Shown: in pieces, positions 1 to 64,000 of the stretch
Layout of the letters: each line of letters opens with the position of its first letter
How positions within the stretch are numbered: position 1 is the stretch's first letter
Source: Leptolyngbya sp. SIO1E4
GTDB taxonomy: Bacteria > Cyanobacteriota > Cyanobacteriia > Phormidesmidales > Phormidesmidaceae
Assembly (NCBI GenBank): GCA_010672825.2
Contig: JAAHFU020000001.1
Location: 744,001-808,000, forward strand
DNA length: 64,000 nucleotides
Reading direction: 5' to 3'
Translations under genes and position numbers: made by a program
The notes under the pieces: model-generated
What the model was told of the DNA's origin: nothing
What the model saw: only the letters and a program-made list of their open reading frames with translations
Databases searched by the model: none

Positions 1-209
1 TCTTGCCAAGAATGGTGTCGCCAGCGTGGACGGGTTAGCAGTATCAGCACTAGCGCCCCTAAGCTCAGGCGTAGGCTGACCATGCCGAAGGGCGTGACCT
101 GAGCAAACAGACTCTTGGCGATCGCAGCCCCTGAGTGAATCGAGGCCATAGACAAAAACACAAATAAAATAGGTGACTGCCAGCGCGGCTGAGTAGATGG
201 CTGCAACAC
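1..209 (-). CDS. EamA/DMT-family transporter, RhtA-like (5' end only)
   Basis: Partial gene running off the left edge, so only the first 69 or so residues are visible. Read on the minus strand from a GTG at 209 (a TTG follows at 206), it gives an N-terminus with residues such as SGAAIAKSLFAQVTPFGMV followed by LRLSLGALVLILLTRPRWR. This matches the first two helices of drug/metabolite transporters of the RhtA (threonine/homoserine exporter) type. An in-frame TGA lies at 216-218 and a GAGGAG ribosome-binding site precedes the start. Membrane location and amino-acid or metabolite export are inferred from the family; the substrate cannot be told from this fragment. Confidence 0.7.
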   Translation of the reverse strand, partial: MLQPSTQPRWQSPILFVFLSMASIHSGAAIAKSLFAQVTPFGMVSLRLSLGALVLILLTRPRWRHHSWQ

Positions 210-477
210 AACTCCTCAAGTAGGACAACTCGGATAACACAGCTGACCTGTGACAATACCTTAGAAAGAACCGGTAATCCAACCAAGGCACTCATCGCAA
301 CTATGAACTGAGATCATAGTTGCGACAGGCGTTGAGGGTATCGTTCCAACCACCGCTCCCGTGTGAGGGGAAACCCAGTCCCTGAAAAGCCTTGTAAACT
401 TATTTAAAGTGCGCTGCATTCACGATGCCGCTGCATTGGCTCGTCAAACTTTTTCGTCTGTACTCAAGTGGTTTCTT

Positions 478-1371
478 ATGCCGATCGCGACTGCTGTTAA
501 CGTTTCTGATTGCACCTGGCCCTGGCGAGGATTTCCCATTCGCTATCAAACAGCAGGCACCCAGGGAGCGCCCATACTGCTCATCCACGGCTTTGGTGCT
601 TCCAGCGACCACTGGCGTAAAAATATTCCTGTTTTAGCGGAGACTAACCGCGTCTATGCGATCGACCTGATTGGGTTTGGCAAGTCGGTTAAGCCCTGCC
701 CCAATGAGTCGATTGCATACACGTTTGAAACCTGGGCGCAGCTAGTCATCGACTTCTGCTGTGAGGTGATTGGTGCCCCCACCTTTTTAGTCGGGAATTC
801 AATCGGCTGCGTTGTCGCCATGCAGGCTGCCGTTTTGGCCAACGCTCAGTTTCTGGGCGTAGCGATGCTGGATTGTTCTTTGCGTCTGTTGCACGATCGC
901 AAGCGATCGACCCTGCCCTGGTACCGAGGGGCACCGGCCCCCATCCTGCAAAGCCTGTTGGGAATTCCCCCTGTGGGACATTTTTTCTTTTCTCGCTTGG
1001 CTCGCCCCAAAGTCATTCGCAATGTGCTCAAACAAGCCTATGCCAGAGAAGACGCCGTCACTGATGAGTTAGTGAACCTTCTGCTTGCCCCTGCAAAGGA
1101 TGCGGGTGCTGCTGATGTATTCCTCGCCTTTGTCCGATACTCCCAAGGGCCTTTGCCAGAAGACCTGTTACCGCAACTGCAGTGCCCTGCCCTCTTTATT
1201 TGGGGCACAGATGATCCGTGGGAACCCATTGCCCTCGGGCGTGAACTCGCGAATTATCCTACGGTTGAAGATTTTATCGCTTTAGAGGGTGTCGGACATT
1301 GCCCCCAAGATGAGGCACCTGAGCTAGTGAATCCGATTCTGCAGCGTTGGGTAGCCCAACATATTGCCTAA
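478..1371 (+). CDS. alpha/beta hydrolase, pheophytinase-like
   Basis: A 297-residue alpha/beta-fold hydrolase. The catalytic triad is visible: nucleophile Ser108 in GNSIG, acid Asp245 or Asp246 in GTDDPW, and His274 in GVGHCPQDE. The oxyanion-hole segment LIHGFGASSDHWR lies near residue 42. The GNSIG elbow and LIHGFGAS block are typical of the cyanobacterial and plant group that includes pheophytinase, but cyanobacterial members have mixed or unknown substrates, so an ester hydrolase is the safe statement. I chose the ATG at 478 because homology begins about 10 residues after it; a GTG at 409 in the same frame would add 23 residues without recognisable content. No signal peptide, so cytoplasmic. 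It appears monocistronic. Confidence 0.8.
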   Translation: MPIATAVNVSDCTWPWRGFPIRYQTAGTQGAPILLIHGFGASSDHWRKNIPVLAETNRVYAIDLIGFGKSVKPCPNESIAYTFETWAQLVIDFCCEVIGAPTFLVGNSIGCVVAMQAAVLANAQFLGVAMLDCSLRLLHDRKRSTLPWYRGAPAPILQSLLGIPPVGHFFFSRLARPKVIRNVLKQAYAREDAVTDELVNLLLAPAKDAGAADVFLAFVRYSQGPLPEDLLPQLQCPALFIWGTDDPWEPIALGRELANYPTVEDFIALEGVGHCPQDEAPELVNPILQRWVAQHIA

Positions 1372-1499
1372 TTTCAAGCCTTTCATCCCAGGATGATGGG
1401 GATCACACAGAGCCCAGCATACTAAGACATCTGGCCCATTTGGGCATTTTGTATAAGAACGAAGGATCTTGATGGGCCAATACAGGTCCGCCTATCCGG

Positions 1500-1543
1500 A
1501 TGCCGAATTCTTTCAAAAGGGATGCCGAACTCTTTCAAAAGCT
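1500..1543 (+). repeat. 22-bp tandem duplication over the start of the diguanylate cyclase
   Basis: ATGCCGAAyTCTTTCAAAAG occurs twice in a row, at 1500 and 1522, with one T/C difference. The 22-bp period shifts the frame, so only the second ATG opens the long reading frame; the first opens a different frame. Confidence 0.85.
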
Positions 1544-4236
1544 GGTTCTTAAAAGCAACAAGCAAGTTGTCGCTGCAGGGCCTGCTAATTCTGCCCTTTT
1601 TGCTGCAAACCGTAGGTATTGTTGGCCTGGTTGGCTATCTGTCATATCGGACAGGGCAGCAAGCGGTGAATGATCTTGCCAATCAACTCATTCAAGAAAA
1701 CACAAAACTCGTTGAAGCCAGACTAGATGCTTATCTCGAGACGGCTCATCAGATCAATCAGACACACCAGTTACTGGTGCAGTCAGGCCAACTCGATTTG
1801 CAAGATATCGGTCAGATTGAACAAAATCTCTTGGCGCAACTGCAACAGCATCCGACTGCCAGTTCAGTTTTGTATGGTGATCCTCAAGGCACCTTCAGGG
1901 CGTTTTCTCGGCGTGAAAACGATCAGATAGAGGCGAGTTTTGCCAATCCTGACGTCCCTACTCGCTTAGGCGTGCAGTTGCTGGATGTCCAAGGAGAGCC
2001 CTTAGGACGTCGTAAAACCCTGGATTCTTTTCCCGTAACTGATTCTCCCTGGTACCAAGCAGCTGTAACCAGTGGCCAACCAGGGTGGAGTCCTGTTTTT
2101 CAAATGAGCCAAGATTCTACGTTTGTCATTGATGCCTATCAGCCCGTTGATGACGCCCAAGGGCTGCAAGGGATCTTTGCGGTGAATCTCAGTCTGATCG
2201 AACTGGACAAGTTTCTATCGACATTAGAGATTAGCCAATCTGGCCTGGTCTTTGTTACCGAGGCCGATGGTTCTCTGATTGCCACCTCAACCGAAGACCT
2301 CCCCTTTTCTGCCGACGGGTCAGAAGCCCAAGGCACTAACCTCAGACGTTTGCGCAGTGCTAGTAGCCAAAATTCAGCGATCGCCCAGATTAGCCAGGCG
2401 CTGCAAAATCCAGCTGTATTCAACAGGACGGACCCAGCGTATCTTCAGGTAAACGTTAACAAGGAACGATATTTTGTCCACCATCAAATCTACCGCGACC
2501 CCTACGGCCTTGATTGGCGGATTACAACTGCCCTCCCCAGCAGTCACTTCATTGGGCAGATTTTGGCCAGCACTCAGCGAACGATTTTGCTCTGTGTCCT
2601 AGCTCTGCTCGGCGACCTGGTCTTTTTATGCTTAATATCCCGTTGGATTGCTTATCCGATCTTGCGCCTGCATCGAGGGGCTAAACAGCTGGCTACGGGA
2701 AAGTTCCAACGCTTACCCGAGACCTATTCCTTCGTGGAGTTAAAGGAACTCACCCACACCTTTAACGACATGGCCGGTCAAGTGAAGCAGTCTTTAGATA
2801 CGATGCGTTCCTTGACAAGAAAGCTCCTTGAGAGTGAGGCGCGGCTATTAACCTTTCTAGACGCATTGCCGGTAGGCGTTGCCCTACACTCTACCGATGG
2901 GGCTGTCATGTATCTCAACCAGGTTGCGCAGCAGCTCCTGAGTACAGATGCCACAGCACCTGAGAGTATTGATCATCTTGCTAAAAGCCAGCAGGCTTAC
3001 CGCGCGGGTACTGACCAACCTTATCCAGTCAGTGAAATGCCTGCAGTCCAAACCCTAAGCGGCCAATCAGTCGTCATTGACGATTTGGAAATTCGCCGAA
3101 ATGAGACGACGATCGCCTTAGAAATAAAAGGAACCCCTATTTTTGACGAGCATCAGCAAGTCACCTACGCCATTATTGTGTTCCAAGACATCACCCTACG
3201 AAAACAGGCTGAAACCGTCATCTCTGATTACAACCGCGCCTTAGAAAGCCAGGTCTTGAAACGCACCCTAGATCTTGAAAAAGAGATTCAAGAACGCAAG
3301 CGCACAGAGGAGCAGCTGCGCCAGAGCCAGGCAACCCAGCAGGCCATTTTAGCGGCCATTCCAGACATTTTGATTCGGCTAAATCGTGACGGAATTTACC
3401 TGTCCTGTTTGTCAGGGGATGAGATTACTCGACAAGGCAGTTGCCCCTATCATCCCCAGAAGTCTATCTTTGACAAGCTGCCTCCCGACCTAACGGATTT
3501 GCGCATGCACTATGTGAGACAGGCCCTCACAACTGGGCAGCGACAGGTTTATGAACACACCATTCCCTTTGGAGAGACTGTACTCCACGAAGAAACCCGC
3601 ATTGTCAGGCTGACGGATGACGAAGTGCTGGTCATGGTACGAGACATTACCGATCGCAAACAGGCAGAAGCACAGCTCCATCAGGCCAATCTAAAGCTTG
3701 AACAACTGGCAGAAACAGATGCGCTCACCCAGGTAGCCAATCGCCGTCATTTTGATCGCTTTTTACAAGAACAATGGCAACCCCTGAACCCTAGCAAGCA
3801 ACCGCTTTCTCTAATCTTGTTAGATATTGATTACTTCAAATTATTCAATGACACCTATGGGCACCCAGCGGGGGATGCCTGCCTGCAGCAACTGGTGCAA
3901 GCTTTTCAAACGGTTGTTCAAAACCCCGATTACTTGGTTGCGCGTTACGGGGGAGAAGAATTTGGGCTGATTTTACCCAGTACTAGCTGGCAAGCGGCGA
4001 TCGCCCTGGCCACTCAGCTGCGCACCGCAGTTCAGGAACTCGCCATTCCCCATACGGCATCGCCCAGAAAAGTGGTGACTATCAGCATGGGTATTAGCTG
4101 CCTAGTTCCAACATCACAGACGAGTCCAGCCATGCTCATTAAGCAAACCGACCAGGCCCTTTATGCAGCCAAACAACAGGGACGCCATTGCTACTTTACG
4201 TACAAAATGTTGGAAGGCCCCTTGTACAGTGGATAG
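1522..4236 (+). CDS. membrane-bound diguanylate cyclase with Cache, HAMP and two PAS domains
   Basis: A 904-residue sensor that makes the second messenger cyclic di-GMP from two GTP. Order of domains: transmembrane helix at about 18-40, extracytoplasmic dCache-type sensor to about 350, second helix at about 353-376, HAMP linker to about 430, two PAS domains (about 440-560 and 610-720), and a C-terminal GGDEF domain from about 735. The active-site signature is GGEEF at 810-814, so catalysis should be intact. The usual RxxD product-inhibition site upstream reads NPDY here, so feedback inhibition by c-di-GMP is probably lost. No EAL or HD-GYP domain is attached. The start overlaps a 22-bp tandem duplication. 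The dusA gene follows closely. Confidence 0.9.
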   Translation: MPNSFKSWFLKATSKLSLQGLLILPFLLQTVGIVGLVGYLSYRTGQQAVNDLANQLIQENTKLVEARLDAYLETAHQINQTHQLLVQSGQLDLQDIGQIEQNLLAQLQQHPTASSVLYGDPQGTFRAFSRRENDQIEASFANPDVPTRLGVQLLDVQGEPLGRRKTLDSFPVTDSPWYQAAVTSGQPGWSPVFQMSQDSTFVIDAYQPVDDAQGLQGIFAVNLSLIELDKFLSTLEISQSGLVFVTEADGSLIATSTEDLPFSADGSEAQGTNLRRLRSASSQNSAIAQISQALQNPAVFNRTDPAYLQVNVNKERYFVHHQIYRDPYGLDWRITTALPSSHFIGQILASTQRTILLCVLALLGDLVFLCLISRWIAYPILRLHRGAKQLATGKFQRLPETYSFVELKELTHTFNDMAGQVKQSLDTMRSLTRKLLESEARLLTFLDALPVGVALHSTDGAVMYLNQVAQQLLSTDATAPESIDHLAKSQQAYRAGTDQPYPVSEMPAVQTLSGQSVVIDDLEIRRNETTIALEIKGTPIFDEHQQVTYAIIVFQDITLRKQAETVISDYNRALESQVLKRTLDLEKEIQERKRTEEQLRQSQATQQAILAAIPDILIRLNRDGIYLSCLSGDEITRQGSCPYHPQKSIFDKLPPDLTDLRMHYVRQALTTGQRQVYEHTIPFGETVLHEETRIVRLTDDEVLVMVRDITDRKQAEAQLHQANLKLEQLAETDALTQVANRRHFDRFLQEQWQPLNPSKQPLSLILLDIDYFKLFNDTYGHPAGDACLQQLVQAFQTVVQNPDYLVARYGGEEFGLILPSTSWQAAIALATQLRTAVQELAIPHTASPRKVVTISMGISCLVPTSQTSPAMLIKQTDQALYAAKQQGRHCYFTYKMLEGPLYSG

Positions 4237-4259
4237 TTAAGGTGCCACCCCGTCTTTAC

Positions 4260-5297
4260 ATGACAGCGTCTGTTTATCCCCCTATAACCCGCCACGACCC
4301 CATCATGCGTTACCCCCTCAGCGTTGCACCCATGATGGATAGAACCGATCGCCATTATCGTTACTTTATGCGACAGATTACGCGACGGACGCTGCTGTAC
4401 ACAGAAATGGTGACGTCTCAGGCAATTCTGCGGGGAGATCGCGACCATTTACTGGGGTTTTCCGCCATAGAGAAGCCCTTGGTACTACAAGTGGGCGGTG
4501 ATGACCCTAAAGCGCTTGCTGCCTGTGCCCGCATTGCAGAAGACTATGGTTACGATGGCATCAACTTAAATGTGGGCTGCCCCAGCGATCGCGTACAGAG
4601 TGGTAATTTTGGCGCCTGTCTGATGGCTCAGCCTGATCTCGTCGCTGAGTGTGTAGCTGCCATGATGGGGGCTACAAAGCTTTGCGTCAGCGTTAAACAC
4701 CGCATCGGCATTGATAACCAAGACGACTACGCCCATATGGCTGCCTTTGTCAGCACTGTTGCGGCAGCAGGCTGCCGACACTTTACGGCCCATGCACGCA
4801 AAGCCTGGTTAAAAGGGCTCAGCCCCAAGGAAAATCGAACTATCCCCCCGCTGCGCTACGAAGAGATTTACCGCCTCAAGCAAGAATGGCCACACCTCTG
4901 GATTGAAATTAACGGCGGCATCAAATCTCTCCATCAGGCACAAAGCCACCTGCATTCTGTAAACGCAGTCATGATTGGGCGGGCCGCCTACGATACCCCT
5001 TACCTATTTGCCGCGGCAGATACTACCTTTTTTGGCGATGACACCCAGCCCTTAACGAGATCGCAGGTGGTTGAGGCTATGCTGCCCTACATTGAGCAGT
5101 GGACTCGCCACGGGCTAAAGCTTAACAGCATCACTCGCCACATGCTGATGTTATTTCATGGTCAGCCTGGTAGCCGTCTTTGGAAACGCTTGATCACCGA
5201 AAATGCTTGTCGACCTGGTACCGGAGTTGAGGTGGTAAAAGCCGCTTTGGCAGCTGTGCAGCGATCCGGCAGCCCACTGGCAAGCTCACAGGGCTGA
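4260..5297 (+). CDS. dusA: tRNA-dihydrouridine synthase A
   Basis: A 345-residue FMN enzyme that reduces uridines in the D-loop of tRNA, with NADPH as donor. The DusA signature blocks are present: APMMDRTDRHYRYFMR near residue 20, catalytic Cys107 in NVGCPSDRV, QSGNFGACLM just after, and the FMN-phosphate part INGGIKS. I prefer the ATG at 4260, 23 bases after the diguanylate cyclase stop; longer forms starting inside that gene add nothing conserved, and a second ATG sits 15 codons further in. The C-terminus continues about 20 residues beyond the conserved core. Length and motifs fit DusA rather than DusB or DusC. Confidence 0.93.
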   Translation: MTASVYPPITRHDPIMRYPLSVAPMMDRTDRHYRYFMRQITRRTLLYTEMVTSQAILRGDRDHLLGFSAIEKPLVLQVGGDDPKALAACARIAEDYGYDGINLNVGCPSDRVQSGNFGACLMAQPDLVAECVAAMMGATKLCVSVKHRIGIDNQDDYAHMAAFVSTVAAAGCRHFTAHARKAWLKGLSPKENRTIPPLRYEEIYRLKQEWPHLWIEINGGIKSLHQAQSHLHSVNAVMIGRAAYDTPYLFAAADTTFFGDDTQPLTRSQVVEAMLPYIEQWTRHGLKLNSITRHMLMLFHGQPGSRLWKRLITENACRPGTGVEVVKAALAAVQRSGSPLASSQG

Positions 5298-5342
5298 GCC
5301 TCAGGGCAATACTCGGTGTCTTAATAAAAATAGCCATTTACG

Positions 5343-5368
5343 AAAAAAGGGTGAGCACACACTCACCC
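5343..5368 (-). terminator. rho-independent terminator of the hli gene
   Basis: Perfect 7-bp stem GGGTGAG/CTCACCC (5349-5355 with 5362-5368) and a 6-base loop. On the minus strand it is followed by six T residues (5348-5343). It lies about 100 bases past the hli stop. Confidence 0.75.
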
Positions 5369-5470
5369 TCTCTAAACCTTCTTTTGGAAACTGCTGCTTT
5401 GTAACCAACAGTAGACCAACTACTTCTACCAAGACCAATTGGAGAAGACCTCAGAAGATACCTGTGCTGA

Positions 5471-5614
5471 TTACATCAAGCCCAGCTGAGACAGAATGCC
5501 CTGACCAGTCATGAACTCAGTTGCCAAGCCGACAACGAAGCCCAACATTGCCAAACGACCGTTCCAGTTTTCAGCGAACTGAGTGAAACCAAACTTACCT
5601 TGCTCTTCAGCCAT
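5471..5614 (-). CDS. high-light-inducible protein (one-helix CAB/ELIP/HLIP)
   Basis: A 47-residue single-helix thylakoid protein. The chlorophyll-binding motif ENWNGRLAMLGF spans residues 15-26 and continues into a hydrophobic helix with a second Met/Gly-rich turn. Family members bind chlorophyll and carotenoid as dimers or with partners, dissipate excess energy and accompany photosystem II assembly and chlorophyll handling. The ATG at 5614 is preceded by an AT-rich stretch containing GAGG, and a terminator lies at 5343-5368, so this looks like its own transcription unit. The length is typical of short cyanobacterial Hlips (HliA/HliB type). Which paralogue it is cannot be told. Confidence 0.9.
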   Translation of the reverse strand: MAEEQGKFGFTQFAENWNGRLAMLGFVVGLATEFMTGQGILSQLGLM

Positions 5615-5737
5615 AATGAAAACCTCATTTGCTTCAAGGACTCGGGGCATTTGCCCACGTCATGAATAAATGTTAATCATTCTGCAGAGAAAGTGCAACA
5701 TTTCTTCAGGATTTGTACCTAAAGATGTAGAAGCCTT

Positions 5738-7543
5738 TTATTGCAAGGTCATGGCGCTGCCGCCCCCACGACGGGCGGGCTCTGCTACTGCGGTTACCCC
5801 CCCATCTGGGTTGACAAGAATACCTGTAGCTGCACCGATTTCTGGAATTTCTCTCAACTGATGTCCAGCCGTAGATAGAGTTTGACCCAGTTCCGTCGTC
5901 TCAAAACCTTGATCGACGAGGGTGACCCCGCTGTTACGTTGGGAAAGTCGCGGTGCAGCGATTGCGGCATCTAAATCCATCCCAAAGTCAATCACATTAA
6001 CGGCAATCCCCAACACGGTGGTGATGATGGTGGAGCCGCCAGGAGAACCAAACGCTAGCAAGCTACCGTCAGGACCCAGGGCGATTGTTGGAGCCATGCT
6101 GCTGCGGGGGCGCTTACCGGGTTCCGGCACATTGGGATGGGGAATATCAGTGTCAAAATCTGTCAGTTCGTTGTTGAGGATGAAGCCATACCCCGGCACC
6201 ACTATTCCAGAGCCGCCTGTGGATTCCAGCGTTAGCGTGTAGGACACGACCATGCCGTTGGCATCGACCACGGTTAGGTGGGTTGTAGAGGTACCCTCGC
6301 CATCGGGGTTGGTGAGCACGGTTTGAAGGGCCGTCAAGCTCGGGCTAGGATCCTGCTGATGGGGTAGAGGATTACCTGCTACGGCTTGATAGGTCTCGGC
6401 ATCGGCAGGGGCCTCTGCCAACATATCTGAACGGCGGCTAGCAATGTAATCAGCGCTTAGCAGCCCCGATAAAGGCACATCCACATATTCGGGGTCGCCG
6501 AGATAGGCGTTGCGATCGCTAAACGCAATTCTTTCGGCTTCAATCAGCCAGTGCAGCGCTTCTGCCCGCTCCAGAGACCCGAGGTCATAGGTTTCCAATA
6601 GGCTCAATACCTGGGCTACGGTAATCCCACCACTGCTGGGTAAGCCCATGCCATAAAACTGATAGCCGTGATAAGTACTTTCCACTGCAGGCCGTACCCG
6701 CACTTCATAGCGATCTAAATCGGCCGGGGTCATGCGCCCTGGCCATACTGGAAACGGCGGCTCAGCAACAACCGGAGGCTGCTGAACGGTTTGAGCAATC
6801 GCGTCTGCAATTTCCCCCCGGTAAAACGCATTGACGCCCTGCTCTGCCAATAGGCGATAGGTCTGCCCCATGTCTGGATTGTGAAAGCGACTGCCCACCG
6901 CAGGCACTTCACCCCCTGGTAAATAAAGCGCTTGGGTGCTGGAAAACGCTTCAAATCGCTCTTGGTTACGGCTGATCTGCTCTGCAAAGGTTTCGTCTAC
7001 GGTGAAGCCCTCTTCCGCCAGGGAAATCGCGGGCTGCAGCAGTTCTGATAAAGGTTTTGTGCCATAGCGTTCCACGGCGGTGGCCCAGTTCAAGGGTGTG
7101 CCTGGCACTCCGACGGCTAATCCACTGCTGATGCGATTTGGAAAGAAGGGAAGCGTTTCCCCCGTCGGACTATCGGGATCCTGGAACAGATCGGGTGTGG
7201 TGGCCGCAGGAGCCTCTTCACGACCGTCCAGGGTGACCACGGTGTCGCGATCGGGCTGATAAATGACCATGAAGCCACCTCCACCGATTCCAGCAGAGAA
7301 GGGTTCCACAACCCCTAAAGCAGCAGCGGTTGCCACCGCGGCATCCACCGCGTTGCCACCTGCCCTCAGCACATCAATGCCAATTTGCGTCGCGCGTTCA
7401 TCCACACTGGCCACTGCACCGCCTGTACCCGTTGCCACATGGCTGGATTGAGATCGAGCAGGCGGGTGCCACAGCAGCCCAATGGCCATAAACAGGCAGA
7501 GACCCAGCACCGCGATCGCGGCCCTTAACGTTCTACGATTCAT
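5738..7543 (-). CDS. ggt: gamma-glutamyltransferase
   Basis: A 601-residue Ntn-hydrolase that cleaves gamma-glutamyl bonds of glutathione and related compounds, made as a precursor that cuts itself. An N-terminal hydrophobic segment (residues 7-26, MNRRTLRAAIAVLGLCLFM) followed by ARSQ suggests export to the periplasm. The autocatalytic and nucleophilic Thr is the first of TTH in GTSTTHLTVVD, and small-subunit motifs include STGGSGIVVPGYGFILNNEL and PGKRPRSSMAPTI. I chose the ATG at 7543 because AGGGA lies at the right distance and the signal peptide begins there; in-frame upstream starts add residues without meaning. Both subunits are intact. Confidence 0.92.
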   Translation of the reverse strand: MNRRTLRAAIAVLGLCLFMAIGLLWHPPARSQSSHVATGTGGAVASVDERATQIGIDVLRAGGNAVDAAVATAAALGVVEPFSAGIGGGGFMVIYQPDRDTVVTLDGREEAPAATTPDLFQDPDSPTGETLPFFPNRISSGLAVGVPGTPLNWATAVERYGTKPLSELLQPAISLAEEGFTVDETFAEQISRNQERFEAFSSTQALYLPGGEVPAVGSRFHNPDMGQTYRLLAEQGVNAFYRGEIADAIAQTVQQPPVVAEPPFPVWPGRMTPADLDRYEVRVRPAVESTYHGYQFYGMGLPSSGGITVAQVLSLLETYDLGSLERAEALHWLIEAERIAFSDRNAYLGDPEYVDVPLSGLLSADYIASRRSDMLAEAPADAETYQAVAGNPLPHQQDPSPSLTALQTVLTNPDGEGTSTTHLTVVDANGMVVSYTLTLESTGGSGIVVPGYGFILNNELTDFDTDIPHPNVPEPGKRPRSSMAPTIALGPDGSLLAFGSPGGSTIITTVLGIAVNVIDFGMDLDAAIAAPRLSQRNSGVTLVDQGFETTELGQTLSTAGHQLREIPEIGAATGILVNPDGGVTAVAEPARRGGGSAMTLQ

Positions 7544-7705
7544 CAACATTCCCTGACAGCTCACAATGCCTATGGTTTGCATCTTCGCCTGTTTTCGGCG
7601 ATTCAGGCTGTAATTTATCAAGCGGCTGGCAACATAGGATTACTGTCTGATACTGATTGATATCTGCCCAGGTAGGTTAGCAATGTCAAAAAGGAGGGGG
7701 TTCAG

Positions 7706-7868
7706 ATGAAGATTGAAGTGGAGCCTTTCATCTACCAGCGCCTCAAGGACGCTCTAAAAGCGATGGAATCTTCTCTATGTCGTCTTTATTGAGCGTGAAA
7801 ACGACATATTCCGGATTATTTCAACTCGGAAGGCGACCCGTAAGGAGTGTGAACAGTATGAAAGTTGA
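7706..7868 (+). pseudogene. BrnT-type toxin remnant (DUF497), frameshifted
   Basis: A short opening at 7706 (MKIEVEPFIYQRL, good AGGAGG upstream) stops at 7789. In another frame from about 7758 to 7868 the sequence reads RWNLLYVVFIERENDIFRII and then STRKATRKECEQYES, the C-terminal block of BrnT ribonuclease toxins (consensus RIISARKATRKER..YE). The N-terminal two thirds of BrnT are missing and no BrnA antitoxin follows. I read it as a decayed toxin gene. The link between the 7706 opening and BrnT is uncertain. Confidence 0.55.
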
Positions 7869-7976
7869 CCCCCTGAAAAAATAGAACGCGATCCCATCAG
7901 TCTTCAATCACGGTCACCAGCCATACGGTAAGTGATCAGAAGAAATCTGGGATCGCTTCGTTGGAAGCGCTAACGC

Positions 7977-9665
7977 TTACTCAAATAAATCTAAATCTGT
8001 AACGGCTCCCCGGCTGCTGGTGGATACCAGCTTGGCATACTTGCCCAAAACCCCTCGGGAGTAGTTGGGCTGGCGGGGTTTCCAGGCAGCGCGGCGCTGG
8101 GCGAGTTCCTCGTCAGACACATTGAGCTGGAGTCTGTTTTGATCCGCGTCGATGGTGATGGTGTCGCCTTCTTGTACCAGGGCGATCGCCCCCCCAACTG
8201 CTGCCTCAGGGGCGACGTGGCCAACTACCATGCCATAGGTGCCGCCCGAGAAACGACCATCTGTGATCAGCCCGACGGAATCCCCGAGTCCAGCCCCGAT
8301 GATGGCAGAAGTGGGCGCTAGCATTTCTCGCATGCCAGGGCCACCTTTGGGGCCTTCATAGCGAACTACCACCACATCGCCAGCCACAATCTGTTTGTCC
8401 AGGATGGCCCGCAGGCACTCCTCCTCAGACTCAAAGACCCGAGCTGGCCCCGTGATTTGGCGTTTCTTGATCCCCGTGAGTTTGGCAACAGCCCCTTCTT
8501 CGGCCAAATTGCCCTTCAGAATCCCCAGGTGCCCTTGGGGATACACGGGTTGGTCAAAGGGACGAATGACATCTTGATCTGGGCTGGGAGCCTCTGGGAT
8601 ATCTGCCAGCAATTCCTCGATAGTTTGCCCGGTAATGGTGAGGGCATCGCCGTGAAGGAGCCCTTTGCTCAGCAGCATTTTCATCACCTGGGGCACGCCT
8701 CCAGCTTTGTGGAAATCTGTGGCCACATAACGACCTGACGGCTTTAAGTCACAGAGGACGGGAACCCGACGGCGAATCGTTTCAAAATCATCAATGGTGA
8801 GGTGAACTCCGATCGCATTGGCGATCGCCAACATGTGCAGCACCGAATTAGTGGAGCCGCCGACGGCCATAATGACTGAGATAGCGTTTTCAAACGCTTT
8901 GCGCGTCAAAATTTGACGGGGCAGAATTTGCTTCCGAATTGCTTCTACCAGAACGAATGCTGACTTCTCAGTACTGTCTGCTTTCTCAGCATCTTCAGCC
9001 GCCATCGTAGACGAATACATCAAGCTCATGCCCATAGCCTCAAACGCAGAGGACATGGTGTTAGCAGTATACATGCCGCCACAAGAACCCGCCCCAGGAC
9101 ACGCATTCCGCTCGACGGCCAATAACTCTTCTTCCCCGATTTTGCCCGCGCTGTATTCACCTACCGCTTCAAATGCACTGACAACGGTCAGGTCTTTGCC
9201 ATCATGGTGGCCGGGTTTAATCGTGCCACCATAGACAAAAATGGCTGGAATGTTTAGCCGCGCCATCGCGATCATGGCGCCAGGCATGTTCTTATCACAG
9301 CCGCCGATCGCGATCACCCCATCCATGCTCTGGCCATTGCAGACCGTTTCAATAGAGTCAGCAATCACTTCCCGAGACACTAGAGAGTACTTCATGCCCT
9401 CAGTGCCCATCGAAATGCCATCGCTGATGGTGATGGTGCCGAAGATCTGAGGCATCCCACCTGCTTGCCGAGCCCCGGTTTCTGCCCGCTTTGCTAGGAT
9501 ATCCAGCCCCATATTGCAGGGAGTAATGGTGCTAAATCCATTCGCCACCCCAACGATAGGCTTTGCAAAATCCTTATCTCCAAAGCCAACGGCCCTGAGC
9601 ATCGCTCGGTTGGGAGAACGCTGCACGCCTTGGGTCACGACCTGGCTTCTACGATTATCCGGCAT
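7977..9665 (-). CDS. ilvD: dihydroxy-acid dehydratase
   Basis: A 562-residue iron-sulfur dehydratase that converts 2,3-dihydroxy-isovalerate and 2,3-dihydroxy-3-methylvalerate to the 2-oxo acids that give valine, isoleucine and leucine. Cluster-binding cysteines lie in [16 protein letters not shown] and [11 protein letters not shown], all in expected positions. The C-terminal swivelling domain contains [18 protein letters not shown] and DGRFSGGT. The length fits the family, and the ATG at 9665 gives the usual short N-terminus before [10 protein letters not shown]. No other branched-chain gene is adjacent, so it is a solitary locus as is common in cyanobacteria. Confidence 0.96.
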
Positions 9666-10180
9666 GGTTATGTCTGTGTTTTCTTCTCAACAGTGTTCAT
9701 CCAATCCTATCGGAGTCCAGCAGGGCGCGATATGCCATGCCTCCACAAACCCGTCATTCTTAAGATCTGCCAGGGGCATTCCACTGGCGAAAGCCTGATT
9801 CCACAAGCGCACCTTCGGCTTTCTGGTCACGTGAACGACTGTGAAGGTTTAAAGTAATACAAGCTTACTGTTTTGGCACTCACCCCCCTTTTGGTTTGCT
9901 CAGAGAAAACGTGTCGCGATCGCTTATTTATTTATTCCGGGAAATCTACATGCAGATATGAAAGGAACAAAAAGGCTTGGTTTAACACAGGAATGCTTCC
10001 TCAGCACCTGCACAACGTCTGCTTGAACTCGCGATAATATAGCCTAGCCCTATGGTGTGCCCCTAATGGCGGCAGCTTGGCCCCATGATGAAAGGGAGAG
10101 TGAAACCCCCCAGTAGGCAGACAGCAGACAGCGTTTTGACAAAAGCCAGCGGAGGGAGTTCCTGAATAGAGGTCAAATGT
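9666..10180. other. 515-bp intergenic region without a recognised gene
   Basis: Divergent promoter region between ilvD (minus) and the pentapeptide protein (plus). Open frames here have no homology I can recognise and overlap the ilvD start. A GCGATCGC site lies near 9918. No strong hairpin or repeat was seen. Confidence 0.5.
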
Positions 10181-11020
10181 ATGGATGCCAATGAATTAAT
10201 AGCGCGATATGCCACAGGGGAGCGAGACTTCAGAGGCATTGTTCTTAAGGGTGTCAACCTTGCCAATGAGAATTTAAAGGAAATCAACCTGCGGCAGGCT
10301 AATTTGAGTGGCGTTAACCTTTCTGGCACCAACTTGGAAGGCGCGAATCTACGGGAAGCTACCCTCACTCAGGGAATTTTGATGGATGCTCGCATGGAGT
10401 TGGTCAATCTCATTGGGGCCGATTTAACGGCAGCGGACTTAACCAATGCGCATCTCACAGAGGCCGGACTACGAGGTGCCAACCTGACGAGAGCCAAGCT
10501 AGAAGGGGCCAGCATCCAAAGTGCGAATCTGAACGAAGCCATCCTAGACAAAGCCCTGCTTAAACAGGCCAATTTGTCAGAATCTGCACTGAATCGATGT
10601 CATTTCATTGAGGCTGACCTTTCCCAAGCCAAACTCGAAGGCGCCAGTTTTGCCAATGCCATTTTTACAGGGGCCACGCTGAGAGAGGCCAAAATGGCCA
10701 CTGCGTTCTTGAGTGGCGCCAATTTAGATAACGCTGATTTGGACAAGGTAGACTTGAGCCGGGCAAAACTGCAAGGATGCACCTTAGTCAATGCTCACCT
10801 GGTTCAGGCTAACCTACGGGGCGCGAACCTGAGTTGGAGTTCGCTGCGGGGGGCAAAGCTGCGGGGGGCGACCTTTTATCGAGCCAAATTAAATTGGTCT
10901 AACCTGAGTGGAGCGATATTGGTAGAGGCGGTGATGATCAACGCCAGCATGGCCTACGTCAACCTTCGCAATGCGGATCTTACAGGCGCGATTTTGCCTG
11001 ATGGGATGACTCATGATTAG
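10181..11020 (+). CDS. pentapeptide-repeat protein
   Basis: A 279-residue protein built almost entirely of A(N/D)LXX pentapeptides from residue 22 to the end, for example ANLSGVNLSGTNLEGANLRE. Such repeats fold into a right-handed quadrilateral beta-helix. Cyanobacteria have dozens of these, mostly of unknown role; some act in carbon uptake, manganese or heterocyst lipid processes, and others mimic DNA. The first 20 residues (MDANELIARYATGERDFRGI) are the common short cap. No signal peptide, so cytoplasmic. The last 41 bases overlap the end of the convergent hydrolase gene. Confidence 0.9.
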   Translation: MDANELIARYATGERDFRGIVLKGVNLANENLKEINLRQANLSGVNLSGTNLEGANLREATLTQGILMDARMELVNLIGADLTAADLTNAHLTEAGLRGANLTRAKLEGASIQSANLNEAILDKALLKQANLSESALNRCHFIEADLSQAKLEGASFANAIFTGATLREAKMATAFLSGANLDNADLDKVDLSRAKLQGCTLVNAHLVQANLRGANLSWSSLRGAKLRGATFYRAKLNWSNLSGAILVEAVMINASMAYVNLRNADLTGAILPDGMTHD

Positions 11021-12914
11021 CCTGGTTGTGGGCGGCCTGGTACAGCGCCGGAGATCGCGGCAAGCGCGCATATAAATCTAATGGGCTCAGGGGAAATTGA
11101 GCGATCGCGCCTTGATGCAGGGTCGCAACGCGATGTTGGGCATCAATGAATTCTAGGTGCAGCAGCGATGCGATACTTTTCAGCGTTGGCGTCAGGCGAC
11201 GATTTAACATTTCTCGGCTAGATAACCAACGGCTCACACTACTCGGCAGGCGATCGCTATAGCGAATGGGCAAAGTGGGTGTTGAAAAGAGGCGAGTATA
11301 GTCTGAGCTGAGGAAAGGCTGATACTGTTTCGCCATATCCGTTTGCTGCATCACAAAACTCAGTACCGCGCCATTGAGATACTGTCTCAGCCGCAACGTT
11401 TCTGCTTCAGGGCGCTCAGGCATAAAGGGGACTTGGGTCAAGGCTGGATTAATGTTAGCCGGGTCGCCGACGCTGAGGTGAGTGCCCCCGATGACTGCTA
11501 CTAAAGCGCGCGGCCCCGATAACTGGTTAAACGGTTGCAGCTGCTGGTCTGAAACAGAGGTAATGCCATCGCTAGTGCTGGTTAAAAACAGCGTTGGCAC
11601 CTTGACATGACGCAACCCTGCATCGCCGAAAATTTTACCCGCAAGGGGATTCATCACCACCAGCTGAGTGATCCGCGAATCCGCCAGATCTCCTGCCGGT
11701 AGTTCGACATCAGTCGCGGCACACTGGAGCCAATCCGCTGGAGACGAGGATCCTATAGCCAGTTCAGCACAAAAGTTGGCTAAGGTTGTCGGGTCTAACT
11801 GACCTCCCGCCAACACTAAGCCCGTGTACCCTCCCAGGGAATGCCCCACCAACGTCACTTGCTCCAGGTTGATCCGTTCCCGCAGGAAAAAAGAGTTGGT
11901 GTTGAGATCTTCCAGGCGATCCAAAATGAAGCTCACATCGCGCGGACGCTCGACAAATTCATAGGTAGGCAGCAGCGAGCCATCCTCTTTGATCAGCGCG
12001 TCGACATTACTACCGGGATGTTCTAAGGCAACGACGGTGAGCCCGTGGGAGGCCAGATGCTCGGCGAGGTAGGCCAGAAACCGACGATCGGCCCCAAACC
12101 CATGGGAAAACACCACCAAGGGGCCTTGAGTCTGGTCTGTCCAATACAAATCAATGGGAATGATACGATCGCGGTCATGATCTCGGAACGAGACCGACCA
12201 GCGTTCTACAGGGTAACTCCCAGGATCTGACGGCTCAAAAGGGGCAGACAACAACGGTTGCGGATGGGCCCCTAACTCATGATTCAGCACATTACTGAGG
12301 GCCGTTTGCTCTAAATGCGAGAGCCCCAGTTGGGAAAGGAACATCAGCAGCGCCATCCCCTCTAGTGAGAGCGTCTCCCCAGGGATCGCCCTTAAAAGGC
12401 TAATGACCGTCACCCCTGATTCAGTTTCTGCCGCTTCTTGCAAAGCCGTTTGCAAAACTTCAGGAGAAAGGCTGGGGGCAACTTCTGCCAACAGATCCGT
12501 AAGCGGACGACCTTTGTTGGAATGGGTCAGGTCTTGAATGACGCGATCACGAATCGCTGGTTCTAGGCTGAGGTGATTTTGCAGAGTCGCCTGTACCGTT
12601 GGCGTCAATAAGGGACGATACAGTTCTAGTCGAGGGGGCACATCACCTGTCTTAGAAAAGGTTTCTAGATCAGTGACCTCGATGGTGTTTTTCAGGGGGC
12701 CAATCTGCACCGCGACCTGTTCAACCGCCAGGGCAGGGGAGACTCCGAGGGCAATCGCCCCGCTATAAAGCACCCCTGAGGTGAGGTGCTTCATCCATTT
12801 GAAGATAAATTTTTGCAAGGCAAAAGGGGAACGCTGACGCATCGGTGCAGTCGAAACGAGATGACGAAGAGCCACCAAATTTTCTCTGGATAGTTCATTT
12901 AATCTAATGGACAA
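10980..12914 (-). CDS. secreted alpha/beta hydrolase with DUF1400 domain (dienelactone-hydrolase-like)
   Basis: Up to 644 residues from a TTG at 12914; ATGs at 12842 and 12794 are shorter alternatives. The 12794 start puts a signal peptide (KHLTSGVLYSGAIALGVSPALA) at the N-terminus. The mature part begins with a DUF1400 domain (VEQVAVQIGPLKNTIEVTDL) and continues into an alpha/beta hydrolase with VVFSHGFGADRRFLAYLAEHLA, nucleophile Ser in GHSLGGYTGL, and a late GGTHLS histidine. This architecture is widespread in cyanobacteria; the substrate is unknown and a lipase or esterase role is inferred. The stop lies inside the convergent pentapeptide gene, a 41-bp overlap. Confidence 0.82.
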   Translation of the reverse strand: MSIRLNELSRENLVALRHLVSTAPMRQRSPFALQKFIFKWMKHLTSGVLYSGAIALGVSPALAVEQVAVQIGPLKNTIEVTDLETFSKTGDVPPRLELYRPLLTPTVQATLQNHLSLEPAIRDRVIQDLTHSNKGRPLTDLLAEVAPSLSPEVLQTALQEAAETESGVTVISLLRAIPGETLSLEGMALLMFLSQLGLSHLEQTALSNVLNHELGAHPQPLLSAPFEPSDPGSYPVERWSVSFRDHDRDRIIPIDLYWTDQTQGPLVVFSHGFGADRRFLAYLAEHLASHGLTVVALEHPGSNVDALIKEDGSLLPTYEFVERPRDVSFILDRLEDLNTNSFFLRERINLEQVTLVGHSLGGYTGLVLAGGQLDPTTLANFCAELAIGSSSPADWLQCAATDVELPAGDLADSRITQLVVMNPLAGKIFGDAGLRHVKVPTLFLTSTSDGITSVSDQQLQPFNQLSGPRALVAVIGGTHLSVGDPANINPALTQVPFMPERPEAETLRLRQYLNGAVLSFVMQQTDMAKQYQPFLSSDYTRLFSTPTLPIRYSDRLPSSVSRWLSSREMLNRRLTPTLKSIASLLHLEFIDAQHRVATLHQGAIAQFPLSPLDLYARLPRSPALYQAAHNQANHESSHQAKSRL

Positions 12915-13047
12915 ACCCTGGCTTTGTGAGGAGGCAAAACGTCAAGATTTATTGCTGCCTTTAACAAGACTGTAAAACGCCTCAACTCTGATATTATCCT
13001 CCCTCAAAGCAACTCTAGAATGCCCTCATCGGGCCTGAAAGGAGCGA

Positions 13048-13539
13048 ATGGTGCGCACTCTAATCGGAGTCATGGGGCCTGGAGAAAAGGCAACTGCGGC
13101 TGAACGAGCCACTGCGTTTGCTGTCGGGCAGCGGATTGCGCAACATGGCTGGATCTTGCTCACGGGCGGGCGGGCAGCAGGGGTTATGGAAGCTGCCAGT
13201 CAAGGTGCTCATGCAGGCGGCGGTCTGGTTGTTGGAATTTTGCCTCACGATAGCCTGGCCATGATGTCAACAGCAGTTGACATTCCTATCGTGACTGGGG
13301 TGGGCTATGCTCGCAATGTCATTAATGTGCTGTCGAGTCAGGTGGTCATTGCCTGCGGGCTAGGGGCTGGTACCCTCTCTGAAATTGCTCTGGCGATTAA
13401 GCTCAGAAAGCCCCTGGTGCTGATGCATATCCCCCCAGCCCTGCAGTCCGAACTGCGGCAACTAGCGACGGCATCTCTGGATATTGCTGAAACCCCTGAT
13501 GCCGCGATCGCTCAAGTTCAGAAAGCTCTGATGCTGTAG
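13048..13539 (+). CDS. TIGR00725-type SLOG/LOG-like protein
   Basis: A 163-residue Rossmann-like protein of the SLOG superfamily, near the lysine-decarboxylase-like/LOG families that act on nucleotides. Motifs are LIGVMGPGEKAT at the start, LLTGGRAAGVMEAASQGAHAGGG for phosphate and ribose binding, and GLGAGTLSEIALAIKLRKPL in place of the PGGxGTxxE of true LOG phosphoribohydrolases. Because that signature is altered (Gly-Leu-Gly-Ala-Gly-Thr-Leu-Ser-Glu), I do not claim cytokinin-type activity. A strong AAAGGAG lies 5 bases before the ATG. A dispersed repeat follows the stop. Confidence 0.8.
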   Translation: MVRTLIGVMGPGEKATAAERATAFAVGQRIAQHGWILLTGGRAAGVMEAASQGAHAGGGLVVGILPHDSLAMMSTAVDIPIVTGVGYARNVINVLSSQVVIACGLGAGTLSEIALAIKLRKPLVLMHIPPALQSELRQLATASLDIAETPDAAIAQVQKALML

Positions 13540-13582
13540 CTACCCTCACGTCATCCACTTTATAGATGACGCGCCACATATT

Positions 13583-13675
13583 GCGGTATGCAGGCTAATC
13601 AAGCACACCCTAGACCCCAAACCCTAGACCCTGTCTTGACCCAGATGTACTGGACTCAACTGAACAAGGCTATAG
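13583..13675 (+). repeat. dispersed 93-bp repeat, copy A
   Basis: Begins GCGGTATGCAGGCTAATC, contains the telomere-like block CCCTAGACCCCAAACCCTAG, and ends GAACAAGGCTATAG. Nearly identical to copies at 17986, 42864 and 63875. A TTGACCCAG-ATGTA-CTGGACTCAA hairpin lies in the right half. Confidence 0.9.
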
Positions 13676-13676
13676 G

Positions 13677-13735
13677 TGACGCGCCACAGCTTTATCGCGG
13701 TGTGCACTCAGATAAGGTACACCCTAGAAATCAGA
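13677..13735 (+). repeat. degenerate partial copy next to copy A
   Basis: TGACGCGCCACA, seen just left of copy A at 13567, recurs at 13677. It is followed by a GCGGTGTGCA...CACCCTAGAAA stretch matching the first half of the 93-bp repeat with many changes. It looks like an older half-copy arranged in tandem. Confidence 0.5.
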
Positions 13736-13872
13736 ACGCTAGGCCATTGCCAACCTTCTGAGCAGGATTAATGATACAAATTGTGTCAATCGGGAACGCT
13801 CTTTCTATGCTTTAAAGTAAGTCCTCTAGTTATTTCGCATTTCGCTCACATCTACTGGTTAGCTTTATCACT

Positions 13873-14151
13873 ATGGCAAAGGATTCTCTCTCTAAAGACG
13901 ACTTTATTACTCCCCGCAGCCCCTACTGGGGAGAGGTCACGCTACCCAACCTGACGTTTAACGCCAATTTGCAAGAATTTGCTCAACGGGTTGCGTTAGT
14001 GTGCAATCTTGAGACGGGGGGCAAAATCACTCCGGACGAAGCCTACAGTCAAATTAAGGACTTGTGGAAACAGCTCAAAGCTTCTAAGAAAAACCTCTTA
14101 GATACGCCACCCCCTGAAATTTCCCCTGAGGATTTGGAGCAGCCAGAATAA
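13873..14151 (+). CDS. small conserved cyanobacterial protein (DUF7219-like)
   Basis: A 92-residue soluble acidic protein. The pattern TPRSPYWGEVTLPNLTFNANLQEFAQRV followed by LETGGKITPDEAYSQIKDLWKQLK is one I know from cyanobacterial genomes, where it has no established function. The N-terminal part is likely extended and the C-terminal half helical, ending in a Pro/Glu-rich tail. It starts with an ATG about 200 bases after the dispersed repeat. The DUF assignment is from memory of the pattern and should be taken as tentative. Confidence 0.65.
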   Translation: MAKDSLSKDDFITPRSPYWGEVTLPNLTFNANLQEFAQRVALVCNLETGGKITPDEAYSQIKDLWKQLKASKKNLLDTPPPEISPEDLEQPE

Positions 14152-14235
14152 TGGGTCTGGCTGATAGGCTACCTTCAACAAACCACAAGCATGGCTTCAA
14201 TAGAGTTCTGAAAAGTTCTGAGACCATTCACAGGT

Positions 14236-15036
14236 ATGAAGAAAACACTGGGTGCACTCGTTACAGCTGCCATTTGCATTGGCGGGCTGACATCTTTGCA
14301 GCTACCAAGATTGCGATCGCACCTCACAGACGCTGAACTTGACCCTCAAGTTTTGCAGGCAGAAGAAGCACTGCAGCGCGATCGTCTGCGTCTATGGAAG
14401 ACCATGCCAGTGTTTGGCTTTGACAACTTAATTGCCAATGCCGCATTTCTCAACTTCTTGCAGTACTTTGGCTATAGCGAGGCCCGCCAAGTCACCGGCT
14501 ATACGGTTCTGCCCGAGTTTTTCGAGGTGATTGTCCAGCGGGATCCCTACTTCCGGCTGTCTTATCAATTCTTGTCCTCATCCGTGACATTATTTGCTGG
14601 GCAACCTGCTACAACCGTAAGCCTTTTAGAACAAGGTCTGTCTCACATGACACCGACCTTCCCAGAGAACTCTTTTTGGCTTTGGCAATATAAGGCGGTG
14701 GATGAACTGTTGTTTTTGGGAGACATTGAAGCCGCAATTCAATCTCAAGAGAACACGGCTGTTTGGGCCAGTCAGTCTCCAGATCCGGATGCCAGTCGCT
14801 ATGCGGTTAGCGCCCAGAACACGGCAGCGTTCTTACGCGAAAATCCTGATAGCCGCGAGGTGCGGGTTAATTCTTGGATGATGGTCTGGAGCAATGCCAT
14901 TCATGAAGATGTGCGGCAATATGCCCAAAGCCAAATTGAAGCGTTAGGCTATCGGGTCACCCGAGAGGGAAACACACTTCAGATTGAAGACGCGACCCCA
15001 GGGACTATCAATTCCCTTGACGCAGATAGTGAGTAA
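14236..15036 (+). CDS. conserved cyanobacterial protein with N-terminal membrane anchor, TPR-like
   Basis: A 266-residue protein with a hydrophobic N-terminus (KKTLGALVTAAICIGGLTSLQL), probably a signal anchor or uncleaved signal peptide. A helical region follows with FGFDNLIANAAFLNFLQYFGYSEARQ and DPYFRLSYQFLSSSVTLFAGQP, which has the length and pattern of TPR-like helix pairs. The C-terminal 25 residues are acidic and probably loose. I recognise the pattern as a family conserved in cyanobacteria but know no function for it. It lies 84 bases after the small protein at 13873 in the same direction, so the two may be co-transcribed. Confidence 0.65.
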   Translation: MKKTLGALVTAAICIGGLTSLQLPRLRSHLTDAELDPQVLQAEEALQRDRLRLWKTMPVFGFDNLIANAAFLNFLQYFGYSEARQVTGYTVLPEFFEVIVQRDPYFRLSYQFLSSSVTLFAGQPATTVSLLEQGLSHMTPTFPENSFWLWQYKAVDELLFLGDIEAAIQSQENTAVWASQSPDPDASRYAVSAQNTAAFLRENPDSREVRVNSWMMVWSNAIHEDVRQYAQSQIEALGYRVTREGNTLQIEDATPGTINSLDADSE

Positions 15037-15183
15037 TTTGACATCATTCTTCACGACTTTTGTTAAGAAGAGTTTCTCAAATTAAATCTTGATTTCGTCT
15101 ATTTCCTTAGCTCAGACATTCATTGGTGTTGGGTGATACCTTAAGGTCTACTTAAAAGAAATTTCTGAACGGCTGTATCACCC

Positions 15184-15351
15184 ATGTATAAAAATCAAGA
15201 AAAAGACCTACTGGGCTCACTGGTTATGGCCGCATTAGGGGCCGGTATAATCACAACGTTTGCGGTTAGCCAGGGCCAGAACCCTTGGGTCGCAATGGGT
15301 ATCACCGCCTTCGCTGCCACCGTTGCAGTCATTTTTGATCGCTTAATGTAA
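15184..15351 (+). CDS. small two-helix membrane protein
   Basis: A 55-residue ORF starting MYKNQEKDLLGS. Two hydrophobic segments (about residues 11-28 and 36-51) are separated by SQGQNPW, giving a probable hairpin of two membrane helices. Codon use resembles the neighbours. I do not recognise a named family. No strong ribosome-binding site is visible in the bases before the ATG, which lowers confidence in expression. Confidence 0.55.
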   Translation: MYKNQEKDLLGSLVMAALGAGIITTFAVSQGQNPWVAMGITAFAATVAVIFDRLM

Positions 15352-15405
15352 TTCATTTTGAGTCTGACTTCCTTTGGGATTGGGGGCAGCCATTGAGAAT
15401 AGCGC

Positions 15406-17133
15406 CTACTGCTGGAACTGCTGAGTATAGAGGTAGGCGTAGCGATCGCCTTTGGCTAGTAGCGTTTCATGATTGCCTGATTCCACAATCTGACCTTTTT
15501 CAACCACTAAAATGTGGTCAGCATTGCGGATAGTGGCAAGACGGTGAGCAATGATAAAAGCCGTGCGATCGCCCATCAACCTTTCTAAGGCTTCTTGCAC
15601 CAGGTTTTCGGATTCTGAATCGAGGGCGGAGGTTGCTTCATCCAAAATCAGAATGCGGGGATTGAGCAGAACGGCACGGGCGATGGCAATTCGTTGACGC
15701 TGACCGCCAGAGAGGTTGACACCGCGTTCCCCCACCCAGGCGTGGTATCCCTGAGAGAACTGGCTGATAAACGTGTGGGCATTGGCAACCTTAGCGGCTG
15801 CTTCCACTGCTGCCAGGTCAACGTGTTTTTGGCCAAACGCGATATTCTCTGCAATCGTGCCGGAAAAGAGCACCGTTTCCTGGGGGACAATGCCAATTTG
15901 TCGCCGCAGGCTTTTCAGGGTCACCGTGGCAATATCGATGCCATCGATCAGAATTTTTCCCCCTTGAGGGTCATAGAACCGGGGCAGCAAGTTCACCAGC
16001 GTGCTTTTCCCGGCCCCAGAAGAACCTACCAGGGCAATTTTTTCTCCCGGCATCGTCAGCAGATTGACCCTCCGCAAAACCGGCTCACCCGGCTGATAGC
16101 TGAAGGTCACCTCTTGGTATTCAACTTTGCCCGTCACGGCAGGGAGCGGCTTAGCCTGGGCGTGTTCTTGTACCGCAGGCGCGATCGCAAACAGCTCGAA
16201 AACCCTATCGACAGAGGCCTCTGCTTCTTTGAAGAGGGTGTAGTTCTCAGTGGTGTGGGTGATGGGATCGATCAGCAACAGACCCGCAGTAACGTAACTG
16301 GCAAAAGCCTCGCCCGTTAAATTCCCCAGGGCAATTTGCCAGCTCCCCATCAGAAACAGACACAGCACAATCCCTGCGTATAGCAGCCCTACCACCGGGT
16401 ACTGTACTGCCAGCAGCCAGGCGGCCAAATATTTGGCCTGGCGATGGCGTTCGGCTTCCTCGGTGAAGCGCTCAATAGCGTAATCTTCTGCGGCAAAGGC
16501 ACGAACCAGGCGAATGCCGCTGAAAACTTCCGTGAGCTGGGAAGATAAGTCGGAGACGAGATTTTGGCTGCGGCGAGAATAGGCCAACATGCGATCGCCA
16601 AACCAACCAACCAGTAAGGCCAAAACAGGCACTAATACAAACGTTGCCAGGGTCAGCTGCCAGTTGAGCCACAGCATATAAATCAGGATCACCCCCAGCT
16701 GCAGCATGCTGGGAATAAAGTCCTGAAACAGCTTTTTAATGACTTCACCGATGCGATCAACGTCTTCGGTTAGACGGTAGGTTAAATCGCCGGTTTGGGC
16801 CGTCTCAAAATAGGCCAGGCTCAGCTTTTGCAAATGGGTATATACCTGCACCCTGAGCTTAAAAGCTGATTGCAGGGCCGCCTTTGACATCAAAGAATCT
16901 TGCCCATATTGCCCTAGTTTGTGGATCACAAAGCCTGCGATCGTGACGGCTGCAGTTTGTGCCAGAGCAACGACTTTGCCCTGCACTAACAGCGATAACA
17001 TGCGCCCAGACAACCAGGCCAAGACGGGCCAAAAGGCTGTGAAGACCAGGGTACACAACAGCGCATAGGTAATCGTGCGCCATTGTTCTCGAATGTAGGG
17101 ACGAAGTTGCCAATAGCTAGACCGTCGTGCCAA
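15406..17133 (-). CDS. ABC exporter, fused membrane and ATPase domains
   Basis: A 575-residue half-transporter of the MsbA/lipid and multidrug exporter class that works as a dimer in the cytoplasmic membrane. The N-terminal region has six predicted helices (to about 310). The nucleotide-binding domain has Walker A GSSGAGKST, Q-loop IVPQE, signature LSGGQRQR, Walker B ILILDEATSALD and the switch His in IIAHRLATI. The cargo cannot be deduced; cyanobacterial relatives include polysaccharide, lipid and peptide exporters. No accessory membrane-fusion gene is adjacent. Confidence 0.92.
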   Translation of the reverse strand: MARRSSYWQLRPYIREQWRTITYALLCTLVFTAFWPVLAWLSGRMLSLLVQGKVVALAQTAAVTIAGFVIHKLGQYGQDSLMSKAALQSAFKLRVQVYTHLQKLSLAYFETAQTGDLTYRLTEDVDRIGEVIKKLFQDFIPSMLQLGVILIYMLWLNWQLTLATFVLVPVLALLVGWFGDRMLAYSRRSQNLVSDLSSQLTEVFSGIRLVRAFAAEDYAIERFTEEAERHRQAKYLAAWLLAVQYPVVGLLYAGIVLCLFLMGSWQIALGNLTGEAFASYVTAGLLLIDPITHTTENYTLFKEAEASVDRVFELFAIAPAVQEHAQAKPLPAVTGKVEYQEVTFSYQPGEPVLRRVNLLTMPGEKIALVGSSGAGKSTLVNLLPRFYDPQGGKILIDGIDIATVTLKSLRRQIGIVPQETVLFSGTIAENIAFGQKHVDLAAVEAAAKVANAHTFISQFSQGYHAWVGERGVNLSGGQRQRIAIARAVLLNPRILILDEATSALDSESENLVQEALERLMGDRTAFIIAHRLATIRNADHILVVEKGQIVESGNHETLLAKGDRYAYLYTQQFQQ

Positions 17134-17374
17134 GCGATCGCCTCGTTGAGATGCTGCCCCATCACGCTATCAGGTTCTGGGGATGCAGCGATTAGAGATC
17201 AGCATGATTTCTGAGCGGATTTCAGGTGTATGACAACCCGCATTTGTGCAGAACTCGCCAGATAACTCAACTGCCCTCTGATCAAGCGTTTCATTCATTC
17301 TTCTGCCCTCATCCTTCTGTCTTTTGCTATAGGGTAGGGACTGGCAACACCCTGTCTCTCATGAATTGCAAACC

Positions 17375-17953
17375 ATGCCCACCGTTATTGTCGCCACGGG
17401 TAACCCTGGCAAATTAAGAGAAATGCAGACTTACCTGGCAGAACTAGGGTGGCATCTGGCGCTAAAACCGGATGCCATTGACGTGGATGAAACCGGCACC
17501 ACATTTTTGGAGAATGCTCGGCTGAAAGCCTCTGAAGTGGCCAAGGCGACGGGGCACTGGGCGATCGCCGATGACTCTGGATTAGCGGTAGAGGTCCTAA
17601 ACGGCGCACCCGGCATTTATTCCGCCCGGTATGGCACAACAGACGCTAATCGCATTGAGCGGCTCCTGAAAGAGATTGGCAACGCACCCAGTCGGGCGGC
17701 CAGCTTTGTATGTGCGCTTGCGCTAGCACGACCCGATGGCTCCATCGCCTTAGAAACCGAAGGGGTGTGCCCTGGAGAAATTGCCCATCAGCCTAGCGGT
17801 GAAGGGGGGTTTGGCTATGATCCGGTCTTCTATGTGCCTGCCGCAGGCAAAACCTTTGCAGAAATGACCCGCCCAGAAAAAGACCGCATCAGCCACCGGG
17901 GTGTGGCCTTTGCCCAGCTCATGCCCGCGCTGAAATCTCTGCAGCTTTCCTGA
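17375..17953 (+). CDS. rdgB: non-canonical purine NTP pyrophosphatase (RdgB/HAM1)
   Basis: A 192-residue house-cleaning enzyme that hydrolyses ITP, dITP and XTP to the monophosphate and keeps deaminated purines out of nucleic acids. The family blocks are TGNPGKLREM at the N-terminus, the catalytic segment IADDSGLAVEVLNGAPGIYSARY, GGFGYDPVF, and the late SHRGVAF. I chose the ATG at 17375 because the conserved strand TVIVATGNPGK starts directly after it; the in-frame TTG at 17366 adds three residues. Length is normal. Confidence 0.94.
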   Translation: MPTVIVATGNPGKLREMQTYLAELGWHLALKPDAIDVDETGTTFLENARLKASEVAKATGHWAIADDSGLAVEVLNGAPGIYSARYGTTDANRIERLLKEIGNAPSRAASFVCALALARPDGSIALETEGVCPGEIAHQPSGEGGFGYDPVFYVPAAGKTFAEMTRPEKDRISHRGVAFAQLMPALKSLQLS

Positions 17954-17985
17954 GGCTATCAAGGTAATTTACGCCGTGGCGAATA

Positions 17986-18077
17986 TATAGCCTTGTTCAA
18001 TTGAGTCCAGTACATCTGGGTCAAGACAGGGTCTAGGGTTTAGGGTCTAGGGTGTGCTTGATTAGCCTGCATACCGC
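17986..18077 (-). repeat. dispersed 93-bp repeat, copy B
   Basis: Inverted copy, nearly identical to copy A, with only a few changes, including a T-to-C change in CTGGACTCAA and one in the telomere-like core. It lies between rdgB and psbY. Confidence 0.9.
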
Positions 18078-18197
18078 TATAAGAACCTGACCCGCCTTCT
18101 GTCGCCGTAGCCCTCTCAAAACTTTACAAAAAGAGTTAGTGAACCGATGCGGGGACAATAGCGCCCAGAACTTGTGATCGTGTCTTCCAGCCAAATA

Positions 18198-18254
18198 AAA
18201 ACCAGAGACAGCCTGATTCAGCCTTCTGAAAGCCGACGCTGCTGCCTCTGGTTT
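18198..18254 (-). terminator. terminator of psbY
   Basis: Arms AAACCAGAGACAG (from 18198) and CTGCCTCTGGTTT (to 18254) pair over 13 bases with one mismatch. On the minus strand the second arm runs into TTTTTATTTGG. The loop of about 30 bases is long for a simple terminator. Confidence 0.55.
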
Positions 18255-18279
18255 GCAAGTTACTCGTTAGACCGATACT

Positions 18280-18399
18280 CTAAGCTTCCCGATTTAGGAA
18301 AGCTTGAAACTGACCTAAAGCAGCCTTGCCAACGTTATAAAGGGCCCAGCTAGCTGCTAAGGCAACCGGAGCTAAAACCACCAGAATTCGCCAATCCAT
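18280..18399 (-). CDS. psbY: photosystem II protein Y
   Basis: A 39-residue single-helix subunit of photosystem II (Ycf32) that sits next to cytochrome b559. The pattern MDWRILVVLAPVALAASWAL with YNVGKAALGQ after it matches PsbY closely. A perfect GGGAGG lies 7 bases before the ATG at 18399, and a likely terminator follows at 18198-18254, so it is a single-gene unit. It lies between a dispersed repeat and the gamma carbonic anhydrase gene. Confidence 0.9.
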   Translation of the reverse strand: MDWRILVVLAPVALAASWALYNVGKAALGQFQAFLNREA

Positions 18400-18493
18400 C
18401 ACCAAACCTCCCATGAAATGACTTAATCAGTTGTCACAATTCTCTCATAATTCTTCTATAACATATCCCCTAGCTTGATGACAGATTTGAAAT

Positions 18494-19042
18494 TTAGAGA
18501 AATCCCCTGTGAGTCCCTTTGCCCGCATGAACCAGGGCGAGTTGGTGATATTTCTTAGCATGTTCAATCAGGTCAGCCGCTTCATCCTCTGAAACGGGGC
18601 GAGCGAGCTTAGCTGGCAGACCAACAACCAGCGATCGCGGCGGCACAGACTTGGTTACCAAGGCCCCTGCGCCCACGATGCTACCAGCGCCTACCCGAAC
18701 ACCATTCAGCACAACGGCACCAATGCCAATCAGGCTACCGGCCTCAATATGGGCACTGTGAATCACCGCCCGATGGCCAACGGTGACATAGTCTTCTAAG
18801 ACGGTTGGCTGCCCAGGATCCCCGTGCAAAATTGCCCCATCTTGAATGTTGCTATAAGGGCCAATATGGATAGCTGCCACATCTGCCCGTAACACCGCCC
18901 CGTACCAAATACTGACGCCTTCAGCCAAGGAAACCTCCCCAATGATGGTCGCTCCAGGGGCGACAAAAGCAGTCTGGGAAGTCTCCGGGGCAGCCCAAAA
19001 ATTTCCTACAGTCGTCAAAATTGGAGCATCAAAATTGGGCAT
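18494..19042 (-). CDS. gamma-type carbonic anhydrase family protein
   Basis: A 182-residue left-handed beta-helix hexapeptide-repeat protein. Repeats such as GATIIGEVSLAEGVSIWYGAVLRADV and IGPYSNIQDGAILHGDPGQPTVL run through most of the protein, and the zinc-ligand histidines appear in HGD, GHRAVIHSAHI. It resembles the stand-alone YrdA/PaaY type and the N-terminal domain of CcmM, without any RuBisCO small-subunit-like repeats. Carbonic anhydrase activity is plausible but not certain. It is divergent from the TIGR02652 gene. Confidence 0.88.
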   Translation of the reverse strand: MPNFDAPILTTVGNFWAAPETSQTAFVAPGATIIGEVSLAEGVSIWYGAVLRADVAAIHIGPYSNIQDGAILHGDPGQPTVLEDYVTVGHRAVIHSAHIEAGSLIGIGAVVLNGVRVGAGSIVGAGALVTKSVPPRSLVVGLPAKLARPVSEDEAADLIEHAKKYHQLALVHAGKGTHRGFL

Positions 19043-19143
19043 AGCTGGATGCTTTATGCAGAATGGACGGAAGGGAGGCAGTTCACCCCGTTATAATACG
19101 GCTACCGGACCTCGTCGGACTGTATCCATCGGCCCTTTGCTCA

Positions 19144-19653
19144 ATGGTAAACCCAGCCCTGCAACACCCTATCTTTGGCCCGGACATTAAGTGTCCCCAT
19201 TGCCGTCAGACGATCCCGGCATTGACCTTGACAGATACATACCTCTGTCCGCGTCACGGGGCTTTTGAGGCCAATCCAGAGACCAAAGAACTCGTACATT
19301 TGCAATCAGGCCGACACTGGCGGCAGTGGGATGGCGAGTGGTATCGCCAACACACTCACCCAGATGGCATTCGCTTTGAGATTCATGAAGCGCTTGATCG
19401 GCTCTATACCCAGGGTTATCGTGCCACTCGCGTGATTATCGCCCAGCGATACAAAGACTTGGTTAAAGCTTACCTGGAGCGCAGTGTGCCTTGGCGAGGT
19501 AAGGCAGAGAGTGCGACCCCTCGTCTGTATGGTCTACCGGTTGAGTTTAGCCCTTCCGCAGCAGAAGAACCCTGTTGGGATGTGATTAACTTCAGCTTAG
19601 AGAAAGAGCCTGGGGTTCCTGTTCGCTATCCCTATTTTCGACTGTTTGAATAG
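19144..19653 (+). CDS. TIGR02652 family protein with zinc-finger-like N-terminus
   Basis: A 169-residue conserved cyanobacterial protein. A CPHC...CPRHG pair near the N-terminus (IKCPHCRQTIPALTLTD then YLCPRHGAFE) probably binds zinc, and the rest contains the characteristic HLQSGRHWRQWDGEWYRQHTHPDGIRFEIHEALDRLY. The family is known only as conserved and uncharacterised. The start is the ATG at 19144; a longer form begins at 19063 but overlaps the divergent promoter zone. It is followed 11 bases later by a VOC-fold gene and is probably co-transcribed with it. Confidence 0.8.
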   Translation: MVNPALQHPIFGPDIKCPHCRQTIPALTLTDTYLCPRHGAFEANPETKELVHLQSGRHWRQWDGEWYRQHTHPDGIRFEIHEALDRLYTQGYRATRVIIAQRYKDLVKAYLERSVPWRGKAESATPRLYGLPVEFSPSAAEEPCWDVINFSLEKEPGVPVRYPYFRLFE

Positions 19654-19664
19654 CTTGTATCACG

Positions 19665-20108
19665 ATGCACCATGCCTCTATCCGTACTGCCGATATTCAT
19701 CGGGCGATCGCCTTTTATACCTTGATCGGGTTTGCGATGGAAGAGCAGTTTACCGCAGGCATTACGTTAGCCTGTTGGATGACAGGACTGGGGGGGCGGA
19801 TTGAGCTGCTGCAGGTGCCGGAGCCGCAGTCTACGCCTGATTGCTTTCATGATGAGCACTATACGGGCTACTACCATTTGTCTTTTGACCTGACTGCAAC
19901 CGCTGATAATTTACCCAACTGGCTGAGCGCTCTGGAACAGCGATTTTCAGAAGCCCGTCAGCAATCTCCAGACACCGTCGCGCCTTTGCAGGTTTTGCTG
20001 CCCCCCAAACAACAAATGATTGGCAGCCGGGTCTATGAAGTGACCTTTATCGCCGATGCAGATGGTCTGCCCTTGGAATTTTTGCGGATGATGAGCCATG
20101 AGCAGTAA
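19665..20108 (+). CDS. VOC/glyoxalase-fold protein
   Basis: A 147-residue vicinal-oxygen-chelate protein (glyoxalase/bleomycin-resistance/dioxygenase superfamily). The two beta-alpha-beta-beta-beta modules are recognisable: MHHASIRTADIHRAIAFYTLIGF with GRIELLQVP, then YYHLSFDLTA and VTFIADADGLPLEFLRM. Candidate metal ligands are His3, Glu at IELL, His at YHLSF and Glu at LEFL. The substrate is unknown. Its last 11 bases overlap the start of the AAA+ gene in a different frame, so the two are translationally coupled. Confidence 0.82.
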   Translation: MHHASIRTADIHRAIAFYTLIGFAMEEQFTAGITLACWMTGLGGRIELLQVPEPQSTPDCFHDEHYTGYYHLSFDLTATADNLPNWLSALEQRFSEARQQSPDTVAPLQVLLPPKQQMIGSRVYEVTFIADADGLPLEFLRMMSHEQ

Positions 20109-21642
20109 TGGAGTGAAGCCTTTTGAAAGTAACTGGGCTTATTTAAAGACGGAATTGCGCTGGCTAGATCGGGTCTTGATGTTAGCTGTTTCACGACAGC
20201 GCCAGGAGGATAAAACCTTACATCAGGTGGCGAATACTTCTGCCGATAAAGTCACGAGCCATTGGTGGAAGGGCATTATCGCGGTTAATCGTGGCATTGA
20301 CGATCGCGAAGGCCCCTTGCCCCGAACACCTGCCAAAGCGACGACTAAGAGCATTAGCTATAGCCAACACCTCGAAAACCGCATTCAGGCCAGTTCCCAG
20401 GCTGGAATTATCCTGGCGCTGCCAGAGCTGCGCGATCGCTTCTCCCTGGCGGATGTGGAAAAAAATATTCTGCTGCTCGCGATCGCCCCAGAAATTAACC
20501 GCCGCTATGGGCGTCTATATAACTATCTGCAGGAAGATGCTGGAACATTAGAAGACCTGCCCACCATCGATCTTTGTTTACGGTTACTTTGCCGGAATGA
20601 TCAGGCGTGGCAACAGGCCAGAGCCCGCCTTACTGCTGTAGACTCCCTGGTACAGCGAGGGCTGGTGGAATGGATTGGGGACGAAGATGGCACCTTGTTA
20701 AGCCAGCAGGTGCGCATAACCGATGGGGTTGCCAATTATTTGTTAGCCGACATCCCCAATCCACAAACTCTGCAATTGCCCTCTCCCCAAGCTGACCTGC
20801 ATTCCGATTCCTTTTTAGAAGGCAGTGCCTCCCCTCAGGCAAACCTGGGTTCTGCCCTCACCCTAGAAAGCGATGCAATGCCAGAAGTGCCCTCTGCAGG
20901 AGAGGATGTCCGGCGTCTTCCCAGCCTTTCTCAACAGGAGGATTCCCCTTGGGAAAACCTGGTCTTACCTCAAAAGATGATTCGGCAGCTGCAGCACTTG
21001 AGCCGTCAGGGCAGGCAACGGCAAAATTGTTCTGATGTGCCAGGGCTCATGGTGCTTTTGGTGGGGGCACCCGGCACCGGGAAGACTGTCTCAGCTGCTA
21101 CCCTGGCGGCTGATTTAGGATTGCCCCTGACCTGCGTCGAGTTAGAAGTGCTGTCCCTAGAGGGTTATCCCAACATCTTGACAGATGCCCCCACAGACGA
21201 CCCAAGTCTGTTGCTGGTGAAACAGGGAGAGCACTGGTTTGGCCGCGATCCTCAGGTCGAGCAAACCTGGTTGCATCAGTGGTGGCAGTGGCGCAAGCAA
21301 CTCTATGGGCTTACCCTCGTATCAGCACACACCCTCACTGCCATACGACCCAGTTGGCGCCAAAAATTTGACGGGATTCTCACCTTTGCCTGTCCAGACG
21401 CCAAAGCTCGCCGCCGTCTCTGGGAACAAGCTTTTTCGCCTGATATCAAATCTCACACACTGGACTGGGCTGAGATTGCTAAGCAGTTGCCGCTCACTGG
21501 GGGCGAGATTCAGGCGATCGCTCAAACTGTACAGATGGACTTAGAAGCCCGAACGCAATCAACCCTGACGCTGAGTGCCCTCAAGGATGCCATGATGCTG
21601 CATTATCCGCATATCGATGTTCGTGGCCTCAAACGCAAATAG
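20098..21642 (+). CDS. AAA+ ATPase of the eCIS-associated (Cis15-like) type, degenerate Walker B
   Basis: A 514-residue protein. The N-terminal part has a helical segment (NWAYLKTELRWLDRVL) and a winged-helix-like block (FSLADVEKNILLLAIAPEIN with RRYGRLYNYLQED) that I know from ATPases beside extracellular contractile injection systems. A low-complexity linker (about 225-285) leads to a AAA+ domain with Walker A GAPGTGKT at 323-330. The expected Walker B acidic pair is replaced: the strand reads PSLLLVKQGEHW. Arginine-finger and C-terminal helices (KFDGILTFACPDAKARRRLW) are kept. It probably binds ATP but may hydrolyse it poorly. No sheath, tube or baseplate genes are present here. Confidence 0.7.
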   Translation: MSSNGVKPFESNWAYLKTELRWLDRVLMLAVSRQRQEDKTLHQVANTSADKVTSHWWKGIIAVNRGIDDREGPLPRTPAKATTKSISYSQHLENRIQASSQAGIILALPELRDRFSLADVEKNILLLAIAPEINRRYGRLYNYLQEDAGTLEDLPTIDLCLRLLCRNDQAWQQARARLTAVDSLVQRGLVEWIGDEDGTLLSQQVRITDGVANYLLADIPNPQTLQLPSPQADLHSDSFLEGSASPQANLGSALTLESDAMPEVPSAGEDVRRLPSLSQQEDSPWENLVLPQKMIRQLQHLSRQGRQRQNCSDVPGLMVLLVGAPGTGKTVSAATLAADLGLPLTCVELEVLSLEGYPNILTDAPTDDPSLLLVKQGEHWFGRDPQVEQTWLHQWWQWRKQLYGLTLVSAHTLTAIRPSWRQKFDGILTFACPDAKARRRLWEQAFSPDIKSHTLDWAEIAKQLPLTGGEIQAIAQTVQMDLEARTQSTLTLSALKDAMMLHYPHIDVRGLKRK

Positions 21643-21776
21643 CCCCACCTGCCTGAGCAGGGTTACGCTCCTAGCAAATCTGCCCCCATCCCCCGTGACA
21701 CAAGGGAAGCGACTCGATCAACTTATACCAATTCTCCAAATCAGCGCTACACATCGCCACCCCACCGCCTGCGGCA

Positions 21777-22230
21777 CCTCCCCTTGGAAAGGCTACGGTG
21801 TATGCACAAGTCTTTGCCTAACCCATACTGCCACCGGAGCATCAATGCTCCTGCTCCTGCTCAAGTTCCTTCAGAACTGAATTCCGGCAAAGCTAGAGGC
21901 GTTTGTGCAAGCGGCCTCCGGCGGCGAATCCAACCCCCAATGCAACACTGTAGTTAACCTCACCAGCCCTCTTCTTTCGGGAGGTTCTAGGACGCCGGAA
22001 CGTCCTAGTCGACGGGAGTTTGAGGACAGCGAAATGTCCTCAAGCAGACCCTCCCTCACACCATCGGAATGGTCGCCTTACCGCCCCAACCTGAGATGTG
22101 TGTACACCGTAGCCTTGAGAAGGAGGAGAACTAGATTTCCCTTCTTGAGAAGGAAGGATTGAGGGAGGTCATCCCGCATACCTGCTTCTCAAATCAGATG
22201 TGTGTATCCGGTAGCCTTGGAAAGGGGAGG
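21777..22230. repeat. element with inverted 34-bp arms and an internal copy (MITE-like)
   Basis: Left arm 21777-21810 (CCTCCCCTTGGAAAGGCTAC...) is the inverse of the right arm 22196-22230 (...GTAGCCTTGGAAAGGGGAGG) with a few differences. A third copy in right-arm orientation lies at 22094-22128. Between them are CCGGCAAAGCTAGAGG (21884) and two hairpins (21988-22043). No transposase is coded. The 721 bp from 21643 to 22363 hold no gene I can support. Confidence 0.6.
21988..22043. other. twin perfect hairpins
   Basis: TAGGACG-CCGGAA-CGTCCTA (21988-22007) and TTGAGGAC-AGCGAAAT-GTCCTCAA (22020-22043) are perfect stems of 7 and 8 bp. They are 12 bases apart, inside the inverted-arm element. Confidence 0.7.
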
Positions 22231-22363
22231 CTGGTAGGGGTCTGATCTGTTGCTTTAGAAACGAGAACTGAGATAAGTCCAGTTGGTTACAGCAGTCGCC
22301 AGTCCGATTAGGACTGGCCAGCGCTATATCAGGGGGCAGGGCTCAGTGTATTTTCCCGAGGCG

Positions 22364-23041
22364 TTAGGCCAATTTCGTAACTTCTAATCCACGGGCAGAC
22401 GCTGGGCGCTGTCGGCAACGGTCATACCAGGTCATCACATTGGGGAAATCGCTGTTGAGCTGCAGAGTTTCAGACGCTTTGTAGCCCCAATCGAGTGCCC
22501 CGACCCAAGGGAAAGTTGCCATATCTGCGATGGTATAGTCCTCTCCAATCAGGAAGTTTTGCCCCTGCAAGCGCTTGTCTAAAACGCCCAATAATCTCCG
22601 AGTCTCGGCCTGATAACGCTCAATGCCATAGGGAATCTTTTCTTTCGCGTATTTGTAGAAATGACCAAACTGGCCAAACATGGGACCCACGCCTCCCATT
22701 TGGAAGAACAACCACTGCAGGCATTCACTGCGGGCTGCTGGATCCGTGGGAAGGTATTTTCCCGACTTTTCTGCCAAATACACCAGAATTGCCCCTGACT
22801 CAAAAACCGCAAACGGTTCACCCTTAGGGCCATGGGGATCCACAATGGCTGGGATTTTGGAATTCGGGTTAATCGCAATAAATTCGTCCGTGAACTGGTC
22901 GCCCTTCATAATATTTATCCGATGCGCCTCATAAGGCAGCGCCATTTCTTCTAAGGCCACCGCAACTTTCTGACCGTTGGGAGTCCCCAAGGAATAGAGC
23001 TGAATCCGCTCGGGGTATTGGGCTGTCCACTTCTGCGTCAT
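22364..23041 (-). CDS. glutathione S-transferase, Nu/YghU-like
   Basis: A 225-residue GST. The thioredoxin-like N-terminal domain shows LYSLGTPNGQKVAVALEEM and the glutathione-binding loop NPNSKIPAIVD followed by ESGAILVYLAEKSGKYLP. The helical C-terminal domain has the MGGVGPMFGQFGHFYKYA block typical of the YfcG/YghU group, whose members act as disulfide-bond reductases with glutathione rather than as classic conjugating enzymes. The start ATG at 23041 gives the usual N-terminus. It is monocistronic. Confidence 0.9.
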   Translation of the reverse strand: MTQKWTAQYPERIQLYSLGTPNGQKVAVALEEMALPYEAHRINIMKGDQFTDEFIAINPNSKIPAIVDPHGPKGEPFAVFESGAILVYLAEKSGKYLPTDPAARSECLQWLFFQMGGVGPMFGQFGHFYKYAKEKIPYGIERYQAETRRLLGVLDKRLQGQNFLIGEDYTIADMATFPWVGALDWGYKASETLQLNSDFPNVMTWYDRCRQRPASARGLEVTKLA

Positions 23042-23224
23042 AGGGTTTACTCTTTATGTGCTGAAAAATTCTACAGCGCACACGCGGCTAAAAGATAAAT
23101 CGATGAATCATGGAGCTGTCGCCGTCATCTGTCTCAAGCAGCCCTGCAGAGGGTCTTCGACATAATGCAGCACAACAGATGAAACCGAATTCATGGCTAT
23201 TCAATCTCTAACCCAGGCCTGCTC

Positions 23225-23977
23225 CTAATTTGGGTCTGTATTGGGAGCTGTGCTGCTACTCCGTAATAGAGGTTGATTCGCTAACGCTTCTAAACCCACT
23301 GACTCTAATAATTCTATCCAGCGAGTCTGCAAGTCAGGGTTCTCTGGGTCAGCGGTTTGCAGCGCCACCAGCTGATCGATCGCATTAAACCAGTAACCAT
23401 TGTCGGCATATAGCCCCAACTTGTCAGATTCAGAAGCGGCTGCGATCGCGGCCATCAAGTCAGCATTGGGGACTTGCCGCTCTATCCAACCATCCACCTG
23501 CAGTTCACCGACTTCACTAGTCGGACTACAGAAAATAGACACCTGCCAACGATAGCGATCGCCCTCCACCAGTGATGGCAAGCTTACCGTCTCTGGCAGC
23601 TGTAAACTCACAATGCCTGCCTCTCCAGTCACGGCAAAGCGAGTCTGATAAATCACCTCTGGGGAGTCCGCCGTTTCAGATGCCTGCTCCAGGGTGAATT
23701 CCACCCAGCTCGCCTGATTAACGGGCAGATACCAATAAAACCGGGGTGAGGCATCCGTTGTCCAGCCGATGTTGTTTTCCGGCATCAAAGCGATCAAGCT
23801 AGCCGGATTGCCAAATACACACCCCCGAGTGCCCGCACTTTCACGCCGGGCTGGAGCCCCTAACCCTGCTGGTGGCCGATACGGCTCTGCCACAGCTGCG
23901 GAGGCCGTCCCCAGCACCAACATCAGCACAGTGAACAGCTTAACTGAGGGTTGGGGGAAAAGTCGGAGGGCTTTCAT
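23225..23977 (-). CDS. DUF928 secreted protein
   Basis: A 250-residue protein with a clear Sec signal peptide (LFTVLMLVLGTASAAVA, cut near residue 30). The mature part matches DUF928: GLGAPARRESAGTRG followed by LIALMPENNIGWTTDASPRFYWYLP, then beta-rich segments and YRWQVSIFCS. The family is common in filamentous cyanobacteria, often beside CHAT-domain or filamentous haemagglutinin genes, but none is adjacent here. Function unknown; the location is periplasm or outside. It is divergent from the exported protein at 24438, with 460 bp between. Confidence 0.85.
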   Translation of the reverse strand: MKALRLFPQPSVKLFTVLMLVLGTASAAVAEPYRPPAGLGAPARRESAGTRGCVFGNPASLIALMPENNIGWTTDASPRFYWYLPVNQASWVEFTLEQASETADSPEVIYQTRFAVTGEAGIVSLQLPETVSLPSLVEGDRYRWQVSIFCSPTSEVGELQVDGWIERQVPNADLMAAIAAASESDKLGLYADNGYWFNAIDQLVALQTADPENPDLQTRWIELLESVGLEALANQPLLRSSSTAPNTDPN

Positions 23978-24437
23978 GGTGACTCACGTGACGATTACAG
24001 CAAGGGTCGACAATTTGACCCCGCTATTAGCTGGATAACCAATAGAGACTTCATATCTCATTTTCATGAATCCGCACAAGATTTTTAGCTGCCAAAATCT
24101 GTCTTGGTCTGGTCTGGCCCACCACACGGCCAGGGTCAATCCGGTGTGTTAAGGCGATCAGATGATTGACGTATCCCTAAGATCAGCAAGGCCCACTCTA
24201 CAGTCTGCCTGAGTGAGTCTGCCTGCGTGCTGCACACTCTGGAGAACTCCCCTGGATGGGGGATAGAACGATTCAAATCCAACCGCAACTTACACAGCAG
24301 TGCAGGATGACGCAGTGCAGAATGGCCTCAACAATTTATTTGCCCAAGTGCCCATACTGAGGGACGATTTTTCTAAAAGAGACAATTTCTCTCAAGATTT
24401 GTGCCACCTTTGAGGTGTTTGCGCTAGGAGGTGTTTG
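23978..24437. other. 460-bp divergent promoter region
   Basis: Lies between two exported-protein genes pointing away from each other. No coding, repeat or strong hairpin was recognised. AGGAGG stands 8 bases before the right-hand ATG. Confidence 0.5.
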
Positions 24438-25070
24438 ATGCAGGTACGGTCATGGATTGTCGGGAATTTGATGGGTTGGGGGCTATTGGCTTGCAGTAGC
24501 GGTTGGGCGATCGCTCAAATGCCCCCTGCTGAACCAGAGCCGATGATAGAACCCACACCCCCCAGCAGCGTCGATGAAGAGAGTCCGGCGGCGGCGGATG
24601 ATCTGCAGACCTATACCCTGCCCAGAAATTTTTCCCTACAAATTCCCGAGGAATGGACTGCAGAAGGCGCTGAAACTGAACGCTCCGCTGTGATCACCAG
24701 CTATGATCCTGAGCGCCTAGAGGTCAATGCTCCTCAGCCCACGGACATTCGAACAGAAATCACGTTTGTAGAAGAGCACCCTGACAGCTTTGTTGACCGA
24801 GAAATTGCCGCGATCGTTGAACAGGAATACCCAGTTCAACGATACCTGCCCGTCAAGATTAATGATCGCACTGGGCTGCGACTTTGGGTCGCTGATTTAC
24901 CGCTGGACTATACCCATCAAATCATCACCTTTGTGGGCTATGCCAGTTACGGCACGGCCATGATTGTGACCTATTACAACGGCCCTGCTGATGCCGCAGA
25001 AACAGACGCGCTCATCGAAACAGAAGCGCTGATTGAACAAGTTCATAACTCGTTTGAACTGCTGTTTTAG
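24438..25070 (+). CDS. secreted conserved cyanobacterial protein
   Basis: A 210-residue protein. It has a lipoprotein-like or Sec signal peptide (SWIVGNLMGWGLLACSSGWAIAQ; the LLAC sequence could be a lipobox), a Pro/Glu-rich linker, then a folded domain starting TYTLPRNFSLQIPEEWTAEG. The phrase FSLQIPEEW resembles the opening of PsbP-like or DUF1795-type domains, which share this fold, but I cannot assign it to either. The ATG at 24438 follows AGGAGG at a proper distance. Likely periplasmic or membrane-attached. Function unknown. Confidence 0.6.
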   Translation: MQVRSWIVGNLMGWGLLACSSGWAIAQMPPAEPEPMIEPTPPSSVDEESPAAADDLQTYTLPRNFSLQIPEEWTAEGAETERSAVITSYDPERLEVNAPQPTDIRTEITFVEEHPDSFVDREIAAIVEQEYPVQRYLPVKINDRTGLRLWVADLPLDYTHQIITFVGYASYGTAMIVTYYNGPADAAETDALIETEALIEQVHNSFELLF

Positions 25071-25164
25071 TCAGGAATGCACTTGCTAAAGTGGGCACAG
25101 ACCTGATGCATCAGCCTCAGGCAGCAGAGATGGACGGGGAAACGGATACAGATAAACAATTGAC

Positions 25165-25881
25165 ATGCGTCAAATCTTGATTGTGGTACACCAGGAAACC
25201 TCAAATCCTGGCCTAGTGGGAGAAAAGCTGAGATCGCGCGGCTACCACCTCGACATCCGGTGTCCGGCCCTGGGAGATGCCTTGCCAAAAACGATGGCTC
25301 AGCACCGGGCAGCGATTATTTTTGGCGGCCCGATGAGTGCTAACGATGACGACACCTTGCCCTTTATTCGGGCGGAGCTAGATTGGATTCCGATAGCTCT
25401 AGCGGCTGGCAAGCCCTACTTGGGCATTTGTCTGGGGGCTCAACTTTTGGCACGGGTCTTGGGGGCTCAGATACGCCCTCATCCTGAACAACACCGGGAA
25501 ATTGGGTATTTTGACTTGCGCCCCACCCCAGCTGGTCATGGCTATATTCCTCAGCCCATGGCGGTTTATCACTGGCATGGCGAAGGGTTCACCATCCCGA
25601 CCGGTGCTGTGAAACTCGCTGAGGGAGACACGTTTCCTAACCAGGCGTTTTGCTACAAAGGAACCGCATTGGGTCTCCAATTTCATCCTGAGATGACCAA
25701 CGGGCTGATTGATGAATGGACGACTCGAGGGGCTGAGCAGTTGACGCTACCTGGTGCCCAATCCCGTGAACTGCATTTCCTCAACCATGAACGATTTGGG
25801 GCTGCGGTAGATGTTTGGCTCGACAGTTTTTTAGACACCTGGTTAGCGGCGATCGCCTGGAATTGTCGCCAGTCAGCATGA
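25165..25881 (+). CDS. class I glutamine amidotransferase (GMP-synthase-like)
   Basis: A 238-residue stand-alone GATase1 domain. The catalytic Cys lies in GICLGAQLLA and the His-Glu pair in LQFHPEM. IIFGGPMSANDDD forms the oxyanion strand. Stand-alone relatives act on glutamine or gamma-glutamyl compounds and are often annotated as GMP-synthase-like; no synthetase partner is adjacent, so the ammonia acceptor is unknown. Cytoplasmic. A beta-hydroxyacid dehydrogenase gene follows 76 bases later in the same direction. Confidence 0.87.
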   Translation: MRQILIVVHQETSNPGLVGEKLRSRGYHLDIRCPALGDALPKTMAQHRAAIIFGGPMSANDDDTLPFIRAELDWIPIALAAGKPYLGICLGAQLLARVLGAQIRPHPEQHREIGYFDLRPTPAGHGYIPQPMAVYHWHGEGFTIPTGAVKLAEGDTFPNQAFCYKGTALGLQFHPEMTNGLIDEWTTRGAEQLTLPGAQSRELHFLNHERFGAAVDVWLDSFLDTWLAAIAWNCRQSA

Positions 25882-25957
25882 AGGCGCGAAAACTGGCTAA
25901 TTTGTGGAAAAGCCGTCAAAATTCTGTGGAAAAGATTACATAGCTGGGGAAAAAATT

Positions 25958-26827
25958 GTGAAGATTGGGCTGCTGGGAACCGGGTTGATGGGGGAACCGA
26001 TGGCCCTTCGTTTACAGGAATGCGGCCATGGGGTAGTGGCTTACAACCGCACACCCGCCAAATTACAGTCGCTGGTGGCCCAAGGCATTGAGACCAAAGC
26101 AACCCCAGCTGCATTACTCTCTGAGTGCGATTGCGTCATTCTGATGGTGTCAGATGCTGCGGCGATCGCCGCAACCCTCCTCACACCTGAAGCTAAATCT
26201 GCCCTTGCACACCGAACTGTGATCCAGATGGGGACGATCGCCCCCGATGAGAGCCGAGCGTTTCTTGTTCAAGTGGAGGGTGCAGGCGGAACCTATCTGG
26301 AAGCCCCCGTGTTGGGAAGCATTCCCCAGGTTAAGACAGGCAGTTTAATGGTGATGGTCGGCAGCACCCCCGACCAGTTCCAGCAATGGCAACCGGTGTT
26401 GCAGTGCCTGGGTGAGCCCGTCATGCACCTGGGACCCGTCGGGGCTGGAGCTGCCGTCAAGCTAGCGATGAATCAGCTAATTGGGTCTCTCACCACCGCC
26501 TTTGCCCTCAGCTTGGCGCTGGTGCAGTGCGAACATATTGATGTAGAAGCCTTCATGCAAATTGTGCGTGGCAGCGCCCTCTATGCCCCCACCTTTGATA
26601 AAAAGCTGGAGCGCATGCTGAACCGCAACTTTGACAATCCCAACTTCCCCACTAAGCATCTGCTGAAGGACATGAATCTGTTTTCCCAGGCAGCCACAGC
26701 AGCCGGTCTATCCCCCGAATTAGCAAAGAGTGTTGCCACCGTAGCAGAACACGCGATCGCCCAAGGGCTGGCCGACCAAGACTATTCAGCTTTGTATGCA
26801 GCAGTTAACCCCGAGACTGGGCAGTGA
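25958..26827 (+). CDS. NAD(P)-dependent beta-hydroxyacid dehydrogenase family protein
   Basis: A 289-residue oxidoreductase of the 3-hydroxyisobutyrate dehydrogenase/glyoxylate reductase family. It has the Rossmann motif GLLGTGLMGEPMA at the N-terminus, substrate-binding GTIAPDESRAF, and the catalytic Lys in GAGAAVKLAMNQLIG. Helical C-terminal domain includes FPTKHLLKDMNLF. The GLYR-type succinic-semialdehyde/glyoxylate reductases are the closest guess. I chose the GTG at 25958 because the conserved strand begins right after it and GGGGA lies upstream; a GTG at 25904 adds 18 residues unlike the family. Confidence 0.87.
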   Translation: MKIGLLGTGLMGEPMALRLQECGHGVVAYNRTPAKLQSLVAQGIETKATPAALLSECDCVILMVSDAAAIAATLLTPEAKSALAHRTVIQMGTIAPDESRAFLVQVEGAGGTYLEAPVLGSIPQVKTGSLMVMVGSTPDQFQQWQPVLQCLGEPVMHLGPVGAGAAVKLAMNQLIGSLTTAFALSLALVQCEHIDVEAFMQIVRGSALYAPTFDKKLERMLNRNFDNPNFPTKHLLKDMNLFSQAATAAGLSPELAKSVATVAEHAIAQGLADQDYSALYAAVNPETGQ

Positions 26828-26859
26828 ATTAAGGGAAGAGGGGCTCAGGAGTTTAGAGA

Positions 26860-26883
26860 TTTAGGGGCTTAGGGGCTTAGGGA
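26860..26883 (+). repeat. short G-rich tandem repeat TTAGGGGC
   Basis: TTTAGGGGC-TTAGGGGC-TTAGGG, directly downstream of the dehydrogenase stop. Similar in composition to the core of the 93-bp repeat but without its flanks. Confidence 0.7.
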
Positions 26884-26944
26884 CTGAAGGGAGTGAAACA
26901 TCGAAAATCGAGAATCAAAAATTCATAGCTCATAGAAACACCCC

Positions 26945-27379
26945 CTATCCCTCCACCTCCCCATCCTCCGACGTCCAAGGTTCCACAACGACTGCTACCG
27001 TAATCTCCGCATTCAAGCTGCCAGAAACGGCACAGTACTGGGTGTGAGAAAGCTCAACGGATCGATTCAGGGCTGTTTCTGTGACAGCTGGACCGGCACC
27101 ATAATGCGTGACCTGAATGTGGGTGTAGCGTTTGGGATGGGTTTCGGCTTGGGTACCTTCCACCTCCACCCGGTAACGGGCTAGGGGTTGGCGTTTCTTG
27201 CGCATGATGTCTGTGACATCGTAGGCAGTGCAAGATCCCAGGGCCGTCAGCAATAACTCCATAGGGCGCATTCCAACTGCAGGCTGATCCCCATCTACCA
27301 GTACCTTATCTCCAGCTTCGTTGATGCCTGCAAAGCGGTGGCCACAAAGCTGATGTAGCACGATCTTTTTCTTTGACAT
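26945..27379 (-). CDS. OsmC/Ohr-family protein
   Basis: A 144-residue thiol peroxidase-fold protein. The two redox cysteines are present, in ALGSCTAYDV and HTQYCAVSGSL, with the conserved GGxxPMELLL-like start (GMRPMELLLTALG). The sequence resembles the YhfA branch of OsmC more than Ohr. Such proteins reduce organic hydroperoxides, though YhfA-type members are uncharacterised. Its ATG and the FAD oxidase gene diverge. Confidence 0.88.
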   Translation of the reverse strand: MSKKKIVLHQLCGHRFAGINEAGDKVLVDGDQPAVGMRPMELLLTALGSCTAYDVTDIMRKKRQPLARYRVEVEGTQAETHPKRYTHIQVTHYGAGPAVTETALNRSVELSHTQYCAVSGSLNAEITVAVVVEPWTSEDGEVEG

Positions 27380-27455
27380 GATTTTTCATATTCATTATGG
27401 CGTGCTGTTGATTTTTTCCCTTCAGAGACATCCTATCGGTTGCGATAATCAACGC

Positions 27456-28913
27456 ATGGTTTACTCACGCAGAAAACTTGTACGATCGCTGGCTGGCCTG
27501 GCTGCGATAAGTATGGCGTCTTTACGCCCTCAGCCTGCACTGGCCGCCAATACCGGTCATGTGATTGTTGTGGGAGCCGGGCTGGCTGGGCTGGTCGCGG
27601 CCTATGAGCTTCAAAAAGCTGGTTGGCAAGTCACCGTGATTGAGGCCCGCGATCGCGTTGGAGGGCGAGTAACAACGGTGCGATCGCCCTTCACGGGGGG
27701 CCAACACGCTGAAGGCGGAGGCGAATATATTGATAGCTTGCGAGTCCATCGTCAGATGCATCGGTACGTGCGGGCGTTTGGTTTGCAGCTAGAGCCCGTG
27801 AACCGCATTCCCAATCAAGGCATTTACTATCTTCAGGGGCAGCGTTTTCCGCTCAGCAATCAGGGCATTGAAGACACCCTGGGGGGCCAAGTTTGGCAGG
27901 ATGACGATCGCTTCTGGGACGAGCTACAAGTGTTGGCTCAAACCCTCACAGACCTAGACCATCCTGAGCGGGCCCCCAAAGCTGCCGAGCTAGATCGCAT
28001 CGTGCTCTCTCGCTGGATTGAGCAACTGGAACAAGTACCCCTGGCTCGCACCTTAACCGAGCAATATCTACGGGGAGAGTACGACGACCCAGAATGGCTG
28101 TCTCTCTTCTTCTTAGTGCAGCAGGCGGCCCTGTATGATCAGGTCCCCGATCAACGTCTGGAAATGTACCGCATTCGGGGAGGCAATGCGCAATTGCCGC
28201 AGGAGATCGCGCGATCTCTTACAAGACCTGTGGTTTTGAATGCCCCGGTGACTGAGATTAAACAGACGGCCCTAGGCGTTGAAGTGACGCACGAGCAGGG
28301 TCAGGTTTCGGGGGATTTTGTCATTATTGCCACCCCCTTGCCGCCGTTAAGAACCGTGCGGTTTGACCCGGCTCTAAGCCCTGACCTACAGCAGGCGATC
28401 GCCGAACTCAACTATGGCTCCCATGTAAAAGTCATCAGTCAGTTTAGCCACCGCTTCTGGCACAACCAGCAGACAAACACGGTTCCGACCATTACGGATC
28501 TGCCTTTGGGGTTTGTCAGTGAGGCAACGGCTAATCAGCCGGGGCAATCGGGCATTTTAACGGCCTATGTTTCTGGCAAATATGGCCGACAACTCGCGGC
28601 AATGGTGGAGGGCGATCGCATCCAAACAGCCTTGGCGCAGCTTGAAGAAATCTACCCAGGCGCTGAGAATTCTCTGATGGCAGCCAAATCTTACGTATGG
28701 GCTCACGATCCTTGGGTGGGCGGATCCTACTCCGCCTATGGCCCTGGCCAGATGACCACTCTATGGCCTGCCCTCCGTCGTCCCTATGGTCGTCTCTTAT
28801 TTGCAGGCGAACACACCGACACCTACATCGGTTACATGGAAGGAGCTGTGCGCAGTGGGCAGCGAGCCGCTGCAATCTTGCAAAAAAGCAGACCTCTGGC
28901 ATCCATTGATTAG
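27456..28913 (+). CDS. FAD-dependent amine oxidase with Tat-like signal
   Basis: A 485-residue flavin amine/amino-acid oxidase. The N-terminus SRRKLVRSLAGLAAISMASLRPQPALA looks like a Tat signal, implying export of the folded flavoprotein. The FAD-binding motif VVGAGLAGLVAAYELQKAG is followed by EARDRVGGRVTT; the C-terminal FAD block is FAGEHTDTYIGYMEGAVRSGQRAA. The pattern fits L-amino-acid oxidase/monoamine-oxidase-like enzymes of cyanobacteria that yield ammonia, oxoacid and hydrogen peroxide; the amine is not predictable. I start at the ATG 27456 because the twin arginines follow at residues 5-6. Confidence 0.88.
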   Translation: MVYSRRKLVRSLAGLAAISMASLRPQPALAANTGHVIVVGAGLAGLVAAYELQKAGWQVTVIEARDRVGGRVTTVRSPFTGGQHAEGGGEYIDSLRVHRQMHRYVRAFGLQLEPVNRIPNQGIYYLQGQRFPLSNQGIEDTLGGQVWQDDDRFWDELQVLAQTLTDLDHPERAPKAAELDRIVLSRWIEQLEQVPLARTLTEQYLRGEYDDPEWLSLFFLVQQAALYDQVPDQRLEMYRIRGGNAQLPQEIARSLTRPVVLNAPVTEIKQTALGVEVTHEQGQVSGDFVIIATPLPPLRTVRFDPALSPDLQQAIAELNYGSHVKVISQFSHRFWHNQQTNTVPTITDLPLGFVSEATANQPGQSGILTAYVSGKYGRQLAAMVEGDRIQTALAQLEEIYPGAENSLMAAKSYVWAHDPWVGGSYSAYGPGQMTTLWPALRRPYGRLLFAGEHTDTYIGYMEGAVRSGQRAAAILQKSRPLASID

Positions 28914-29120
28914 GAAGTGTGCTGCGGCGTTTTTTGTTGTGAGCAGTACCGCTTGGGCAGGGTATGGGGGTAGAGGTGATTCTTTAGCAAAAGAAAATTA
29001 TATTGACACCGCTTAGAGAGATAGATAACGGCTTCGGTCAGGGCGGTAAAACGGGGGCAGTGAGGTTGATGGAACGGTTGGTTCCAGCTGACGATTAGTT
29101 GAATCATGGGAAGTTTGGCA

Positions 29121-29213
29121 GCGGTATGCAGGCTAATCAAGCACACCCTAGACCCCAAACCCTAGCCCCTATCTTGACCCAGATGTACTGGACTCAACTG
29201 AACAAGGCGATAG
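29121..29213 (+). repeat. dispersed 93-bp repeat, copy C
   Basis: Same ends and core as copy A, with several changes (CCCTAGCCCCTATCTTG; ending GGCGATAG). It lies downstream of the amine oxidase and just past the stop of the convergent nei gene. Confidence 0.9.
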
Positions 29214-29229
29214 GGTTTTGGGGTGTGCT

Positions 29230-30060
29230 TTATCCGAGTTGGGCTGGTTGACACGTTGGGCAATAGTAGTAGCGGCGTCCGCCAGTGTGCGCTTTGATAA
29301 TCGCAGTGTTGCAGACATAGCAACCTTGCCCATCGCGCCCAAATACCCAGTGACGATATTGCCGCCGAGGAAAGCCTCGTACCTTCAGATCAGCCGCGAT
29401 CGCCAGATCATTGGTAATTCCGTTGTGACGGTAAGACTGTTGTGGCACAGCCAAAGCTGCATCGGCAAACCGGGCTAGATGGTCGCGATCGTGATCCATA
29501 GGGCGGTGGGTGGGGTGAATGCGGCTGACAAACAAAATCTCACTCCGCAAATAATTTCCGACTCCGCAGAGAAAGCCTTGGTCTAACAAAAGAGAGGTGA
29601 AGCGGCGACGATAGAAAGCTTTGCCCTGCACCCAGTCTAAAATCTGCTCTGGTGTGAGAGTGACATTCAACACATCGGGGCCTAGCCGCTGGATAAAAGG
29701 ATGCTCAGCAACAGTATCGGTATGGAGCACTTCAATATCGGAAGCACTATAGAGCAGGGCCGATTTGCGCGGGGTGTGAATCGCAAACCGGAGTTGGCGG
29801 TTAGTTTGTGGATAATTGTGGGCTTTGCGCACCACCCATTTGCCATAGAGCTGGTTATGGCTATACACGCATAAGCCATTTTCAAAATGAGTAACTAAGG
29901 CTTTGCCATAGGTGGCAATTTGGGTCACTACTTGGCCCACGAGTTTAGTTTCGTAGGGCTTTAGATGCTCAAAGGCGAAGAAGATCTCAGTTGTAGGTTG
30001 ATGGGCGATCGCTCGCTCTATTTTGTCTGCGGCCTTCCGAATCTCTGGGCCTTCTGGCAT
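29230..30060 (-). CDS. nei: endonuclease VIII (Fpg/Nei-family DNA glycosylase)
   Basis: A 276-residue base-excision repair enzyme. The catalytic N-terminal Pro2-Glu3 of MPEGPEIRKAAD, the helix-two-turns-helix segment FLCGVGNYLRSEILF, and the C-terminal zinc finger CYVC...CPTC are all present. The MPEGPEIR start and overall pattern match endonuclease VIII (oxidised pyrimidine glycosylase with beta,delta-lyase activity) rather than Fpg. The stop is 16 bases from dispersed-repeat copy C. Confidence 0.92.
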   Translation of the reverse strand: MPEGPEIRKAADKIERAIAHQPTTEIFFAFEHLKPYETKLVGQVVTQIATYGKALVTHFENGLCVYSHNQLYGKWVVRKAHNYPQTNRQLRFAIHTPRKSALLYSASDIEVLHTDTVAEHPFIQRLGPDVLNVTLTPEQILDWVQGKAFYRRRFTSLLLDQGFLCGVGNYLRSEILFVSRIHPTHRPMDHDRDHLARFADAALAVPQQSYRHNGITNDLAIAADLKVRGFPRRQYRHWVFGRDGQGCYVCNTAIIKAHTGGRRYYYCPTCQPAQLG

Positions 30061-30226
30061 TCTCAGTTTTCCAACCTTAGAATCTGCACAAGCCGTTGGA
30101 GGATTGCTAACGGTGTCAGCTTATATTCTATGGGAAGGTGAAAATTCGGGAGAGAACCCGGCTTACTGGCCTTTACACGTGCTGATGATCCCCCTACTGT
30201 TCAAACATCCTTCACGTTAGGTTTGC

Positions 30227-30799
30227 ATGAATACTCCAGCCCACGTTGTCCTCAACATGCTGTGTTTAGGGCGTCAAGATACCCCTGGTGTTATAGCCGC
30301 CGTCATCTTTGGTGCCATATTACCCGATGCCCCAATTTTTGCATTCTATTTCATCGAACGCCTCATCAAGGGCACCCCAGAGGGGACTATTTGGCGAGAA
30401 GCCTACTACCTACAAGGTTGGCAGAACTTTATTGATGTTTTCAACTCAATTCCGCTCATTATTGTGGGCCTGATTGCAACGGCGTGGTTTGGTTCAAAGA
30501 TAGGGCTGGCAATGTTTTCAAGCATGTTTCTACATGTGTTGGGTGATTTGCCACTGCATCATCACGATGCCCATCGACATTTTTTCCCGTTGTCTAACTG
30601 GCGCTTCCAAAGCCCAATTTCTTATTGGGATCCAGCTTTCCATGGCGATGTGATCACACGCTTAGAAATTCTCATGGTGATCATAAGCTGTGGGGTGCTG
30701 TTTCTCACCTACCAATCGGTGCCTGCCAAAGTCAGTGTCGGGCTTGTAGGCCTTTCATACGTTTTATTTTTTATCTACGTTTTTACGGTGTGGACTTAG
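30227..30799 (+). CDS. membrane protein, DUF457/YdjM-like metal-hydrolase fold
   Basis: A 190-residue integral membrane protein with about five hydrophobic helices. Conserved-looking polar clusters are N-terminal NTPAHVVLN, GAILPDAPIF, and a histidine-rich loop HVLGDLPLHHHDAHRHFFPL. Such His and Asp positions are seen in the YdjM/DUF457 family of membrane-embedded putative metal-dependent hydrolases. Function unknown. The ATG at 30227 gives a sensible N-terminus. It is monocistronic. Confidence 0.65.
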   Translation: MNTPAHVVLNMLCLGRQDTPGVIAAVIFGAILPDAPIFAFYFIERLIKGTPEGTIWREAYYLQGWQNFIDVFNSIPLIIVGLIATAWFGSKIGLAMFSSMFLHVLGDLPLHHHDAHRHFFPLSNWRFQSPISYWDPAFHGDVITRLEILMVIISCGVLFLTYQSVPAKVSVGLVGLSYVLFFIYVFTVWT

Positions 30800-31614
30800 G
30801 GCATAATCTTTGCTGTTCCAGTTCCGTAGCTTCTCGGTTGCGATTCTTACGTACACTCATCAAACTACAGTTGGACGCATTGGATGACAGGCAATCATGC
30901 AGCGCTATGTGCATGTTCTCTACGTTTCAGGGTTACCTAATACACGCTGGTCATGCTGAGGGATATCCTAATTGCAGTCGCTCCTCAATCTCCAAATCTC
31001 GGGAGACTGCGAACTGATTTACCGCCAAAGCTAGAGGGTATCAAGGGCAAACCCTGCAATTCTGAGGTTGCTCAAACGATGTGTGTATGGAAGTAGACCT
31101 TACCAGAGGAGGTTCTGTTTCAAAGTCAGGCAGCCTAGGTGCTACACCCCCACCTTTAATTAAAAATGTGAGATGGAAGGCGTGGTAACTGGGATGCAGC
31201 CTTCAGTGGAGTAAAAATTGAATATTTAAAACTTGGCCAGAATATAGCAGTTGTCTCTACTCTGCATTACCCTGGCTAAGATTAGCGGGTACGATATATC
31301 CGAGGAGTCTACTTAACCTATGAGCCTGATTAAAGGTATCGATAGGCTAAGTGAATGGGTATATGGGTTAAGTTAGGGCATCATAGTCCTGAATATTGTG
31401 CTTGAACTTACCACGCTTGTGCTCAGAGTGTAGGAAGCTAGCGCTACCTGGGCATTAATGATATGGGCGCATCTCTCTTGTTCAGGATCACTCGTTTATA
31501 CCTGGAAGGTAAGGCTTTCCTGTCTGTGGAATGTTGCCCTAATAGAGTTTGCAAGGCTAAGAGCGCCATGGACACATACTGCTTCTGCCTTTATGGGTAT
31601 GGAGGTGAAAAGTT
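30800..31614. other. 815-bp intergenic region with element remnant
   Basis: No gene supported. It holds a fragment of the second repeat family (31021-31112) and a long AT-richer stretch leading to the 31615 gene. Frames reading through it have no recognisable protein content. Confidence 0.5.
31021..31112 (+). repeat. fragment of the inverted-arm repeat family
   Basis: CCGCCAAAGCTAGAGG at 31022 matches CCGGCAAAGCTAGAGG at 21884, and GATGTGTGTA...AGGAGG at 31078-31112 matches the right arm at 22196. Both marks occur in the same order as in the 21.8-22.2 kb element but closer together. Confidence 0.5.
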
Positions 31615-32355
31615 ATGGTTGATATAGCTAGCGTCCAGACCGAAATAGATTTTACAACTGTTGAGCCTGGGAAACTGCGCATCATTACCAGTGATATTGA
31701 GGCGCGCCCCATGAGCTTTGTCGACAGTGGTCAGCGTTTGGGGTTTGAGCCGACTTTGGCACGGGTTGTTTGCGATCGCTTGCAGATAGAACCCGTCTGG
31801 TTTAACACTCCGCTGAAAGACTTTTATACAGAACTCAGTACTGGCAATTACGACCTGGTTTGGTTTAATCAGGCAATTACCCAAGAGCGCCGTGCTTGGG
31901 CGGATTTTACCCGCTCCTACGGTCGATTTGATACCGCCGTTTTAGTTCGTGAAGATTCTGAGGTAGAGCATAAGGCCAATCTGGCGGGTAAGCGAATTGG
32001 GGTTATTGCAGAAAGCGTCAGCCAGCAACTGCTTGAATTTTTGCCCCCTGATATCGAGGTTATTTATTTTAAGAGTAGCCATCAGGTGGTTACTGAAATG
32101 ATGGAGGCGCTGCAGCGACAGCAGATTGACGCCATCGTGGAAGATTCCCTACTCTTGATGGCGATTGAGGCGCAAGATTTTAGAGTGCGCGTAGCTTTTG
32201 AGATTGCGACTCAGCGACCATTTGGCATCGGGATTCTGCCTGGTAATCGGGAACTACTAGATGCGCTCAATACCGTACTCAATACGCTCATCACAGACGG
32301 CACGCTTAATAAGCTGTGGGATCAGTGGATTCCCTACAAGTCTTGCCCGTTCTAG
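31615..32355 (+). CDS. solute-binding-like protein (SBP family 3) without signal peptide
   Basis: A 246-residue periplasmic-binding-protein type II fold: LRIITSDIEARPMSFVDSGQRLGFEPTLARVV, GNYDLVWFNQAITQERRAWADFTRSYG, LAGKRIGVIAESV, and a C-terminal NTVLNTLITDGTLNKLWDQW. These are the marks of amino-acid-binding proteins. No signal peptide or lipobox lies at the N-terminus, and no ABC permease or ATPase gene is nearby, so it may act as a cytoplasmic sensor or ligand-binding protein. The GNAT gene starts 15 bases after its stop and is probably in the same operon. Confidence 0.8.
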   Translation: MVDIASVQTEIDFTTVEPGKLRIITSDIEARPMSFVDSGQRLGFEPTLARVVCDRLQIEPVWFNTPLKDFYTELSTGNYDLVWFNQAITQERRAWADFTRSYGRFDTAVLVREDSEVEHKANLAGKRIGVIAESVSQQLLEFLPPDIEVIYFKSSHQVVTEMMEALQRQQIDAIVEDSLLLMAIEAQDFRVRVAFEIATQRPFGIGILPGNRELLDALNTVLNTLITDGTLNKLWDQWIPYKSCPF

Positions 32356-32369
32356 GATCTGCAGAGGGT

Positions 32370-32879
32370 ATGGCTGTTCCTCTTATCTGGCTAACGCCCA
32401 CAACCGCATCTGATCTGGATTTTGTTCTGGCTGCCGAGCAGGCTGCTGAGAATGCCCGATTTGTGGGTCAGTGGTCGCGGGATCGTCATTTGCAGGCCTG
32501 TCAACAGCCTGATGAACGCCACTGGCTAGTGATCAATGCAGCGACACAGGTGCCTGCGGGGTATGTGATTCTGCTTGGGGTTCAAGACCCTAACCAGTCT
32601 CTGCTGATCAAACGCATTGTCATTACGCAGAAGGGTCAGGGCTTTGGCAGAGCTGCCTTAGAGCAGGTATTGAGTCAAGCCTTTCTGGAATTGGATGCCC
32701 ACCGGGTCTGGCTGGATGTGATGGAAGACAACCCCTATGCGCGATCGCTGTATGACCGGTTAGGGTTCGTGGAAGAGGGAAAAATGCGGGAATCTGAAAA
32801 AACATCCCGGGGATTTGTCTCTCTGTGGATAATGTCAATGCTGCGGTCAGAATTTATGGCGCGCAAAACCGTGCCTTAA
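32370..32879 (+). CDS. GNAT-family N-acetyltransferase
   Basis: A 169-residue acetyltransferase of the RimJ/RimL-like group. The acetyl-CoA loop is seen as RIVITQKGQGFGRAALEQVL (Q/R-x-x-G-x-G/A), and the late NPYARSLYDRLGFVEEGKMR is the usual end of the fold. The ATG at 32370 after GCAGAGGGT is favoured over an earlier start within the preceding gene. Substrate unknown. It follows the solute-binding-like gene by 15 bases. Confidence 0.83.
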   Translation: MAVPLIWLTPTTASDLDFVLAAEQAAENARFVGQWSRDRHLQACQQPDERHWLVINAATQVPAGYVILLGVQDPNQSLLIKRIVITQKGQGFGRAALEQVLSQAFLELDAHRVWLDVMEDNPYARSLYDRLGFVEEGKMRESEKTSRGFVSLWIMSMLRSEFMARKTVP

Positions 32880-32998
32880 AGGGCAGCTTGACGAAATGTT
32901 CTACAGAAAATGCTTTACGCCTGATTTACTTTGCTAAAGTGACGTTTGCTGAGAAAGTGAACAGTGGACTTTAAGTAGGGTCGTTAGGTCAAAAGGCA

Positions 32999-33892
32999 AT
33001 GATGGTAAAGACAGCCTGGGTGTTCCCTGGACAAGGGTCGCAATCGGTCGGTATGGGAGCAGATTTAATGGAGCTTCCCCTGGCGCAGGAGCGCCTGGCA
33101 ATCGCTGATGACATTCTGGGTTGGTCAATTGAAAAGATCTGCCACAGCCCAGACGATAAAGTTTCTAACACGCTATATACCCAGCCGTGCCTCTATTTCA
33201 TCGAGAGCCTGCTGGTTGATTTATTAAAGTCGCAAGGGCTAATGCCCAACCTCGTCGCCGGACATAGTTTGGGGGAATACGTGGCCCTGTACGCGGCTGG
33301 CGCATTTGACTTCAGTGCGGGCCTGCGCCTGGTAAACTTGCGCGGAGACTTAATGTCTCAAGCCTCTGAAGGCGTTATGGCCGCATTGATTGGGTTTAAT
33401 CGAGAAGATCTGGAAGCCAAGATCGCCGAGACAGAAGGCGTTGTCTTAGCAAACGACAATAGCGCTAAACAGGTCGTGATTTCTGGCACCCCAGAAGCCG
33501 TAGAAGTGGTGCTTGAGAGGGTCAAGGCTAAACGAGCTGTCAAGCTCAATGTGAGCGGTGCTTTTCATTCTCCTTTAATGGCTCCAGCTGCCAGGGAATT
33601 TCAGGGAGTGTTGAATGCCATTGAGTTTCAGACAACTCAAGTACCCGTCTTATCGAATGTTGATCCGACCCCCACGACTGATGCAGAAACGCTGAAGCAA
33701 CGCTTAGCGCAACAGATGACGGGGTCAGTTCGCTGGCGAGAAATTTCTTTGGCATTGCCGGAACACGGCATTGAGCAGGTGGTTGAAGTAGGGCCGGGTA
33801 ATGTGCTGTCGGGTTTGATGAAGCGCACTGCGAAAACGTTACAGCTTGTCAATGTCGGAACCTTGGCACAGTTGAGCGCATTGCAAGCGTGA
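32999..33892 (+). CDS. fabD: malonyl CoA-acyl carrier protein transacylase
   Basis: A 297-residue enzyme that moves malonyl groups from CoA to acyl carrier protein in fatty-acid synthesis. The FPGQGSQ N-terminal block, catalytic Ser90 in GHSLGEY, Arg in LRGDLMSQA, and His in SGAFHSPLM are all present. Two adjacent ATG codons (32999 and 33002) could start it. The plsC gene follows 12 bases after its stop; fabH, often just upstream in cyanobacteria, is absent here. Confidence 0.95.
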   Translation: MMVKTAWVFPGQGSQSVGMGADLMELPLAQERLAIADDILGWSIEKICHSPDDKVSNTLYTQPCLYFIESLLVDLLKSQGLMPNLVAGHSLGEYVALYAAGAFDFSAGLRLVNLRGDLMSQASEGVMAALIGFNREDLEAKIAETEGVVLANDNSAKQVVISGTPEAVEVVLERVKAKRAVKLNVSGAFHSPLMAPAAREFQGVLNAIEFQTTQVPVLSNVDPTPTTDAETLKQRLAQQMTGSVRWREISLALPEHGIEQVVEVGPGNVLSGLMKRTAKTLQLVNVGTLAQLSALQA

Positions 33893-33904
33893 GGGAACGA
33901 TAAG

Positions 33905-34546
33905 ATGGCCAGCCGAGATCGCGAACCCTTGCCGAGTTTGCTGCTCTACCACTTGTTCAAGTGGTCGGTTGTTAGTCCCATGTTTCATAGCTATTTTCGA
34001 GGGCGAATTGAAGGTCCCGATTGCGTTCCTCAACAGGGGCCTCTGTTGGTCGTGGCAAATCATGCCAGCGATTTCGATCCGCCCATTGTTTCTAGCTGTG
34101 TCCGACGCCCCGTTTCTTACATGGCCAAGGAAGAACTTTTTCGGGTACCTATTTTAGGGTCAGCCATTCGCCTGTATGGGGCATACCCCGTTAAGCGCAG
34201 CAGCGCAGACCGCAGCGCGATTCGTGAGGCTCTCAAGCAACTGGAACAGGGCTGGGCAGTGGGAGTGTTTTTACAAGGGACCCGCACCCCAGATGGTCAG
34301 ATCCCAAACCCTAAATTGGGAGCGGCATTGATTGCAGCCAAAGCCCAGGTGCCCATGTTGCCAGTGAGTCTGTGGGGCACCCATCGTATTATTCCAAAAG
34401 GGGTCAAAGTGCCCCGTCCTGTTCCTGTCACGGTTCGTATTGGCTCCCCCATTGAGCCACCAGCATCGACCGCGAAGGAGGATTTATGGGCTACGACCCA
34501 GCGCTGTACGGATGCCATCCACAAGCTCCATGCCCTTGGGCGCTAA
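33905..34546 (+). CDS. plsC: 1-acyl-glycerol-3-phosphate acyltransferase
   Basis: A 213-residue membrane-associated acyltransferase that makes phosphatidic acid. The catalytic NHASDFD (HX4D) lies at about residues 49-55. The glycerophosphate-binding block reads VFLQGTRTPDG in place of the usual FPEGTRS, an uncommon variant in which Gln replaces Glu. The last conserved block is VPMLPVSLWGTHRI. It is coupled to fabD (12-base gap), linking acyl supply and lipid assembly. Confidence 0.9.
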   Translation: MASRDREPLPSLLLYHLFKWSVVSPMFHSYFRGRIEGPDCVPQQGPLLVVANHASDFDPPIVSSCVRRPVSYMAKEELFRVPILGSAIRLYGAYPVKRSSADRSAIREALKQLEQGWAVGVFLQGTRTPDGQIPNPKLGAALIAAKAQVPMLPVSLWGTHRIIPKGVKVPRPVPVTVRIGSPIEPPASTAKEDLWATTQRCTDAIHKLHALGR

Positions 34547-34624
34547 CCTCGTTGGGGTCTCGCACTCTCCCGAGGCGCAGTATCGACACACGGTAGAATA
34601 GGCGCTCAGCTTATTAACAAGATA

Positions 34625-34933
34625 ATGACACAACGACTTAGGCAAGAGCTTGCAGAAATGGTTGGCCCTGCTGAGTGGCAGAACTTGCTTCCCCATGCTG
34701 CCCGTGACAGCATTGTGGTCGTTCACCAAGGGTTGGATTTGCTAGACGTTGGCTTAGCTGTCGCTACTGACAACGTTAGTTCAGTACAGCGCTGGATTAG
34801 TGAAGCCCTGATTACAAAGCCAACGGCTGAACAACTGCAAGACTGGGAGCGCGATCGCAGCCGTCAGTTTCAAGCCCTGATCGTGCAGCCCTATGTGCTC
34901 ATTCAAGACACTGAGGGTGAAAATGCCCCATAG
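34625..34933 (+). CDS. DUF2288 family protein
   Basis: A 102-residue soluble protein. The pattern LRQELAEMVGPAEWQNLLPHAARDSIVVVHQGLDLLDVGLAVATDN is characteristic of DUF2288, small conserved proteins of cyanobacteria and gammaproteobacteria with no known role. It has its own likely start, 78 bases after plsC, in the same direction. Confidence 0.82.
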   Translation: MTQRLRQELAEMVGPAEWQNLLPHAARDSIVVVHQGLDLLDVGLAVATDNVSSVQRWISEALITKPTAEQLQDWERDRSRQFQALIVQPYVLIQDTEGENAP

Positions 34934-35026
34934 CCGTCTGTGAATCCACCTCAGAATTTCCCCGCAATAGGCCCACTGCCCGATAAGCTTAAAAATAGTT
35001 AATTATGGGCACACCCTCCTTAATTT

Positions 35027-36019
35027 ATGGGTCAGAGCGTTTCTTCTCAACCGAAACCTACCGGACACCAACTCAGCCTATTTCGAACCCCGGTTCCTTG
35101 GCTGACGGCGTTTTGGAAGTTTTCCCGCCCGCACACGATTGTGGGGACTAGCCTGAGCGTCATTGGTGTCTTTGTCATCACGTGGACGGTGGTGCAAGAG
35201 GTGACGACAACGCCGCTGCTGAATCCATTTTCTCTGCTCTTGCCTTTAACGGCCTGTTTGGCAGGCAACGTCTACATCGTTGGGCTGAACCAAATCGAAG
35301 ATGTCGAGATCGATCGCATCAATAAGCCCCACCTGCCGATTGCCTCTGGGGAGTTTTCGCCTAAGGACGCATGGTGGATTGTAGGATTCGCCGGAGGGCT
35401 GAGTGTTGTTTTGTCAGCCCTAGGAGGCTGGTTTTTGCTCACTACCGTGCTGGTGAGCTTGTTAATTGGGACAGCCTACTCAGTGCCTCCCCTGCGCCTG
35501 AAGCGATTTCCCTTCTGGGCTTCAGCCTGTATCTTGACCGTCCGAGGGGCTGTGGTCAACGTCGGATTGTTTCTACACTATAGTGATCAACTCGGGTTGC
35601 CCCTGTCTATTCCAGGCAAAATATGGACTTTGACAGGGTTCATCGTTGTTTTTAGCATCGTTATCGCTATTTTCAAAGATATTCCTGACATTGAGGGCGA
35701 TCGTCGCTTCAACATCACCACCTTTACCGTGCGTCTCGGGCAACAGCGTGTCTATAATCTTGCCCGCCTTATTCTCACGGGGTGCTATATCGGCATGGTT
35801 GCAGCGACCCCCTGGGTTGAAGGGATAAATTGGCTATTTTTGCTTGTCACCCATATCGGGCTCTTGAGCCTGCTCTGGTGGCGCAGCCAGCGGGTAGCGT
35901 TACCCAATCAAGCGAATGACCTAGAAGCTCCTATCTCCTTTCCAGCGTTTTACCAATTCATCTGGCAACTCTTTTTCCTGGAGTATGTGCTGTATCCAGT
36001 CGCCTGCTTACTGGGCTAA
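35027..36019 (+). CDS. hpt: homogentisate phytyltransferase
   Basis: A 330-residue UbiA-type membrane prenyltransferase that joins homogentisate and phytyl diphosphate, the committed step of tocopherol (vitamin E) synthesis. The two diphosphate/magnesium motifs are NQIEDVEIDRINKPHLP (NxxxDxxxD) and KDIPDIEGDRRFNI. KFSRPHTIVGTSLSVIG at the N-terminus is typical of this subfamily. Eight to nine helices are predicted. No other tocopherol genes are adjacent. Confidence 0.9.
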   Translation: MGQSVSSQPKPTGHQLSLFRTPVPWLTAFWKFSRPHTIVGTSLSVIGVFVITWTVVQEVTTTPLLNPFSLLLPLTACLAGNVYIVGLNQIEDVEIDRINKPHLPIASGEFSPKDAWWIVGFAGGLSVVLSALGGWFLLTTVLVSLLIGTAYSVPPLRLKRFPFWASACILTVRGAVVNVGLFLHYSDQLGLPLSIPGKIWTLTGFIVVFSIVIAIFKDIPDIEGDRRFNITTFTVRLGQQRVYNLARLILTGCYIGMVAATPWVEGINWLFLLVTHIGLLSLLWWRSQRVALPNQANDLEAPISFPAFYQFIWQLFFLEYVLYPVACLLG

Positions 36020-36677
36020 GGCGGAAATATAGCTGTCCTGGGCGCTCAGTTCGATAGGCAGATATTAGCGATAGTCTATTTCATGAATTGAGCCAATCAA
36101 AATGCTCTCCCGAGAGGTTAATTTTCTTGAATTTATGTATGTGGTTTTTGAAGAAATCACTGGTTAGTGACGCTTAAATTTTATCTTTTTAAGAGCGAGT
36201 AACACCTTTTCGATTGTCTTTGACAAGCAATTTAGTTTTGCCTGTTGTTCCATTTCTGGCTAAATCAAATAAATCTGCTCTCTCATAGGAGTGGGTTTAT
36301 TAATAAAGATGGAATCTGAGGACTCATATCTTTCTGAAAAGTATCTGCAAGTAGCCATTAGCTATTTGTGATATTACTGTCGTTGCCGGTGTGATTTGGA
36401 GCTTTTTTCTTGGCAAAACTTTGCGTTTAGAGCTTGTGAATTATGGGTTGTAAACGCTGCATTTCAATGGCTCCAGCGATCTTTTGCTCAAGGCCATAAA
36501 ATCTGTGATGAGCTGTGTAAGGTTAGTCATTTATGTGAAACCCTTGCCCAGGCTTGTAAAAAATGAGAGAAGTTAGGGTGTTATTTTGTCTGATTCCAAA
36601 CCTGACCGACAGGTCAGGCTGTCGCAGATTTTGTTGATTTGAAACGGATTTTAATTATTTTTAGGAGGATTTTGATC
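36020..36677 (+). promoter_or_regulatory. AT-rich leader of the apcD4-apcB3-isiX cassette
   Basis: A 658-bp stretch without a gene, visibly richer in A and T than its surroundings, between hpt and the cassette. A perfect inverted repeat CCTGACC-GACA-GGTCAGG lies at 36601-36618, 60 bases before the apcD4 ATG. A TTGACA hexamer at 36220 has no convincing -10 partner. TAGGAGGA precedes the first gene. Regulation is inferred from position only. Confidence 0.5.
36601..36618. promoter_or_regulatory. inverted repeat, possible operator or leader hairpin
   Basis: CCTGACCGACAGGTCAGG, two perfect 7-bp arms around GACA. It could bind a dimeric regulator or form an RNA hairpin in the leader. No tract of T follows, so it is not a terminator. 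Confidence 0.45.
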
Positions 36678-37151
36678 ATGAGTATCGTTGCGAAAGTTAT
36701 TGCTCAATCTGATCGAGTAGACCGCTTTCTCAGCAGTGCTGAACTTACCCAACTTCAAGGTTTCTTTAGTAATGGGACGCTGCGTATTAGTGCCTCACAG
36801 AAGTTGGCAGCTAACGAGCAAAAGATTGTTGATGAAGGCAGCAAGCGGTTCTGGGCCCAATGTCCAAATACCCCCAGTAACAGTGGTAATCCTCAAAAGA
36901 CCTCTCTTTGTCAGCGAGATCAAGGCTGGTATATCCGTGTGCTGAGCTACTGCGTTTTGGCAGGTAATTCTAAGCCTTTAGAAGATATTGGACTGGACGG
37001 AATGCGCGATATGTATGTATCGCTGGGCGTGCCTCTAGCCAATTTGAAGATTGCTATGCGCTGCCTGAAGGAAGTCGCCATGGGGATTTTGACGGCCGAA
37101 GAAGGAGCCTTGGTTGCTCCCTACTTTGATCAGCTGGTTCGCGCTTTTTAG
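36678..37151 (+). CDS. apcD4: divergent allophycocyanin alpha-type subunit (ApcD4-like, far-red/low-light)
   Basis: A 157-residue phycobiliprotein. It keeps the chromophore Cys78 and the Arg80-Asp81 pair (LCQRDQGWY), but where normal ApcA/ApcD read CLRDLDYY it has Gln79, Gly83 and Trp84. It has extra cysteines at 62, 92 and 129 and a shortened, rearranged segment before the chromophore (CPNTPSNSGNPQKTS). These differences, and the neighbours apcB3 and an isiX-like antenna, match the low-light cassette whose products form far-red-absorbing helical allophycocyanin. AGGAGGA precedes the ATG at 36678; an upstream in-frame start would add 13 unconserved residues. The exact paralogue name is an inference from context. 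Confidence 0.75.
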   Translation: MSIVAKVIAQSDRVDRFLSSAELTQLQGFFSNGTLRISASQKLAANEQKIVDEGSKRFWAQCPNTPSNSGNPQKTSLCQRDQGWYIRVLSYCVLAGNSKPLEDIGLDGMRDMYVSLGVPLANLKIAMRCLKEVAMGILTAEEGALVAPYFDQLVRAF

Positions 37152-37244
37152 GCTCTCGAATATCACGACTCGCCGATACAAAAGAACCCATCTTAGTCCG
37201 ATGGTTTGGACTGTCAAATCAAATTCATTTAAGTAAGAGGATTC

Positions 37245-37730
37245 ATGCAAGATACCATTACCGCCGCCATTAACCCCGCTGATGAAAAGGGCATCTATCT
37301 GGAGGGCGCTGGGCTAGAGAAGCTGAAGCAATATTTCCAAAGTGGAGAGTTGCGCGTAAAAGCAGCAACCCAAATTGGGGCTTCCGTTTCTAGCATCATT
37401 ACCGAAACCGTTGCTAAAAGCTTGCTTTACGGAGATATCACCTGCCCTGGCGGCAACATGTACCCCACGCGTCGCTATGCTGCTTGCCTGCGCGATTTGA
37501 CTTACTTCTTGCGCTACGCCACCTATGCCATGTTGGCAGCAGATGCCTCCATTCTGGATGAGCGCGTATTGAATGGGCTGAAAGAAACTTACAGCTCTTT
37601 GGGAGTGCCCGTTGAGCCTACCATTCAGGCGGTTCAGGCCATGAAAGAGGTCGTTACTCAACGGGTTGGGTCTGATGCTGGCCAAGAGATGGATGTCTAT
37701 CTCGATCACATCATTTCTGGTCTAAGCTAA
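37245..37730 (+). CDS. apcB3: allophycocyanin beta subunit (ApcB3-like)
   Basis: A 161-residue beta subunit. Chromophore Cys81 in [16 protein letters not shown] and the methylated-Asn position Asn71 in [11 protein letters not shown] are kept, as is [21 protein letters not shown]. Differences from housekeeping ApcB include Cys67 (usually Arg) in [10 protein letters not shown], Thr86 in place of the usual Asp of RDLDYY, and a divergent N-terminal helix. It lies 93 bases after apcD4 and 85 bases before isiX in one direction, so the alpha and beta pair are likely made together. Confidence 0.8.
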
Positions 37731-37815
37731 GCCGCTGCATTGCGCTTAAGGGCCTATCCAACCTGGGTAGGCCTCTTTTGAAACTGGAAACCGCTATTGC
37801 AATCAACCAATCGCT

Positions 37816-39414
37816 ATGTACGCTGCAAGCAAAAGCCAGGAACAATTCTCCTGGTGGGCTGGTAATGCCCGATTTATCGATCTATCCAACACCTTTATTG
37901 TGGCCCATGTTGCCCAAGCTGCGCTGATCATGCTGTGGGCGGGCACATTCACCCTGTTTGAATTGGCTGTCTATTCTCCCGATGAACCCCTGTACGCGCA
38001 AGGGCTCATTCTGCTCCCTCACCTCGCGACTGAAGGTTGGGCGGCAGGGACCAGTGGCGCGATCGCCAACACCTACCCTTTCTTTGCCATTGGGGTGATT
38101 CATATCGTGGCAGCTGGGGTTTTAGGGGCCGGTGCCTATTTTCACCGCAACCGGTTAGCCCCTAGCCTAGATGCGGAACCGGGAAATGCCTCTAAGTTTC
38201 ACTTTGATTGGGGCGATCCTAAGAAACTAGGATTTATCCTGGGGCATCACCTTACCTTTTTGGGGTTAGGTGCACTTTTACTGGTCGTCAAAGCCATGTT
38301 TTGGGGCGGGCTTTACGACCCTACCCTAGGCGATGTGCGCTTAGTTACCTCCCCCACATTAGACCCAGCAGCTCTTTGGAGTTATCGGACTCACCTGTTT
38401 GATGTCAGCACCCTGGAAGACCTGGTGGGCGGGCACATTTATGTGGCTGTTCTGTTGGTCTTAGGCGGAGCTTGGCATATTTTGGTGCCTCCCCTTAATT
38501 GGGTCAAGCGGGTGTTTATGTTTTCTGGGGATGGGATTCTGTCCTACTCGCTGTTTGGCGTTGCCATCGCTGCCTTTGCCGCGTCGTACTACTGTGGATT
38601 TAACACCCTGGCCTATCCGGTAGAGTTTTATGGCCCAACGCTGGAGCTAAAATCGTCCTTTTTGCCATACTATTTCGACCCCAATGATTCTCTGGCAGGG
38701 GGCTATACATCACGGACCTGGTTAGCCAACACCCATTTTTACTTAGCCTTTTTCTTTTTGCAGGGAGGGCTTTGGCACTTTCAGCGGGCGATGGGCTTCA
38801 ATTTCAGCCAGACAGTCCAGAACTGGCAGCAGAATATCGCTGAAGTGAGCAACAACCCTACGCTGATTTACCAAAACCCGTTCCGTTCCGAGCCTCAGCC
38901 TCTGTTGGCAGTAAAGTACGAAGTCCCTCAGGTTGATCCTCAGCCGTTGCTGCGTCAGGAGCAACCTTTTGCAGACTACCTGTATTGTCGTTCCCAGGGC
39001 ATTAAGCAGCCCAACTTAACGGCCATTAATGGGGTGGAAAATACGCTGTATCAAACCACCTACAACACCTATAAAGACACCTTTTACCAGGTCTCAACGC
39101 CTGTGGATATGAAGAGCCGGTTTGGCTATGGTGCTCGATCGCTGGAAGAATGCTATAGGCAACCCTCACAAACGGGCATTAGGCAGCCCAACTTAACGGC
39201 TATTAATGGGGTGGAAAATACGCTGTATCAAACCACCTACAACGCCTATAAAGACACCTTTTACCAGGCCTCAACGCCTGTGGATATGAAGAGCCGGTTT
39301 GGCTATAGCGCTCGATCGCTGGAAGACTGCTATGGGCAACCCTCACAAACTGCTCAGGTGTCTGATTATCCTCGCTCGCTAGATACCGTTGTTTACGAAT
39401 CACCAAAGTCCTAG
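37816..39414 (+). CDS. isiX: CP43/IsiA-type chlorophyll antenna with repeat-bearing C-terminus (IsiX-like)
   Basis: A 532-residue thylakoid protein. Residues 1-345 are a six-helix IsiA/Pcb/CP43-like antenna, starting [23 protein letters not shown] with several His ligands for chlorophyll ([30 protein letters not shown]). The large CP43 lumenal loop is absent, as in IsiA. After residue 345 comes about 190 extra residues with no membrane helix: a Pro-rich linker ([22 protein letters not shown]), then two copies of a 59-residue unit at 395-453 and 454-512. I do not recognise this unit. Place at the end of the cassette identifies it as IsiX-like; in that system it accompanies helical allophycocyanin and probably photosystem I. 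Confidence 0.8.
38998..39351 (+). repeat. 177-bp in-frame tandem duplication inside isiX
   Basis: Unit 1 (38998-39174) and unit 2 (39175-39351) each code 59 residues starting GI(K/R)[12 protein letters not shown] and ending PSQT. The proteins differ at six positions (K/R, T/A, V/A, G/S, E/D, R/G), so this is a real, somewhat aged duplication and not an assembly echo. Confidence 0.95.
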
Positions 39415-39658
39415 CAACGCCTGCGGCCGAGGTCGACTAAGCTATCGGGGCCAATTCTCGATAGTGGGTTTTGATCGATTCAGCGCGATCGCCCGTTTCG
39501 CTGAGAGACTGCTCTCTGGGAGGCTGCGATCGCGCTTTTTTGCGTAGCCGTATTTGTAAAGCAGAAAGCAGAAGGCAGAAATCAAAACCTTGCTGCATAA
39601 GGATTCTAGGGAATCTGATTGCTTAACTAGGATCTCAGGTGCAATAGGCAGCCATCCG

Positions 39659-40630
39659 TCAAAGTTCCTGAAGAAAATCGCCCACGGTCTGCCAGATCTG
39701 ATCAATCAGATGGGGATCGTCTGCGTTAAACCAATGGATATTGCGCTTGCGAAACCAGGTACGTTGCCGCTTAGCAAACTGTCGTGTGTTCTTCACAATC
39801 AAGCTTTCAGCCTGAGTCAGGGAATAATCACCCGCTAAGTATCCTAAGATTTCGCTGTAACCCAGGGTCTTTAAGAGCGGGAGATCAGGCCCGTAGCGTT
39901 GATACAGATCTTCTACCTCTTTGACCAGCCCCTGCTGCAGCATCTCTGCGGTGCGCTGTTCAATGCGTGTCTTGAGGGCATCTACCTCGCAATCTAGCCC
40001 TATATATAGGATGGGATAATCAGGAGGGCGTTGCCCTTGTTGCACCGATAGCGGTTGCCCCGTTACGTAAGCCACTTCCAATGCCCGCACCGTCCGCACT
40101 ACATCATGGGGATGCAGGCGCTGCCCAGCGGCAGGATCTATCTGTTGCAGCATCGCATAGCACTGAGCTTGGCCTAACTGAGTGAGTTGCGATCGCAACG
40201 CTGGCTGTGGTGCCACTGGGGGAATTTGCAACCCATCCACCACGGCAGAAATGTAAAGACCTGTGCCGCCGACCAACCATGGCAGCTGTTCTCCGCTATC
40301 TTGAAACTGCTCAATTAGCCCCTGGGCCGCTTGCTGATATTCAGCTACGGTCATGGTCTCTGTCGGCTCCCGAATATCAATCAGGTAGTGAGGCACCTGC
40401 GATTGCACCACCGCTGAAGGTTTGGCTGTGCCAATATTCAACTCGCGGTAAACCTGACGCGAATCGGCACTGATGATTGAGATCGGCAGTCGCTCAGCTA
40501 AGGCCAGAGACACCCCCGTTTTGCCCGTGGCCGTCGCTCCGCCTAAGGCCACGAGAGAGGGTTGAAATGTACTACTGGGAGGGATCTGTAGGGCAATCGT
40601 CTTTTCTTGGGTAGAAATTGGTAGTGGCAT
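39659..40630 (-). CDS. miaA: tRNA dimethylallyltransferase
   Basis: A 323-residue enzyme that adds an isopentenyl group to A37 of tRNAs reading UNN codons. The P-loop is GATATGKTGVSLALA, followed by the family blocks ISADSRQVYRELNIGTAKP and GGTGLYISAVVDGL. The C-terminal NTRQFAKRQRTWFRKR is also typical. It is convergent with isiX across 244 bases that hold no gene. Confidence 0.95.
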   Translation of the reverse strand: MPLPISTQEKTIALQIPPSSTFQPSLVALGGATATGKTGVSLALAERLPISIISADSRQVYRELNIGTAKPSAVVQSQVPHYLIDIREPTETMTVAEYQQAAQGLIEQFQDSGEQLPWLVGGTGLYISAVVDGLQIPPVAPQPALRSQLTQLGQAQCYAMLQQIDPAAGQRLHPHDVVRTVRALEVAYVTGQPLSVQQGQRPPDYPILYIGLDCEVDALKTRIEQRTAEMLQQGLVKEVEDLYQRYGPDLPLLKTLGYSEILGYLAGDYSLTQAESLIVKNTRQFAKRQRTWFRKRNIHWFNADDPHLIDQIWQTVGDFLQEL

Positions 40631-40734
40631 CCCCTATGCAAGCGTCCTCAGAAACTGCCCTAGAGCCTGCCTGAGCAGGTTTGTGTTAGAATTTCAGGGT
40701 ATTTTTTCGTCGATTCGGTTCAGAGGCGTCTTAA

Positions 40735-42699
<1,965 letters not shown>

Positions 42700-43148
42700 G
42701 CCTGAATGCTCCAATCCTGAGGTGTTGTTTGGTAAGGGGGTGAGGCACTTAAATCCCTGTGTAAGCGAGACGCTGACCTTGCTTTCAGCTGAAGACAGTC
42801 AGATGAGGGCCAGTATCAGGCTCGCGATTGCATTCAGTCCCAAGATCAGCAACGCCCATCCCTTATAGCCTTGTTCAGTTGAGTCCAGTACATCCGGGTC
42901 AAGACAGGGTCTAGGGTTTGGGGTCTAGGGTGTGCTTGATTAGCCTGCATACCGCTATAGGTTGCAAGGTGATAGATCCCCGCTCATCCCAGCCCTCGGC
43001 ATGATCCCACTCTCATGATCTAATGTGAAGCTGCGATCTGGCATCGAACCCTTTGCAGTAGACTAGGCAAATTGTCAGTTCAATCAGATACAAAGTTCAG
43101 CATCATTGCATCTGACTCAGACACAGATGGTTTGAGAGGGTTCGAGAA
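42700..43148. other. 449-bp intergenic region
   Basis: It contains dispersed-repeat copy D (42864-42955) and the promoter of the HEAT-repeat gene. Nothing else was recognised. Confidence 0.5.
42864..42955 (-). repeat. dispersed 93-bp repeat, copy D
   Basis: Inverted copy, almost identical to copy A. Its boundaries show the short inverted ends best: TTATAGCCTTG at 42863 and ACCGCTATAG at 42951-42960, giving TATAGC at both outer ends. Confidence 0.92.
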
Positions 43149-44075
43149 ATGGGTCTGGTTTTAGGGTTGCTCCTCGGCTTGGTTGTCGGTGCTGCTGTCA
43201 TCTATTTCGTCATGGCACCGCAGATTTCAGCTCAGTCCAAGGCTTTGCAAGGTCTTCAGCGAAAGTTAGCCCAGGCTGAAGACGAACACGATCGCCGTCT
43301 CAAAGTAGCCACCGATCGTCTCAAGCAAGACTATGAAGCACAGCTGCAAACCGCCCAAGCTACTACCCAAGACTTGCAAACAAAGCTAGCCGAAGCCGAG
43401 ACTGAGAGCGATCGTCGTCTCAAAGCCGAAACAGATCGCCTCCGACAAGAGTATGAAGCACAGCTGCAAGCTGCCCAATCCGTACGCCCTGCAGAACCGC
43501 TAATTTCCTCTATCCCCGAGATCGCAACTCCACCTGAACCCGTAGCACCCACTCCCACGATCACCCCTCCGCCTGAACCGATCGCGTCTACCTCAGGGGT
43601 GGTGCCCCCTCAGCAACAACCCATCCCGTCCCCGATCTCTAGCCCTGCTGTCCCCGGCCCTGCTGTTCCCAGCTCTTCAACCCCCGACCCTACCGCCCTC
43701 AGTACTCCTAGTGCTTCCCCAGCCCGTGACCTGAGTGCACTTATGGCAGACAGCTATGCACCAGAAGTTGAAAAACGCTGTCGGGTAGCCCTTGAAGTGG
43801 CAGCTGTCTTACCGACGGTAAGTGCTGCCGATCAAGCTCGGTGGATGCCGTTGTTAGGGCGGCTAGCTCGCGATAGTGAGGCTGAAGTGCGTCTGCAGAT
43901 CATTCAAGCGTTAAGCGGCCTCAAAGCAGCTCAGAGTTTACCGTTGCTGCGTCGTGCACTGCGAGATCCGGATCCCTTCGTTGTTGAGGCAGCCACTATC
44001 GCGATGGCTCGGTTTAAGGGGCGCCCACAACCGCAGCCGAGTAACCGCAAACAGCGCTTGCCAAAAAATCGTTAA
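43149..44075 (+). CDS. membrane-anchored coiled-coil protein with C-terminal HEAT repeats
   Basis: A 308-residue protein. Helix at 2-22 anchors it; residues 39-70 and 79-110 are two near-identical coiled-coil units (KLAQAEDEHDRRLK / KLAEAETESDRRLK, period 40). A Pro/Ser/Thr-rich linker spans about 112-197. The last 110 residues form two or three HEAT-like helix pairs (MPLLGRLARDSEAEVRLQIIQALSGL, LPLLRRALRDPDPFVVEAATIAMARF). This fits a scaffold exposed on one face of a membrane. I know no named homologue. The orientation is inferred only. Confidence 0.72.
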   Translation: MGLVLGLLLGLVVGAAVIYFVMAPQISAQSKALQGLQRKLAQAEDEHDRRLKVATDRLKQDYEAQLQTAQATTQDLQTKLAEAETESDRRLKAETDRLRQEYEAQLQAAQSVRPAEPLISSIPEIATPPEPVAPTPTITPPPEPIASTSGVVPPQQQPIPSPISSPAVPGPAVPSSSTPDPTALSTPSASPARDLSALMADSYAPEVEKRCRVALEVAAVLPTVSAADQARWMPLLGRLARDSEAEVRLQIIQALSGLKAAQSLPLLRRALRDPDPFVVEAATIAMARFKGRPQPQPSNRKQRLPKNR

Positions 44076-44101
44076 CGGAAAGGCCATTTATCTTTTGAGA
44101 T

Positions 44102-44139
44102 GCTGCATCAATGTGGGCGATCGCCTACATTGATGCAGC
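44102..44139. terminator. 38-bp palindromic hairpin, bidirectional terminator
   Basis: Perfect 13-bp arms GCTGCATCAATGT and ACATTGATGCAGC around GGGCGATCGCCT, itself nearly palindromic. It lies between two convergent genes (stops at 44075 and 44161). TTT follows on the plus strand. Confidence 0.65.
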
Positions 44140-44160
44140 TTTGGAGATTCGTCAATTGCA

Positions 44161-44868
44161 TCAGATGCCATCATCCTTGCGTTTACTGTGAATACTCTTC
44201 ATGTGCCGCTTCACCGTATTCACAGAAATGAAGAGCGCCTGAGCGATCTGACGGTATGAAAGCCCTTGTAGATGCAACTCCCAGACTTCGATCTCTCTCT
44301 GCGTAAAGTGATACTGATATGCATCAAACAACGCCCGTTGATGGGCCACTTCCGTCAGATTTTCCAGCGTCACCAAAATGTAAGATGACCGTTGAGACTC
44401 TAGAATGATCCATTCAGCTTGAATATTGATTCGGGTGTTCTCCTGCAGCAAAACAGTATCCTGTAGCTGAAATTTCAGTTCTGGAAATAACTGACGGCCC
44501 TCTATCAGCGATAGGGCCAGTTTTTGAATGTCAGCTGGTAGGGCCATGTCCTGATGTCTTGAGCCCAACTGACAAACTTGGATTTCGGCAACCTTTTGCC
44601 AGGCTCTACATAGCGACCTTGCAGTGGGACTGCTTTGAACAAGAGAACCCGTCTGGTCTAAGAGCATAAACCCTTGAGATGCAAAAATGCGATCTAAAAA
44701 CGTCTCAAAGACGATCGCCAAGTAATCAACTGTGATGGCATCAGTCGTTGAGAACAGCGACTCTGACGTTGTGACTGGAGACGGAAGCGCAACCAAAGTC
44801 GGAGGCTGATTGTTGGTTTGAGCGGTGGTATTTAACACCCGTTTGCCCTCTCGGATAGTCAGTGACAA
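44161..44868 (-). CDS. LuxR-type transcriptional regulator
   Basis: A 235-residue regulator. The C-terminal 55 residues are a LuxR/GerE helix-turn-helix: FTQREIEVWELHLQGLSYRQIAQALFISVNTVKRHMKSIHSK. The middle (about 55-165) reads like a PAS-type sensor (FASQGFMLLDQTGSLVQSSPTARSL, ILVTLENLTEVAHQRALFDAYQYHF). There is no receiver domain, so it probably senses a ligand directly. The start ATG is at 44868; the unknown gene at 45142/45187 is divergent, and they share a 273-bp region, so regulation of that gene is a reasonable guess. Confidence 0.85.
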   Translation of the reverse strand: MSLTIREGKRVLNTTAQTNNQPPTLVALPSPVTTSESLFSTTDAITVDYLAIVFETFLDRIFASQGFMLLDQTGSLVQSSPTARSLCRAWQKVAEIQVCQLGSRHQDMALPADIQKLALSLIEGRQLFPELKFQLQDTVLLQENTRINIQAEWIILESQRSSYILVTLENLTEVAHQRALFDAYQYHFTQREIEVWELHLQGLSYRQIAQALFISVNTVKRHMKSIHSKRKDDGI

Positions 44869-45104
44869 TGAGGATTTGCAGCAACGATGACCTCAGGGGT
44901 TAGCCCACCATTTTGAGCTGCAACTCATCACACTTCCAACAGTGCCATCCATCCATGACAGCGCCTATGAGCCCAAGGAAGTGTATCCCAAGCTAGAGAG
45001 GTAGGTGTCGAGCCCGTCGTAAAGTCTGGAATTTGCCTGAAGCAGGGTGAAGTTTTTGGTGATACCCAATGCGTATCTGTAGAGGCGCGCGAACGCTAGG
45101 AGAG

Positions 45105-45124
45105 CCCCGCCCGGAGGGGGTTTT
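45105..45124 (+). terminator. possible attenuator-type hairpin
   Basis: CCCC-GCCCGGA-GGGGG followed by TTTT, in the leader of the gene beginning at 45142 or 45187. Nothing on the plus strand upstream needs ending here, so it may stop transcription early in the leader. The stem is only 4-5 bp. Confidence 0.35.
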
Positions 45125-45186
45125 GTCACGTTTCTACAGGCTTGTTCCCTCAGAGCTTAAGAATAGCTGTGTACCGGTCAACTGTG

Positions 45187-46221
45187 GTGAGCGATTTACT
45201 GAGAGCCAGGGATGTGAATGAGTGGTTTCCAGCGCCACATCAAAATTGTTATGTCAAAAATATTGTTGGACAGTCGGGACTTACCCGCAGGCAAGCAATC
45301 TGTTTTGTGAGGCTTTGGGGCTATGCATCTCTACAACAATCAGCCAAACAGCCTCCCATCAGGACACTCAGCCCTCATGTAGACACCTTTGCTTGCTCCC
45401 ATAGTGAAGCGGCTGATTTGTTTTACTGTGACCAGCTCCGAGGGAGTGAGCGCTCTGCTGGCATGATGATTGATCAGCTCGTAGCCAAGCATTTGGTCAA
45501 GCGTGAACCCTTCGATGGCGGGCCGACTCGTCTAAGTCTCAACATTCTGGATAGTTTTTTGCCCACAGCCACGACTGTGCAGAGCACCCAGTTCTACACA
45601 GATGCCTTTAACGTTCGCAATGATGCTTCGCTGATAGCAGGCTTTTTGGAGGAAAGCTATAGCTGGGTTAGCCAGCGATCTGAAACAACGTCCTTCAAAA
45701 TCACTAAGGTTTTACGTCAGTGGGCCGCTCAATACCCTGATGGGTTGCGGGTACTGCGCACAGTTTCAGAGGATGAGCCGGTTGGCTTTTCAGCGCTTTT
45801 TCCAACCCACCCTGACTCAGAGGAAAAGTTTCATCTCCCTCCCAGCTCTAGCCTGCATCTGAGTACGCTGGCCAGTGAGGATCCGATTAAGGTGGCACTG
45901 CCTGGCGATGAGGCGTGTTATGTCGTCTTTGTGCGCAGTTGGCAAATCAGGCAGCTCTATTGGCACTACTCAACGGTTTGTCAGTTCCTGCAAGACTCTC
46001 AGGCAACGTTGAGGCAAATGCAGGCAACCTTTCCGAACCTTTGTGACATCTACACGATTACGATTCATCCTCGCCTAGAATCTCTGGCGCTAGCGTTAGG
46101 GTTTAAGCCCATGAAAGCGGATCCTAATTCTTCCCTCCGCTGGATTCATTCACCCTTAGATCGGTTTCTTGAATTAGATATTGATGAGGTGCTGGCCGAA
46201 TTTGACTTCAGCCTGGTGTAG
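45187..46221 (+). CDS. unknown protein: winged-helix-like N-terminus plus GNAT-like C-terminus
   Basis: A 344-residue protein from a GTG at 45187 (TTG at 45142 and GTG at 45184 are alternatives). The opening DLLRARDVNEWFPAPHQNCYVKNIVGQSGLTRRQAICFVRLWGYA is one I have seen in other cyanobacterial proteins without a function. It suggests a helical DNA- or partner-binding domain. The C-terminal half (YVVFVRSWQIRQLYWHYSTV, LESLALALGFKPM) has the strand-helix order of acyltransferase folds but no clear acetyl-CoA loop. It is divergent from a LuxR regulator. Function unknown. Confidence 0.6.
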   Translation: MSDLLRARDVNEWFPAPHQNCYVKNIVGQSGLTRRQAICFVRLWGYASLQQSAKQPPIRTLSPHVDTFACSHSEAADLFYCDQLRGSERSAGMMIDQLVAKHLVKREPFDGGPTRLSLNILDSFLPTATTVQSTQFYTDAFNVRNDASLIAGFLEESYSWVSQRSETTSFKITKVLRQWAAQYPDGLRVLRTVSEDEPVGFSALFPTHPDSEEKFHLPPSSSLHLSTLASEDPIKVALPGDEACYVVFVRSWQIRQLYWHYSTVCQFLQDSQATLRQMQATFPNLCDIYTITIHPRLESLALALGFKPMKADPNSSLRWIHSPLDRFLELDIDEVLAEFDFSLV

Positions 46222-46274
46222 GTCGCAAAACAGGTTGCTTTCCAGACTTCTCGCACAGACTTGTGTTCAAAATA

Positions 46275-46312
46275 ACCGCCGAGACAGCATCTATTGACTG
46301 TGTCTCGACGGT
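46275..46312. terminator. bidirectional hairpin terminator
   Basis: ACCGCCGAGACA pairs with TGTCTCGACGGT with one mismatch, loop of 14 bases. It lies between the convergent genes ending at 46221 and 46360. Confidence 0.5.
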
Positions 46313-46359
46313 GTAATTGCTCCCCAGACTGTGTGCGTCAAAATGCAGCCTGTTAATGA

Positions 46360-46596
46360 TTAGAGTTTGGCATGGCTACCATCACAGAAAGGGGCGTTGC
46401 CGGTCTGCTTACACTGACATAAGGCCACTGTTTTCTTGTCTTCAATTGTGAACTTCAGGGGTGTGAATCCTGTATCTTGGTGAGCACCATCGCAGAATGG
46501 TTGGTTGGCAGAGTTGCCGCAGGTGCAATACCAATAATTACCCGGTTCTAATTCCATAACTTTGGGCTGGTTAGCCGCAATAGTCGGGTCACTCAT
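46360..46596 (-). CDS. CDGSH iron-sulfur domain protein
   Basis: A 78-residue protein with two CDGSH-type units: CTCGNSANQPFCDGAH and CQCKQTGNAPFCDGSH. Each unit has the CxC...CDGxH ligands that hold a [2Fe-2S] cluster with three Cys and one His. Two-unit bacterial forms are monomeric cytoplasmic redox or cluster-transfer proteins of uncertain role. It lies downstream of the pirin gene in the same direction, but a terminator hairpin stands between. Confidence 0.9.
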   Translation of the reverse strand: MSDPTIAANQPKVMELEPGNYWYCTCGNSANQPFCDGAHQDTGFTPLKFTIEDKKTVALCQCKQTGNAPFCDGSHAKL

Positions 46597-46628
46597 GATG
46601 TTCTCCTCATACGTTTACCTCGAAAAAT

Positions 46629-46650
46629 GGGGGTATGAAACCATACCCCC
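46629..46650 (-). terminator. terminator of the pirin gene
   Basis: Perfect 9-bp stem GGGGGTATG/CATACCCCC with a 4-base loop; on the minus strand it is followed by ATTTTTCG. It lies 10 bases past the pirin stop. Confidence 0.8.
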
Positions 46651-46660
46651 AAACTTGTCG

Positions 46661-47365
46661 CTACGCAGCCATCTCGAAGAGTAAGACTTCTGTGTCTTCC
46701 CCAACCCCAGTGAGTGTCAGGGCAGTTTCTTCGGCAATCGCTGCCCCGTCACCAGCGGTCAGATCATGACCATTCAGGGTCACTGCACCCCGAGCCACCT
46801 GTACCCAAGCATTGCGGCCACCCGCTAAGGTATGGGTCACCGACTCCGCAGCGCCCAGCCGAGTGGCATACAGATCAAGATCTTGGTGAATTGTGACAGA
46901 GCCGTCCCGCCCATTGCGAGAGCCGACTAGCCGCAGCTGGCCTTGTTTTTCTTCAGGGGCAAAGTAGGTTTGTTCATAGCTCGGCTTAAGGCCAGTGTGT
47001 TCTGGCAGCACCCAAATTTGTAAAAAGTGAACGGGGTCAATGTCTGACGCATTGAATTCACTGTGCAGAATTCCGGTGCCTGCAGACATCCGCTGGACAT
47101 CTCCGGGCCGAATGGTAGAACCGGTGCCAATGCTGTCTTTGTGGGCCAAGTTACCCTCTAACACGTAGGAAATAATTTCCATGTCGCGGTGTCCATGGGT
47201 TGAAAACCCTTTGCCCGGTGCCACCTTATCTTCATTGATGACCCGTAGGGTGCCAAATCCCATGTGCTGAGGGTCGTAGTAGTTGCCAAAGGAAAAGGTG
47301 TGGCGACTATCTAACCAGCCAAAGTTGGCTGTACCGCGATCTCGACCGGGTCGAATCGTAATCAT
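46661..47365 (-). CDS. pirin family protein (YhhW-like)
   Basis: A 234-residue bicupin. The metal-binding set HxH...E...H reads [17 protein letters not shown] with LHSEFNAS later, and the fold starts [25 protein letters not shown]. Relatives can show quercetin 2,3-dioxygenase activity in vitro, while the physiological role is unclear. The AGGAGGT before its ATG is strong. It is divergent from a LysR-type regulator (123 bp shared), a layout that usually means the regulator controls it. Confidence 0.92.
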
Positions 47366-47487
47366 GGGGCACCTCCTGGTGTATCGTGTGAGGAATTTTT
47401 TCCCGATGCATCTATTATGGATTGGATTAAAATAAAAGACAATAGGATATTTAATCTACAGTTTGTTTCCATAAAGGCGACAATCGT

Positions 47488-48387
47488 ATGGATAAATTTG
47501 AAAGTATGCGGGCGTTTGTGCAGGTGGTTGAGGCCGGGGGCTTTGCCGCTGCCGCCCGGGAAATGGGGGTTTCACGCTCAGCTGTCAATAAGTTGGTGAT
47601 GAATCTGGAAGATGCGCTGAAGGTACAGCTCTTGCAGCGCACGACTCGAAAAGTAACCCCAACCCCTACAGGACTTGCTTTCTACGATCGCTGTGTGGCA
47701 ATTCTGGCAGATTTAGAAGAGGCCGAATTGGCCGTCTCGCAGCTACAAACAGAACCGAAAGGACAGTTGCGCATCAATGCGCCCATGTCTTTTGGGAATC
47801 GCTATTTGTCTCCAGTGATTGCCCAGTTTTTGCGGCAATACCCTGATCTGCATTTGGAACTTAGCCTGAGCGATCGCTTTATCGATCCGATTGAGGAGGG
47901 GTTTGATGTGACGGTGCGCATTGCCAAGCCTCCAGAAGCTTCTAGCCTGATTGTCCACGAGCTGCTTCCTGCCCCGGTGATTCTCTGTGCTGCGCCCAGT
48001 TACCTGGCAGAACACGGCGTCCCCACAGCACCGTCAGACCTAACTCAACATGCCTGCTTACCCTACGGGCATCTGGCAACCGATAATCAATGGATGCTGG
48101 TGGGTCCTAACGGAGAGTGCAAAGTCACCGTTAGTGGCCCCCTGTGTGCCAACAATGGCGAACCGTTACAAGAGGCTGCAGTGCAGGGGTTAGGCATTAC
48201 GCTGTTGCCTCGGTTCATTGCGGATGCAAACCTCAGAGCCGGACGGCTGCAGCAGGTGATGCCAGGGTATGAAGCCCCGCCCATCTCAGTCTGTTTGCTG
48301 TACCCAGTCAATCGCCACTTGTCTACTAAAGTACGCTTGTTTGTTGAATTTCTGAAAAAACAGCTACAAGATGCCGTTGCGAACTGA
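47488..48387 (+). CDS. LysR-type transcriptional regulator
   Basis: A 299-residue regulator. N-terminal winged helix: [42 protein letters not shown]. The effector domain includes [24 protein letters not shown] and ends within the normal length. The RINAPMSFG block places it in the large CrgA/AaeR-like group. Divergent transcription from the pirin gene suggests that gene as a target. The co-inducer cannot be predicted. Confidence 0.92.
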
Positions 48388-48476
48388 TACTCATTGAATT
48401 TGATGCTTCCTTGTATTGCTGCGAGACATAGGGTGTAGCCCACCTGTTAGGTGTAGAGTCATCTTGCCAAAGCGCA

Positions 48477-48650
48477 TTATCGTCGAGCTTGTCTATTGAT
48501 AAGCTTTTGTCGGCGACTCTGATATCTTTCGTAGGCCTTCTGATATTCTTCGGCTTTCATAAATTGATAGATGCTACCTCCAACAGCTAGGAGAGTCCAA
48601 AACACACCAAACAAAGGAAAAATACTGAAAAGGAATCCTGTTTGGCTCAA
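48477..48650 (-). CDS. small membrane protein with basic C-terminus
   Basis: A 57-residue ORF from a TTG at 48650, overlapping the stop of the preceding gene (TTGA). One membrane helix (FLFSIFPLFGVFWTLLAVGGSIYQF) is followed by a charged helix, KAEEYQKAYERYQSRRQKLINRQARR. The overlap suggests translational coupling to the SHOCT-type gene. I know similar small proteins in cyanobacteria but no function. Confidence 0.55.
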   Translation of the reverse strand: MSQTGFLFSIFPLFGVFWTLLAVGGSIYQFMKAEEYQKAYERYQSRRQKLINRQARR

Positions 48651-48968
48651 AAAACTAGGCTACCGGTGAACAGAGTCCACGCAATGCCAACACCAGTCAA
48701 AGCAATACCGAGAATTACACTGCTGGTTTTGTCTGGAATATACCGTCCATACTTGTTTGCAATCATGTATTGCTCGCGTTCCAACTCCCATTCACGATCA
48801 AGCTGCGCGAGTTGATTCTGAGCCTTGATATCTTCGAGGTATTGGTCGTGTGTTGTGTCCTGCCTTCCTTCAAGAACACGTCGTTTGGCAATTTCAAACT
48901 CTGCCGTACGAGAGCACACCACTTCGACGTAGCTCATCCAACTTCTGCAATTCGTCCGAGATATCCAT
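48647..48968 (-). pseudogene. SHOCT-type membrane protein gene with a frameshift
   Basis: From an ATG at 48968 the frame reads MDISDELQKLDELRRSGVLS and then stops after YGRV. In the neighbouring frame it goes on as TAEFEIAKRRVLEG. Joined, these give a good SHOCT motif (LxxLxxLRxxGxLTxxEFExxKxxLL). The rest, to 48647, has a charged coiled part and one membrane helix (SSVILGIALTGVGIAWTLFTGSLVF). The break lies near 48905-48915. A shorter ATG at 48937 in the second frame would give a 96-residue product without the full SHOCT part. Either a recent mutation or a sequencing slip. Confidence 0.6.
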
Positions 48969-49104
48969 GCTTGGTACCTGGTAAACGGAACCGCTTAATC
49001 ACTAATATACGGAAACTTTTGAGAGATCTTTTGGAAGTATCCTCAATGACCTCAAACGTTCCTTGAGAGGCTTCTTGCTCTGCTACAAATTGAATGAACT
49101 CAAA

Positions 49105-49776
49105 TTATGAGTCGTTCAAGAAAAGATTGATGGCATTCTCTAGTGCTGCTAAATGTTCTTGGGTTGTGTCTTTATCTTCAGAGGTCAGGTATCTGGTGCG
49201 ATCGTTCACTGATAATGACAAAACCCGCTTACTAGAGAGCACAACGCCTTTGTAATCACGACTTTCCCGCTGCTCTACTTGGGCCGCTTTGATATGGCTA
49301 AGCGGGATCATTTCATCATGCTCTACTCGTCCTGAGTTGTTGTGTTCCTGAATGTTGAGGCAATTGTTGATGCGATCAAATCGATATAGTCGATAACCGG
49401 GTGACGGTGTATTGGCCGTGGCAATTTTGGAGCCAGTGATCCCGACGATAATGCCGGGAATGAGCCAGATCCAATTCCTGGTAACGATCATCAGCAGCAA
49501 TACCACGACCAGCGTGATGCCAACCCAAGCGCAGCCAACGACCTCTCCAGCCTCAAATTCCTGTCTTAAGACCAAGGTATCGCTGGTTTGTTGGCTGATT
49601 TGGAGGCGAGACATGGATGTGTTGAGGCTAGTGATGTTTAAGATCCAGTACTCTGGAATGCCAGCGCTGGCATAGATGCGAGACTTTTGGATGCGATCGC
49701 GTCGCCACGTGGTATCGGCAACCTCAATCAGCAAAAACACATCGACAGGGCTAGGATATTTCGTCTCTGCCGTCAT
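49105..49776 (-). CDS. Uma2 endonuclease remnant fused in frame to a two-helix membrane protein
   Basis: A 223-residue frame. Residues 10-48 (PSPVDVFLLIEVADTTWRRD, then RIYASAGIPEYWILNI) are the catalytic block of Uma2/DUF820 restriction-like nucleases, but the first 80-100 residues of Uma2 are missing. From Met55 (ATG at 49614) the sequence is different: RLQISQQTSDTLVLRQEFEAGEV, two helices (about 80-120), then a cytoplasmic region RLYRFDRINNCLNIQ with SHIKAAQVEQRESRDYKG. The second part is probably the true gene (49105-49614), and the first a Uma2 scrap joined by deletion. Function unknown. Confidence 0.55.
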   Translation of the reverse strand: MTAETKYPSPVDVFLLIEVADTTWRRDRIQKSRIYASAGIPEYWILNITSLNTSMSRLQISQQTSDTLVLRQEFEAGEVVGCAWVGITLVVVLLLMIVTRNWIWLIPGIIVGITGSKIATANTPSPGYRLYRFDRINNCLNIQEHNNSGRVEHDEMIPLSHIKAAQVEQRESRDYKGVVLSSKRVLSLSVNDRTRYLTSEDKDTTQEHLAALENAINLFLNDS

Positions 49777-49880
49777 GGGAAAGCTGTTGAAGCTTGCTAG
49801 ATCATTTTACTCAGCCCCACACTGGGCGCTTTCATTGGTTTTGCCTGCCACTGTTGGCCATTTTCCCTGGGGTATGCCAC

Positions 49881-50333
49881 TCAGGCGTGTTTAACTAAAA
49901 AGCGATCGAGTTGGTTGGCAAACGCCTCGCGATCGCGCTGGTTAAAGGGGGGAGGGCCGCCCGTCTCGACGCCACTGCTCCGCAACTCATCCATAAAATC
50001 CCGCAGAGAGAGCCGTTGGCGAATATTGACTTCGTCGTAGAATTCACCCCGAGGATTTAAAGCATACCCACCTTTTGCGATCGCCGCTGCCGCCAGGGGA
50101 ATATCGGCAGTAATCACCAGATCTTTGGGTTGAAGGTGCTGCACAATATAGCTATCGGCAATGTCCAAGCCTGCCTTCACCTGAACCGCATCAATGTAGG
50201 GAGACGCTGGAATTTGCAATTCTTGATTAGCCACTAAGGTCGTTTTAATTTCAACCCGTTTCGCTGCTCGAAATAAGATTTCCTTAATCACCTTTGGGCA
50301 GGCATCGGCATCGACCCAAATTTGCATCATCAA
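49881..50333 (-). CDS. YaiI/YqxD family protein (UPF0178/DUF188)
   Basis: A 150-residue protein. [22 protein letters not shown] at the N-terminus and [25 protein letters not shown] are the family signatures, with the acidic residues of a NYN/PIN-like nuclease fold. Nuclease activity is suggested by the fold but unproven. The upstream region toward the GNAT gene contains dispersed-repeat copy E. Confidence 0.9.
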
Positions 50334-50410
50334 TCTGTCCTGAAGGGGTTCAAATAATCGCGAATGAGCGCTGCAAGTCCATTATCTAAGCAGACCCTAG
50401 GATGTTTACA

Positions 50411-50504
50411 GCGGTTTGCATTCGGATAAAGCACAAGCCTAAACCCTAAACCTTAGCCCCTCTCTTGACCCAGATGCACTTGACTCATCTGAACAGCGCG
50501 ATAG
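50411..50504 (+). repeat. dispersed 93-bp repeat, copy E (diverged)
   Basis: GCGGTTTGCATTCGGATAAAGC ... CCTAAACCCTAAACCTTAG ... TTGACCCAGATGCAC ... GCGCGATAG. It keeps both ends and the TTGACCCAGATG block but differs widely in between, so it looks older. Its right end runs into AGGAGG, the ribosome-binding site of the next gene. Confidence 0.8.
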
Positions 50505-50513
50505 GAGGAAAGC

Positions 50514-50999
50514 GTGGCTCTAGATATGAATTTTATGAACTCGCCATTACCAAGCAACTGCTGCCTGCGACCGGCCTGCAGCCAAGATAGTTGGCCGCTT
50601 CGTCGTCTGGTCTTTAGCGCAAAACTCGACCCCACCCAACTGCGCTGGCAACAGTTCTGGGTGATTGAACATCAAGGACAGATCATCGCCTGTGGGCAGT
50701 TGCGCACCTTTGCGGGGTGTCAGGAATTGGGGAGTCTGGTGGTGATTCCGGCATGGCGGCGGCAGGGTTTGGGCACGCGGTTGACTCAGCATCTGATCCA
50801 GCAGGCAACCCACCCCCTCTATCTAGAATGTTTAGGGTCAATGCTGGCGGCGTTTTACCAGCGCTTGGGATTTGTGCCGCTGGGTGAGACTGAGCTGCCT
50901 GCAGCCTTGCGGCGTAAGTTTGGAATTTCAGGGGCGATCGCCCGTCTCCTGCGTCTACCGCTGTACCAAATGCACTGGCCATCCCCCGGTTCGCCGTAG
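50514..50999 (+). CDS. GNAT-family N-acetyltransferase
   Basis: A 161-residue acetyltransferase starting at a GTG 10 bases after dispersed-repeat copy E. Key blocks are WVIEHQGQIIACGQLRTF, ELGSLVVIPAWRRQGLGTRLTQHLI (acetyl-CoA loop RRQGLG) and YLECLGSMLAAFYQRLGFVPLG. AGGAGGAAAGC GTG is an excellent start and overlaps the repeat edge. Substrate unknown. Confidence 0.85.
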   Translation: MALDMNFMNSPLPSNCCLRPACSQDSWPLRRLVFSAKLDPTQLRWQQFWVIEHQGQIIACGQLRTFAGCQELGSLVVIPAWRRQGLGTRLTQHLIQQATHPLYLECLGSMLAAFYQRLGFVPLGETELPAALRRKFGISGAIARLLRLPLYQMHWPSPGSP

Positions 51000-51041
51000 C
51001 CAACGAAGCCCGTGTCGTCAGGTTTGTCAAGGCTAAAAACA

Positions 51042-51067
51042 AGAGGCGCGCTGGCTGGCGCGCCTCT
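51042..51067 (-). terminator. terminator of dps
   Basis: Perfect 10-bp stem AGAGGCGCGC/GCGCGCCTCT with a 6-base loop; on the minus strand TGTTTTTAGCC follows. It is about 40 bases past the Dps stop. Confidence 0.8.
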
Positions 51068-51107
51068 CAAATTACCCATCAGGGCGAGATCGCCCAATGA
51101 GCGTTAG

Positions 51108-51632
51108 CTAGGCCAAATCATCGCGGCTGATCAGGTGAGCTTCCAAGAACCAGAGACGCTTGTCAATAGTGCGAGAAATCTCAGTGTATAGGTCAGCTGT
51201 GTCAGCGTCGCCCAGATCATCCGTTGTATCAATGGCGTCGCGGACATGCTTAGCGTAAATTGCGTAGCGATCGGCAAGGGCAGCTACATGCTCTTCGCCA
51301 TCAATGGCATCTAAAGGATACTCTGGCAACACAGAGTTATCAGCAGCCATGCGGGCAGTGCCCAAAGCGGTTGCCCCCAATGCGGTGACCCGCTCAGCGA
51401 CCATATCCACATACTCTTCAATTTCATCCGCCATTTCATCAAACAGCTCATGCAGCTGGAAGAAATCCTTGCCTTTCACGTTCCAATGCGCTTGTTTGAC
51501 CTGAGTTTTAAGATCCAGACTCGCAGCGAGTGTCTGATTTAGGAGCGTCACCACACCTTCCCGAACATTAGCAGACAAGTCGATGCGAGTGGGATAGAAC
51601 CGGGTCTTTACTTTAGCTTGAGTCGCAACCAT
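51108..51632 (-). CDS. dps: Dps-family ferritin-like protein
   Basis: A 174-residue four-helix protein that stores iron, detoxifies peroxide and in many bacteria coats DNA as a 12-mer. The ferroxidase residues are in KQAHWNVKGKDFFQLHELFDEMADEIEEYVDMVAERV, with the His and acidic ligands supplied by neighbouring subunits. I start at the ATG at 51632 because AAAGGAGG precedes it by 8 bases and the conserved part starts 10 residues later; longer forms are not conserved. A clear terminator follows. Confidence 0.92.
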   Translation of the reverse strand: MVATQAKVKTRFYPTRIDLSANVREGVVTLLNQTLAASLDLKTQVKQAHWNVKGKDFFQLHELFDEMADEIEEYVDMVAERVTALGATALGTARMAADNSVLPEYPLDAIDGEEHVAALADRYAIYAKHVRDAIDTTDDLGDADTADLYTEISRTIDKRLWFLEAHLISRDDLA

Positions 51633-51851
51633 GGGTCGCCCTCCTTTCATACTGTTAGGTTCAACCCTGCAATCAACACATAAGCAGGGTAGTGTCATTT
51701 GCTTTTCTTCTTCTAAATCATACTCGTTATGAGTACGACTTGCAACCATCGCAGAATTTCTCTCCTCCCAACACAGGATACTGAAAAGGGGGAACACAGT
51801 CTGTGCTCCCCCATGCGTTTACGGGCGAATTTTGCCGCCTGTATTGTCTGC

Positions 51852-52379
51852 TTACTCTTCTTCGCCGGTGCTTCCCTTATCCGCTGGGATGGTTGCTGCA
51901 GTCGCGTCTGGGGCAGCGGCTACTGGTGTAGGTGGTGGTGGCGCGGTTGCTTCAACGCTGGGCGCTTCAGGAGCCTTTGGCTTCGCGATCGCTTTGGGAG
52001 CCACCGGCTTTGGGGCGGGCGGCTCGGCATCAATCCCGAGCTGTTGCTTGGCCTGATAGAGTAGATTTTCCGTGCTAGAGTTCAAGGCTGTGAGCACCGA
52101 CTGCCCCATTTCGCTGGCAGACTTGGGCTCTTCGTTGCTGGGCGTTTTAACCTCTTCATACCAGCCTCGGGCCTTGAGCCCCAGGGCAAGAGAAGTTTTC
52201 CAAAACCACTCTACTAAGACAAACGCCAGACAAATGACCAGCCAGAGTAAAACGCCAGTCTCCCGCAAAATATTCCACGTGAGAATTAAAGCCTTTTTAT
52301 AAATAGACCCCGTCTCACCAGAAATAATAAGTTTTCTGACTTTACTAGACTGGTCTTTGATTTTGTCCACGGTATTCAA
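51852..52379 (-). CDS. conserved cyanobacterial membrane protein with Pro/Ala-rich tail
   Basis: A 175-residue protein from a TTG at 52379 (a GTG three codons later is an alternative). A helix at about 37-56 (RETGVLLWLVICLAFVLVEW) is followed by WFWKTSLALGLKARGWYEEV, a charged middle, and a low-complexity tail after residue 115 made of Ala, Pro, Lys and Thr (PPAPKPVAPKAIAKPKAPEA). I recognise the N-terminal pattern from cyanobacteria without a function. The tail suggests a flexible arm in the cytoplasm or periplasm. Confidence 0.65.
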   Translation of the reverse strand: MNTVDKIKDQSSKVRKLIISGETGSIYKKALILTWNILRETGVLLWLVICLAFVLVEWFWKTSLALGLKARGWYEEVKTPSNEEPKSASEMGQSVLTALNSSTENLLYQAKQQLGIDAEPPAPKPVAPKAIAKPKAPEAPSVEATAPPPPTPVAAAPDATAATIPADKGSTGEEE

Positions 52380-52422
52380 ATCCTTATGAACGCATCATAT
52401 GGAGGGAACGAACAGATCGCCT

Positions 52423-53388
52423 TTAGCCCTCACCCCACACCTTCTTTAAGACGACTTCAGGGGGGATATCAGCCACTTTATCACTGCTGGATTCAATCCC
52501 TAAAAAGCGCTGCTCAGAGGTATCAACTGGGGGAAAATGACGACTGGGAGAATAGTGCCCAAACAGTGCCAGAGTAAAGACATTTAAGGCGACCCCCAAT
52601 TGCGATACATAACTATCGGTCGCTAAAACCAGATTGGCCCCCGCAACCAAAGCCGCCACTTGGCCCAGATTGTCGGGGCGGATCACCTTCAAATTTGGGA
52701 ATGCCTGGGCGATCGCTTTAACCGCTGAGGCTGTCTCGGCCTGTTGGAGGAGCACTAAGGGAAGACCAGGCTGTCGCTTTTGAAAATCTTGGGCGATCGC
52801 AATCCAGCCCTCGGCAGGATAGATGTCATCAACAGTGCCATCGGCAGGCCCCGGATAGATTAAGACATACCCCTGATCGCCAATTCCCTGGGCCTGAATT
52901 TGGGTGTCTACCCAGCCGATATCCCCTTGGGGAACGTTGATCGAGGCTGCTGAACACTGACCTGATAACTCTAAAGGTGCCAGCAAATCATGGTATTGCG
53001 CGGCCTGATATTGATCTGTTTTCAAAGGAACGGTGGCGGTTAAAAACAGACCGTTAGCCCCCCCTTGATACCCAATGCGGGTAGGGATGCCGCTGAGCCA
53101 AAGGAGAAGACCAATGGGCCAGTTTTGCGTGGTGGTGATGGCCACCTCAAACTCGCGATCGCGCACAATCCCTAGGAGATTGGCCCAATCTGCCGGGCTG
53201 TTGTTATTGGTAAAAGTGTAAGGGATGGTCGTTTTCACGACCTTAGAAACTCGATAGGCAGCCGCAGCAGACGGCTCTGTGACTACCGAGATTTCAGCCT
53301 TAGGGAGTGCTTGCTTGATATGCTCAAGCGTTGAAAAAAAGAGAAGCTGATCGCTAATTCCATTCGGAACGAGAGCCAGTACACGCAT
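52423..53388 (-). CDS. glycosyltransferase family 9 (heptosyltransferase-like)
   Basis: A 321-residue GT-B enzyme. MRVLALVPNGISDQLLFFSTLEHIKQALPKAEISVVTEP at the N-terminus and the sugar-nucleotide region GPADGTVDDIYPAEGWIAIAQDF and LATDSYVSQLGVALNVFTLALFGHYSPSRHFP at the C-terminus fit GT9. In cyanobacteria such enzymes are linked to lipopolysaccharide or other surface glycans. I begin at the ATG 53388, where the conserved strand starts; an in-frame start 108 bases upstream has no support. It is divergent from ispD. Confidence 0.85.
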   Translation of the reverse strand: MRVLALVPNGISDQLLFFSTLEHIKQALPKAEISVVTEPSAAAAYRVSKVVKTTIPYTFTNNNSPADWANLLGIVRDREFEVAITTTQNWPIGLLLWLSGIPTRIGYQGGANGLFLTATVPLKTDQYQAAQYHDLLAPLELSGQCSAASINVPQGDIGWVDTQIQAQGIGDQGYVLIYPGPADGTVDDIYPAEGWIAIAQDFQKRQPGLPLVLLQQAETASAVKAIAQAFPNLKVIRPDNLGQVAALVAGANLVLATDSYVSQLGVALNVFTLALFGHYSPSRHFPPVDTSEQRFLGIESSSDKVADIPPEVVLKKVWGEG

Positions 53389-53551
53389 AGCCGTCTGTCC
53401 TGCTTGTCCGTCCCACATTTTAGTGGAACGCGGTTCCTTAGACAGCGTTGTTACCAACAAAACTACCAATGCTTCACCTGACAGTCTGCTTATCATCCAA
53501 ACTCTGGCTTAACGGCCCCCCCAGATTGCGCAGCACATCGAGCAGTGTATG

Positions 53552-53660
53552 GCGGCTTGCATTGGGATAAAGCCATCCCCTTAGCCCCCATACCCTAACC
53601 CCTAATCCCTAACCCCCATCCTTCTAAACTCTGCCTTAACCCAGATTGTCCTGAGCGCCC
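53552..53660 (+). repeat. dispersed repeat, copy F (strongly diverged)
   Basis: GCGGCTTGCATTGGGATAAAGCC and CCATACCCTAACCCCTAATC recall the ends and the CCCTAA-rich core, and TTAACCCAGATTGTCC the TTGACCCAGATGTAC block. It lies upstream of ispD. Assignment rests on the order of these marks. Confidence 0.55.
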
Positions 53661-53742
53661 ATGAAATGCCGCATCTGGAAACGATTCAGGGTAGGGTGGT
53701 GAAGGCTTGGGACGATGAGGACAATAAGGAGGACACTGGGCC

Positions 53743-54447
53743 GTGCACCTGTTAATTCCCGCCGCAGGCGTAGGACGACGCATGGGCAGCGATCGCAACA
53801 AATTGCTCTTAATGCTTCATGGTCAACCGATCTTGGCGTGGACGTTGCTTGCAGCTGAGGCCAGCGATCGCATTTCCTGGATGGGGATTATCTGCCAGAG
53901 CGTTGATGTCCCTGATTTAAAGGCAATTTTACAAACCCTGCCCCTGGCGAAGCCCACGGTGCTGATTCCTGGAGGTCGTACACGCCAAGAATCGGTTTAT
54001 AACGGCCTGCAGGCCCTCCCCCCCACCGCAGACCATGTGCTGATTCATGATGGCGCCCGTTGCCTAGCAACCCCCGATCTGTTTGATCGCTGTGCCCAGG
54101 CCCTGCTAGCTTGTCCGGGGCTGATTGCCGCGATTCCGGTGAAAGATACGATCAAGGTGGTAGGCGCCGATGAGTTGGTTAAAGACACCCCTGAACGCAG
54201 CACCCTCTGGGCTGCCCAAACCCCCCAGGGGTTCCATGTTGCCCAGCTCAAAGCAGCCCATGATCATGGCAAAACCCAAGGATGGGCAGTGACAGACGAT
54301 GCTGCACTGTTTGAGAAATACGGTCTGCCCGTCAAGATTGTGTTGGGAGAGGAGACTAACCTCAAAGTCACGACCCCTGAGGATCTGACGATTGCGGATC
54401 TGATTGTGCGCGATCGTTTAAAGGAAAAGACGACTCTACGACATTGA
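53743..54447 (+). CDS. ispD: 2-C-methyl-D-erythritol 4-phosphate cytidylyltransferase
   Basis: A 234-residue enzyme of the MEP isoprenoid pathway that joins CTP and methylerythritol phosphate; the products feed chlorophyll phytol, carotenoids and quinones. The nucleotide-binding LIPAAGVGRRMGSDRNKLLLMLHGQPIL and VLIHDGARCLATP are the family motifs. It starts with GTG after AAGGAGG (13 bases before), with IPAAG directly following. Length is normal. Confidence 0.95.
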   Translation: MHLLIPAAGVGRRMGSDRNKLLLMLHGQPILAWTLLAAEASDRISWMGIICQSVDVPDLKAILQTLPLAKPTVLIPGGRTRQESVYNGLQALPPTADHVLIHDGARCLATPDLFDRCAQALLACPGLIAAIPVKDTIKVVGADELVKDTPERSTLWAAQTPQGFHVAQLKAAHDHGKTQGWAVTDDAALFEKYGLPVKIVLGEETNLKVTTPEDLTIADLIVRDRLKEKTTLRH

Positions 54448-54562
54448 GGCACAGGAGCCCTATATATCCTCTCCTGTGCCTCAATGTCCGTGCCTTACTT
54501 AATTTGGATCAATACCCTAGGAACGCTGAAGCGGCAACGGTTCCCAATCAGGCATTCAAATC

Positions 54563-54694
54563 TTACAGGTCACCACCTCGTGCAGCCAACAAAAAGACAA
54601 TGATTGGCCCAGCAATTACGATCATCGCTAGCATCGTGAGCTGAGCGATCAGTTCAAAACTAATACCGCCGAAAAAATTACTGATAAACTCCAT
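54563..54694 (-). CDS. psb30: photosystem II protein Psb30 (Ycf12)
   Basis: A 43-residue single-helix photosystem II subunit located near PsbJ and cytochrome b559. The pattern FELIAQLTMLAMIVIAGPIIVFLLAARGGDL matches Psb30, notably the GP in mid-helix and the final ARGG. GGAGGATCC ATG gives a good start at 54694. No other photosystem gene is adjacent. Confidence 0.88.
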   Translation of the reverse strand: MEFISNFFGGISFELIAQLTMLAMIVIAGPIIVFLLAARGGDL

Positions 54695-54819
54695 GGATCC
54701 TCCCAAACAGACAAGAATAATCGCCCCGACAAGGCTATGTGCGCTATTTTATCCGGTGTTGGGAACCCAGATTTAACTAACTTTACAAAATTCTAAGGCT
54801 AAAAAAAATTCCCAGGCTT

Positions 54820-55191
54820 ATGGCAAATTGGCAATGTATTCAGGGCTGCGGTGCGTGTTGCCACCTGGACCCCCGCGATCGCCCCGACTTAGATCAGTAC
54901 CTCACCCCTGAAGAGCTGACTCACTATCTCAGCCTGGTCGGGGAAGACGGCTGGTGCATTCATTACGATGCCAACGCTCGCCGCTGCGAGATTTATGAAA
55001 CGCGGCCTGCTTTTTGTCGGGTACAGGCCGACACCTTTGAACGCATGTTTGGCATCCCCCCAGCTGAGTTAAATGACTTTGCGATCGCCTGCTGTCAACA
55101 GCAAATTGAAGGGGTCTATGGCAACAACAGCGAAGAGTTAGCCCGATTCACCACCACTGTTGAAGCGACCCCCAACAACACGATTTCATAA
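54820..55191 (+). CDS. YkgJ-family cysteine cluster protein
   Basis: A 123-residue protein with the cluster CIQGCGACCHLDPRD at the N-terminus and WCIHYDANARRCEIYETRPAFCRV further on. These CxxxCxxCC...C...C patterns define the zinc- or iron-chelating YkgJ/Fli-B-like group. A role in metal binding is inferred; no function is established. It is followed in the same direction by the split exchanger genes. Confidence 0.88.
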   Translation: MANWQCIQGCGACCHLDPRDRPDLDQYLTPEELTHYLSLVGEDGWCIHYDANARRCEIYETRPAFCRVQADTFERMFGIPPAELNDFAIACCQQQIEGVYGNNSEELARFTTTVEATPNNTIS

Positions 55192-55270
55192 CCGCCGGCA
55201 TTGCCACTTGGCAACAGATTCTAGATAATGAAATGAATGTGAAAAAACGGCGATAGCGAGATATCTCTTT

Positions 55271-55666
55271 GTGAGTCAATTACCCGGATCTTTGATACCC
55301 CCACCTGCGAATTCTTCAGAAATGCCGGTAACTCCGGCCCCTACGCCGCCCCAGGAAAAGGAAAGCGTATCCGGCCAGGAGCGCGCCAGCTTTTGGCGGG
55401 TATTTGTATCCACTTTTGGCGCGATTTTTTTGGCGGAACTGGGGGACAAGACACAACTAGCCACGCTCCTGATGAGTGCGGAGTCGGGCAATCCGCTGGT
55501 CGTCTTTTTAGGTGCAGGCACAGCGCTGGTCATGACCAGTCTGATTGGGGTGGCCTTGGGGCAATGGCTTTCTCGTAAAGTTTCGCCACACACGCTGGAT
55601 ACTGCTGCTGGGGCTGTCTTGCTTGCGATCACGGTTTGGCTATTGTGGGATGTTATTAACTTCTAG
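55271..55666 (+). CDS. half-size Gdt1/TMEM165 cation exchanger, first subunit
   Basis: A 131-residue membrane protein carrying one of the two UPF0016 repeats. A Pro-rich N-terminal tail of about 40 residues leads to three helices, with ELGDKTQLATLLMSAESG as the ion-binding motif E-x-G-D-(K/R)-(S/T). Full-length relatives are Mn2+ or Ca2+/H+ exchangers; in some cyanobacteria the exchanger is split into two hemi-subunits (Hmx1, Hmx2) that form a heteromer. The partner follows 12 bases later. It starts with GTG. Confidence 0.88.
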   Translation: MSQLPGSLIPPPANSSEMPVTPAPTPPQEKESVSGQERASFWRVFVSTFGAIFLAELGDKTQLATLLMSAESGNPLVVFLGAGTALVMTSLIGVALGQWLSRKVSPHTLDTAAGAVLLAITVWLLWDVINF

Positions 55667-55678
55667 AGGGCGACGCTG

Positions 55679-55987
55679 ATGGATTGGCGATTATTAGGGG
55701 TGAGTTTTGTCGCCGTTTTTTTATCTGAGCTGGGGGATAAAAGTCAGCTAGCGGCGATCGCCTTGGGGGGCACGTCAAAGCACCCCCGCGCAGTTTTTTT
55801 AGGCACGGCGAGTGCCTTGTTATTGGCAAGTTTGCTAGGGGCGCTGTTAGGGGAGGGCACGGCCCAAATTCTGCCCACTCGTTTGGTGAAAGCGGTCGCA
55901 GCCATTGGGTTTGCGATTCTGGCAGTCCGTTTGCTGTGGCCCACGAACCAAAGCTACGTATTTGGAGATGAGGCCAGCGATCGCTAA
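55679..55987 (+). CDS. half-size Gdt1/TMEM165 cation exchanger, second subunit
   Basis: A 102-residue partner with three helices and ELGDKSQLAAIALGGTSKHPRAVFLG, the second copy of the ion-binding motif. With the preceding gene it makes one full exchanger of six helices. In the cyanobacterial relative Mnx, loss makes cells manganese-sensitive. The 12-base gap and same strand fit an operon. Confidence 0.88.
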   Translation: MDWRLLGVSFVAVFLSELGDKSQLAAIALGGTSKHPRAVFLGTASALLLASLLGALLGEGTAQILPTRLVKAVAAIGFAILAVRLLWPTNQSYVFGDEASDR

Positions 55988-56075
55988 CTTGGCGTTTTCG
56001 AGCCCAGTCCAGCAATATGCCCGTTGACCGCAAGCCCTGTGAGAAGATGGCGGCGTGGTTCTGGAATTCCGCGGC

Positions 56076-58016
56076 ATGATTTGGATTGACTGGCTGATCG
56101 TTCTGGCATACCTGGCATTGACTTTGTGGCTAGGGCTTTATTTGTCTCGCAAAGCCTCAGGATCGCTGGTGGATTTTTTTGTGTCAGGGCGATCGCTTCC
56201 CTGGTGGCTTGCCGGAACCAGTATGGCTGCCACGACCTTTTCCATCGACACACCGCTCTACATTGCGGGGGTTGTCGGCAGCCGGGGTATCGCTGGCAAC
56301 TGGGAATGGTGGAGCTTCGGGATTGCCCATGTGGTGATGATTTATGTGTTTGCCCGTCTATGGCGGCGCTCAGAAATTGTGACCGATGCCGAACTCACGG
56401 AACTGCGCTACGGAGGGCGCATGGGGGCTATCCTGCGGGGCGTTAAAGCCTTTTTGTTCGCGGTGCCGATTAACTGTATTGGCATTGGCTACGCCATGTT
56501 AGCCATGGTGAAGGTGATTACCGCCCTGCAGCTCTGGGAGAGTTTGGGCTTTAGCCCAGGCGATGCAGGCAAATTATGGAGCGTCATTGGGGTTAGCCTC
56601 TTTGTGCTGGTCTATGCAGGCTTTTCAGGTCTGTGGGGGGTGGTTGCAACCGACTTTTTCCAATTCTTTTTGGCCCTGTTTGGGGCAATTGTGGTGGCCG
56701 TGGCTGCGATCGCCCACATCGGTGGGATGGCCACGCTGATCGACCAAATTAACACCCGACTTGGCCCCGATACCCTCTCTCTCTTACCCCTCCGTTCTGA
56801 GCCGGGGACGGGGATACGCTGGAGTGAGACCGCAGGCATTTCAGTACAGACTTTTTTGGCCTATGTTGGCTTACAGTGGTGGGCCTTTCGCCGCAGCGAT
56901 GGCGGCGGGGAATTTATTCAGCGGCTGGCAGCGTCTAAATCAGAGGCTGAAGCGGAGAAAGCAGCCTGGTTTTTCAACGTCTTGCATTATGTGATTCGAA
57001 CCTGGCCATGGGTTATCGTGGCTCTGGTGGCCCTGGTGGTTTACCCCACCTTAGAAGATCGGGAGTTGGGGTACCCCCTACTCATGCTCCAATTCTTACC
57101 CCCGGTGCTGTTAGGGCTAGTGGTGGCATCTCTGATTGCAGCCTTTATGAGCACCGTGTCGACGCTGATTAACTGGGGGGCGTCTTACCTGACCAATGAC
57201 CTTTATGCCCGGTTTATGCGTCCAGAGGCCAACCAGACCGAGCTGGTCTTAGCGGCGCGAGTCGCATCAGTGATGGTGACTGTGTTGGGGGCGACTGCAG
57301 CATTTTTCGCCAACGATGTGACCACGATTTTTCGCCTGGTGATCGCGATCGGAACGGGGCCAGGGCTCGTTTTGATTCTGCGGTGGTTCTGGTGGCGCAT
57401 CAATGCGGCAACGGAGTTAGCCGCGATGGTGGCCGGGTTTTTCATTGGCTTGCTAACGATGCCCATACCTGAAACGGCCAGTCCACAAAACCCAATGTGG
57501 AGGTTCCTGGATCTGATTCAAACGGGGCTCCCGATTTTGCAGGTCAGTGACTTTGGCCAGCGATTATTCGTCATTGCCAGCATCACAACGCTCATTTGGG
57601 TGACTGTGATGGTGTTCACTGCCCCTGAAAGCCCAGAAACCCTGGATCGCTTTTATCACAAAGTTCGTCCTAGCGGCCCCGGCTGGAATCCTCAGCGCAT
57701 CCGGGCAGAAGAGCGCCCGATTCGCTATGTGATTTGGAGCAACCAGGGGGTGCGGCTAAATTTGCATCAGCCGGGGATTGCCCCAGCGCAAAACATTATA
57801 TTGCAGCTACAGCAGGTCATTGCGGGGCTGGGTCTACTGTTTGGCAGCATGTTTGCCGTCGGCGGCTTTTTGCTGCTGCAGCCATGGGTAGGGTGGTTCG
57901 GCGTGATCGTTGCTGTGCTTGGGAGCATGTGGCTGCGACAGCTCCGTCGAGCACGAATAGAACCGATGCCCCGCCCAGGCTTGGATGATGCCAGCAATTG
58001 GAGCGATGGCAGTTAG
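56076..58016 (+). CDS. sodium:solute symporter (SSS family)
   Basis: A 646-residue membrane carrier of 13-14 predicted helices, beginning WIDWLIVLAYLALTLWLGLYLSRKASGSLVDFFVSGRSLPWW, the usual N-terminal SSS signature. GTSMAATTFSIDTPLYIAG is the sodium-binding first inverted helix, and LIAAFMSTVSTLINWGASYL the second-site helix with Ser and Thr ligands. The substrate (sugar, proline, nucleobase or other) is not predictable. I favour the ATG at 56076; GTG at 56055 is in frame. The soluble tail of about 80 residues ends in a charged region. Confidence 0.88.
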   Translation: MIWIDWLIVLAYLALTLWLGLYLSRKASGSLVDFFVSGRSLPWWLAGTSMAATTFSIDTPLYIAGVVGSRGIAGNWEWWSFGIAHVVMIYVFARLWRRSEIVTDAELTELRYGGRMGAILRGVKAFLFAVPINCIGIGYAMLAMVKVITALQLWESLGFSPGDAGKLWSVIGVSLFVLVYAGFSGLWGVVATDFFQFFLALFGAIVVAVAAIAHIGGMATLIDQINTRLGPDTLSLLPLRSEPGTGIRWSETAGISVQTFLAYVGLQWWAFRRSDGGGEFIQRLAASKSEAEAEKAAWFFNVLHYVIRTWPWVIVALVALVVYPTLEDRELGYPLLMLQFLPPVLLGLVVASLIAAFMSTVSTLINWGASYLTNDLYARFMRPEANQTELVLAARVASVMVTVLGATAAFFANDVTTIFRLVIAIGTGPGLVLILRWFWWRINAATELAAMVAGFFIGLLTMPIPETASPQNPMWRFLDLIQTGLPILQVSDFGQRLFVIASITTLIWVTVMVFTAPESPETLDRFYHKVRPSGPGWNPQRIRAEERPIRYVIWSNQGVRLNLHQPGIAPAQNIILQLQQVIAGLGLLFGSMFAVGGFLLLQPWVGWFGVIVAVLGSMWLRQLRRARIEPMPRPGLDDASNWSDGS

Positions 58017-58063
58017 GATGAATAAATACTGGAATTCTGTCCCTTCTCACCCCTGATACCCCC

Positions 58064-58294
58064 ATGGCGTTCTTTCGGTCTTACATTGCACCCTTGCTCA
58101 TTGTGCTAACGTTCCTCGTGGCCATGCTTGCGGTGAGTGCACGCATCTTCTTGCCCAGCGACATGATGGCCCCAGCACCAGTGGAGGATGCGGTGGGCTT
58201 AAGTGCTCCCCAAACCTCTCCCGCTGAGCCCGTGAGCAGTGAGGCCCCTGAGGTGTCCTGGTTTTTGCAAGGGCTCCCCGACCATATCAGCTAA
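58064..58294 (+). CDS. small single-helix protein, unknown
   Basis: A 76-residue ORF with one N-terminal helix (IAPLLIVLTFLVAMLAVSARIF) and a Pro/Ala/Glu-rich tail. No family recognised. It lies between the symporter and a GNAT gene in the same direction with gaps of 47 and 8 bases, so it is probably in one operon with them. Confidence 0.5.
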   Translation: MAFFRSYIAPLLIVLTFLVAMLAVSARIFLPSDMMAPAPVEDAVGLSAPQTSPAEPVSSEAPEVSWFLQGLPDHIS

Positions 58295-58302
58295 GAAAGG
58301 AT

Positions 58303-58764
58303 ATGGGGTTTTCGGTACCTGGCTATTGCTTGCGTCAAGGGTCAGGGCTTGATCGATCGCTGCTGGTCAATTTTCTCAGCAAAACCTACGAAGAACTCGC
58401 GGGTACCCAATCGTTTACCCATTTAGCAGACACGGTAGACAGACATTTGTCCCCCGAGACGCCCCTTTGGTGGGTCGAGGCCGCGCCCCCCGATTCAGGG
58501 CCAGTTGCCTGTTTATGGCTGGGCAATGCCGTCGATCAGCAGCAGGGCGATCGCCATGGCTACATTTTGGTGCTCTATGTCTTACCTGAACACCGTCGTC
58601 GTGGCATTGCAACGGCCTTGCTAAAAACCGCGCAAGCTTGGGCTCAGGCCCGGGGGGATCGTCAAATTGGATTGCAGGTGTTTGCCGATAACGCTGCTGC
58701 CCTAGCCCTCTATCGCAAGCTAGGGTACCAACCCCAGGCGTTCTGGTTGACGAAACCGCTGTAA
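58303..58764 (+). CDS. GNAT-family N-acetyltransferase
   Basis: A 153-residue acetyltransferase. The acetyl-CoA loop is VLYVLPEHRRRGIATALLKTAQAWA, and the end block is LQVFADNAAALALYRKLGYQP, both standard for this fold. It follows the small helix protein by 8 bases. Substrate unknown. Confidence 0.85.
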   Translation: MGFSVPGYCLRQGSGLDRSLLVNFLSKTYEELAGTQSFTHLADTVDRHLSPETPLWWVEAAPPDSGPVACLWLGNAVDQQQGDRHGYILVLYVLPEHRRRGIATALLKTAQAWAQARGDRQIGLQVFADNAAALALYRKLGYQPQAFWLTKPL

Positions 58765-58787
58765 TCTTTGAGATCGCAGATCGCCCA

Positions 58788-59279
58788 TTACCGATAATTG
58801 ATAAACTGCAGCGCGACCGGCCAGTCTTCAGACTTTATTAACTGAATGGCGGCCTGCAGGTCATCCTTCGATTTTGCAGACACCCGCACGCTATCTCCCT
58901 GAATCGATGCCTGCACCTTCTTCAGATTGTCACGCATCAGCTTTGTGAGCTGCTTCCCCAGGTCTTTATCAACCCCTTTTTTCAGGGTGACATCTTGGCG
59001 CACCCGACTACCACTGGCAGAAGTAACCGTGCCAAAGTCAAAGATCTTGAGGGATAGATTCCGCTTGGCGGCTTTCGTTTGCAGAATGGTTTTCACCGTC
59101 TGCAGGGTAAAGTCGCCATCTGTTTCAATGGTGATCTCATTTTCGCCTAACTCTAGGGTCGTTTTCGTATTCTTTAAGTCATAGCGAGTGTTCAGTTCCC
59201 GACGCGCTTGATCAATCGCGTTCACCAGCTCTTGGCGATCAAAATCACTCACAATGTCAAATGAGTAGGTAGAAGCCAT
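58788..59279 (-). CDS. yajQ: YajQ-family nucleotide-binding protein
   Basis: A 163-residue protein with two ferredoxin-like folds. SYSFD-like [36 protein letters not shown] and the C-terminal [28 protein letters not shown] are typical. Members bind cyclic di-GMP in Xanthomonas and associate with ribosomes or phage proteins in others. The large diguanylate cyclase at 1522 would supply such a ligand, but no direct link is shown. Confidence 0.92.
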
Positions 59280-59389
59280 GGCTTATCCATATTCAATTCA
59301 TCATCAACAGGCATTCAGGACAGAGCCCATAGATAAAGGCCCCTATCCTAACAAAGCAAACAATCGGGACACCGTCCTGGCAGGCCCAT

Positions 59390-59812
59390 TCACATGACGG
59401 CAGAGCGGCAGCTCATAATAAACAGCGTAAACGTTCCTAACCCACCAATGCCAAACATCAAGGAACGCAGAGCAGGGATATCAAGAATGTAAAAAATGCT
59501 GTACAAAAAGCGAGCGGTTAGGTGAGCGATCGCAGCCACCAAAGCCCAAACGGAGGTTTGCCCAGTGACATACGCCATCAGAACGGCTGGGGCAAACAGA
59601 ATAAACGCTTCGAATGCGTTTTGATGGGCCCAAGTCGCTCGCTGGGCGTAGGGCGGCAATTTGTCGAACATAGCCCGTGGGGCTGAGCAATCGTACCCCA
59701 GCTGGAATCGCGCAGCGCCGACCGCCAGAAAGGGAACATAAATCAGTACTGCTCCAGCTACCAGGCAATACAGTAGCGAGGCAGGCATGGGCAACCGAGT
59801 CAAACTATCCAT
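59390..59812 (-). CDS. MAPEG family membrane protein
   Basis: A 140-residue four-helix membrane protein of the eicosanoid/glutathione-metabolism superfamily. RATWAHQNAFEAFILFAPAVLMA contains the conserved Arg/His/Asn/Glu, and LTARFLYSIFYILDIPALRSLMF the second block. Bacterial members may have glutathione transferase activity. I prefer the ATG at 59812 after AGAGG; a start at 59842 would overlap the upstream gene by 8 bases. Confidence 0.87.
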   Translation of the reverse strand: MDSLTRLPMPASLLYCLVAGAVLIYVPFLAVGAARFQLGYDCSAPRAMFDKLPPYAQRATWAHQNAFEAFILFAPAVLMAYVTGQTSVWALVAAIAHLTARFLYSIFYILDIPALRSLMFGIGGLGTFTLFIMSCRSAVM

Positions 59813-59834
59813 AGACGACCTCTCGCGATCGCGC

Positions 59835-60350
59835 TTAATCAAAATAAAAGAGCGTTACAATTTTGCGCTGCTCTTCGGCATCCTGGCAGGTGCGCAAAAG
59901 CGTATGACTATCGTGGAAGGCAAAGCAAATGAGCTGCTGACACCGAGAAATGATCTCTTGGTTACAGATAGCGCTCGCTTCTGCCAACGACAAGCTGTCA
60001 TTGACTGAATTTTCGACCAAATGCATCACTTGCTCAAGCTGTTCCCTCGATTCCCGTGGCTGTCGAGAGAGGCTTTGCGGCAAAATTACGGTCAACAAAT
60101 TAGGATCCGCATTCAAAGCGCCCCGAATCGCAGCTAGGTTTGCCCCCGTGGCCCCGGATGTTAACACCCGATTACCCGCCATCACTAAGGCATACGTCAT
60201 GAGTTCAATGAGCTGCTGATGGGTAATAGGCACATGCCGTGACCCCAAAATCGCAATGCGCTTAGAGCCTGCCTGCTGAATAGCAGCCAGCTCTTGCAAA
60301 AATACGTCAACCTTGGAAGTTTCCAAGGGGGCATCAATAGATTGGCTCAA
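59835..60350 (-). CDS. DprA-like SLOG-domain protein (annotated DNA recombination-mediator A)
   Basis: A 171-residue protein with a Rossmann-like fold, IAILGSRHVPITHQQLIELMTYALVMAGNRVLTSGATGANLAAI. It resembles the nucleotide-binding core of DprA/Smf, but lacks the SAM and winged-helix parts of full-size DprA. Cyanobacterial genomes often carry this short form. A role in DNA uptake or in nucleotide signalling is not settled. It lies downstream of the phosphotransacetylase-like and ebsA genes on the same strand. Confidence 0.75.
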   Translation of the reverse strand: MSQSIDAPLETSKVDVFLQELAAIQQAGSKRIAILGSRHVPITHQQLIELMTYALVMAGNRVLTSGATGANLAAIRGALNADPNLLTVILPQSLSRQPRESREQLEQVMHLVENSVNDSLSLAEASAICNQEIISRCQQLICFAFHDSHTLLRTCQDAEEQRKIVTLFYFD

Positions 60351-60404
60351 CGGAGATACACGGATCGATGAACGCGCCCATTGTATCAGCCCATGAAGCA
60401 GAAT

Positions 60405-61505
60405 TTAGCTGCGAGGTGAGATCGCAGGCATTTCTAACCCCAGAAGGGAAACCAAACGCTCTATTTCAATCTTCTTTGCCAGCACTTCCTTAATGAGCGG
60501 CACCTTATCGGGATTGTTGAGTGGGATGTGCCCAAACAGGTTATCAATGCGTTCAACGGTGGTCAGGGTATCGGTTTCTACTGCCAGAATCGGAACTTCT
60601 TTATCTTGAGCTAAGGCAATCACATCCTCAATAGGGGCCATTTGCCCTGTCAAGACCAGACAATGGGTGGACGTTTCCAGGGCAGCAATCTGCAAATCTC
60701 GGCGATCGCCTCCCGTCACAATAGCTTGGTGCGACCCTTGACCAAAAAAGCGCAACGCCGCATTCACGTTCATAGCGCCAATTTTCAGGCTTTCTACGAC
60801 AAGATCGAGATGGTCATCGCAACATAGCACCTCTGCATCAAGGTGTCTGACAAGTTCTGAAACCCTCATGCCTCTTAGGAATGGCAGCTGCGGTAAGGTC
60901 GCAAAGACTGGAATCCCTCGCTTTTCTAGATACGGGACAATAGTCTGTGTGACCAGGCTTTGCTCAGCCGCCTCTACCTCATTGATAATGACCCCCAACA
61001 AAGCGTCTCCGAGGCGTTTTTGCGCAGACACGAGTTGGTCAATCATGTCGCAAGTATTAAACCGCATCACCAAGAGCACCGACGCATCTAAGGCGGTCGT
61101 AATCTCAGGGAGCGAAAGATTAAGCAGCGCGCCAGCTTCAAGGGTCGATGGCCCTTCTAGCAGCACAATGTCCCCTGTTTCATTGCCCCAATAGTGCTCT
61201 AGGGCATCTCTCACATCGTTGAAGGAGTCCTGCTCTAGGTGCTCAATCAAGGCACGGTTGTTGAGAGACAGAAGCGTCGGAGGCTGCTGTTCTGGCGAGA
61301 GCGAGAGGATGTGGGGAATAAAGCTCAGGTCGGTATCCAAATGCTCTGCCGGGTATCCACAGGCCTCAACAGATGCGAGAGGCTTGCCCCACCCCACACG
61401 AAACCCTAATGCTTGCAGTTGGATGCCAACCGCGATCGCCGCTGTGGATTTGCCACTGTGCGCTTCCGTAGAGCCGATTAGCAAATGCTTGGCTGATTTG
61501 GGCAC
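60405..61505 (-). CDS. phosphotransacetylase-family protein with BioD-like and DRTGG domains
   Basis: A 366-residue protein. The N-terminal P-loop LLIGSTEAHSGKSTAAIAVGIQLQALGFRVGWGKP belongs to the dethiobiotin-synthetase-like domain at the front of long phosphotransacetylases, and residues about 215-330 form a DRTGG domain (GSHQAIVTGGDRRDLQIAAL, LALAQDKEVPILAVETDTLTTVERI). The catalytic acetyl/phosphate-transfer domain is absent, so it is a regulatory or cofactor-binding module. It lies between ebsA and the DprA-like gene. Confidence 0.8.
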   Translation of the reverse strand: MPKSAKHLLIGSTEAHSGKSTAAIAVGIQLQALGFRVGWGKPLASVEACGYPAEHLDTDLSFIPHILSLSPEQQPPTLLSLNNRALIEHLEQDSFNDVRDALEHYWGNETGDIVLLEGPSTLEAGALLNLSLPEITTALDASVLLVMRFNTCDMIDQLVSAQKRLGDALLGVIINEVEAAEQSLVTQTIVPYLEKRGIPVFATLPQLPFLRGMRVSELVRHLDAEVLCCDDHLDLVVESLKIGAMNVNAALRFFGQGSHQAIVTGGDRRDLQIAALETSTHCLVLTGQMAPIEDVIALAQDKEVPILAVETDTLTTVERIDNLFGHIPLNNPDKVPLIKEVLAKKIEIERLVSLLGLEMPAISPRS

Positions 61506-61592
61506 TCCTTTTGCTCCTCAACAATGCGTTACAACATGGATTGCCCTTTCCATTCTGCCATTCCCGCTTAGGGCATTCACCCTCAGGACGAA

Positions 61593-61973
61593 TTAATTGT
61601 CCAAGCGTAAAAGTTTGCGATAAAACCCTTTCGAGAAATCGGCAGGATGCTTGTGCCGTAGGGCAACAACGATATCGAACAGAAAGTCTACGAATTCAAA
61701 GGTAGCCATTGTAATTTCGTAACTTAAGTCCGCATCGTTATCAAACTGTAAGCGGCAACGCGTCAGATCGGCTGGCAGGGTCGATACATTCCAGGTAGCA
61801 ATAAAGGGAATACTCTCGCCGCCTTCAATTGTGCGTTCGCCCTCTAAATTGCCACGTTTGTAAAGGCCAATCGCATAGGGCAGAGCATTACGCTTGGTGC
61901 CTTGGTAGTAAGGCAGATAAACCCCGATATCTGGTTTGCTGACGGGTTTGATCTCATCAAAAGTCAGTGACAT
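61593..61973 (-). CDS. ebsA: EbsA-like protein of the type IV pilus/biofilm system
   Basis: A 126-residue protein. DIGVYLPYYQGTKRNALPYAIGLYKRGNLEGERTIEGGESIPFIATWNV is the pattern I know from cyanobacterial EbsA, first found as essential for biofilm self-suppression in Synechococcus elongatus, where it joins the type IV pilus assembly complex for pilus formation, secretion and DNA uptake. No signal peptide; probably cytoplasmic face. No pil genes are adjacent here. Confidence 0.75.
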   Translation of the reverse strand: MSLTFDEIKPVSKPDIGVYLPYYQGTKRNALPYAIGLYKRGNLEGERTIEGGESIPFIATWNVSTLPADLTRCRLQFDNDADLSYEITMATFEFVDFLFDIVVALRHKHPADFSKGFYRKLLRLDN

Positions 61974-62398
61974 AGCGCTAACGGAAATCTTGTGAATTAC
62001 CGAATGAACGGTTGGCTCGCCTGCATCTAGCCGCAGGCAGGGGTCTCTTAGGGCATCCCCCAGACATTGTCAACCGCCCTTAGTGATACCACAAGGATGC
62101 GGTCTAAATGCACTCGGCCCCAATTTCGGCTCCCTGGAACCGCTAGGATGATTAAAAAGCAAATATTAAATTTGCATGAGGCTGTGACCCCTCAATTCCA
62201 AGACTATCGTTGTTAATTCTGGCGAGCAGAGAACGTGATCCTCTTGATCTGTTGAGTAGTAAACCCTCATAAATCATGGCATTCAGCCATTCCCTTTTGA
62301 GAATACCCATGCGGACTAAAGAGCCATCATAGCTTTCAAGTTGAAACGATGGCCTGCGATCGCAAACCTTAAGTATTGAGAAGCGAGATAACAAAACC
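61974..62398. other. 425-bp intergenic region
   Basis: Divergent promoter zone between ebsA and mgdA. A minus-strand frame at 62152-62418 overlaps the mgdA start and has no homology I recognise. A small inverted repeat GCAAAT-ATTAA-ATTTGC lies at 62159-62175. Confidence 0.5.
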
Positions 62399-63787
62399 AT
62401 GACCAATGGGGCAAACACTGAAGCGATTGAGCTAGGGCTCCTGGAAGCAGAACTGTTCGAGAGCGATGAGCGACGACGGCTGAAAGCGGCGATCGCCTTG
62501 ACGCTGGTTTGGAGTTGTACCGCCGTGCTCCATCTTCTGACCTGGGGGCAGTGGGTCGTCTATGGGCTCACACTCCTGACAGGGGCTCATCTCTTTCGCC
62601 TGCTCTTAGCACCTGTTGATGCGCTGCCAGCCCCTTTACCGAGTTGGTGTGAAGGAGACAATCCAGACACAGGGGAGCCCGAGGGTTCAGGATGGCCCTA
62701 TGTTTCTATTTTGGTGGCGGCTAAAAATGAGCGGGCGGTGATTAAGCGGCTAGTGGCAGATCTGACTGCCCTTGATTACCCGCCCCATCGGTATGATGTC
62801 TGGCTGATCGATGACAACAGCACTGATGGCACGGCGGAATTGCTGGATGCTGTAGCCGCGCAGTTTCCTAACGTACAGATCGTTCGCCGGGACCACACCG
62901 CAACCGGGGGCAAGTCTGGTGCCCTAAACCAGGTATGGCGAAAGACGAAGGGGAGTTTGCTGGTTGTCTTTGATGCCGATGCTCAACTCTCTCCCGATTG
63001 CCTGCGACGGGTTGTACCGATGTTTGACCAGCCCTCTGTAGGGGCCGTCCAAATGCGCAAAGCGATCGCCAATGGTAACCATAATTTCTGGACCCGGAGC
63101 CAGGTGGCTGAGATGGCCTTTGATGCCTACTGCCAACTTAAACGGACAACCAGAGCTGGGATTGGTGAACTGCGAGGCAATGGCCAGTTTGTCCGGCGAT
63201 CGGCGCTAGAACAGTGCGGTGGATGGAATGAGGAGACCATCACCGACGATCTGGATCTTACCTTTAGGCTACACCTCACTGGATGGGACATTCCCCTGGT
63301 CATGTTCCCAGCTGTGTGGGAAGACGGGGTCGTTCAGCCAGTCGCGCTCTGGCATCAGCGTAACCGCTGGGCAGAAGGGGGCTATCAACGCTATCTAGAC
63401 TACTGGCGGTGGCTGACACCCACGCGCCTGGGATGGGGGAAAGCCTTTGACCTGTTTGTGTTTTGGCTAATACAGTACGCGTTGCCTACCGCTGCGCTGC
63501 CTGATTTTGCCTTAGCCGTAGCCCGTAACCGTTTACCGGTCATGCTGCCTTTGTCTAGCTTGGTGGTGCTCTTTTCAACCCTGGGCATGGCGAGGGGGCT
63601 GCGGCAAACGCGGAAAGCGTCTATCTTCAGCATTTTTGTGCAAACCTTGCGGGGCATGGTCTACATGATGCACTGGATCCTAGTGGTGGGTACGGTCACG
63701 CTGCGGATGGCGATTCGCCCTAAGCGACTGAAGTGGGTCAAAACCCAGCACGGGGAGTTAGACGAGCAGTCGGTCAGTTCGTTCTAA
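62399..63787 (+). CDS. mgdA: monoglucosyldiacylglycerol synthase (GT2)
   Basis: A 462-residue membrane glucosyltransferase that makes glucosyl-diacylglycerol from UDP-glucose and diacylglycerol, the first step of galactolipid (MGDG, DGDG) synthesis for thylakoids in cyanobacteria. Two helices (about 29-49 and 52-72) precede a GT2 domain with DDNSTDGT, DADAQ (DxD), GELRGNGQFVRRSALEQCGGW, TDDLDLTFRL and QRNRWAEGGYQRYLDYWRW. C-terminal helices follow. The pattern closely matches Synechocystis Sll1377. The ATG at 62399 gives the expected N-terminus. Confidence 0.9.
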   Translation: MTNGANTEAIELGLLEAELFESDERRRLKAAIALTLVWSCTAVLHLLTWGQWVVYGLTLLTGAHLFRLLLAPVDALPAPLPSWCEGDNPDTGEPEGSGWPYVSILVAAKNERAVIKRLVADLTALDYPPHRYDVWLIDDNSTDGTAELLDAVAAQFPNVQIVRRDHTATGGKSGALNQVWRKTKGSLLVVFDADAQLSPDCLRRVVPMFDQPSVGAVQMRKAIANGNHNFWTRSQVAEMAFDAYCQLKRTTRAGIGELRGNGQFVRRSALEQCGGWNEETITDDLDLTFRLHLTGWDIPLVMFPAVWEDGVVQPVALWHQRNRWAEGGYQRYLDYWRWLTPTRLGWGKAFDLFVFWLIQYALPTAALPDFALAVARNRLPVMLPLSSLVVLFSTLGMARGLRQTRKASIFSIFVQTLRGMVYMMHWILVVGTVTLRMAIRPKRLKWVKTQHGELDEQSVSSF

Positions 63788-63874
63788 AGGCAGTGGTGAC
63801 GGTTTACCGGTGGATCAAGGCATCCCAGCGCCAAACCTTTGCCCCTGTCTTCACCAGCCGGTTCTGCACTTACA

Positions 63875-63966
63875 GCGGTATGCAGGCTAATCAAGCACAC
63901 CCTAGACCCCAAACCCTAGACCCTGTCTTGACCCAGATGTACTGGACTCAACTGAACAAGGCTATA
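63875..63966 (+). repeat. dispersed 93-bp repeat, copy G
   Basis: GCGGTATGCAGGC ... CCCTAGACCCCAAACCCTAG ... GAACAAGGCTATA. It matches copies A and D base for base over almost the whole length. It lies 87 bases past mgdA. Confidence 0.92.
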
Positions 63967-64000
63967 TCTGCCCTTAAAAATCAAAGGGGTCACGACCATC

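Follow-up and report, generated by a model that had tools for sequence, protein, structure and literature searches.

IsiX is a light-harvesting protein made by some cyanobacteria under dim far-red light. An extension of nearly 100 residues was reported for IsiX by Olsen et al. 2015 (PMC4477158), and a Gln- and Pro-rich one of approximately 150 residues was described for IsiA2 of H. hongdechloris and its relatives by Chen et al. 2019 (PMC6416890). Gisriel et al. 2023 (PMC10038336) gave a 127-residue extension, which was proposed to act as a molecular ruler threaded through the helical ApcD4-ApcB3 nanotube, or to wrap it, near photosystem I (PSI); IsiX, like IsiA, was proposed to associate with PSI. 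In the same article, FRL-AP copurified with the IsiX of Synechococcus, whose chlorophyll binding was called putative, and purified ApcD4 and ApcB3 yielded helical tubes; Synechococcus PCC 7002 has already served as a host for FRL-AP. This implies that the extension is not needed for building the tube, but perhaps for holding or sizing it. The attachment of the tube to the membrane and the setting of its length were left open in that article.

The window, that is, the whole stretch of 64,000 nucleotides of Leptolyngbya sp. SIO1E4 DNA that was analysed, carries apcD4, apcB3 and isiX, all on the + strand (Table 1). The isiX product has the features that place it with IsiX, namely, the antenna domain, the apcD4 and apcB3 cassette, an extension past approximately residue 345, and Gly or Ser in helix VI. 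Over residues 13-330, the protein scores 397.6 bits against the chlorophyll a/b antenna model TIGR03041 (IsiA/Pcb; cutoff 335); the best PDB matches of the domain are the IsiA structures 6k33 and 6nwa, and its helices are present in the AlphaFold model. In the IsiX tree, from which G317 was omitted on account of its interrupted antenna frame (its tail stays in the tail set), the protein of the window groups with 44 other IsiX proteins with 100/100 support, apart from three IsiA-type outgroup rows. Helix VI reads LQGGLWH, with Gly replacing one His; Gly or Ser stands at this position in 44/45 membrane-bearing IsiX proteins, the remaining one having escaped the pattern used. Chen et al. 2019 (PMC6416890) described two His residues as missing from helix VI, and the comparison made here covers one of them. 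The window genome also holds a cluster of three further IsiA/Pcb-type genes (C5:264280-267558; L039, L041 and L043) and two psbC-sized relatives (C1:225496 and C3:574510), which may represent a second, far-red photosystem gene set.

The apcD4 ORF is listed from a TTG codon, its relatives align from approximately residue 14, and the start is likely the ATG at 36678. Its best PDB match is 8ddy_A (E 2.2e-81), and 8ddy is an entry named for FRL-AP (PMC11614940). No gene for the LcyA photoreceptor was recognised by reading the ORFs of at least 80 residues at 30-46 kb of the window; its absence has also been published for H. hongdechloris, so LcyA is no strict requirement for an IsiX cassette. The tail in the window is the published IsiX extension that goes with the apcD4-apcB3-isiX (low-light, LoLiP) cassette and is not new in itself. 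The repeat, the tyrosine array and the membrane-less IsiX described below find no mention in the passages of open-licence PMC papers on IsiX that were consulted.

Table 1. Features of the apcD4-apcB3-isiX locus in the window, and mini-IsiX genes of other genomes
Feature	Position	Strand	Remarks
apcD4-like allophycocyanin alpha subunit, LoLiP cassette	36639..37151	+	Pfam Phycobilisome; PDB match 8ddy_A
apcB3-like allophycocyanin beta subunit	37245..37730	+	Pfam and NCBIfam models; adjoins isiX in 49/49 loci
isiX	37816..39414	+	ORF of 532 aa, antenna domain plus tail; TIGR03041 match, IsiX clade
Six-helix chlorophyll-binding antenna domain of IsiX	37816..38847	+	Family models, PDB matches, AlphaFold helices
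C-terminal IsiX tail, 188 aa	38848..39411	+	Predicted disordered; pLDDT <50 for residues 347-532
Tyr352, motif 1 (IYQNP)	38869..38871	+	Tyr in 47/47 single-copy tails
Tyr368, motif 2 (KYEVP)	38917..38919	+	16 residues on; Tyr 47/47, spacing 16 in 47/47
Tyr390, motif 3 (LYCRS)	38983..38985	+	22 residues on; Tyr 47/47
59-residue unit, copy 1	38997..39173	+	Spacer plus Tyr motifs 4-7: TLYQTTY, FYQ, GYG, CYRQP
Tyr412, motif 4 (TLYQTTY)	39049..39051	+	22 residues on; Leu-Tyr 47/47
Tyr424, motif 5 (FYQ)	39085..39087	+	12 residues on; Tyr 47/47
Tyr438, motif 6 (FGYG)	39127..39129	+	Not conserved in all tails
Tyr447, motif 7 (CYRQP)	39154..39156	+	23 residues after motif 5; Tyr 39/47 at column
59-residue unit, copy 2	39174..39350	+	Tandem repeat of copy 1
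Tyr471, duplicated motif 4	39226..39228	+	24 residues on
Tyr483, duplicated motif 5	39262..39264	+	
Tyr497, duplicated motif 6	39304..39306	+	
Tyr506, duplicated motif 7	39331..39333	+	
Tyr527, last motif (VVYESP)	39394..39396	+	Tyr 43/47 at column
mini-IsiX genes	L045:7621-8139, L123:6045-6563, L124:5656-6186		Six membrane helices lost in frame

Over its 188 residues, the tail contains 18 Tyr, 18 Gln, 17 Thr, 16 Ser, 16 Pro, 13 Leu and 11 Asn. A sequence-only reading of the window had called it rich in Tyr, Asn and Thr, which holds for Tyr and Thr, but Asn is outweighed by Gln and Pro. The same reading saw neither a membrane helix nor a recognisable linker domain in the tail, and both observations are confirmed: no 19-residue window reaches a hydropathy of 1.6 in any of the 49 tails compared, and no Pfam or NCBIfam linker model matches up to E 1. 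By the same measure (0/49 tails), the extra membrane helix suggested for the extension of the Synechococcus protein in PMC4477158 is unsupported. In searches of the tail against Pfam and NCBIfam, nothing reaches a curated cutoff; a match to Pfam Proho_convert (E 0.0027; 18.1 bits, cutoff 25; 12 residues) was taken as chance. All matches of the tail in the PDB have E values of at least 1 and were also taken as chance, and a 28-row profile, in which the window tail is aligned with 27 other tails, gives none up to E 10. We infer that the tail is intrinsically disordered; the low pLDDT of the model (Table 1) is weak evidence of this, since the AlphaFold alignment held 7 sequences, only two of them with the tail. 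After helix VI, there are 132-186 residues in single-copy tails (n = 47), 210 in the window and 246 in the genome G082. Every IsiX relative examined carries a tail, so the tail is not special to this protein, as had been supposed; the duplication alone is unusual.

A new finding from the alignment is that motifs centred on Tyr recur along the tail at conserved distances and form an array. The set of 47 single-copy tails used for this comparison consists of the 49 loci minus the window genome (G000) and G082, with 3 mini-IsiX proteins (see below) included. Pairwise identity in this set ranges from 16% upward, with a median of 32%; five Tyr, one Trp and one Leu are invariant (47/47), and identity per column averages 0.93 over nine Tyr columns versus 0.43 over the 83 columns between the motifs. 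The motif mostly takes the form hydrophobic-Tyr-Gln/Glu, with Pro soon after, and approximately seven to eight such motifs occur per normal tail. At seven motif columns, the Tyr is directly followed by Gln or Glu in 43-98% of cases, against a background of 17%; the lowest of these is column 71, with only 43%, and two further Tyr columns that are off the pattern (100 and 153) have 44% and 0%. The first and second Tyr are separated by 16 residues in every tail; the second and third by 19-25 residues (22 in 31/47); the third and fourth by 22-24 residues (22 in 42/47); and the fourth and fifth by 12-13 residues (12 in 39/47). Towards the C-terminus, tails differ both in the distances between motifs and in which motifs they have: the fifth Tyr is 17-29 residues from the next, less conserved one (23 in 13/39 tails with both Tyr), which in turn is 18-22 residues from the last (21 in 25/35 tails with both Tyr).

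A chain of predicted disorder with multivalent Tyr motifs would also suit a sticky scaffold that clusters short FRL-AP oligomers with no defined register, much as CsoS2 and EPYC1 cluster Rubisco. However, such a loose scaffold would have no need for the nearly exact motif distances found in the N-terminal half of the array (16 in 47/47; 22 in 42/47), and we regard this explanation as rather improbable.

The tail and the nanotube genes occur together. In a class sample of 388 genomes, itself part of a larger group, the tail search (cutoff E 0.01) matched 35 genomes, of which three were dropped as chance, leaving 32. A search of the same genomes with an apcD4 protein query, at an E cutoff of 1e-60 set by us, found apcD4 in 32, and 31 of these are shared with the 32 that have the tail. 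The only genome with apcD4 and no tail is G359, where a 3,617-base contig breaks off next to apcD4, on the side expected to carry isiX; the only one with the tail and no apcD4 is G344, where the contig ends just past isiX, in or close to apcB3. A profile of 28 tails matched 19/63 genomes in the window's own family (its order holds the same 63 genomes), 20/291 genomes in the order of G198, of which one was dropped as chance and one is a broken cassette, and 6/27 genomes in the family of G198, all six already among the earlier matches. The 49 IsiX or mini-IsiX loci examined, with the window included and G236 represented by L002 (same sequence), have a gap between apcB3 and isiX of 41-315 bases except in G317, where the larger figure comes from the interrupted antenna frame; apcD4 is in view at 48 of them. 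The two genes apcB3 and isiX are on the same strand in 41 loci, and isiX is on the opposite strand in 8, as published for C. fritschii (PMC6424891). G485, a rearranged broken cassette, was left out of the 49; it has apcB3 and IsiX N-terminal fragments on one strand and an open 122-residue tail frame on the other (L126:6157-6983).

The sequence-only reading had held that the same tail in proteins of another context would speak against a role with the phycobiliproteins. No such tail was found in the genomes searched, four weak matches dropped as chance aside, and a search of 72,556 plasmid records gave no match. The four are an unrelated ORF in G048 with no cassette genes nearby, frames with stops in G097 and G228 (E 0.006 and 0.009), and a match in G505 (E 0.006).

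Based on the array and its distribution, the tail is probably a disordered multivalent linker whose spaced Tyr motifs would dock on the ApcD4-ApcB3 nanotube. A link from the tube to the chlorophyll antenna or PSI had been suggested from the sequence, and this is a hypothesis already contained in Gisriel et al. 2023 (PMC10038336); what the comparison backs is the partnership of tail and nanotube, through their co-occurrence, the presence of apcB3 at 49/49 loci and the mini-IsiX genes. In the proposed mechanism, the motifs would dock one after another on sites that recur along the far-red allophycocyanin nanotube of ApcD4-ApcB3, on one side of the tube or the other, and in a normal IsiX the chain would hang the tube on the membrane antenna beside PSI. 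The task of such a linker would be to hold the tube, to cap it or to size it, and the chain may set the amount of tube held, which is the published ruler idea. Conversely, the tail might dock on PSI or another membrane partner, with the Tyr motifs reading the PSI surface and the antenna domain holding the nanotube. This would agree with the IsiA structures as best PDB matches of the antenna domain and with the IsiX-PSI association proposed by Gisriel et al. (PMC10038336). On the other hand, three species retain the tail beside apcD4-apcB3 without the antenna domain, the one tail in the class sample that lacks apcD4 lies at a contig end, and seven to eight similar motifs would be needless for a single PSI surface. 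We consider docking on PSI improbable.

A stronger version of the linker reading is that the tail is a modular ruler tuned to the nanotube lattice, in which the module copy number would set the tube length and mini-IsiX would be a soluble cap or sizer; we offer this tentatively and think it unlikely. An extended chain covers approximately 3.3 Å per residue. Consequently, 22 extended residues would span 72.6 Å, equal to the seven-protomer repeat of FRL-AP (72.6 Å; PMC10038336). However, the 16- and 59-residue distances fit no simple rule of 22 or 11, so the lattice register is only a suggestion. The same arithmetic applied to the 59-residue unit, which is no clean multiple of 22 or 11, was not counted as evidence. 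If the ruler were true, it would be a new kind of phycobiliprotein linker built of short tyrosine motifs.

The two tandem units of 59 residues within the 188-residue tail are borne out, with 53/59 residues identical. At the DNA level, the 177-nt copies are adjacent, in frame and 95% identical, and the self-alignment score of the tail is 282 versus at most 51 in 20 shuffles, so the repeat is not due to chance. Motifs 4-7 fall within the duplicated unit, and the array of the window thereby grows from approximately eight to twelve motifs; the distance across the copy junction, 24 residues, keeps the usual motif spacing of 22-24. When copy number was compared across the IsiX relatives, as the sequence-only reading had proposed, this duplication was found only in the window genome among the 49 loci. 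Self-similarity beats all 20 shuffles in 16/49 tails, strongly only in the window genome (282) and in G082 (101). The duplication in G082 covers another, partly decayed stretch, and because the stretches differ, the two are best read as independent by sequence; the IsiX tree gives no resolution on whether the two proteins are neighbours. The G082 protein (L046:9451-11154) has, besides its own partial tail duplication and the long tail given above, an extra C-terminal TLYQAP motif. Elsewhere in the window, two tandem copies of a 22-bp unit with 95% matches lie at 1498-1541.

Judged from these comparisons, the 59-residue duplication is a recent strain-level variant. The chances appear even that it is a recent neutral slippage product with no functional effect. 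The copies differ at 8 nt in 174 nt (58 whole codons), with 6 nonsynonymous and 2 synonymous changes and an omega of 0.86, which gives no sign of selection on the second copy, and strong internal duplication occurs in 2/49 loci only, with different extents. On the other hand, the copies are in frame, all 12 Tyr in them are spared (chance probability 0.42), and the junction keeps the 22-24 spacing, although neutrality is still compatible with these points. If the tail is a linker docking on the nanotube, as we favour, the four added motifs (4-7) in the usual spacing should let the chain of the window genome hold a longer tube.

Another new finding, in three congeneric species (G198, G571 and G557), is a gene located after apcD4-apcB3 that encodes a protein of 173-177 residues, here called mini-IsiX. 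Its first 28 or so residues correspond to the IsiX N-terminus, with greater divergence in G557; from there, the frame passes directly into the segment that follows helix VI and then the complete tail, and the three species share this in-frame junction. Its largest 19-residue hydropathy values are 0.78, 0.78 and 0.08, so the protein is probably soluble. No second tail match was found in G198, G571 or G557; another genome of this genus, G592, encodes IsiX at full length. In G571, several other IsiA-type genes are present. In G198 and G557, besides relatives of psbC and psbB size (names assigned by size and identity), only short antenna fragments were found; a truncated IsiA-type fragment in G198 (L079:4632-5165) matches residues 63-232 only. 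Both chlorophyll antennas of this family may therefore have been lost from G198. G198 and G571 share 96-100% identity across the block apcD4-apcB3-mini, against 52-82% and 74-87% in its flanks (L045:5901-8650 versus L123), which suggests that the block was recently exchanged as one unit.

It might be argued that mini-IsiX is a decaying remnant of IsiX and not a working linker. Its omega is 0.40-0.42 in pairs with G557, exceeding the 0.16-0.21 of comparisons with or between full-length tails, the N-terminus of G557 has diverged further, and G485 shows that cassettes do decay. Between G198 and G571, mini-IsiX has 5 nonsynonymous and 0 synonymous changes; all differences in their apcD4 and apcB3 (three or two) also alter residues, which makes constraint appear relaxed for the recent pair as a whole. 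However, decay sits poorly with the same in-frame junction in three species, with the open frame (35 random changes would leave it free of stops with a chance of 0.09), with three indels that are all multiples of three (G198-G557 alignment), with 30 bases upstream of the start that are nearly unchanged, and with a block with apcD4-apcB3 that is nearly identical in two species. We find decay somewhat unlikely. Under the linker reading, the chain freed of its membrane domain would persist in the three species as a small, probably soluble cassette protein. Mini-IsiX argues for a separation of the tail from chlorophyll binding, and since the tail is kept there without the antenna, a linker role would need no chlorophyll domain.

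The tyrosine array and the antenna-less IsiX, which are new here, make the published hypothesis testable. Nature provides variants for this purpose, namely, the lengthened tail of the window genome, that of G082, short tails, and the antenna-less tail of three species, and the invariant tyrosines are the residues to target by mutation.

Among known systems, the closest is LoLiP IsiX (thermophilic Synechococcus, H. hongdechloris IsiA2 and C. fritschii), which has the same cassette genes and an IsiA/CP43' domain with an extension; compared to it, the 59-residue tandem duplication is a feature of the window genome. IsiA, CP43' and Pcb share the six-helix chlorophyll-binding domain with the IsiX of the window. 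However, the IsiA-type relatives compared stop soon after helix VI, whereas IsiX continues as the tail, and the IsiA-type His in LQGHLWH of that helix is Gly or Ser in IsiX (44/45). The CpcL-type phycobilisome linker, an analogy taken from PMC10038336, holds a phycocyanin rod at PSI from the membrane; in contrast to this linker, the IsiX tail has no Pfam linker domain and is a string of short motifs instead.
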